The translations under genes were made by a program, and so were the position numbers. A stretch of DNA of 35,069 nt from Methanomassiliicoccales archaeon (GTDB lineage: Archaea > Thermoplasmatota > Thermoplasmata > Methanomassiliicoccales > UBA472): NCBI GenBank assembly GCA_016926075.1, contig JAFGPG010000068.1, forward strand, positions 1 to 35,069. The letters run 5' to 3'. Of this stretch, positions 1 to 35,069 are shown piece by piece (the first letter of the stretch is position 1; each line of letters opens with the position of its first letter). The notes below the pieces were generated by a model. It was not told the origin of the DNA, did not search any database, and was given only the letters and a program-made list of their open reading frames with translations.

Positions 1-255
1 CGCCCTGGTGATGAGAAGGTGCTGGGCATCGGTGTTGGCCGCGAACAGCTCAGCGTCCTTGATGTTGCTGGCGTACAGGCGGTCTATGGTATTGGAACCA
101 CCGCCTCCGCATCCCACGATCTTGATGTTGGTCTTGAGCCCCATCAAGATCTTTTCCAGCTCCTCGTCCTCGGCAGAAACGGCCTTGAAGGACGAGGTGT
201 TGATCGCGTTCTCGGGACCGGCGCGGGACATGGCATCGCTGATGAATGATTTCAT
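1..255 (-). CDS. ftsZ: Cell division GTPase FtsZ, N-terminal part (truncated by window edge)
   Basis: Minus-strand translation from ATG at 255: MKSFISDAMSRAGPENAINTSSFKAVSAEDEELEKILMGLKTNIKIVGCGGGGSNTIDRLYASNIKDAELFAANTDAQHLLITRA, with the FtsZ GCGGGGSN nucleotide-binding motif; closely matches the N-terminus of the 776-1897 FtsZ. Confidence 0.93.
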   Translation of the reverse strand, partial: MKSFISDAMSRAGPENAINTSSFKAVSAEDEELEKILMGLKTNIKIVGCGGGGSNTIDRLYASNIKDAELFAANTDAQHLLITRA

Positions 256-557
256 TGGGGGACCTCGAACGGAAGTAGCTGGCGGTGCAAGCCCTCTGCT
301 ACATCTCGTCTGAAAGGGATGACGCAATGTGAATTCTAAAACATTTCGGTGCCAATAGGGTATTAGAATATTTTTATAAATATATTTGTAAGAACACCAT
401 CCCAATGCTGGCACATCGAAAAAAAGGCTAGGAATATTCTAAATGGAATATTTTATTTGTGTGATGTATATATAAAATGACAAAAAGTAATATAGTTCAT
501 ACAAAAAGTAAAATATTATATTCAAAATGTATATATGACTTTACATCATGTGAGCCC

Positions 558-752
558 ATGCGCAACAGATTGCGGGTCTACCGCTCCATGACCAACCTGA
601 CGCAGAAGGAGCTGGCGGAAAGGTTGGGGATCACCCGACAGACGGTCATCGCCATCGAGAAGGAGAGGTACGCCCCCTCCCTGGAGCTGGCGTTCAAGAT
701 GGCCAGTTTCTTCCGGGTCCGCATCGAGGACATCTTCCAGTACGAGGAATAG
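558..752 (+). CDS. Cro/C1 (Xre-family) HTH transcriptional regulator
   Basis: MRNRLRVYRSMTNLTQKELAERLGITRQTVIAIEKERYAPSLELAFKMASFFRVRIEDIFQYEE is a classic short HTH_3 regulator. The track ORF starts at 477, but the conserved domain starts at ATG 558. Confidence 0.88.
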   Translation: MRNRLRVYRSMTNLTQKELAERLGITRQTVIAIEKERYAPSLELAFKMASFFRVRIEDIFQYEE

Positions 753-775
753 GCCCGAAACGCTCTTCCCCAAGC

Positions 776-1897
776 TCATCTGATGAGGTCCAGGTCGGCC
801 TTGCGCAAAGCCCCGGCCTCGTCCGGGGAACCCAATATCTGCTTGGACTTGACGCCGACGACCACCACCATGACCCTTATCTTGTTCTCCATGGTAGGGT
901 CCACAGCCGCGCCCCAGATGATCCTGGCGTTAGGGCTCACCCTGCGCTGCACCTCCTCGGCGATGAACTCCGCATCGGAGATGGTCATGTCCTCACCGCC
1001 CATGACGTTGACCAGCACGCCGTTGGCGGCGCTGATGTCCACCTCCAGCAGTGGTGAGCTGAGGGCGTTCTCGATGGCCTCCTTGGCACGGTCCTCCACG
1101 TACCCGTCGCTCTCCCCCAGGCCGATCATGGCCACCCCCGCGCCCTTCATGATGGTCCGCACGTCGTTGAAGTCCAGATTGACCAGCCCGGGCTTTGTGA
1201 TGAGCTCGGTGATCCCCTTGATGGCCTTGGTCATCACCTCGTCCGCGACCTTGAAGGCCTGGTTGAGGCTCAGGCGCGGGTACAGCTCGATGAGCTTGTC
1301 ATTGGGGATGACGATGACCGTGTCCGCGGCGCCCCGAAGGCGTTGCAGGCCCCATTCCGCGTTCTCCATGCGCATGCGCCCCTCGCCCTTGAAGGGAGTG
1401 GTGGTGACGGCAATGGTCAGCGCGCCCACCTCCTTGGCGATGCCGGCCACCACGCTGGCCGCCCCGGTGCCTGTGCCGCCTCCCATGCCCGCGGTGATGA
1501 AGACGATATGCGCGTCCGTGACCGCCTTGCGGATCTCGTCCTCCGCCTCGCGAGCGGCCTGCTCACCCACCTGGGGCAGCGCCCCCGCGCCCAGTCCCCT
1601 TGTGCTCCGGCGCCCCAGCAGTATCTTCCGGTCCGCCCTGGTGATGAGAAGGTGCTGGGCATCGGTGTTGGCCGCGTACGTGTCCACCCCCGAGATGTTC
1701 TCCTCGGAGATGCGATTGATGGTGTTCGAACCACCGCCCCCGCAGCCCACGATCTTGATGTTGGTCTTCAGCTTCTGCAAGAGCTCTATCAGCTCATCGT
1801 CTGTAGAGTCCAACGGTTGGTATCCTGAACCGGAGGTCAGCACCGTCCTGGATTGAGCGGCATCGCCCGCTAGAGCTTCCTCAATAAGCGATCTCAT
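776..1897 (-). CDS. ftsZ: Cell division GTPase FtsZ
   Basis: 373 aa with GCGGGGSN, tubulin signature GGGTGTGAA and T7-loop NLDFNDVRTIM. Confidence 0.96.
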   Translation of the reverse strand: MRSLIEEALAGDAAQSRTVLTSGSGYQPLDSTDDELIELLQKLKTNIKIVGCGGGGSNTINRISEENISGVDTYAANTDAQHLLITRADRKILLGRRSTRGLGAGALPQVGEQAAREAEDEIRKAVTDAHIVFITAGMGGGTGTGAASVVAGIAKEVGALTIAVTTTPFKGEGRMRMENAEWGLQRLRGAADTVIVIPNDKLIELYPRLSLNQAFKVADEVMTKAIKGITELITKPGLVNLDFNDVRTIMKGAGVAMIGLGESDGYVEDRAKEAIENALSSPLLEVDISAANGVLVNVMGGEDMTISDAEFIAEEVQRRVSPNARIIWGAAVDPTMENKIRVMVVVVGVKSKQILGSPDEAGALRKADLDLIR

Positions 1898-2155
1898 GAA
1901 TCATCCCATCCCATGGCCTCGGCCATATTCCGAACTATGACCCCATATGACATCCGTATTAAATATTCTTGCTCCCCAGTATATATCTCAGTGTATGTCC
2001 TTTTTTCCAGGGCGGGAGATTTCAATTCCGGTCGTATAACCAAGAAAATCTTCATTCAACGAACGCCTTGTAGCTACAATTCGGACAGTTCTTTCGCAAA
2101 GGGATGGACCAGCGCATCCTGCTCCTATCCGTTGATCATGATCGCCTTTTAAGTA

Positions 2156-2516
2156 ATGACCGCTGACGACCATATGTACATGATGCGCCTGAACGTCTCT
2201 GAAGGTAGAACGCACTTCCAGTATAACATGAACATAATCGCTCCCCAGGATCTTCGCCCCATGGCGTCGATTGGATGAAACACTGCATGATTACCAGAGT
2301 GTCTTCGGTACCCACATGACAGGGGCTTACTTCCATAGCACCAACGTTTCGAGCGCCATCTTCCGCTAACATTATTCCGATCAGATCAAGCAGTGTTCAT
2401 GCCAGAATAGCTACGAGAGCATTGATACCGAGATGTTGGATGCCCCCGTCCGAAATCGGCTCAGGCACATCGTCGATTCCCGACCGATCTTCGTACAGAT
2501 CCCCCCGTTCGCATAG
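2156..2516 (+). pseudogene. Possible decayed protein-coding gene (one frameshift near 2260-2275, one internal stop at 2367-2369)
   Basis: Protein-like segments join across a +1 shift and a TAA: MTADDHMYMMRLNVSEGRTHFQYNMNIIAPQDLRPM / RLDETLHDYQSVFGTHMTGAYFHSTNVSSAIFR* / HYSDQIKQCSCQNSYESIDTEMLDAPVRNRLRHIVDSRPIFVQIPPFA*. No family recognised. Confidence 0.35.
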
Positions 2517-2566
2517 GAGCGGTCCTTGGAACAAACTAGTAATGTACGCGCACGAATAGTGCATCC

Positions 2567-2839
2567 ATGGTCTACCGCATCTCGGTGGTCTTCAAGGGTA
2601 AGGTTCAGGGCGTTTACTTCCGGCAGTACGCCCGCCGCTGGGCCGAGATGCTCTCCTTGAACGGCTACATCAGGAACATGCCCGATGGAACGGTGCACGC
2701 GGTGTTCGAGGGGCAACGCCAGGCGGTGCAGGAGATCATACGCAAGCTGAAGAACGAGCACCCCCACGCGGACGTGGCACACGTGGAGATCCAAGTGGAG
2801 GAGCCGGAGGGCATCCAGGGGTTCGAGATACTGCACTAG
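2567..2839 (+). CDS. acyP: Acylphosphatase
   Basis: MVYRISVVFKGKVQGVYFRQYARRWA...GYIRNMPDGTVHAVFEG matches the acylphosphatase signature (G.VQGV.FR; G.V.N..DG.V). Confidence 0.93.
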   Translation: MVYRISVVFKGKVQGVYFRQYARRWAEMLSLNGYIRNMPDGTVHAVFEGQRQAVQEIIRKLKNEHPHADVAHVEIQVEEPEGIQGFEILH

Positions 2840-3672
2840 ACCTCGATGCCGTACACCTTCTCCGGGTTGTCCTTGTTGAGCTTCCACAGCACGCCCGGAT
2901 CGGCCCCTTTCTCCAGCAACTGGCGCATGCGTTTGGGGACCGTGGTTATCGCCAGCACCGCTCCCGGCCGTCCCGGGTCGTCCATGAAGTCGGTCTCCAA
3001 GAGGAAACGGTCGCCCTTGCCCATGGCCTCCTGGACCAGGGGCCTGGAGGCCAGCACCGACGGGTAGATGCCACGGCTTTCCTCGGGAGTGACCAGCGCA
3101 CCGCAGTAGTGTTTGACCACCTTGTCCCGCGGCAGTCCGACGCTGTCCGCCATGCGGCCCAGCTCCTCCATGGTCTCCGGGGTGGCGCTCTCAGCGTGTA
3201 TGACAACTGGACAGCCGCACTCCTTGGCCCTCATCATTCCGTACGACATGATGTCATTTGAAGCGGTCATGATCTCCTCGGACACGGGGAAGTGCGGACG
3301 GCCTATCTCGCCCAACGCTATGGCCTTGCCTTCCCGTACCAGGTCCGCTGCGCGGTCCATACCGCCCTTCATCACCCCCACCGCCCTTTCCAACGGCATC
3401 TCCTTAACGAGCTCCAGCAGCTGCACCGGGTACGGTCCGACCGTGGCGAAGGCCACCGCTCCCGCTGAACGGGCCATGTCCACCATTCTCAAGGTGATCT
3501 CGTACGCCCTGCTGAAATCGTCCGCGCTGCGCTCAGGCGCCTCAGGATAGGGCATGTGACTGACGATGAGGTGGGTTCCGCCCCCCCTCAGAAAGTCCTT
3601 CACAGCCTCGACGTTCCGCCCGGCGGGCTGAAGGTGGACGTGGTTGTCGAGGACCGGGAAATCGAATCTCAC
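2836..3672 (-). CDS. TatD-like metal-dependent hydrolase (TIM barrel)
   Basis: VRFDFPVLDNHVHLQPAGRN...ALGEIGRPHF...CPVVIHAES...VVKHYCG...FLLETDFMDDP. Probable GTG start at 3672 overlaps the tbp stop (GTGA); the track ORF to 4035 is an out-of-frame extension into tbp. Confidence 0.85.
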   Translation of the reverse strand: MRFDFPVLDNHVHLQPAGRNVEAVKDFLRGGGTHLIVSHMPYPEAPERSADDFSRAYEITLRMVDMARSAGAVAFATVGPYPVQLLELVKEMPLERAVGVMKGGMDRAADLVREGKAIALGEIGRPHFPVSEEIMTASNDIMSYGMMRAKECGCPVVIHAESATPETMEELGRMADSVGLPRDKVVKHYCGALVTPEESRGIYPSVLASRPLVQEAMGKGDRFLLETDFMDDPGRPGAVLAITTVPKRMRQLLEKGADPGVLWKLNKDNPEKVYGIEV

Positions 3673-4217
3673 TTCAACAGGCCCGCGGCCTTCAGTTCCT
3701 CGGTGATCTTGTTGACCGCGGCCTCGACGTCCTCCTCCTTCTTGGCCCCGGTGCACACCAGTTTTCCGGAGCCGAAGAGCAGGACGACCACCTTGGGAAC
3801 GTCGATGCGATAGACGAGACCGGGGAACTGCTCCGGCTCGTACTCCACCCTCTCCAGCCCCAGGGATATGGCTATGGCGTTGAGGTTGATCTCCTGGCCG
3901 AGGTCCGAGGAGGCCACGATGTTCTGCACATCGATCTTGGGCTTGACCTTGATCTTGATGCCCGCCTTCTCGATCTGCTTGGCGACCTTGTTTATAGCCA
4001 CCTCCACGTGGGGCAGGGACTTGGCCCCGGTGCACACCACCTTGCCGCTGCGGAAGAGCAGGGTCGCGGTCTTGGGATCCTTGAGCCTGTAGATGAGGCC
4101 GGGGAACTGCTCTGGCTCGTACTCCGCGCCATCCAGGGCAAGGGCGATGGACTGCAGGTCAAGCTCTTCCCCCAAGGTGGTGGAAGCCACAACGTTCTCG
4201 ATTTGGATCTTAGCCAA
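3669..4217 (-). CDS. tbp: TATA-box-binding protein
   Basis: 182 aa with two imperfect direct repeats (IQIENVVASTTLGEELDLQSIALALDGAEYEPEQFPGLIYRLKDPKTATLLFRSGKVVCTGAKS and VQNIVASSDLGQEINLNAIAISLGLERVEYEPEQFPGLVYRIDVPKVVVLLFGSGKLVCTGAKK). Confidence 0.97.
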   Translation of the reverse strand: MAKIQIENVVASTTLGEELDLQSIALALDGAEYEPEQFPGLIYRLKDPKTATLLFRSGKVVCTGAKSLPHVEVAINKVAKQIEKAGIKIKVKPKIDVQNIVASSDLGQEINLNAIAISLGLERVEYEPEQFPGLVYRIDVPKVVVLLFGSGKLVCTGAKKEEDVEAAVNKITEELKAAGLLK

Positions 4218-4237
4218 CTAGGTCACCTTCTCGAGGT

Positions 4238-4261
4238 TATTTAAATACCCCTTTATAAAGG
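4238..4261 (-). promoter_or_regulatory. tbp promoter with two perfect TATA-like palindromes
   Basis: TATTTAAATA at 4238-4247 and CCTTTATAAAGG at 4250-4261, 20-45 nt upstream of the tbp ATG (4217). Confidence 0.6.
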
Positions 4262-4556
4262 TTTGCGGTATTAGCTTATATTAGAAGGGTTCAAGGCGCA
4301 GTTGCGGAAGGACCCGTTCTTCACAACTCCGGGCACATCAACGGCCTGTTCCAGACCGTCCGTTAGATAGTTAATTTGTTTTTATCCCAATCGTCATTCA
4401 TCATCTCGATCTGACAGATTTATGACCAGTACTGTTAACAAGATAAGGTTCCGACACCAAACCATTCCCAAAAAATAACATATTTATACAAAAAACGTCC
4501 GATAAAACACTGGCAGAACACCAACACCAAGTTAACAATCTGGCCAACCGCCAACA

Positions 4557-4616
4557 TTTATATATCTTCAAGATTATCATCTAAATGTCAGACAAATAAT
4601 CAATTATTGTCGGACA
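4557..4616 (+). promoter_or_regulatory. Promoter and putative operator of the RHH-ftsZ operon
   Basis: TATA-like ATTTATATATC near 4556-4566, followed by palindromes TGTCAGACA (4586-4594) and TGTCGGACA (4608-4616) before the ATG at 4638. Confidence 0.55.
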
Positions 4617-4637
4617 ATACCTGGTCAGGGCACGGTC

Positions 4638-4949
4638 ATGAGCGACAGCGAGAGGATAACCGTAAGGATCCAAGCGGATAAGCTGGGAGCACTGCAGGCG
4701 CTCGTGGATGGCGGCAAGTTCCCGACGATATCCGACGCTATCCGGGCGGCCATAGACTCCTTCATCGAGACCAACTTCACCCCCGAACACATCCAAAGGG
4801 TCACCGTGGAGCTTCCTAAGGTTAAGGTGGTGGAGCTGGAATCACTAATCAGGGATGGCGATTCCGTGTCCATCGATGATGCCATCCGCAATGCGGTGCG
4901 CGAGTACGTCCGCATGAGATTGGAAAAGGCCATGGGCGAGATGCGGTGA
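4638..4949 (+). CDS. Tandem ribbon-helix-helix DNA-binding protein (CdrS-like)
   Basis: Two RHH-like units: ERITVRIQADKLGALQALVDGGKFPTISDAIRAAIDSFIE and QRVTVELPKVKVVELESLIRDGDSVSIDDAIRNAVREYVRMRL. Lies immediately upstream of ftsZ on the same strand. Confidence 0.83.
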   Translation: MSDSERITVRIQADKLGALQALVDGGKFPTISDAIRAAIDSFIETNFTPEHIQRVTVELPKVKVVELESLIRDGDSVSIDDAIRNAVREYVRMRLEKAMGEMR

Positions 4950-4976
4950 CCTCCCACCGGTCGCAGGAGTTCAGGG

Positions 4977-6008
4977 ATGGGGTCACGCTTCGAGGGACTG
5001 GACGAGTCAGAGGTAGAGCTGCACGAGCTCAACATCCTGGTGGTCGGTTGCGGGGGCGGGGGGTGCAACAGCATACACCGCCTCAACCACATCGGCATAG
5101 AGGCAGCCACGACCATGGCCGTCAACACTGATCAGAAGTCCCTGAAGGCCACCGACTGTCCCAACCGCCTGCTGCTCGGGGCGGAATACACCAAGGGCCT
5201 AGGCACCGGAGGGCGTCCGGACGTCGGTGAGGAGTGCGCACTGAACGCATCGCCCATGCTCTCCAGGATCTTCCAGGGTGTTGATCTGACGTTCATAATC
5301 ACCGGATTGGGCGGGGGCACGGGCACCGGCGCCTCCCCGGTGATGGCGGACATCGCCCGCCGCTGCGGCTCCATGGTCATCTCCATCGCCACCACGCCCT
5401 TCAGCTTCGAGGGCAACCACCGTCGGAACGTCGCCCTCAAGGGGCTGAAACGATTGCGCGAGTCCTCCAACAGCCTGCTTGTCCTGGACAACGACCGCCT
5501 GTTGCACATGGTGGACAATCTTCCGGTCGATCAGGGGCTGGCCATCATAGACCAGCTCATCTCCGAACTCATCAAGGGCACGGTGGACGCCCTCACTACG
5601 CCCTCCCTCATCAACCTGGACTTCGCCGACCTACGGACCATCATGGAACAGGGCGGTGTCTCCACCATCCTCTACGGGGAGAACGCCGATCCCGAGGCGG
5701 TGGTCCGCGATGCCCTGGAGAACCCCCTGCTGGACGTGGACATCCATGGGGGCACCGGCGCCCTCATCCACATCACAGGAGGGAGCAACCTGACCATGCG
5801 CCGGGCCAATCGCATCGTGGCCAGCATCACCAAGGTTCTGGACGACGAGGCCACCGTCAAGTTCGGGGTAAGGGTGGAGGAGGAGATGGAGGGCAGCATA
5901 CGCATGATCGCCGTGGTCACCGGCATCTCCGAAGTGCACGGCCCCCTGGCCCCAACTGTCATACCCGGGGACGACCTGGGTCGGATCCTGGGCAAGTACG
6001 GTCCCTGA
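4977..6008 (+). CDS. ftsZ: Cell division GTPase FtsZ (third, divergent paralog; FtsZ2-like by context)
   Basis: 343 aa with VGCGGGGCNS, GLGGGTGTGASP and NLDFADLRTIM motifs. Confidence 0.95.
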   Translation: MGSRFEGLDESEVELHELNILVVGCGGGGCNSIHRLNHIGIEAATTMAVNTDQKSLKATDCPNRLLLGAEYTKGLGTGGRPDVGEECALNASPMLSRIFQGVDLTFIITGLGGGTGTGASPVMADIARRCGSMVISIATTPFSFEGNHRRNVALKGLKRLRESSNSLLVLDNDRLLHMVDNLPVDQGLAIIDQLISELIKGTVDALTTPSLINLDFADLRTIMEQGGVSTILYGENADPEAVVRDALENPLLDVDIHGGTGALIHITGGSNLTMRRANRIVASITKVLDDEATVKFGVRVEEEMEGSIRMIAVVTGISEVHGPLAPTVIPGDDLGRILGKYGP

Positions 6009-6710
6009 TCATTTACCGCGTATGAGCTTGGTGGCGTCCTTGAACACGCCCATGATGGTATGGAACTCCCAGCGGCTGGGCAGGGCCCTCCCCATCATCC
6101 TGCGGAACATGATGGAGGTGCGCTCCCGCCTGAACTCCGGGTACCCGATGGCGTCCAAAAGGTCATCGAAGAACTCGTACAGTTTGTCCCTCTCCCGCTC
6201 GCTGGCCTTTTTTGGCGAAGGGACATGGACCGACCCCTGATAGAGCTCGTAGAGCACCACGGCCACGGCGTGGGACAGGTTGAGCACGGGGTAGTCCTGA
6301 TGCGAGGGAATGCTTACCAGAAGGTCGCATCTGGCCAGGTCTCCCTGGCGCAGGCCGGTGTCCTCAGGCCCGAAGACCACGGCCACCTTCTCCTCCACCC
6401 CCTTCAGGCGCTCTGCGAACTCCTTGGGCGTCAAGGGTATGCGGATGTAGTGCTTCTCCCCCGTGGTAACGATGCCACTGGTGCCCACCACGTGGAAGCA
6501 ATCGGCAATCGCCTCCTCGAGGCTGTCGACCACCTGCGCCCCCCTAAGGATGTAATTGGCGTGCTTGGCCCGCTTGAAGGCCTCGTCCGTGAGCGGGCAT
6601 GGATCGACCAGGCACAGCTCGCTGAAGCCGAAATTGGCCATGGACCTGGCCACGGCCCCCACGTTCCCGTCCACCCGCGGTCCCACCAGCACGACCTTCA
6701 CCTGCGGCAT
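6009..6710 (-). CDS. trmJ: SPOUT-family tRNA/rRNA 2'-O-methyltransferase, TrmJ-like
   Basis: MPQVKVVLVGPRVDGNVGAVARSMANFGFSELCLVDPC...VAVVFGPEDTGLRQGDLARCDLLVSIPSHQDYPVLNLSHAVAVVLYEL. Start at 6710 preferred over the 6767 track start. Confidence 0.88.
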   Translation of the reverse strand: MPQVKVVLVGPRVDGNVGAVARSMANFGFSELCLVDPCPLTDEAFKRAKHANYILRGAQVVDSLEEAIADCFHVVGTSGIVTTGEKHYIRIPLTPKEFAERLKGVEEKVAVVFGPEDTGLRQGDLARCDLLVSIPSHQDYPVLNLSHAVAVVLYELYQGSVHVPSPKKASERERDKLYEFFDDLLDAIGYPEFRRERTSIMFRRMMGRALPSRWEFHTIMGVFKDATKLIRGK

Positions 6711-6794
6711 CGTACCGGGGACGGGGAAGCCGCTTATTTGAGATTTTGCGCGGGCACTGCAAAGCATATAGTGGCCGGCCCGGATATACTGGAC

Positions 6795-7601
6795 ATGAGC
6801 GATCGAGTGGCGGTCAAGTTCGCCTACGATGGGACCAGGTTCATGGGGTCCCAGAGGCAGCCGCGGTCCCGCACGGTGGAGGGGGAGCTCATCGCCGCCC
6901 TGGTCAGGATCGAGGCCATGACCTCCCCGGAGCGCGACCGTTTCCGGGTGGCCAGCCGCACCGACCGGGGAGTCAGCGCGTTAGGCAACGTGTTCGCGGT
7001 GGACACCGGTTTCCGTCACCAGGAGCTGCTGGCGGCCCTCAACGCCAACTGCCTGGACGTGCACTGCTACGCTATGGCCGAGGTGCCGGACAACTTCTCC
7101 CCCCGGCGGGCCAAGGGTCGCTGGTACCGCTACCACCTCCCCCATCGAGGGCAGGACGTACCACTGATGGAGGCCTGCGCCAGGGAGTTCCAAGGGCTGC
7201 ACGAGTTCCGGCTGTTCTGCAAGCCGGAGGGCCGGGTCACCACGCGCACCCTGGATTCCGTGAACCTGTCCCTGGAGGGCGATACCGTGGTCATAGACCT
7301 GCGGGCCAGGGAGTTCCTGCGCAACATGGTGCGCAGGATCGTGCACGCCCTGGACCAGGTGGGACAAGGCAGGACCTCCTTGGAAGAGGTGCGCTCGGCG
7401 CTCCTCGGCCATGGCCGCCCGCTCGGCATGGCCAAAGCGGAAGGGCTCTTCCTCATGGAAGTGGATCACGGGCTGCGGATGAGCCCGGGCCCCCTGGGCC
7501 CCCTGCCTGGGAAGCTGGAGGAAGGATGGCGCTCAGCACAGCTCGCCACGCGGTTCTATGGGACATTGATGGAATACGCTGGCCTAACCCAACGGCCCTA
7601 A
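6795..7601 (+). CDS. truA: tRNA pseudouridine synthase TruA
   Basis: VAVKFAYDGTRFMGSQRQP...RVASRTDRGVSALGNVFAVD (catalytic Asp motif RTDRGVSA) ... FLRNMVRRIV. Confidence 0.93.
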   Translation: MSDRVAVKFAYDGTRFMGSQRQPRSRTVEGELIAALVRIEAMTSPERDRFRVASRTDRGVSALGNVFAVDTGFRHQELLAALNANCLDVHCYAMAEVPDNFSPRRAKGRWYRYHLPHRGQDVPLMEACAREFQGLHEFRLFCKPEGRVTTRTLDSVNLSLEGDTVVIDLRAREFLRNMVRRIVHALDQVGQGRTSLEEVRSALLGHGRPLGMAKAEGLFLMEVDHGLRMSPGPLGPLPGKLEEGWRSAQLATRFYGTLMEYAGLTQRP

Positions 7602-7704
7602 AAACCGGTATTTGAACCTTATGGTAGCATGCTCAGCCCTTCTTGATATACTATCTTGGCGCTCGGTGAATCGCCCTGGGATGGGGAAGGTCCGTTGGGG
7701 TCAA

Positions 7705-7735
7705 GGAGGGGCGTCACGCCCCTCCGCATCATCTT
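7705..7735 (+). terminator. Perfect GC hairpin followed by a T-tract (terminator-like or structured RNA)
   Basis: GGAGGGGCG-TCA-CGCCCCTCC (9-bp perfect stem, 3-nt loop) at 7705-7725, then GCATCATCTTTTGT. Confidence 0.4.
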
Positions 7736-7762
7736 TTGTATCCGAGGGACCATTGCCCCGGG

Positions 7763-8287
7763 ATGATCGTCGCGCTCACCGGCACCCCCGGCACCGGAAA
7801 GAGCAGTGCCGCCCAGTATCTGACCCGGGCGGGCTGGGACATCCTTGAGGTCAACGAGCTTGCCTCCAGGCACGGTATACTGAGAAGCAAGGACCCGCTC
7901 AGGGACAGCTTCGAGGTCGACCCCGACGAGCTGCAGGGGGCACTGGCATCGGAGGACTACCGGCACGGGATCCTCGTGGGGCACCTCTCCCATCTGCTGG
8001 AGGCGGACCTGGTGGTGGTGCTGCGCTGTCACCCCGATGAACTGGCCCGAAGATTAAGGGAGAGGGGATGGCCGGAGGCCAAGGTCAGGGAGAACGCCCT
8101 TGCCGAGGCCCTGGACATCATATTGGCCGAAGCCATGGAGAACGATGTCCCTGTGTACGAGGTGAACACCACCGAGCTCTCCCCAGAGCTGACCGCAAAG
8201 GCGGTGGCAGAGATACTGGCCGGAGAAAAGGAAAAGTACGCCGTGGGAAATATCGACTGGAGCGAGGAGGCGTTGCGTTGGTCCTAG
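7763..8287 (+). CDS. AK6/Fap7-like adenylate kinase family protein
   Basis: MIVALTGTPGTGKSSAAQYL (Walker A) ... DLVVVLRCHPDELARRLRERGWPEAKVRENALAEALDII. Confidence 0.9.
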   Translation: MIVALTGTPGTGKSSAAQYLTRAGWDILEVNELASRHGILRSKDPLRDSFEVDPDELQGALASEDYRHGILVGHLSHLLEADLVVVLRCHPDELARRLRERGWPEAKVRENALAEALDIILAEAMENDVPVYEVNTTELSPELTAKAVAEILAGEKEKYAVGNIDWSEEALRWS

Positions 8288-8907
8288 ATTCCAAGAGGCA
8301 TAAGGTCGACTTCATCATGGACCCCATGGCCAGGGCCATGCGCAGGGTGCACCCGGACATCATCTCCTTCACCGCCCTGGGCCTGGCGGCCCTGGCCGGC
8401 GTCATGCTGTACCTCTCCTACGACCATTGGCAGTGGCTGTTGCCGCTGTCGGCCATCACTGTGCTGGTGAGCGGCCTCTTCGATGGATTGGACGGCAAGG
8501 TGGCCCGACTGGCAGGGAAGGCGGACCGGCGAGGGGACTTCCTGGACCACGTGCTGGACCGCTACGCGGACGTCCTGATGATAGGAGGGGTGGCGGTCAG
8601 CGCCTGGTGCTCCCCCTACCTGGGCATGATAGCCATCATCGGGGTTCTGCTCACCAGCTACATGGGCACCCAGGCCCAGGCCGTGGGGGCCAAGCGCATG
8701 TACGCCGGACTTCTGGGAAGGGCGGACCGCATCGTGCTCTCCTTCCTCGCCCCCCTGGTGCAGATGGTCATGATATGGCTGGACCATCCCGAGCTGGACA
8801 TCCTGGGGTTCCAGGTCAATGCCTTCGAGATCATGCTCCTGTGGTTCGCGGTGGTGGGCAACCTGACCGCCATCCAGAGAGCGGCCTTCACATGGAGGTC
8901 GCTGTAG
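8278..8907 (+). CDS. CDP-alcohol phosphatidyltransferase (archaeal phospholipid headgroup synthase)
   Basis: FDGLDGKVARLAGKADRRGDFLDHVLDRYAD matches the DG..AR...G..D..D motif; multiple TM segments. Probable TTG start at 8278 overlapping the upstream gene. Confidence 0.88.
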   Translation: MVLDSKRHKVDFIMDPMARAMRRVHPDIISFTALGLAALAGVMLYLSYDHWQWLLPLSAITVLVSGLFDGLDGKVARLAGKADRRGDFLDHVLDRYADVLMIGGVAVSAWCSPYLGMIAIIGVLLTSYMGTQAQAVGAKRMYAGLLGRADRIVLSFLAPLVQMVMIWLDHPELDILGFQVNAFEIMLLWFAVVGNLTAIQRAAFTWRSL

Positions 8908-9955
8908 GTTTGACCTCCTCCTTCTTTCCATCCTTGCCCTTCTCCATGGAACGCGAACGGATGCGATAGTAGGTCAGGGGATGCGTCACCCTCCGCCCGT
9001 TGCACAGCTCGTCCGGTTCGAAGCACAGACCGTTGGTGCGCATGGTGGCGCACTCCGGAGGGGTGTAGCGCTTGCCCAGACCGTCCCCGGTGATATGGCG
9101 CACCTGATAGGCGGTCTTGGAATGGTCGAAGTCCGGCGAGGAGGAGAAGAGATTGATGATGTCCTCCACAGGCATGCCGATAAAGCTCAGGAAGCTGGTC
9201 AGGGCGAACCGCCCGGCATGGGGCATGTTCTGTCCCGATTGCGCCATGGCCACCAGCCTCCTCATGCAGGGGGGGAACTTCAGTATGCTGACCTCCCCGA
9301 ACCCCTCCCCCCGGTACCTCTCCTTGTGCTCCTCCAGGGCGGCCACTATGTCCCTCCGGTCGTCCTCGGTGGCCTCCAGTATCTCGTCGTTGACCGGCAG
9401 GGGAAGCTCGTCCTCGATCCTCTCGTCGAGCGCCTGTTCCAGGACCCTCACGAAACGCCCCTTCTCCAGGTAGACGTACCCGCTCCTGAGGTCCTGATTG
9501 ACCAGCTTCCACTCCGGCCCCCTCAGCCCGGAGGTATAGCCAAGGAAGTCGGCGAAGTGCATACGCAGCCCCTCATCGTCCCGGACGGCCTCCACCTCCA
9601 GCTCCTTGGCCAACAGTACCGCCGTGCCCATGTCCTCCTTGCGCAGACGGTCGTTGAAGGCCTTGGCCTCGGCCAGGGCGTAACGGCGGACCAGCACCTC
9701 GTCGCCGATGCAGGAGACCAGGATGCGGGCGTAAGGATAGCTCAGTATCTCCTGCACCGCCTCCTCCTCGCTTCCCACAGGATTGTTGGGGACGGTCAGC
9801 TCCCTCAAGGCCGACATCACCCGCTCCTTGCCCCTCCTCCGGGCCTCCGCGGTCGCGATGTCGCTCACCAGCTCATCGAGACCCAGTTGATGTTCCTTGA
9901 CGAACCGGGTGGCCTCCCTAAGAAACGGGTAACGGGCTAAGGCGCGGTATTCCAT
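8888..9955 (-). CDS. priL: DNA primase large subunit
   Basis: Translation with the PriL C-terminal Fe-S region: FPPCMRRLVAMAQSGQNMPHAGRFALTSFLSFIGM...YTPPECATMRTNGLCF. Start taken as MEYRALARYPFLREA at 9955. Confidence 0.93.
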   Translation of the reverse strand: MEYRALARYPFLREATRFVKEHQLGLDELVSDIATAEARRRGKERVMSALRELTVPNNPVGSEEEAVQEILSYPYARILVSCIGDEVLVRRYALAEAKAFNDRLRKEDMGTAVLLAKELEVEAVRDDEGLRMHFADFLGYTSGLRGPEWKLVNQDLRSGYVYLEKGRFVRVLEQALDERIEDELPLPVNDEILEATEDDRRDIVAALEEHKERYRGEGFGEVSILKFPPCMRRLVAMAQSGQNMPHAGRFALTSFLSFIGMPVEDIINLFSSSPDFDHSKTAYQVRHITGDGLGKRYTPPECATMRTNGLCFEPDELCNGRRVTHPLTYYRIRSRSMEKGKDGKKEEVKPTATSM

Positions 9956-9984
9956 GGCCGGCACCTGATACGCTTGGGCACTAA

Positions 9985-11604
9985 TTAGGGTTGGGACGGC
10001 CCGAAGCTCAGGAAGGGAAGGATGCGTTCGGCCACCGCCGGGTCGTCCAACGCCCCGCGCAGTCCCGCCTCCCCCGATAGTGGCCTGGCCCTGAAGATGC
10101 GCACCGCTCGTTTGCGCCCCACCCCCGGCAACGCCTCCAATGCGGACAGGGAACAATGGTTCGGGTCCAGGGGGAATCGGACCCCGCTCACGCTACGGTA
10201 CCCATGGCTCACAATGGCCACGTCCAGGAACGTTCCAAGCTCCACGGGGTGCTCTATGCCTACCAGCAACGGGTAGCTGCCGATCTGCCGCCCGAAGACG
10301 ACCTTACCCTCCCGCAGCTCGGTGTACACCCCGCGCAGCAAGGTGCCCACCGGCACCAATCGCTCCAGCATGGGGCGGTCGATCTCCCTCCTCACCCTCT
10401 CCTTGAACCTCAGGAACTCGGAGTGCCTCACGGTGGGCGGGAAGTCCCGGCGCAGCGGCAGGACCTGCCGCACGTTGATGCGCCGCAGCATGAGCCCCTC
10501 TTCCAGCACGCCCCTCAGGAAATCGAGGTCGAGGTCCATGGTCTCCGGCCTCTCCCCCAGAAGCCCCATCAGCAGGTTGATCCCCGGCAGCAGGGCGGGC
10601 ATCCCGTTGCTCCCTCTCTCCCCTCCCAGACGATTGATGGCCCGCACCGACCACAGCACCTGCTCAGGAGTGGCGTTGAGGTTGTTGGCACTGATCACCT
10701 GGGGATCGGCGGTCTCCATGCCCAGGGCCAGCACGTTGCCGGGGGTGCAATACCTGACCAAGGCGCGCAGTATGTCCTCGGTCTCCCGTGGATGCCGGGC
10801 CATGACCGCCGGGTTGGCGTTGTCCACGTGCAACACCTCAGGCCTCAGGGAGGACATGCCGGAGAGGAGCCTTTCCAGGGACGCCGGGTCCGGCCTCGGG
10901 CAGTCGGAGCCGTCCAGATGGGCCCAGTAGGAGATGATGCAGGTCTGCGAACCCAAGCGGAAGTTGACCACCCCCAGCTCCCGCAGCCTCCTGGCCTCGG
11001 CCACGATGGCCTCCGGCTCCCTGAAGACAGGACGGCCCTTGAGGGGCTCCACGCAGAAGGAGCACCCACCGCTGGCGTAGCGCACGCATCCGCGATAGGT
11101 CTCCAGCTCGGCGATGAGCGGCTGGGGGTGGTCCGGATGACTCCGTACGCACTCGGCCCCCAGAAGAAGCCAGCGCTCCCACTCCTCCGGTCCTCGCCAA
11201 CGCTCCTCGGCCCGCCCTCTCTCCAGCAGGTCGAAGGTGGCCGCGGCCGCGTCCTGGTAATGGACGTGATGGAAGATCGGCCTCAGGACCGGGTCCAGGG
11301 CCGCCGGCCCTCCCAGAAGAGTCTCCCCTCGGAATTCCTCGACCATCCGTCGCAGCTCGCGGCGGGAGGCCGGCATGCCCCGCAGGTAGCGTCCCGGCAC
11401 GGACATGCCCGAGAGGACCACCATGAGGTCCGCCGGGGAAAGGGTCTGACCGGAACGCCATTGGTCCACGGTGAGATAGGTGGGAACGCTTCCAGCGTCC
11501 AGGCATGCGCCGTACACCGCCCGGACCAGGGGGTGTATGTAAGGGGGGACGCCCAGTGAACCGGGCTCGTCGATGTAACCGTCGAGGACCAGCACCTCGT
11601 TCAT
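9985..11604 (-). CDS. Radical SAM protein with C-terminal helix-hairpin-helix region
   Basis: ETYRGCVRYASGGCSFCVEP (CX7CX2C), VVNFRLGSQTCIISYW, GMETADPQVISANNLN; C-terminal SLSALEALPGVGRKRAVRIFRARP HhH-like motif. Confidence 0.85.
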   Translation of the reverse strand: MNEVLVLDGYIDEPGSLGVPPYIHPLVRAVYGACLDAGSVPTYLTVDQWRSGQTLSPADLMVVLSGMSVPGRYLRGMPASRRELRRMVEEFRGETLLGGPAALDPVLRPIFHHVHYQDAAAATFDLLERGRAEERWRGPEEWERWLLLGAECVRSHPDHPQPLIAELETYRGCVRYASGGCSFCVEPLKGRPVFREPEAIVAEARRLRELGVVNFRLGSQTCIISYWAHLDGSDCPRPDPASLERLLSGMSSLRPEVLHVDNANPAVMARHPRETEDILRALVRYCTPGNVLALGMETADPQVISANNLNATPEQVLWSVRAINRLGGERGSNGMPALLPGINLLMGLLGERPETMDLDLDFLRGVLEEGLMLRRINVRQVLPLRRDFPPTVRHSEFLRFKERVRREIDRPMLERLVPVGTLLRGVYTELREGKVVFGRQIGSYPLLVGIEHPVELGTFLDVAIVSHGYRSVSGVRFPLDPNHCSLSALEALPGVGRKRAVRIFRARPLSGEAGLRGALDDPAVAERILPFLSFGPSQP

Positions 11605-11660
11605 GCGCCCACCCTCATGAGAAAAACCGATATGGCCCGTTGGGGCCCGTTCAAGTGATT

Positions 11661-11936
11661 TCAGAGCAGGGTGACCTGCTCGGTCTCCACGTTCTGGATG
11701 CCGGGGATGGCCCTCAGGGACTCCTCGAGCCGGTCGACGAGACCGGAGGCGTCGTCCATGACGAAGACCGCCTCCAGCTTCATCAGGCCGAAGGCCATGG
11801 GCAGCACCTCTGTCTTGGCTACCCTGATCTGTGCCGGGACGATGCTTGCAAGCTCCTTGACCAGGGACTCGAAGTCGAAATCGGTGCCCTCAGGCATCAA
11901 CGTATAGGTGGCGGCCACGGTGCCCAAGCCCTTCAC
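11661..11936 (-). CDS. ef1b: Translation elongation factor aEF-1beta
   Basis: VKGLGTVAATYTLMPEGTDFDFESLVKELASIVPAQIRVAKTEVLPMAFGLMKLEAVFVMDDASGLVDRLEESLRAIPGIQNVETEQVTLL; GTG start at 11936. Confidence 0.92.
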   Translation of the reverse strand: MKGLGTVAATYTLMPEGTDFDFESLVKELASIVPAQIRVAKTEVLPMAFGLMKLEAVFVMDDASGLVDRLEESLRAIPGIQNVETEQVTLL

Positions 11937-11937
11937 C

Positions 11938-12105
11938 TCACGGACCGACGAAACCGCATTTCTTGCATTCGTACTTGACGCTCTGGTCGCGGCACTTGGC
12001 GCAGCGACCGATCTCCTCGGTCCCGCAGATGGGGCACTTGAAGAAGGTGATGCCACTGCCCACCAGCCGGATCCCGCATGAGTTGCAGATCTTTTCATTC
12101 TCCAT
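11938..12105 (-). CDS. Small zinc-ribbon protein (four CxxC motifs)
   Basis: Absent from the supplied ORF track. MENEKICNSCGIRLVGSGITFFKCPICGTEEIGRCAKCRDQSVKYECKKCGFVGP*, directly upstream of aEF-1beta (overlapping it in the track's extended frame only). Confidence 0.9.
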   Translation of the reverse strand: MENEKICNSCGIRLVGSGITFFKCPICGTEEIGRCAKCRDQSVKYECKKCGFVGP

Positions 12106-12458
12106 AGGTCATCGCCTGCTGCGAGATTATGGTCCCCCTATTTATACGTGTTTGGGGCCCGGCCTTACAGGATCATCCCTCTGGCCCCCTTCCCCGTTAT
12201 TATAATATGATAATAGAGGACCACATGGATGAGAGCGAGGGCTGTCATACACACTTGGCACACGGTCCCTACACAGGTTCTTATAGGTTGCCATCGATAG
12301 GCCGATGTAAGGAGGAACACAGGTCATCCCCAGGCACCACGGCATGCCAAGGGCCCCTTGGTTCCAGGGTGGATGGGAAATCTTAAATATGACAAGGATT
12401 TACTCTCCCGTTCACACGCCGGCACTTACTTACCAATGGGCCCGTAGCTCAGCTAGGT

Positions 12459-12487
12459 AGGACCTTCGGCGACGGAGGTCCCTGGAG
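12459..12487 (+). other. tRNA intron 1 in D-loop (29 nt, between nominal positions 20 and 21)
   Basis: Inner hairpin GGACCUUCG-GCGA-CGGAGGUCC (9 bp including one G-U, GNRA tetraloop); 3-nt bulges GUA and AGA flank a 4-bp CUAG/CUGG helix. Confidence 0.85.
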
Positions 12488-12526
12488 AGAGCATCTGGCT
12501 TTTAACCAGGTGGTCCGGGGTTCGAA

Positions 12527-12556
12527 AGATACGCGGTCCTTCCGTGTATGCGGAAA
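12527..12556 (+). other. tRNA intron 2 in T-loop (30 nt, between nominal positions 59 and 60)
   Basis: Inner hairpin AUACGCGG-UCCUU-CCGUGUAU; bulges AAA and AAU flank a 4-bp UUCG/CGGA helix; splicing restores T-loop UUCGAAU. Confidence 0.85.
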
Positions 12557-12682
12557 TCCCCGCGGGCCCGCTTGGGTAGGTGAAAAATATATGCAGACCG
12601 AAGTATCCAAACCCCATCCCCGATGCATTTTAATAAGGAAGACACTTAGTGGAGGAACAGCCCGGTTTCTGCATGGTATGAG

Positions 12683-12958
12683 GTGATTCATTTGGAGGAG
12701 TCCGTACCATTCAATGTATTGAAGCACAAGATGGTGCCTGTCCATGAGCTCTTGAGCGAGGAGGAGGTGGACGAGGTCCTCAAGCGTCTGAAGGTGACGC
12801 GGGACCAGCTTCCCAAGATCAAGGAGGGCGACGCCGCCATCAAGACCCTTGAAAAGGCCATGAGCAGCTCCATACCGGAGAAGAGCATCATCAGGATAAT
12901 CAGGGACAGCCAGACCGCCGAGGAAGCGGTCGTCTATCGTCTCGTCATAAGAGGGTGA
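12683..12958 (+). CDS. rpoH: DNA-directed RNA polymerase subunit H
   Basis: [47 protein letters not shown]...[24 protein letters not shown]; adjacent to rpoB. Exact start (ATG 12683 or an internal TTG) uncertain. Confidence 0.93.
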
Positions 12959-15900
12959 ATCTATTGAGGGACCTTGTCGAACTTTATTTCAAGGAAAGCA
13001 GCATCGTCAACCATCACATCGCCAGCTTCAACGATTTCCTGGCATCGCAGGGCAACCCCAACTCCCGCATGCAGAAGATCGTGGACAACGTGCGGGTGAC
13101 CGCAGAGGACCCTGAGCGGGGAATGATCACCCTGGACCAGGACAAGACCGGCGGCAGCATCATACAGATACGAGTGGGACGGCGCCGGGACGAGAAGACC
13201 GGCCAGGTGGACCCCCACCTCACGCCGACCCTGTTCATCGAGAGGCCCATGGTCCGGGAGGCCAACGGCTACAAGCACGAGATCACCCCCATGGAGGCGC
13301 GCCTGAGGAACCTGAACTATCTGGCGCCCATCAACCTCAAGTTCACCATCATCGAGGACGGCATCGAGAAGGAGACGGAGAACGTGCACATCGGCGACCT
13401 GCCCATCATGGTCAAGTCCAACAAGTGCAACATCTTCCGGGAGAACCTGGAGCGGGACTACGAGCTCAGCGAGGAGCAGTACAACGCCGAGCTGATGAAC
13501 AACAACGAGGACCCCATGGACGCCGGCGGCTATTTCATCATCGGCGGCACCGAGCGCGTGCTGATCACCCTGGAGGACCTGGCTCCCAACCGGGTCATGG
13601 TGGAGCTCAGCGAACGCTACGGCACGGCCATGGAGGTGGCCAAAGTCTTCTCACAGAAGGAAGGCCACCGCGCGCTGACCCTGGTGGAGAAGAAGCGCGA
13701 CGGCATGCTCATGGTCACCGTCCCCGCCGCCTCCGGGCAGATACCCCTGGTGGTGCTCATGAAGGCCCTGGGCATGGAGAACGACGAGGAGATCTATGAG
13801 GCCATCGTGTCCTCCCCGGACATGGCCAACATCGTGTACGCCAACCTTGAGGAGATCCAGGACCCCAAATCGTACGGGCCCACCGGTATCTTCACCACCG
13901 TGCACGCCCTGACCTACCTGGAGAAGAAGTTCGCCACCGGTCAGGCCAAGGAGTACCGGGAGAAGAAGGTGGAGTCCATCATCGACCGCTCCCTGCTCCC
14001 GCACCTGGGAGACACCAAGGAGGACCGGCTCAAGAAGGCCATCTTCCTGGGTAGGATCGCCAGGTCCGTGCTCGAGCTGTCCCTGGGCAAGCGTAAGCAG
14101 GACGATAAGGACCATTACGCCAACAAGCGACTGAAGCTCTCCGGGGACCTCATGGAGGACCTGTTCCGGGTGGCCTTCCTGAAACTGATGAAGGACCTCA
14201 AGTACCAGCTGGAGAAGTCCTATGCCCGGAAGAAGGACCTGCGCATCAGCAGCGCCATTCGCCCGGACCTCATGACCAATCAGATGCTGCACGCCCTGGC
14301 CACCGGCAATTGGGTGGGGGGGCGCGCCGGCGTCAGTCAACTTCTGGACCGCACCTCGAACATGAGCACCATCTCCCACCTGCGCCGGGTGACCTCGTCC
14401 CTGACCCGCAGCCAGCCGCACTTCGAGGCCCGCGACCTGCATCCCACGCAATGGGGCCGTCTCTGCCCCAACGAGACCCCCGAGGGTCAGAACTGCGGGC
14501 TGGTCAAGAACGCCGCCCTGATCATCAACGTCTCCGAGGGTTTCCGTGAGGAGGACGTCACCTTCCTGCTCAAGGACCTGGGGATAAAGGAGGTGCGGGG
14601 CCAGCAGATGTCCGGCACCCGGGTCTACGTGAACGGGGACCTGAAAGGGGTGCACGAGGATTCCACCTTCCTGGTCAACGAGATGCGCAACCGCCGCCGC
14701 ACCGGTCTGCTCTCCGACGAGATCAACATACGCTACGACGAGGAGATGGACGAGGTCATCATCAACTGTGACGAGGGTCGATTGAGAAGGGCATTGCTGG
14801 TGCTCAAGGACGGCCGTCCGATGATCACCCGCCGGCACCTGGAGGACATACGTGCCGGCAAGCTGCGCTGGTCGGACCTGGTGCGCGAAGGGGTGCTGGA
14901 ATGGATAGACGCCGAGGAGGAGGAGGACACCTTCATAGCCGTGGAGCCCTACAGGCCGCCCCTCAAGTGCAGCAACTGCGAGCGGGACGTCTCCCCCATG
15001 GACCTGGACTGGATGAACCCGGGGACCGCCGACAGGCAGGCCGAGTTGCAGTGCCGGCACTGCCAGGGAACGGTTCGTGCCGACTACCTCTTCGACGGCT
15101 CGCACACCCATATGGAGGTGGACCCCATGGTCATACTGGGGGTGTGCGCGGGCATGGTCCCCTATCCCGAGCACAACTCGTCACCGCGCGTGACCATGGG
15201 CGCCGGCATGGCCAAACAGTCACTGGGCCTAGCGGCCAGCAACTACCGCCGCAGGCCGGACACCCGCGGCCACATACTGCACTATCCGCAGAAGCCCATG
15301 GTGCAGACCAAGTTCATGGACTTCGTGGCCTTCAACAAGCGCCCGGCCGGGCAGAACTTCGTGGTGGCCGTGCTCTCCTACCATGGCTACAACATGGAGG
15401 ACGCGCTCATACTCAACAAGAGCAGCGTGGAGCGCGGCCTGGGCCGCTCCACCTTCATGAGGACCTACCGCACCGAGGAGCGCCGCTACCCTGGAGGGCA
15501 GGAGGACCACTTCGAGATCCCCTCTCCCGACGTGCGCGGGGCCAGGACCGACATGGCCTACACCAACCTGGGCGAGGACGGCCTCATCTCCCCCGAGACC
15601 CCGGTCTGCGGCGGGGACGTGCTGGTGGGCAAGACCTCCCCCCCTCGCTTCGTGGAGGAGGAGGACGCCAGCTTCCTGACCGTTCAGAAGAGGCGGGAGA
15701 CGTCCATCACCTGCCGCTCCGGGGAGACGGGGTGGGTGGACAGCGTCATGCTGACCGAGTCGGAGAACGGCTCCCGCCTGGTCAAGGTCAAGGTGCGCGA
15801 CGAGAGGATCCCGGAGCTGGGCGACAAGTTCGCCTCCCGACATGGCCAGAAGGGAGTGGTGGGCCTGCTGGTCCAATCCTGCGACATGCCCTTCACCGCC

Positions 15901-16556
15901 GACGGGGTCATCCCGGACCTGGTCATCAACCCTCACGCCATCCCCTCCCGTATGACCGTAGCCCATGTCCTGGAGATGATCGGCGGGAAGGTCGGTTCCA
16001 TGGAAGGACGCCACGTGGACGGCACCGCCTTCAGCGGGGAGCGCGAGGACGCGCTCCGCCAATCGCTGGTCGAGGCCGGGTTCCAGAGGAGCGGACGGGA
16101 GGTCATGTACGATGGGCTCACAGGCCGCATGATCACCGCCGAGGTCTTCATCGGGGTCATCTACTACCAGAAGCTTCATCACATGGTCTCCGGAAAGATG
16201 CATGTCCGGAGCCGTGGACCGGTGCAGATACTCACTAGGCAGCCCACCGAGGGCCGTTCACGACAGGGCGGCCTGAGGTTCGGTGAGATGGAGAGGGACT
16301 GTCTCATCGGGCACGGGGCGGCCATGGTCATCAAGGACCGGCTGCTGGACGAGTCGGATGGAACCTATCAATGGGTGTGCGGCAACCCCAACTGCGGGCA
16401 CATCGCCATCCTGGACAAGAGGGGGTCATTGCACTGCCCGGTGTGCGGCAACAACAGCAACGTGCACCTGGTGCAGACCTCCTACGCCTTCAAGCTGCTG
16501 TTGGACGAACTGCTATCGCTAGGAGTGGCCATGCGCTTACAATTGGAGGATTTGAG

Positions 16557-16560
<4 letters not shown>
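12955..16560 (+). CDS. rpoB: DNA-directed RNA polymerase subunit B (unsplit B''/B')
   Basis: 1201-aa ORF with RpoB motifs including [39 protein letters not shown] and a C-terminal zinc ribbon CGNPNCGH...[11 protein letters not shown] start overlaps the rpoH stop. Confidence 0.97.
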
Positions 16561-21132
<4,572 letters not shown>

Positions 21133-21134
21133 CC

Positions 21135-21563
21135 ATGACATCCGACATCACATTCACCGAGGAGACCCTGCGCTACATCAGCCTTTTCGAGAAGGTGACC
21201 AAGGCCAGGGTCCGTGACTGCATGGAGACCGAGGAGAAGCTGGTCTACGTCGTCGACCCTGGCCAGGCCAACCGTGCGGTGGGCAAGGGCGGCGAGAACG
21301 TGATCAAGCTGAAGAACACTACAGGCAAGAACATACAGGTAGTGGAGTTCTCCGATGATGCCGAGACGTTCATCAAGAACGTCTTCTACAACTACGGCCC
21401 TGAGAAGGTGGAGATCGAGACCCGGGGCAACATCGTGCACGCCACGGTGACCGTGGACCCCGCGGTGAAGGGGCGGGCCATCGGCAAGAACGGCAAGAAC
21501 CTGAAGATCGCCCGCGACCTGGTCAACAGACACCACAACGTGCAGAGCATCTCGGTGGCCTGA
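21135..21563 (+). CDS. nusA: Archaeal NusA-like KH-domain transcription factor
   Basis: Two KH domains: VVDPGQANRAVGKGGENVIKL and AVKGRAIGKNGKNLKIARDLVNRHHNV; follows rpl30e. Confidence 0.95.
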   Translation: MTSDITFTEETLRYISLFEKVTKARVRDCMETEEKLVYVVDPGQANRAVGKGGENVIKLKNTTGKNIQVVEFSDDAETFIKNVFYNYGPEKVEIETRGNIVHATVTVDPAVKGRAIGKNGKNLKIARDLVNRHHNVQSISVA

Positions 21564-22628
21564 TCAGTTCAACGGCTCCCTCTCCACCTCCAGGCGGTCC
21601 GCCGTGGGGTACTCCTCCACCAGGAAGCAGGGGAAGGGCAGGGAAGGGGCCAGCTTTTCCAGGACCCAAGGGGCCACCTCCAACCTGCACCGTCCCTCGT
21701 CCAGCCACATGAGCCCCTCCGGGACGCCATGCACCTCACGCAACAGGCGCGCGGCCTCCCCCAGGTCCTCTGCCTCCGCCACCCCCAGCAATATCATGCC
21801 CTCGCCGGTCACCAGGTCCAGTGGCCGGGCCACTCTCTTCGCCCTCCTCTTCATCCTCTCCCTCAGCTGCACCCGGTCCTTGAAGCTGGAGGAGCAGAAG
21901 TGCAGGGGCACCTCATCCCCCATCTCCTCGACGAGCTCCCTGGCCAGCTCCTCGCTGCCGGCGATGGCGCTGGAAACGTCCGAACGCACCCTCAACCCCC
22001 GGGCCATCAGCGCCCGGTGATTGGTCTCGGAGACCTCCAGCTCGTTGAGGTTGACGAAGTCCAGCCCGTGGCGGGCGGCGTAGCGGCAGAGGGCCAGCAG
22101 CCCCTCCCTCTCCCCCGGTATGACCGGCACCTCGAGACCCACCGGCATCCCCAGGCCTTGCAAGGCCTCCGCCAACCCCAGCCGGTCCAGGTCCCCCCAG
22201 GTCCTGACGGGCGGATGTATGCGCAGCTCGTCCAGTCCGACCTCGCTCAGGCGCCGAAAGCTCTCCCGGTCCACGGTGGCGGTGTAGAGATGTATGTGAT
22301 GGGAGGGACCGAACCTCTCCTTCAGCAGGGCGATGTAGTGTAGCGTCCGTTCCAACACCAGCAGGGGGTCCCCCCCGGTGATGCCGGTGCCCTTGGCCCC
22401 GATGGCCAGGGCCTCGCCGATGACATCCTCGTCACATCTCACCAGCATCTCGTTGGCGTACACCACGTCCCTCCCCCGCTTCCCCTCCGACAGGGGACAA
22501 TAATAGCAGGACATGTGGCAAAGGCCGGTGACCAGCAGTACCATCTTGGCCCCCTTGCGGCAGAGGCGGCAGCCCCGCGGCAGGCGCTTGGTATAGAAGG
22601 ACGACGACCCCATGGGCACGACGCGCAT
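21564..22628 (-). CDS. Radical SAM protein
   Basis: CHMSCYYCPLSEGKRGRDVVYANEM (CX3CX2C), GTGITGGDPLLVLERTLHYI. Start may be 22628 or the upstream ATG at 22673. Confidence 0.87.
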   Translation of the reverse strand: MRVVPMGSSSFYTKRLPRGCRLCRKGAKMVLLVTGLCHMSCYYCPLSEGKRGRDVVYANEMLVRCDEDVIGEALAIGAKGTGITGGDPLLVLERTLHYIALLKERFGPSHHIHLYTATVDRESFRRLSEVGLDELRIHPPVRTWGDLDRLGLAEALQGLGMPVGLEVPVIPGEREGLLALCRYAARHGLDFVNLNELEVSETNHRALMARGLRVRSDVSSAIAGSEELARELVEEMGDEVPLHFCSSSFKDRVQLRERMKRRAKRVARPLDLVTGEGMILLGVAEAEDLGEAARLLREVHGVPEGLMWLDEGRCRLEVAPWVLEKLAPSLPFPCFLVEEYPTADRLEVEREPLN

Positions 22629-22710
22629 GGGGACCACACCGACCCGGGCGGACTTAACGCTTGTCCATGGCAAACCCTAAAATCGGAGAGGGGCATGGGG
22701 GAGGGAGAGC

Positions 22711-23361
22711 ATGAGGAAAGAGAGCAGGGTCATCCTGGCATTGGACGAGGTGAATGGGGAGAGGGCCATGTGGGTGGCGGGTCAGGTGGCCGATCTGGTG
22801 GACGCCATCAAGATCAACTGGCCCCTGGTGCTGTCCACCTCCTCGGAGACCATCACCCGGCTGTCCGAGCTGGCCCCGGTGATCTGCGACTTCAAGGTGG
22901 CGGACATCCCCAACACCGTCTCCCTCATCGTCTCCCATGCCGTGGCACGAGGGGCGGAGGGGGTCATAGTGCACGGGTTCACCGGCAGCGACTCGGTCCG
23001 GGCGGCGGTGCAGGCCGCCCATGACCGCCAGATATTCGTGGTGACGGAGATGAGCCACCCCGGCGGAGCGGAGTTCACGGCCCCCGCCTCCGAATCCCTG
23101 GCCCGCATGGCGGTGGAGTGCGGGGCGGCGGGGATCATCGCCCCGGCCACCCGCCCGGAGAGGGTGGCCGCGCTGCGCAGGGTGGTGGGCGACCTTCTCA
23201 TACTGTCCCCGGGGGTGGGAGTGCAGGGAGGCAGCGCCTCGGTCGCCCTGAGGAAGGGGGCGGACTACGTCATCGTCGGCCGCAGCATCTACGGCGCGGA
23301 GGACCCCCGGAGGGCGGCCTCGGAGATCGTGAGGGAGGCAAGGGAGGCCGGCGGTGTATAG
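22711..23361 (+). CDS. pyrF: Orotidine 5'-phosphate decarboxylase
   Basis: RVILALDEVNGERA...DAIKINWPLVL...VICDFKVADIPNTV...GVIVHGFTG...LSPGVGVQGG...ADYVIVGRSIY. Confidence 0.94.
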   Translation: MRKESRVILALDEVNGERAMWVAGQVADLVDAIKINWPLVLSTSSETITRLSELAPVICDFKVADIPNTVSLIVSHAVARGAEGVIVHGFTGSDSVRAAVQAAHDRQIFVVTEMSHPGGAEFTAPASESLARMAVECGAAGIIAPATRPERVAALRRVVGDLLILSPGVGVQGGSASVALRKGADYVIVGRSIYGAEDPRRAASEIVREAREAGGV

Positions 23362-23399
23362 ACGCTCAAAGGCGCTGTACGCATCCCCGGCCAGATACA

Positions 23400-23407
23400 T
23401 TTTTTTT
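23400..23407 (+). terminator. Poly-T tract, candidate archaeal terminator after pyrF
   Basis: Eight consecutive T (CATTTTTTTTGGG) 39 nt after the pyrF stop, before the aglB promoter. Confidence 0.45.
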
Positions 23408-23427
23408 GGGACTGGAAGGGACCAACG

Positions 23428-23436
23428 TTTTTATAC
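23428..23436 (+). promoter_or_regulatory. TATA-like element upstream of aglB
   Basis: GTTTTTATACGG about 45-50 nt upstream of ATG 23481. Confidence 0.45.
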
Positions 23437-23480
23437 GGGATGCGATATCAGATGCTAATCAGCCCAGAGGAGACCAACTG

Positions 23481-26400
23481 ATGGCAACGAAAAAGGAGGG
23501 GGTCAGTCGCCCTACCGATAGGCAGCGTTCCAGTTCGTTGTCCGATCTCTCCCGGGCCCTGAAGGGCTCTTGGATAGGAAGGAATTGGCGGACAGCACTG
23601 CTGTTGGTGATGCTGGTGTTCCTGGCCTTGTTCGTCAGGAGCTATTTCGGATTCTCCACGTCCGTGGACAACGGTTACCTGGTGTCGGGAGGCTCCGACT
23701 CATATTATCACATGAGGGTCATCGACCACGCGGTGGGGACCGGGGAGCACCTGGTATGGGACGACATGCTGAACTATCCGCTGGGGATGAGGAACCCCCG
23801 CCCTCCGCTGTATGACTGGTCAGTGGCGGTGTTCGCCATGTTCCTCAGCAGCATCTCCGGGCTGGTCATCACGGATGCTGTGGGACTGTCCTTGGTGTTC
23901 TCCACCGCTGTGTGGGGAGCGCTCACCGTCATCCCGGTCTACATGCTGGGAAAGGCGGCCTTCGGACGCAAGGCCGGACTGCTGGGGGCGTTCATATTCG
24001 CCCTCATGGCCGGCCACATCGAACGCACCGTGCTGTCCAACGCGGACCATGACGCCATGGTGCTCTTCTTCGTGGTGTTCTCCTTCTACTTCCTGCTGCG
24101 CTCCCTGCAATCGGTCCAGGGCAGCCGATGGGTGGCCAGATGGGGGGATCCCAAGGCCATAGGGTCCGGGCTCAAAGGGTATCTGGGAACGAACCATGTC
24201 TCCCTTATTTACGCCGCCCTGGGGGGCATCTCCGTGGCCGCCGTGGCCATGATCTGGACCGGCTACACCTACCTTCTCATCATCATCTTGGTCTATCTCA
24301 TCGTGCAGCTCTTCGTGGACCGCTTCCGCAACGCGGACTCCATGGGGGTCCTATTCACCATCATCACCCTCTTCGGGGTGGCCTTCCTGGTGATGGCCCC
24401 CATGTACGTGAGCCTGAGCCTGGTGAACACCTGGTTCGACACACCCCTCTTCCTCTTCATCGTGGCCACCCTCGGAGGGCTGCTGTTCGTGGTCACGCGC
24501 GACTACCCCTGGACCCTGGTCCTGCCCACGCTCGCCATCATTACGCTGGGCGCCCTGGCAGCGCTTTCTGTGCTCTCTCCGGGCCTGTTCGAGTCCATAG
24601 TCACCGGTCAGGGATACCTGGTCAAGAGCAAGCTATACAGCACCATATCCGAGGCCCAGGCCCCAGGCTTCTCCAGCCTGGCCATGTCCTTCGGCATGGT
24701 GACGTTCTGGCTCTCCCTGATGGGGGTGGGATGGGCCGCCTACAAGATCCCCAAGAACATCAGCCCCTACTTCATCTTCGTAGTGGTCTGGGTGGGCATA
24801 TCCATATACATGGCATCCTCCGCCGCCAGGTTCGTCTTCAACGCCGCCCCGGCCTTCGCGGTGTCCGCGGGATGGATACTGGCCATCATCATCGATACCC
24901 TGAGGTTCGATGAGATGCTGCACAGCATGCGCACCGACCATGGCGGGCTGCTCAAGACCCTCCGCCACTCCGTCAAGATAAGGCACGTGCTGGGGATCGT
25001 CTTCGTGGTCCTCATGATAATGGTGCCCAACGTCTGGTATGCCATGGACGCCGGGATCCCATCCACCTCCAAGGCCGATTTCGATGGCCAGATATACATG
25101 GTCATGCCCGAGTTCCTGAGGCCGGACGACTACGACCTGCAGAACGGCACCCTCTGGTACCTGGGCGCCTTCGCCTATGGCATGTCCCTGCCCAACACCT
25201 ACTGGCCAGCGGCCTGGGAATGGTTCTCCCAGCAGGATAGTGATGCTCTCACCCCCACCGACCGCCCGGCCTTCCTGTCCTGGTGGGACTACGGGTTCGA
25301 GGCCATACAGCAGGGCGGACACCCCGCGGTGGCCGACAACTTCCAGAACGGATATCAGTTCGCCGGCACCTTCCTCATGACCCAGACCGAGGAGGGGGCC
25401 ATCGCCATGCTCATCGTCCGCTGCATGGAGGCCAGGGCCGACTACGACTCCGAGGCCCTCTACTCGCTCATGGGCTCGTACGGAGTGGACAGCGTGCGCC
25501 TGAAGGACATCATGACCCACCCCACCGATTACGTTGAGGAGGTCAGGGACAACCCCGATGTCTACGGGGAGTACGACGATGAGCTGAGTTCCGGCAACGC
25601 CAAATACGCCGCGGCCCGCGAGGTGCTGTCCCGAATAGGCAAGGGCGAGCTGACATCCCTCTACCACGAGGTCAGGGAGATCACGGGTCAGGACATCGGG
25701 TATGTGGCCATAGACAACCGCCTGTTCCCCTTCACCGCCACCAGCTACAACATCTTCTACGCACCGGCCAAGCTGTCCGATCAGAGGGTGGACGGCAACA
25801 ACATCCCCTACGACTACTACCAGATATACGCCGTGGACTACTACGGGGAACAGATACCGCTGGACGAGGTCACCTCCTCCGATTTCATCGTGGACTACGA
25901 GATCGTCTACACCGAGGCCTTCTACGACACCATGCTCTACCGCACCTTCATGGGGTACGGGCCGAGCGATGTGGGCGAGACCGAACAAGGTCTTCCAGGC
26001 ATCTCCGGCAGCCTGCAGTCCCTGCCCTCCATGCAGGGCTGGAACATGAGCAACTTCCGGATGGTGTACCGCACCGCCTACTACAACCCCTATCCTAGCT
26101 CCGAGGTCTCCAACCACTCCGACGCCTGGAGGGCCATCTCCTACCAGGAGGGCATCGAACTCTATGGCAAGATCAACTCCGGGGAGGTCATCGGGACCGT
26201 GGACCTCTCCTCCTCCGGCCTGTACTCGGGGGTGGTGTTCCTGCAGTACTACGATGGGGCCATCATCGAGGGCACCGCCCTCTCCGACAGCGGGGATCCC
26301 ATGGCCAACATCTGGGTCACGGTCCTGGACGATTACGGTATCCCTCACCAGGTGGTGAGGACCGACGCTGACGGGCGCTACAGCATTTTAGCCCCCTTCG

Positions 26401-29400
26401 GTGAGACCACCGTGGTCTTCTCCTACGGCGACCTGGACGAAAGATTGCTGTACGGCACCGAGCTGTACTCCACCACACTGGACATCACCTACGACCAGGC
26501 CATGCGGGTGGAGGAGGACGCGAACAAGGACGGCCAGATGGACTACATGGTCGATCTGGACGTGACCATCACCGCCGGGACCCTCGAGGGCATGGTGTAC
26601 GTGGACAACGATGGCAATGGCAAATACTCCGCCTCGAACGACGAGGTGCTGGTGGGAGCCACGGTCATCTTCGAGAACCAGACCTCCGGTCACCATCTGG
26701 AGGCGGTCTCCACCGAGGACGGATATCAGCTGACGGGCGTGCCGCCCATCTCCGGCGACCTATCCGTGCGGTACGATGGGCACATCTTCGGGGAGGCCCA
26801 GGTCACCGCCGTGGTGGACAGCACGGTCACCACGGACCTGGGATACGAACCGGCCAAGGTCGAGGGGAACGTCACCCTGGAGGACGGTTCCCCCGCCAAC
26901 GGTGTCTCCGTCATCCTTCTGGACCAAAGCAGCGGGGAGATGCTCGAGGAGGTCACCGATGCCTCGGGCGCCTTCGTCTTCAGCGACCTGCTCCCCGGTG
27001 ACTACACACTTCAGACCCCGGACGGCACGGTGCTGCTCGATCCCCAGGTGCGACTGGAGGAGGGCGACTCCCTGGTCCGGGACCTGGTGCTCTATCATTC
27101 CATGCGCATCACCGGCCTGGTCAGTTACGACGGGGAACCGATCACCAACGCCATGGTGGGGGTGAACGGTGAGCTGGGCACGAAGTGGGTGCGCAGCGAC
27201 ACCCGCGGACGCTACACTGTGGTGGTGCCCAAGGGCCAGGTCTCACTGTACGCCACGGCCACCGTAGAAGGGGAGGAGGTGGTTCAGCTCCACATGGTCC
27301 AGGCCACGGACGATGCCACCATCGACCTCCTACTGGAGCCGGGGATGGTGCTGAACGGGTTGGTAAGCTCGGGAACGAGCATCAGCAATGGTGCCACGGT
27401 CACCATCGAGTCCCGAACCAGTGAGGCGGTGCTGACCGCGGTCAGCAACGGGAGCGGCGGGTTCCGCGCAGTGCTACCGGAGGGGTTGTACTCCATCTAC
27501 GCCCAGGACGGTTCCCGCTCCTATTGGAACGACATATACCTGGGCTCCACGGTCTCCGTCGGCATCGACCTGCTGGACTCGGTCAAGGTAAGCGGTACCG
27601 CCTGGTATGATCAGGACGGTGATGGGGCCATCTCCAGCGGAGAGAGGCTGAGCGGTGTGCAGGTCTCCATCCGGGACCAGGAGGGGCGGGCATTGTCCTC
27701 GAGCACCGGTCCCGACGGTGCTTACTCCTTCCTGCTGATCGCCGGAAGGAGCTACACCCTTCAGGCCGTGAAGTACGGTTACGAGGGGCTGAGCGAAACG
27801 CTCGGCTCAATGGTCACGGACACGACCCTCGACCTGAACATGCAGGCCACCGAAAGGCTGGTCAGCGGCAGCATATCCTCGGGCATGGGCGGCATCACCA
27901 TCCAGTTCACCGCCCGGAGCGGTTCCGCGATGGACGCGGTCGCCGTCACGGCCATTGACGGCAGCTTCTCGGTGACGCTTTCCCCAGGAGATTACCTGGT
28001 CCATGTGAACCAGAACGTCACGCCGGGGGACGCCTCGGTACAGTATCAGTCCTCCGCTCCAATGGAGCTCACGGTGGACATCGGAAGTGACGTGACCGGC
28101 CTGGAGCTGGAGATGGTCCAGAGGGTCCTGGTCACGGGGACCATCAGCCCCAGTGGTAGCGCTATCATGGTCTTCGATGGGCCGGAGCACGAGGAGATCT
28201 CCGCTGGCAGTATCTATTCCGTCTATCTGCAGAAGGGCAACTACTCCCTGTATGTGAGGGTGGACAATTCCTCCCTGCGCTCGGCCGACCTCTCCCGGGT
28301 GCTCATCAGCGGCCCGACCGTCCTGGACGTGGCGGCGGACACCGCCCGTCAGGTGATGGTACGGGCCAGCATGACCGGGGTCGGTGAATCGGGTGTCATA
28401 ATATCAATCCGGGAGGGAGATGCGTGCTACAACCTGACCTCCTCCTCCTCGATGAACTTCATCTCTGTATACCTGGCCCCCGGAAGCTACTCCGCCTCCA
28501 TAGAGCACCATGACACGGCCGTCATCGACGGTGTGAACAGGTATGTGGTCTACAGAGGGGAGATCAGCTTCGAGATGGGGTCCATGGCACAGAACGTGCT
28601 CATACCCACCACCAGGGAGCTGGACAACGCCACGGTGCAGGGATGGGTGCTGGCCTCCGGGGCGCCTGTACCAGCCACCCTCAGGTTCATGCCCCAGTCC
28701 GAGACGGCCATGGAATGCACCGTGGAGGCGGCCTCGGGCAACTACTCGGTATCCCTCGCCCCCGGCAACTACAGCGTGTACGCGCTCAGCGCGGACAGCG
28801 GCCAGGCCTTCCTAGGGGAGCTGAGCGTCGATGGACCTGTGGACCTCCAAAACGACCTGGTGCTGAGCGCCGCCCTACGCCTCACGGGCGTCACCTTCGC
28901 CGGTGACTTCGGGGTACAGGCGCAGGTCACGGTCGCGGGCGAGGGGGCACTGGACCTCATCAGCGGGGCTGACGGCCGCTACGAGATCTACCTGCCGGCC
29001 GGCACCTATCTGCTGCAGGCAGAGACACAGCTCACGGAGGCTGGCCTGTCCGTGACATACAGCGGGGAGAACGGCGTGGAGCTGCAGGACGTTACCTCTC
29101 GCGGGATATTCATGGAAAAGGAAGTGGTGCGCTCGGTGGACATCACATGGGACTCCGCTCAGAAGGCGACCATAGGCGCCGGTGAGACAGCGGTCTACAC
29201 CATACGGGTGTCCAATACGGGGAACGCCCCCGACACCCTCAGGCTGAGCGCCACCGCCACCGGGTGGACCGTGACCTTCTCGCAGACCGAGGTGGCCCTG
29301 GACTTCGGCAGCGGTGTCAGCAGCCAGATCGTGACCGTGCATCTCACGCCCTCGGAATCCGTACTGGTCAGTCACACCGCGGTCACCGTGAGGGTCTCCT

Positions 29401-29972
29401 CCACCGGCAACTCCTCGATCACCGACACCGTGAAGCTGGACGCCGACATATCCCCCTTCTACGAGCTCTCCTTGACCTATGTGAGCGCCCAGGGGACGGA
29501 CGGTAGCGACTATCAGTACCGTGTGAAGGTGAAGAACCAAGGCAACGTCGAGGACACCTGCACGGTGACGGTGGGGAACGGACCCGTCTTGAACGACCTC
29601 GGCTGGGAGGTCAAGCTGGTGGACGGGACGCTCCTGAGCGATTCCCTGAACCTCACGGTAACCGCCTCCGGCAGCATGGATTTCATCGTCTCCCTGACCC
29701 CGCTGCGACAGAACCCCAGCCCCACGGTCACCGTTCAACTGGTGGCGGTATCCCAGAACGATGAGGCGGCCATGGCCACCCTGGACCTGACACCCGAGTT
29801 CGCAGGCCTCATGATCAGCGGCGGTGTGGCGGTCAGCGGTCCAGGGGTGTCCTATAGCGCTCCGGCCATGGGCATGGACACCGTGGTCCTGCTGGGGGCG
29901 GCACTGGCCCTGATGGTGGTGGTGCTCGTCCTCTCCGTACAGAAGGGGGTGTTCTCACGAAGAAGGCGCTGA
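23481..29972 (+). CDS. aglB: Oligosaccharyltransferase AglB/STT3 fused to a C-terminal array of carboxypeptidase-regulatory-like/SdrB-like beta-sandwich and NEW3-like domains
   Basis: 2163 aa from ATG 23481. Multi-TM N-terminus, NADHDAMV, catalytic WWDYG at 25281-25295; from about 26260 about 11 repeats of the G.V...G.P...V.V......V.T...G.Y....PG.Y.L type, then GNAPDTLRLSATATGWTVTF (NEW3-like) and C-terminal TM VVLLGAALALMVVVLVLSV-QKGVFSRRRR. Confidence 0.93.
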   Translation: MATKKEGVSRPTDRQRSSSLSDLSRALKGSWIGRNWRTALLLVMLVFLALFVRSYFGFSTSVDNGYLVSGGSDSYYHMRVIDHAVGTGEHLVWDDMLNYPLGMRNPRPPLYDWSVAVFAMFLSSISGLVITDAVGLSLVFSTAVWGALTVIPVYMLGKAAFGRKAGLLGAFIFALMAGHIERTVLSNADHDAMVLFFVVFSFYFLLRSLQSVQGSRWVARWGDPKAIGSGLKGYLGTNHVSLIYAALGGISVAAVAMIWTGYTYLLIIILVYLIVQLFVDRFRNADSMGVLFTIITLFGVAFLVMAPMYVSLSLVNTWFDTPLFLFIVATLGGLLFVVTRDYPWTLVLPTLAIITLGALAALSVLSPGLFESIVTGQGYLVKSKLYSTISEAQAPGFSSLAMSFGMVTFWLSLMGVGWAAYKIPKNISPYFIFVVVWVGISIYMASSAARFVFNAAPAFAVSAGWILAIIIDTLRFDEMLHSMRTDHGGLLKTLRHSVKIRHVLGIVFVVLMIMVPNVWYAMDAGIPSTSKADFDGQIYMVMPEFLRPDDYDLQNGTLWYLGAFAYGMSLPNTYWPAAWEWFSQQDSDALTPTDRPAFLSWWDYGFEAIQQGGHPAVADNFQNGYQFAGTFLMTQTEEGAIAMLIVRCMEARADYDSEALYSLMGSYGVDSVRLKDIMTHPTDYVEEVRDNPDVYGEYDDELSSGNAKYAAAREVLSRIGKGELTSLYHEVREITGQDIGYVAIDNRLFPFTATSYNIFYAPAKLSDQRVDGNNIPYDYYQIYAVDYYGEQIPLDEVTSSDFIVDYEIVYTEAFYDTMLYRTFMGYGPSDVGETEQGLPGISGSLQSLPSMQGWNMSNFRMVYRTAYYNPYPSSEVSNHSDAWRAISYQEGIELYGKINSGEVIGTVDLSSSGLYSGVVFLQYYDGAIIEGTALSDSGDPMANIWVTVLDDYGIPHQVVRTDADGRYSILAPFGETTVVFSYGDLDERLLYGTELYSTTLDITYDQAMRVEEDANKDGQMDYMVDLDVTITAGTLEGMVYVDNDGNGKYSASNDEVLVGATVIFENQTSGHHLEAVSTEDGYQLTGVPPISGDLSVRYDGHIFGEAQVTAVVDSTVTTDLGYEPAKVEGNVTLEDGSPANGVSVILLDQSSGEMLEEVTDASGAFVFSDLLPGDYTLQTPDGTVLLDPQVRLEEGDSLVRDLVLYHSMRITGLVSYDGEPITNAMVGVNGELGTKWVRSDTRGRYTVVVPKGQVSLYATATVEGEEVVQLHMVQATDDATIDLLLEPGMVLNGLVSSGTSISNGATVTIESRTSEAVLTAVSNGSGGFRAVLPEGLYSIYAQDGSRSYWNDIYLGSTVSVGIDLLDSVKVSGTAWYDQDGDGAISSGERLSGVQVSIRDQEGRALSSSTGPDGAYSFLLIAGRSYTLQAVKYGYEGLSETLGSMVTDTTLDLNMQATERLVSGSISSGMGGITIQFTARSGSAMDAVAVTAIDGSFSVTLSPGDYLVHVNQNVTPGDASVQYQSSAPMELTVDIGSDVTGLELEMVQRVLVTGTISPSGSAIMVFDGPEHEEISAGSIYSVYLQKGNYSLYVRVDNSSLRSADLSRVLISGPTVLDVAADTARQVMVRASMTGVGESGVIISIREGDACYNLTSSSSMNFISVYLAPGSYSASIEHHDTAVIDGVNRYVVYRGEISFEMGSMAQNVLIPTTRELDNATVQGWVLASGAPVPATLRFMPQSETAMECTVEAASGNYSVSLAPGNYSVYALSADSGQAFLGELSVDGPVDLQNDLVLSAALRLTGVTFAGDFGVQAQVTVAGEGALDLISGADGRYEIYLPAGTYLLQAETQLTEAGLSVTYSGENGVELQDVTSRGIFMEKEVVRSVDITWDSAQKATIGAGETAVYTIRVSNTGNAPDTLRLSATATGWTVTFSQTEVALDFGSGVSSQIVTVHLTPSESVLVSHTAVTVRVSSTGNSSITDTVKLDADISPFYELSLTYVSAQGTDGSDYQYRVKVKNQGNVEDTCTVTVGNGPVLNDLGWEVKLVDGTLLSDSLNLTVTASGSMDFIVSLTPLRQNPSPTVTVQLVAVSQNDEAAMATLDLTPEFAGLMISGGVAVSGPGVSYSAPAMGMDTVVLLGAALALMVVVLVLSVQKGVFSRRRR

Positions 29973-30748
29973 TGTGGGCATTGCTCGTCTGTCTATTGCT
30001 GTCCGCCCTTCCGGCCACCGCCGCGGGGGACGGTTACGATCCTCTGCATGCACAGCTGGAAGGCCCCCTGGTGGTCACCACGGGCAGCGTGACCCAGTAC
30101 AAGTTGAGCATGGTGGGGGGACCGGCGGAGGCCGGGGTGGGCAACTATTCGTACAACGCGGATTTCGCCGGTACCGGCAGCACCTACGGCTCGTACTTCG
30201 TCCCGGGCAGCGCGGAGCCCACCTCCAGCGGGGTGTTCTACATCAACCTGACCGCGCCGTCCGAAGCGCAGACCCTCACCATCTGGATCAACTGCACCTC
30301 CACCGGCTCCACGGAGAGCATGGCCCTCCCGCTGGTGTACAAGGTGGAGGTGGTGGAGCCCATCGTGTTCCATGCCACCATCGTCAACACCGGCGACGTG
30401 GCGGTGAGCGGTGTCCCCCTGGCCCTGTACATATTGAAGGAAGGGCAGTGGTCGGAGGTGCACAGCACCTCATTGGACCTGGCGGCCGGGCAGTCCTATG
30501 ACTTCCTTTACAATTGGACGGCCTTGGACCTGGAATCGGGCCAATACAAGGTGCGCATGCTCCTGGACCCCAGCAACGCCATCGTGACCTTCGAGGGCGG
30601 CGCGACGGTCTACGAGACGACCATCTACTATGACGTCCCCGGTTACGGAGGGGTCAACACCCTGCTCTGGGTGCTGGTCATCGCCCTGGGGCTGGTGGCG
30701 TTCCTCCTCTGGAGGCGCCCCAAGGCCAAGGGCAGGAAGAGGCGCTGA
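29972..30748 (+). CDS. CARDB-like exported membrane-anchored protein
   Basis: Signal peptide MWALLVCLLLSALPATAAG, beta-rich CARDB-like region VFHATIVNTGDVAVSGVPLALYILKEGQW, C-terminal TM LLWVLVIALGLVAFLLW-RRPKAKGRKRR; start overlaps the aglB stop (TGATG). Confidence 0.8.
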   Translation: MWALLVCLLLSALPATAAGDGYDPLHAQLEGPLVVTTGSVTQYKLSMVGGPAEAGVGNYSYNADFAGTGSTYGSYFVPGSAEPTSSGVFYINLTAPSEAQTLTIWINCTSTGSTESMALPLVYKVEVVEPIVFHATIVNTGDVAVSGVPLALYILKEGQWSEVHSTSLDLAAGQSYDFLYNWTALDLESGQYKVRMLLDPSNAIVTFEGGATVYETTIYYDVPGYGGVNTLLWVLVIALGLVAFLLWRRPKAKGRKRR

Positions 30749-30751
30749 GAC

Positions 30752-31369
30752 TCACAACCTTCTCTCCAGCTCGGCCAGACGGGTCCGCAGCCTTTCCCCG
30801 GAGACCGCCAAGGAAACGTCCCCCCTGGTCTTCTCCAGGACCGATCGGGCGATGTCCTGCTTGCGACGGATGGAGACCATGGCGTCCGGGTAGTCGAACC
30901 CCATGATCACCAGGAAGAGCTCCTCCATGATGTCCAGGTACCCCTCCGCGGCCGGCGTGTCCCCCCGGCGCAGGGATTCAAGCGCGAAGCGCCTCAGCTC
31001 GCCGATGGTATCGGCCATGCCCATGAGGTAGGAGGCCTCCGGCATGCCCAGGTACTCCGGGTCCGGCAGCTCCTGCCCGTGCACGATGGCATTGAGGATG
31101 GCCGCCTCGGCCACCTCCTGCAGGGCGTCCTGGACGATGCCCGAATGCCAGATGTCCAGGTGCTCCGAGAGCACGCTCCTCAGACGGTGCGCCTCGTCGA
31201 TGGCCTCGACAAGAAGGGCCTCGCCGTCCTGACCCTTGTGCATGCCGTGCACCACCGTGCCGGACATGCGGATGATGGCCCGGGAGGACTTGATGGCTAT
31301 CTCCCGCACGGTGTCCTTCTCCTCCAAGGACACCTGTATCCTCTGGGCGATCTCCCCCAGGTTCTGCAT
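30752..31369 (-). CDS. Translin-like family protein
   Basis: MQNLGEIAQRIQVSLEEKDTVREIAIKSSRAIIRMSGTVVHGMHKGQDGEALLVEAIDEAHRLRSVL...EYLGMPEASYLMGMADTIGELRRFALESLRRGD resembles archaeal translin family proteins. Confidence 0.75.
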   Translation of the reverse strand: MQNLGEIAQRIQVSLEEKDTVREIAIKSSRAIIRMSGTVVHGMHKGQDGEALLVEAIDEAHRLRSVLSEHLDIWHSGIVQDALQEVAEAAILNAIVHGQELPDPEYLGMPEASYLMGMADTIGELRRFALESLRRGDTPAAEGYLDIMEELFLVIMGFDYPDAMVSIRRKQDIARSVLEKTRGDVSLAVSGERLRTRLAELERRL

Positions 31370-31403
31370 GATAGGGCATTGGGGCAGGGCTATATGAAAA
31401 CGC

Positions 31404-32726
31404 TCATCCGCGGACCTGGCGCATGTGCTCCACCCTCCGGCGCAGCAGCTCCCCCCGGCCGATGTCGTGGCGCACGAACACGTCGCCCTTGACGTGGGCA
31501 AGGCCGGCCTCGCACACCTCCTCCGCCCGCTCGATGGTCTCCGCCACCCCCACCACGCCCAGGGAACGGGAGGTGGTGGTGTAAACCTTCCCCTCCCTCT
31601 CGTCCACCGCCGCGTAGTACACGGTGGCACCGGCTTTCACTATGGCTCCTTCGTCCACGTTAATGGGGGTTCCGGCCTGGGGCTTGGTGCCGTAGCCGGC
31701 GGGCACCACGTACTTGCATACGGTGGCCTGCGGTTGGAAGGGGACAGGAGGCCCGAGACGGCCCTCGGCCATGGCCTGACAGAGGCCCAGGAAACCGTTC
31801 TCCAGCAGGGTCAGCACGTTCATGGCCTCCGGGTCCCCGAAGCGGGCGTTGAACTCGATGACCTTGGGGCCGTCCCTGGTCAGCATGAACTGTCCGTAGA
31901 GGATACCACGGTAGGGGGTGCCCTCCTCGCGCAGGGCCAGCACGGCGCGTCGCATGATGTCCTCCGCCGTATCTTTATCCTCATTACCCAGGAAGGGAAG
32001 GAGGTGGTCGGCATCGGAGTAGGAGCCCATGCCCCCGGTGTTAGGGCCGACGTCCCCCTCATATGCCCGCTTATGGTCCTGGACCAGGGGCATGCCCATC
32101 ACGTCACGCCCGTCGCAGAAGGCCTGCAGGGTGAACTCCTCCCCCACCAGTCGCTCCTCTAGCACCACACCCGCGCCGCCGATGCGCTTGTCCAGCACCT
32201 CCTTGACGTAATCGAGCACCTCATTCTTTCCTTGAAGATGCTCCCCCTCCACCTTGACCCCCTTGCCCCCGGTGAGCCCCTCGGGCTTGACCACCAGCTG
32301 CCCAGGGAAATCGTTCACGAAGGTGCGCGCCGTCTCTAGGTCACGGAAGGTGTCGAACTCAATGTTCCCAGGCACCCCGTGCTTCCTCATCAGTCGGCGG
32401 GCGAACCTCTTGGAGGTCTCCAGGCGGGCCGCGGCCTGCGACGGGCCCACGCATCCTATCCCCCTCTTCACCAGCTGGTCGGACAGCCCCGCCTCCAGGG
32501 GCGCCTCGGGCCCCACCACCGCCAGCTCCGCTCCGCACTGCACCGCGAACTCCACGACCTGGGGCACGTCGGTCTCCGAAAGAAGGCGTAAGGCCTTCGC
32601 CCCACGTGCGATGCCCGGGTTGAGGTTCTTCATGACCGAGTAGACCTCGGCCCCGTCCCTGAGCAAGGCCTCGACGATGGCGTGCTCCCGTCCGCCACCG
32701 CCCACCACCAGCACCTTGATGCTCAT
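31404..32726 (-). CDS. purD: Phosphoribosylamine-glycine ligase
   Basis: MSIKVLVVGGGGREHAIVEAL...VVGPEAPLEAGLSDQL...VVKPEGLTGGKGVKV...NTGGMGSYS...IEFNARFGDPEAMNVLTLL. Confidence 0.95.
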   Translation of the reverse strand: MSIKVLVVGGGGREHAIVEALLRDGAEVYSVMKNLNPGIARGAKALRLLSETDVPQVVEFAVQCGAELAVVGPEAPLEAGLSDQLVKRGIGCVGPSQAAARLETSKRFARRLMRKHGVPGNIEFDTFRDLETARTFVNDFPGQLVVKPEGLTGGKGVKVEGEHLQGKNEVLDYVKEVLDKRIGGAGVVLEERLVGEEFTLQAFCDGRDVMGMPLVQDHKRAYEGDVGPNTGGMGSYSDADHLLPFLGNEDKDTAEDIMRRAVLALREEGTPYRGILYGQFMLTRDGPKVIEFNARFGDPEAMNVLTLLENGFLGLCQAMAEGRLGPPVPFQPQATVCKYVVPAGYGTKPQAGTPINVDEGAIVKAGATVYYAAVDEREGKVYTTTSRSLGVVGVAETIERAEEVCEAGLAHVKGDVFVRHDIGRGELLRRRVEHMRQVRG

Positions 32727-32770
32727 GGGGGCGGGGATGAACGGGAGCGCTAATAAATGAATGGGGAAGA

Positions 32771-33439
32771 TCAGCTCAGAAGGAACTCGGCCAGCTCTTC
32801 CAACCCTTCGCCGGAGCGCACGCTGACCGGCAGCAGTTCCTTGCCCCCGGTGAGCCCGCGATAGTCCTCCCTCAACCGCCCCACGTCCACCTCCATGTAG
32901 GGTGCGAGGTCCATCTTGTTGAGCACGGCGAGGTCCGCCCCCTGGAAGATCATGGGGTGCTTGCGCACCATGTCGTCCCCCTCAGTTGCAGAGATGACCA
33001 CCAGGCGTCTGTCGGTGCCCAGAGGAAAGTCGGCAGGGCACACCAGGTTGCCCACGTTCTCCACGAAAAGGAAGTCGATCCCCGCCAGGTCGATGTCGTC
33101 CAGGGCATGGTCCAGAAGATGGGCGTCCAGATGGCATTCCTTACCGGTGCTGAGGTTGAAGGCCCTGACCCCCGCGGCCTGGAAGCGCTCGTAATCGTCC
33201 TGGCCGGCGACGTCCCCGGCGATGACCGCCACCCTCAGCCCCCTGTCCATTAGAAAGCGCGAGAGCCTGATGATGATGGCGGTCTTGCCAGCACCTGTGG
33301 TGCCCATGACGTCCACCGAGCGGACGCCGGAACCCTTCAACTTCTCGTGATTGTGCTCGGCCAGATGCCTGTTCTCGGCCAGCACGTCCGTCTCCATGCT
33401 GATATGGGTGATCTTGTGCACGGAGGCGGATTTTCTCAT
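32771..33439 (-). CDS. hypB: Hydrogenase nickel incorporation GTPase HypB
   Basis: VMGTTGAGKTAIIIRLSRFLMDRGLRVAVIAGDVAGQDDYERF...HLDAHLLDHALDDIDLAGIDFLFVENVGNLVCPADFPLG...VLNKMDLAPY. Confidence 0.92.
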   Translation of the reverse strand: MRKSASVHKITHISMETDVLAENRHLAEHNHEKLKGSGVRSVDVMGTTGAGKTAIIIRLSRFLMDRGLRVAVIAGDVAGQDDYERFQAAGVRAFNLSTGKECHLDAHLLDHALDDIDLAGIDFLFVENVGNLVCPADFPLGTDRRLVVISATEGDDMVRKHPMIFQGADLAVLNKMDLAPYMEVDVGRLREDYRGLTGGKELLPVSVRSGEGLEELAEFLLS

Positions 33440-33454
33440 CCTGGTTAATAAGTT

Positions 33455-33483
33455 TGCCTAATTATCCCAATAAAATTAGGGCA
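33455..33483. promoter_or_regulatory. Inverted repeat upstream of hypB
   Basis: TGCCTAATT-ATCCCAATAA-AATTAGGGCA (perfect CCTAATT/AATTAGG core), in the intergenic region shared with the divergent surface-protein gene. Confidence 0.4.
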
Positions 33484-33675
33484 GTTTAACGCCGATACTT
33501 CGTATAGAGGTCAATATAGGGTATGGACAAGAAGCATTGGTGACAATTTATCGAATAACTATTAAGTAATGCCACACAAATACATTCGTTCAATCAAACC
33601 AGGGTCCCTTATGGTGGATGGGGTCCGTATGGGGGAATGCAATTGGACAATCCAAGTACTAATCAGAATGATATT

Positions 33676-35069
33676 ATGAACACTGGCTTTGTCAAGAGGG
33701 CAGCCTTGTACCTCGGTATATTGGCCTTTGCTCTGGTTCTGCTCATGTTTTTGGGCGCAGGACAGGCCAGTGCGGAGGATGTCTCGGGTGATATCACCGT
33801 TGATACCACCTGGACGTCCGACAACACGTATAACGTGACCGGAGATGTGTATGTAAATACAGGTGTCACGCTGACGATCGAGAACAACGTCACCGTGATC
33901 TTCGAGAACGACTATAGTATAATAGTAGAAGGAGAACTGTTGGTGCAAGGGACCGCTGACAGCCCAGTGACCTTCACCTGGAACGAATCCACGATGAACT
34001 ATGGATGGATCGCGATGGCGTTCTTGGACGGCTCCTCGGGCTCAGTTGCATACGCCGACATCTCCCATGTGTTCGCAGGCATCTATTTGCAGAACGAGAG
34101 CATCCCGATCTCCAATGTGAACTTCAATGATACATATTATGGGATCATTGGAGAGTTCAACAGCTGGGGAGCGACGGTATCCCTGTCCTTCAACGACCTC
34201 TCTTTCTATGGGATAGGGGACGTTGTCATTGGGCTCTGGAACGACAACGGTAGCCTGGACGTCACCCTGGATAGTATATATGTCGACGCTTCATACATTT
34301 TCCTGGAACTTGGGGCATATACGCCAACGTTGACCGGCACCGTTGACCTGACTATGAGCGATGTTCATGTCAACGATACTTATTATGGCCTGGATATAGA
34401 GGCGGACGTTATCGGTAGCATCGATATCGCCGATACCGAGCTCACCAACATGTGGATGTCCGAATACGCGATCTGGCTGGAGAACGACCCCGGTGATATG
34501 GTGGTAGTGCTCTCCAATGCATACTTCGAGAACTGCTACGGTATCCTATACGCCAACAACCTGAACGGCAGTCTGGACGTGACGTTTGACAACGTGACCA
34601 CCGACAACACCTACCTGATAGCGGACCTCAGCGCCACGGCCTTCGGCGGGAACGGGAACGTGGACTTGACCATCACCGACTGCAGTTTCAACGATTCGGA
34701 TTATGGTATCTACGTGCAGGCGGACATGATCGGTAACATTCAGGTGTCCGACACCGAGTTCACCAACTTTTGGGGATGGGACTACCTGCTGTACCTCTAT
34801 GCAATCCAAGGTGACATCGTGATAGGTCTGGACAACGTGACCATGGACAGCATCGTACATGGATTGTTAGCCTACACCAACGGCAGCATCATGGCGACCT
34901 TCAACGAGTTCCACGTCAGCAATGGCGACTATTCATCAGACCTCTATGCGTCCTCTTCCGAGGGCACTGGGGTCCTGACCCTGACCGTCACCAACTCCAG
35001 CTTCTCCAACATGGGCGACTGTCTGTACACTTATTCATATGGAATAGGAGCCATTGAGATAGTCGACAC
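33676..35069 (+). CDS. Exported right-handed beta-helix-type surface protein (incomplete, runs off window)
   Basis: My translation from ATG 33676 is open to the window end: MNTGFVKRAALYLGILAFALVLLMFLGAGQASAEDVSGDITVDTTWTSDNTYNVTGDVYVNTGVTLTIENNVTVIFENDYSIIVEGELLVQGTADSPVTFTW... Signal peptide and periodic right-handed beta-helix-like strands. Not in the supplied ORF track. Confidence 0.85.
   Translation, partial: MNTGFVKRAALYLGILAFALVLLMFLGAGQASAEDVSGDITVDTTWTSDNTYNVTGDVYVNTGVTLTIENNVTVIFENDYSIIVEGELLVQGTADSPVTFTWNESTMNYGWIAMAFLDGSSGSVAYADISHVFAGIYLQNESIPISNVNFNDTYYGIIGEFNSWGATVSLSFNDLSFYGIGDVVIGLWNDNGSLDVTLDSIYVDASYIFLELGAYTPTLTGTVDLTMSDVHVNDTYYGLDIEADVIGSIDIADTELTNMWMSEYAIWLENDPGDMVVVLSNAYFENCYGILYANNLNGSLDVTFDNVTTDNTYLIADLSATAFGGNGNVDLTITDCSFNDSDYGIYVQADMIGNIQVSDTEFTNFWGWDYLLYLYAIQGDIVIGLDNVTMDSIVHGLLAYTNGSIMATFNEFHVSNGDYSSDLYASSSEGTGVLTLTVTNSSFSNMGDCLYTYSYGIGAIEIVD

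Follow-up and report, generated by a model that had tools for sequence, protein, structure and literature searches.

The window examined here (35,069 nucleotides from a Methanomassiliicoccales archaeon) encodes a giant form of AglB which, in what we consider the best reading, makes up with the product of the adjoining gene a two-subunit oligosaccharyltransferase (OST) and scaffold complex at the cytoplasmic membrane, with a scaffold role independent of glycosyl transfer (probability about 0.6). As the preliminary description had proposed, the gene is a single uninterrupted plus-strand frame, running from the ATG at 23481 to the TGA at 29970-29972, and its product is more than double the typical length, described AglBs with long forms having 754-1,054 aa (PMC5131992, PMC3703281). 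The features are given below, where f2 is a family of relatives, probably Methanomethylophilaceae, a lineage that includes gut methanogens, and its inactive sequences are those without the catalytic motifs.

23481..29972, + strand: giant aglB, 2,163 aa, complete frame; ATG start conserved in relatives
23481..25064, + strand: STT3/AglB transmembrane core, residues 1-528 (PF02516 2.7e-20; 3waj alignment; hydropathy)
23697..23699, + strand: catalytic D73, first DxD (52/53 class sequences; lost in most of f2)
24045..24053, + strand: second DxD motif, D189-H-D191 (48/53 and 49/53; lost in all inactive f2 sequences)
24642..24653, + strand: TIxE motif, residues 388-391 (E391 in 52/53; lost in nearly all inactive f2 sequences)
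25281..25295, + strand: WWDYG sequon-binding motif, residues 601-605 (52-53/53; degraded in inactive f2 sequences)
25065..26258, + strand: AglB ectodomain, residues 529-926 (A1 profile against 3vu0/3vgp)
26259..26492, + strand: first prealbumin-like domain, about residues 927-1004 (PF13620 match at 26265-26429)
26577..29105, + strand: about 10 further prealbumin-like (CarboxypepD_reg / SdrD_B) domains, residues 1033-1875 (Pfam; AlphaFold2; NOMO2 profile match)
26604..26642, + strand: putative Ca-binding loop DNDGNGKYSASND, residues 1042-1054 (class-wide consensus DxDGNG...D; SdrD_B family)
27609..27644, + strand: second DxDGDG loop, residues 1377-1388 (less conserved)
29136..29810, + strand: two NEW3-like Ig domains, about residues 1886-2110 (NF041740 6.5e-13; NPCBM_assoc in relatives; model)
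29874..29942, + strand: C-terminal transmembrane helix, residues 2132-2154 (AlphaFold2 helix; hydropathy; relatives)
29958..29969, + strand: RRRR end (consensus KGVFxRRKR in the order Methanomassiliicoccales)
29972..30748, + strand: P0002, 258 aa, with signal peptide, Ig-like domain, CARDB domain, transmembrane helix and basic tail
30047..30334, + strand: P0002 first Ig-like domain, residues 26-121 (model pLDDT 91.6; weak choice_anch_V similarity)
30347..30601, + strand: P0002 CARDB domain, residues 126-210 (PF07705 in 48/49 family members)
30644..30712, + strand: P0002 transmembrane helix, residues 225-247 (model; hydropathy)

Both DxD motifs, TIxE and the WWDYG pocket are all present, which places the protein among STT3/AglB enzymes, and the core would be expected to carry out ordinary sequon glycosylation; inspection of residues 660-681 gave no unambiguous DK/MI motif of the kinked helix. 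The PF02516 match passes the Pfam cut-off, the Archaeoglobus fulgidus structure 3waj aligns with the core (E 2.7e-14), and in the ectodomain the A1 profile matches solved structures of AglB C-terminal domains (3vu0/3vgp, E about 1e-10). The archaeosortase-associated NCBIfam model archaeo_STT3 (TIGR04154) aligns over residues 40-978 with an E-value of 5.7e-71 and 240 bits, below its cut-off of 450; its 831 positions end where the giant tail begins. AglB-L of A. fulgidus (PDB 3waj, 5gmy, 868 aa) shares the transmembrane core, DxD, TIxE and WWDYG and has a homologous ectodomain, but has neither the long tail, the C-terminal transmembrane helix nor a described partner subunit. The C-terminus of the giant protein carries no PGF motif of the PGF-CTERM type found in archaeosortase-processed surface proteins; instead it ends in the helix and RRRR, and a transmembrane helix with basic residues likewise terminates AglB in the full-length relatives listed.

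The tail itself is recognised by Pfam as nine CarboxypepD_reg stretches (3.2e-44) and SdrD_B (1.1e-17). AlphaFold2 predicts residues 964-2163 as a chain of beta-sandwiches closed by a terminal helix at 2132-2154 (mean pLDDT 88). A giant OST whose tail is anchored in the membrane at both ends is supported. The earlier count of about 11 repeats is right once the conserved first domain is included, giving 10-11 prealbumin-like domains. Both of the DxDGxG loops noted previously were located, but class-wide conservation holds for the first only. The NEW3-like label is a fair one: PF10633 has no match in the window's AglB, and relatives match it at the same place (L094, 8.2e-6).

This architecture occurs throughout the order Methanomassiliicoccales and the class Thermoplasmata, where almost every genome tested has giant aglB as its sole STT3 gene; the relatives were found by an alignment search of genome contigs, a single-protein search having found none. 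An assembly error joining two genes is excluded, because the search for orthologues yielded 52 further full-length loci of the same architecture, all in independent genomes. Across 53 sequences the tail measures 1,202 +/- 35 aa, at 21-59% identity to that of the window, and its near-fixed length is unlike that of copy-variable stalks. Full-length forms in family f19 have about 2,060-2,130 aa, and sister lineages carry shorter extensions of a few domains, in AglB proteins of 1,170-1,430 aa.

The constancy of the tail bears on an S-layer role, which the preliminary description had suggested. A tether or spacer fixing the OST to, or through, an S-layer or second membrane would suit a beta-sandwich chain with loops of the Ca type, such as SdrD-like surface proteins have, and a probable outer membrane has been described in M. 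luminyensis, of the same order as the window (PMC4243693). We nevertheless consider this quite unlikely, and placement in the S-layer is not supported, because tail length hardly varies in the class, even among relatives of lineages that are reported to be S-layer-free. By contig coordinates, family f19 contains the genome of Cuniculiplasma record L129, and Cuniculiplasma isolates are S-layer-deficient (PMC5155288); f2 also keeps the tail, and Methanomethylophilus (M. alvi), probably of that family, is bounded by one membrane, without a wall or S-layer (PMC10673518). The C-terminus, moreover, ends in a membrane helix.

Downstream, the gene for P0002 shares one base with the aglB stop codon (TGATG). 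A partner gene adjoins giant aglB in 57/57 class loci whose frame is intact and whose downstream DNA is long enough, in 51/51 f2 loci, and in another Thermoplasmata family, the overlaps being mostly -1 or -4. At locus L124 no recognisable separate partner lies within 726 bases downstream, and Pfam finds no CARDB at the AglB end. P0002 is likely an AglB partner, a type-I membrane protein with two Ig-like domains. In sister lineages a CARDB domain is fused to AglB just before the terminal transmembrane helix (L140, L141, L146 and L138 pass the Pfam cut-off), the P0002 profile matches L146 at 1e-17, and no separate partner was found downstream of L140, L141 or L146. These fusion and similarity arguments are only suggestive, because CARDB and CarboxypepD_reg are common domains. 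Mirror-tree analysis gave a weak partner-tail correlation beyond the core (partial r 0.28). The layout of signal peptide, Ig-like domains, transmembrane helix and basic tail is that of type-I accessory subunits of the eukaryotic OST and translocon, namely ribophorins, OST48 and TRAP alpha/beta; P0002 shares it, but has no significant sequence or fold match to any of them. Its fold and sequence searches returned generic Ig and CARDB matches and no known OST subunit, with one TRAP_beta match (0.0097) among its family.

The evidence that separates scaffold from catalysis comes from f2. The giant protein is kept in 62/63 genomes of this family, and 59/62 species keep it without catalytic motifs, the exception being genus g22; the inactive sequences form one clade (support 0.998). 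By sequence, these relatives are pseudo-OSTs. The f2 protein is nonetheless under purifying selection as judged from dN/dS values (0.12-0.61), and in almost every pair constraint is stronger on the core than on the tail. An apparent loss of STT3 from many f2 genomes in Pfam searches was rejected, as the gene is still there in diverged form, and PF00953 was uninformative as a glycan-pathway marker, since none of the 28 genomes, active or inactive, has it. Because loss of the motifs in the sister clade left tail, core fold and partner in place, a scaffold function would be independent of glycosyl transfer, and the scaffold is in this sense separable from catalysis. The scaffold suggested by the preliminary description is supported, and this clade strengthens it.

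The same clade weighs against two narrower accounts of the tail. It could be a substrate-binding extension of the OST for acceptor capture, with no other role: it is fused to and lies beside the active site, its first domain is conserved like the core (0.67-0.68, against about 0.5 further on), and sister lineages have extensions of only a few domains. That f2 has retained the tail, the fold and the partner under purifying selection, with its catalytic motifs gone, makes this unlikely. A tail that serves as a self-glycosylated array of acceptors is most improbable. There are 12 tail sequons, and that at N1716 is kept in 20/21 order members, but 7.3 are expected by shuffling (p=0.045), so the tail can hardly be called rich in them; since they barely exceed chance and most positions are unconserved, acceptor presentation is not supported, and the catalytically dead family retains the tail all the same.

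Among known structures, the best PDB match of the tail profile is human NOMO2 (E 3.2e-40); the next best unrelated structure stands at 1.5e-9. NOMO1/2, of the eukaryotic BOS complex, has 12 prealbumin-like domains and a C-terminal transmembrane helix and resembles the tail in length and membrane layout, but it is a separate subunit without STT3. At the ER translocon, the complex that contains NOMO occupies space that overlaps with that of the OST (PMC7505659). Were the tail a true NOMO orthologue of archaea with a physical link to STT3, this would account for the lead of 30 orders of magnitude, the similar length with a single C-terminal helix, and the matches of some members to NOMO and EMC7 Pfam domains above cut-off. 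Orthology is very unlikely, however: the domain order is not collinear (about residues 1053-1268 match three different NOMO regions), and both proteins are built from repeats of a family that is widespread, and CarboxypepD_reg proteins abound in these genomes. A whole-tail fold search gave generic multi-Ig matches with low TM-scores and did not single out NOMO.

In the two-subunit reading that we prefer, giant AglB would be the only OST of the cell, its normal core performing sequon glycosylation. The fixed-length beta-sandwich chain would return to the cytoplasmic membrane via its C-terminal helix, as the helices and basic end suggest, and the protein would work in complex with the single-pass Ig/CARDB protein P0002. 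Tail and partner together may form a membrane-attached extracytoplasmic scaffold, NOMO-like in layout, which could hold or organise secreted and membrane proteins, possibly the Sec machinery, near the enzyme. A fuller version, in which the Thermoplasmata OST is a two-subunit complex with a NOMO-like scaffold for membrane or secretory protein biogenesis and the Methanomethylophilaceae form is a pseudo-OST kept only as scaffold, is more tentative, and we put it somewhat short of even odds.

Our literature search found no published description of the giant form, the partner gene or the inactive family, and in the descriptions that we found the archaeal OST is a single-subunit enzyme. If the reading is true, an OST found across the class, with a scaffold of fixed length and a second conserved gene, would alter this picture, and the two-part Thermoplasmata OST would offer a simple model for the acquisition of accessory parts by OSTs. 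The inactive relatives further predict that AglB-type N-glycosylation would be lacking in much of the Methanomethylophilaceae, in keeping with the report that M. alvi has no S-layer. The catalytically dead relatives, gut methanogens among them, would be a natural experiment in scaffold function without AglB glycosylation.

The giant AglB of the window, an oligosaccharyltransferase (OST) of the STT3/AglB type, combines the usual enzyme with a long beta-sandwich tail, as laid out below (domain borders are approximate and were taken from the strand list).

23481-29972, + strand: giant aglB frame, open from a conserved ATG to TGA, 2,163 residues
Residues 1-528: STT3 membrane core
Residues 529-926: usual AglB ectodomain
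Residues about 927-1004: first prealbumin-like domain
From there to about residue 1875: about ten further CarboxypepD_reg/SdrD_B domains
After residue ~1875, to about 2110: two NEW3-like Ig domains, followed by a linker
Residues 2132-2154: C-terminal membrane helix, then RRRR

This architecture is read directly from sequence, as are the partner adjacency and the motif loss described below; its membrane topology is a prediction. Conservation, also a sequence result, is as high in the first prealbumin-like domain as in the core (0.67-0.68, vs about 0.5 further along the tail). An AlphaFold2 model of residues 964-2163, made with 48 relatives, gave a pLDDT of 88 but a pTM of 0.48, and hence the individual tail domains are confidently modelled but their mutual arrangement is not. 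The motifs suggest that the window protein is an active glycosyltransferase; a DK/MI motif was sought in it, and none could be assigned. Many other large CarboxypepD_reg proteins occur in the genomes examined, including G006:C59 (1,579 aa), G003:C31 (2,713 aa) and G006:C50 (2,015 aa).

By its named relatives the window's genome belongs to Methanomassiliicoccales, class Thermoplasmata, with UBA472 as the closest. One STT3 gene is found in nearly every genome of the order (Methanomassiliicoccales) and class (Thermoplasmata), mostly as frames of about 2,050-2,440 aa, and the family profile matches 17/17 genomes where Pfam gave weak or zero STT3. Since relatives across order and class carry comparable frames, an assembly artefact is excluded as the origin of the giant frame. 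In 53 sequences the tail from residue 961 onward measures 1,202 ± 35 aa (range 1,131-1,332), with 21-59% identity to the window protein, and the C-terminus of full-length relatives consists of a membrane helix plus basic residues. Elsewhere in the phylum, frames reach about 3,200 aa in families f42 and f48 (probably Poseidoniia, judging by size alone), other members have forms of 2,340-2,740 aa, and shorter forms (1,170-1,430 aa) have a few extra domains and lack the terminal helix. The giant tail looks to have grown stepwise out of the C-terminal beta domain of an ordinary AglB. STT3 frames larger than that of the window, about 3,150-3,300 aa with a domain set partly different by profile, occur in G432, G409, G380 and G422 (loci L136-L139), phylum relatives that are probably Poseidoniia. 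In loci L128 and L131 the second DxD (aligned to residues 187-192) reads ANYLT/ANYLA and the remaining OST motifs are kept, a possible variant active site. PF00953 (GT4, MraY/Alg7-type) was absent from 28/28 Methanomassiliicoccales genomes at E<=0.001, with 12/14 control genomes positive, so the first lipid-linked glycan step in this order must use something other than PF00953.

The best PDB match of the class-wide tail profile is human NOMO2 (3.2e-40; next unrelated structure 1.5e-9). NOMO, a subunit of the BOS complex at the ER translocon, has 12 prealbumin-like domains in a chain and one C-terminal helix (PMC11186639, PMC11169918). Collinearity is lacking in the match and Foldseek on the tail returned generic multi-Ig matches only, and hence the likeness shows similarity of building plan rather than orthology.

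The next gene (29972-30748, + strand) overlaps the aglB stop codon by a single base (TGATG) and encodes P0002, a 258-aa protein in which a signal peptide is followed by one Ig-like and one CARDB domain and then by a membrane helix with a basic tail. Using a profile trained iteratively on the same loci (round one a single-sequence search, E<1e-5), P0002 was found to adjoin aglB in 57 of the 61 loci where the aglB frame ends within the locus. The four exceptions are L074 and L078, whose aglB frame is broken close to a contig end; L129, where the frame is shortened and 272 bases remain downstream; and L124, where the 726 remaining downstream bases contain no recognisable partner. The partner is also present in family f19, and other aglB neighbours (rpoA'', radical SAM, purD) occur in fewer loci. 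In sister lineages the giant AglB itself ends in a CARDB domain and helix (above the Pfam cut-off in L140, L141, L146 and L138); the window AglB has no C-terminal CARDB. Adjacency, which is strong evidence, and this fusion, only supportive as CARDB is a common domain, make P0002 a likely subunit or close partner of AglB, with which it may form a complex. Elsewhere in the window, about 110 residues precede the TIGR02389-matched part of the rpoA'' frame (19358-20854), two FtsZ genes lie near each other on opposite strands (776-1897, -; 4977-6008, +), and an open frame (33637-35067, +; at least 477 aa) without a Pfam family continues past the window end, with a local GC of 0.53 vs about 0.63.

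The preliminary description proposed that the tail is a tethered scaffold that places the enzyme in the S-layer or presents acceptors. Attachment to an S-layer is unlikely, because isolates of Cuniculiplasma possess AglB yet lack an S-layer (PMC5155288), and Methanomethylophilus alvi is bounded by one membrane, with neither wall nor S-layer (PMC10673518). The sequon count of the tail is near chance, which argues against a sequon-rich acceptor. The best remaining reading is that the tail serves as a scaffold that would act at the cytoplasmic membrane, near secretion or membrane-protein assembly.

Most species of family f2 have lost the catalytic motifs. The family is probably Methanomethylophilaceae, as L080, which bears that name, clusters with its genus g22. 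The protein is present in 62 of 63 f2 genomes (each >= 85% complete), and the motifs are gone from every genus except g22: D73 is replaced by S/G/A in most sequences, ADHDA of the second DxD by NGTEYA and similar, and WWDYG by forms such as WFGYS, with TIxE and R450 also lost (L238 and L240 are fragments stopping short of the WWDYG position). D73 is retained in genera g23 and g24, the latter also keeping WLDYG or WLDFG, and such single residues in a few sequences are consistent with gradual decay following one loss. All inactive sequences fall into a single clade (support 0.998), next to the active soda-lake members. Its earliest branch is g24, whose G273 (2,360 aa) and G196 (2,555 aa) have a longer tail and, with motifs partly kept, represent an intermediate stage of decay.

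In most f2 sequences the frame nonetheless stays open across about 1,830-2,030 aa, dN/dS is 0.12-0.61 (pairs >= 60% identical), with the core below the tail in nearly all pairs, and the partner still adjoins aglB, being present in 51/51 f2 loci holding the aglB 3' end. A PF02516 search found no second STT3 in f2 genomes. With the motifs lost, these observations together indicate that the f2 protein has a selected function independent of glycosyl transfer, which is the main result of this analysis.
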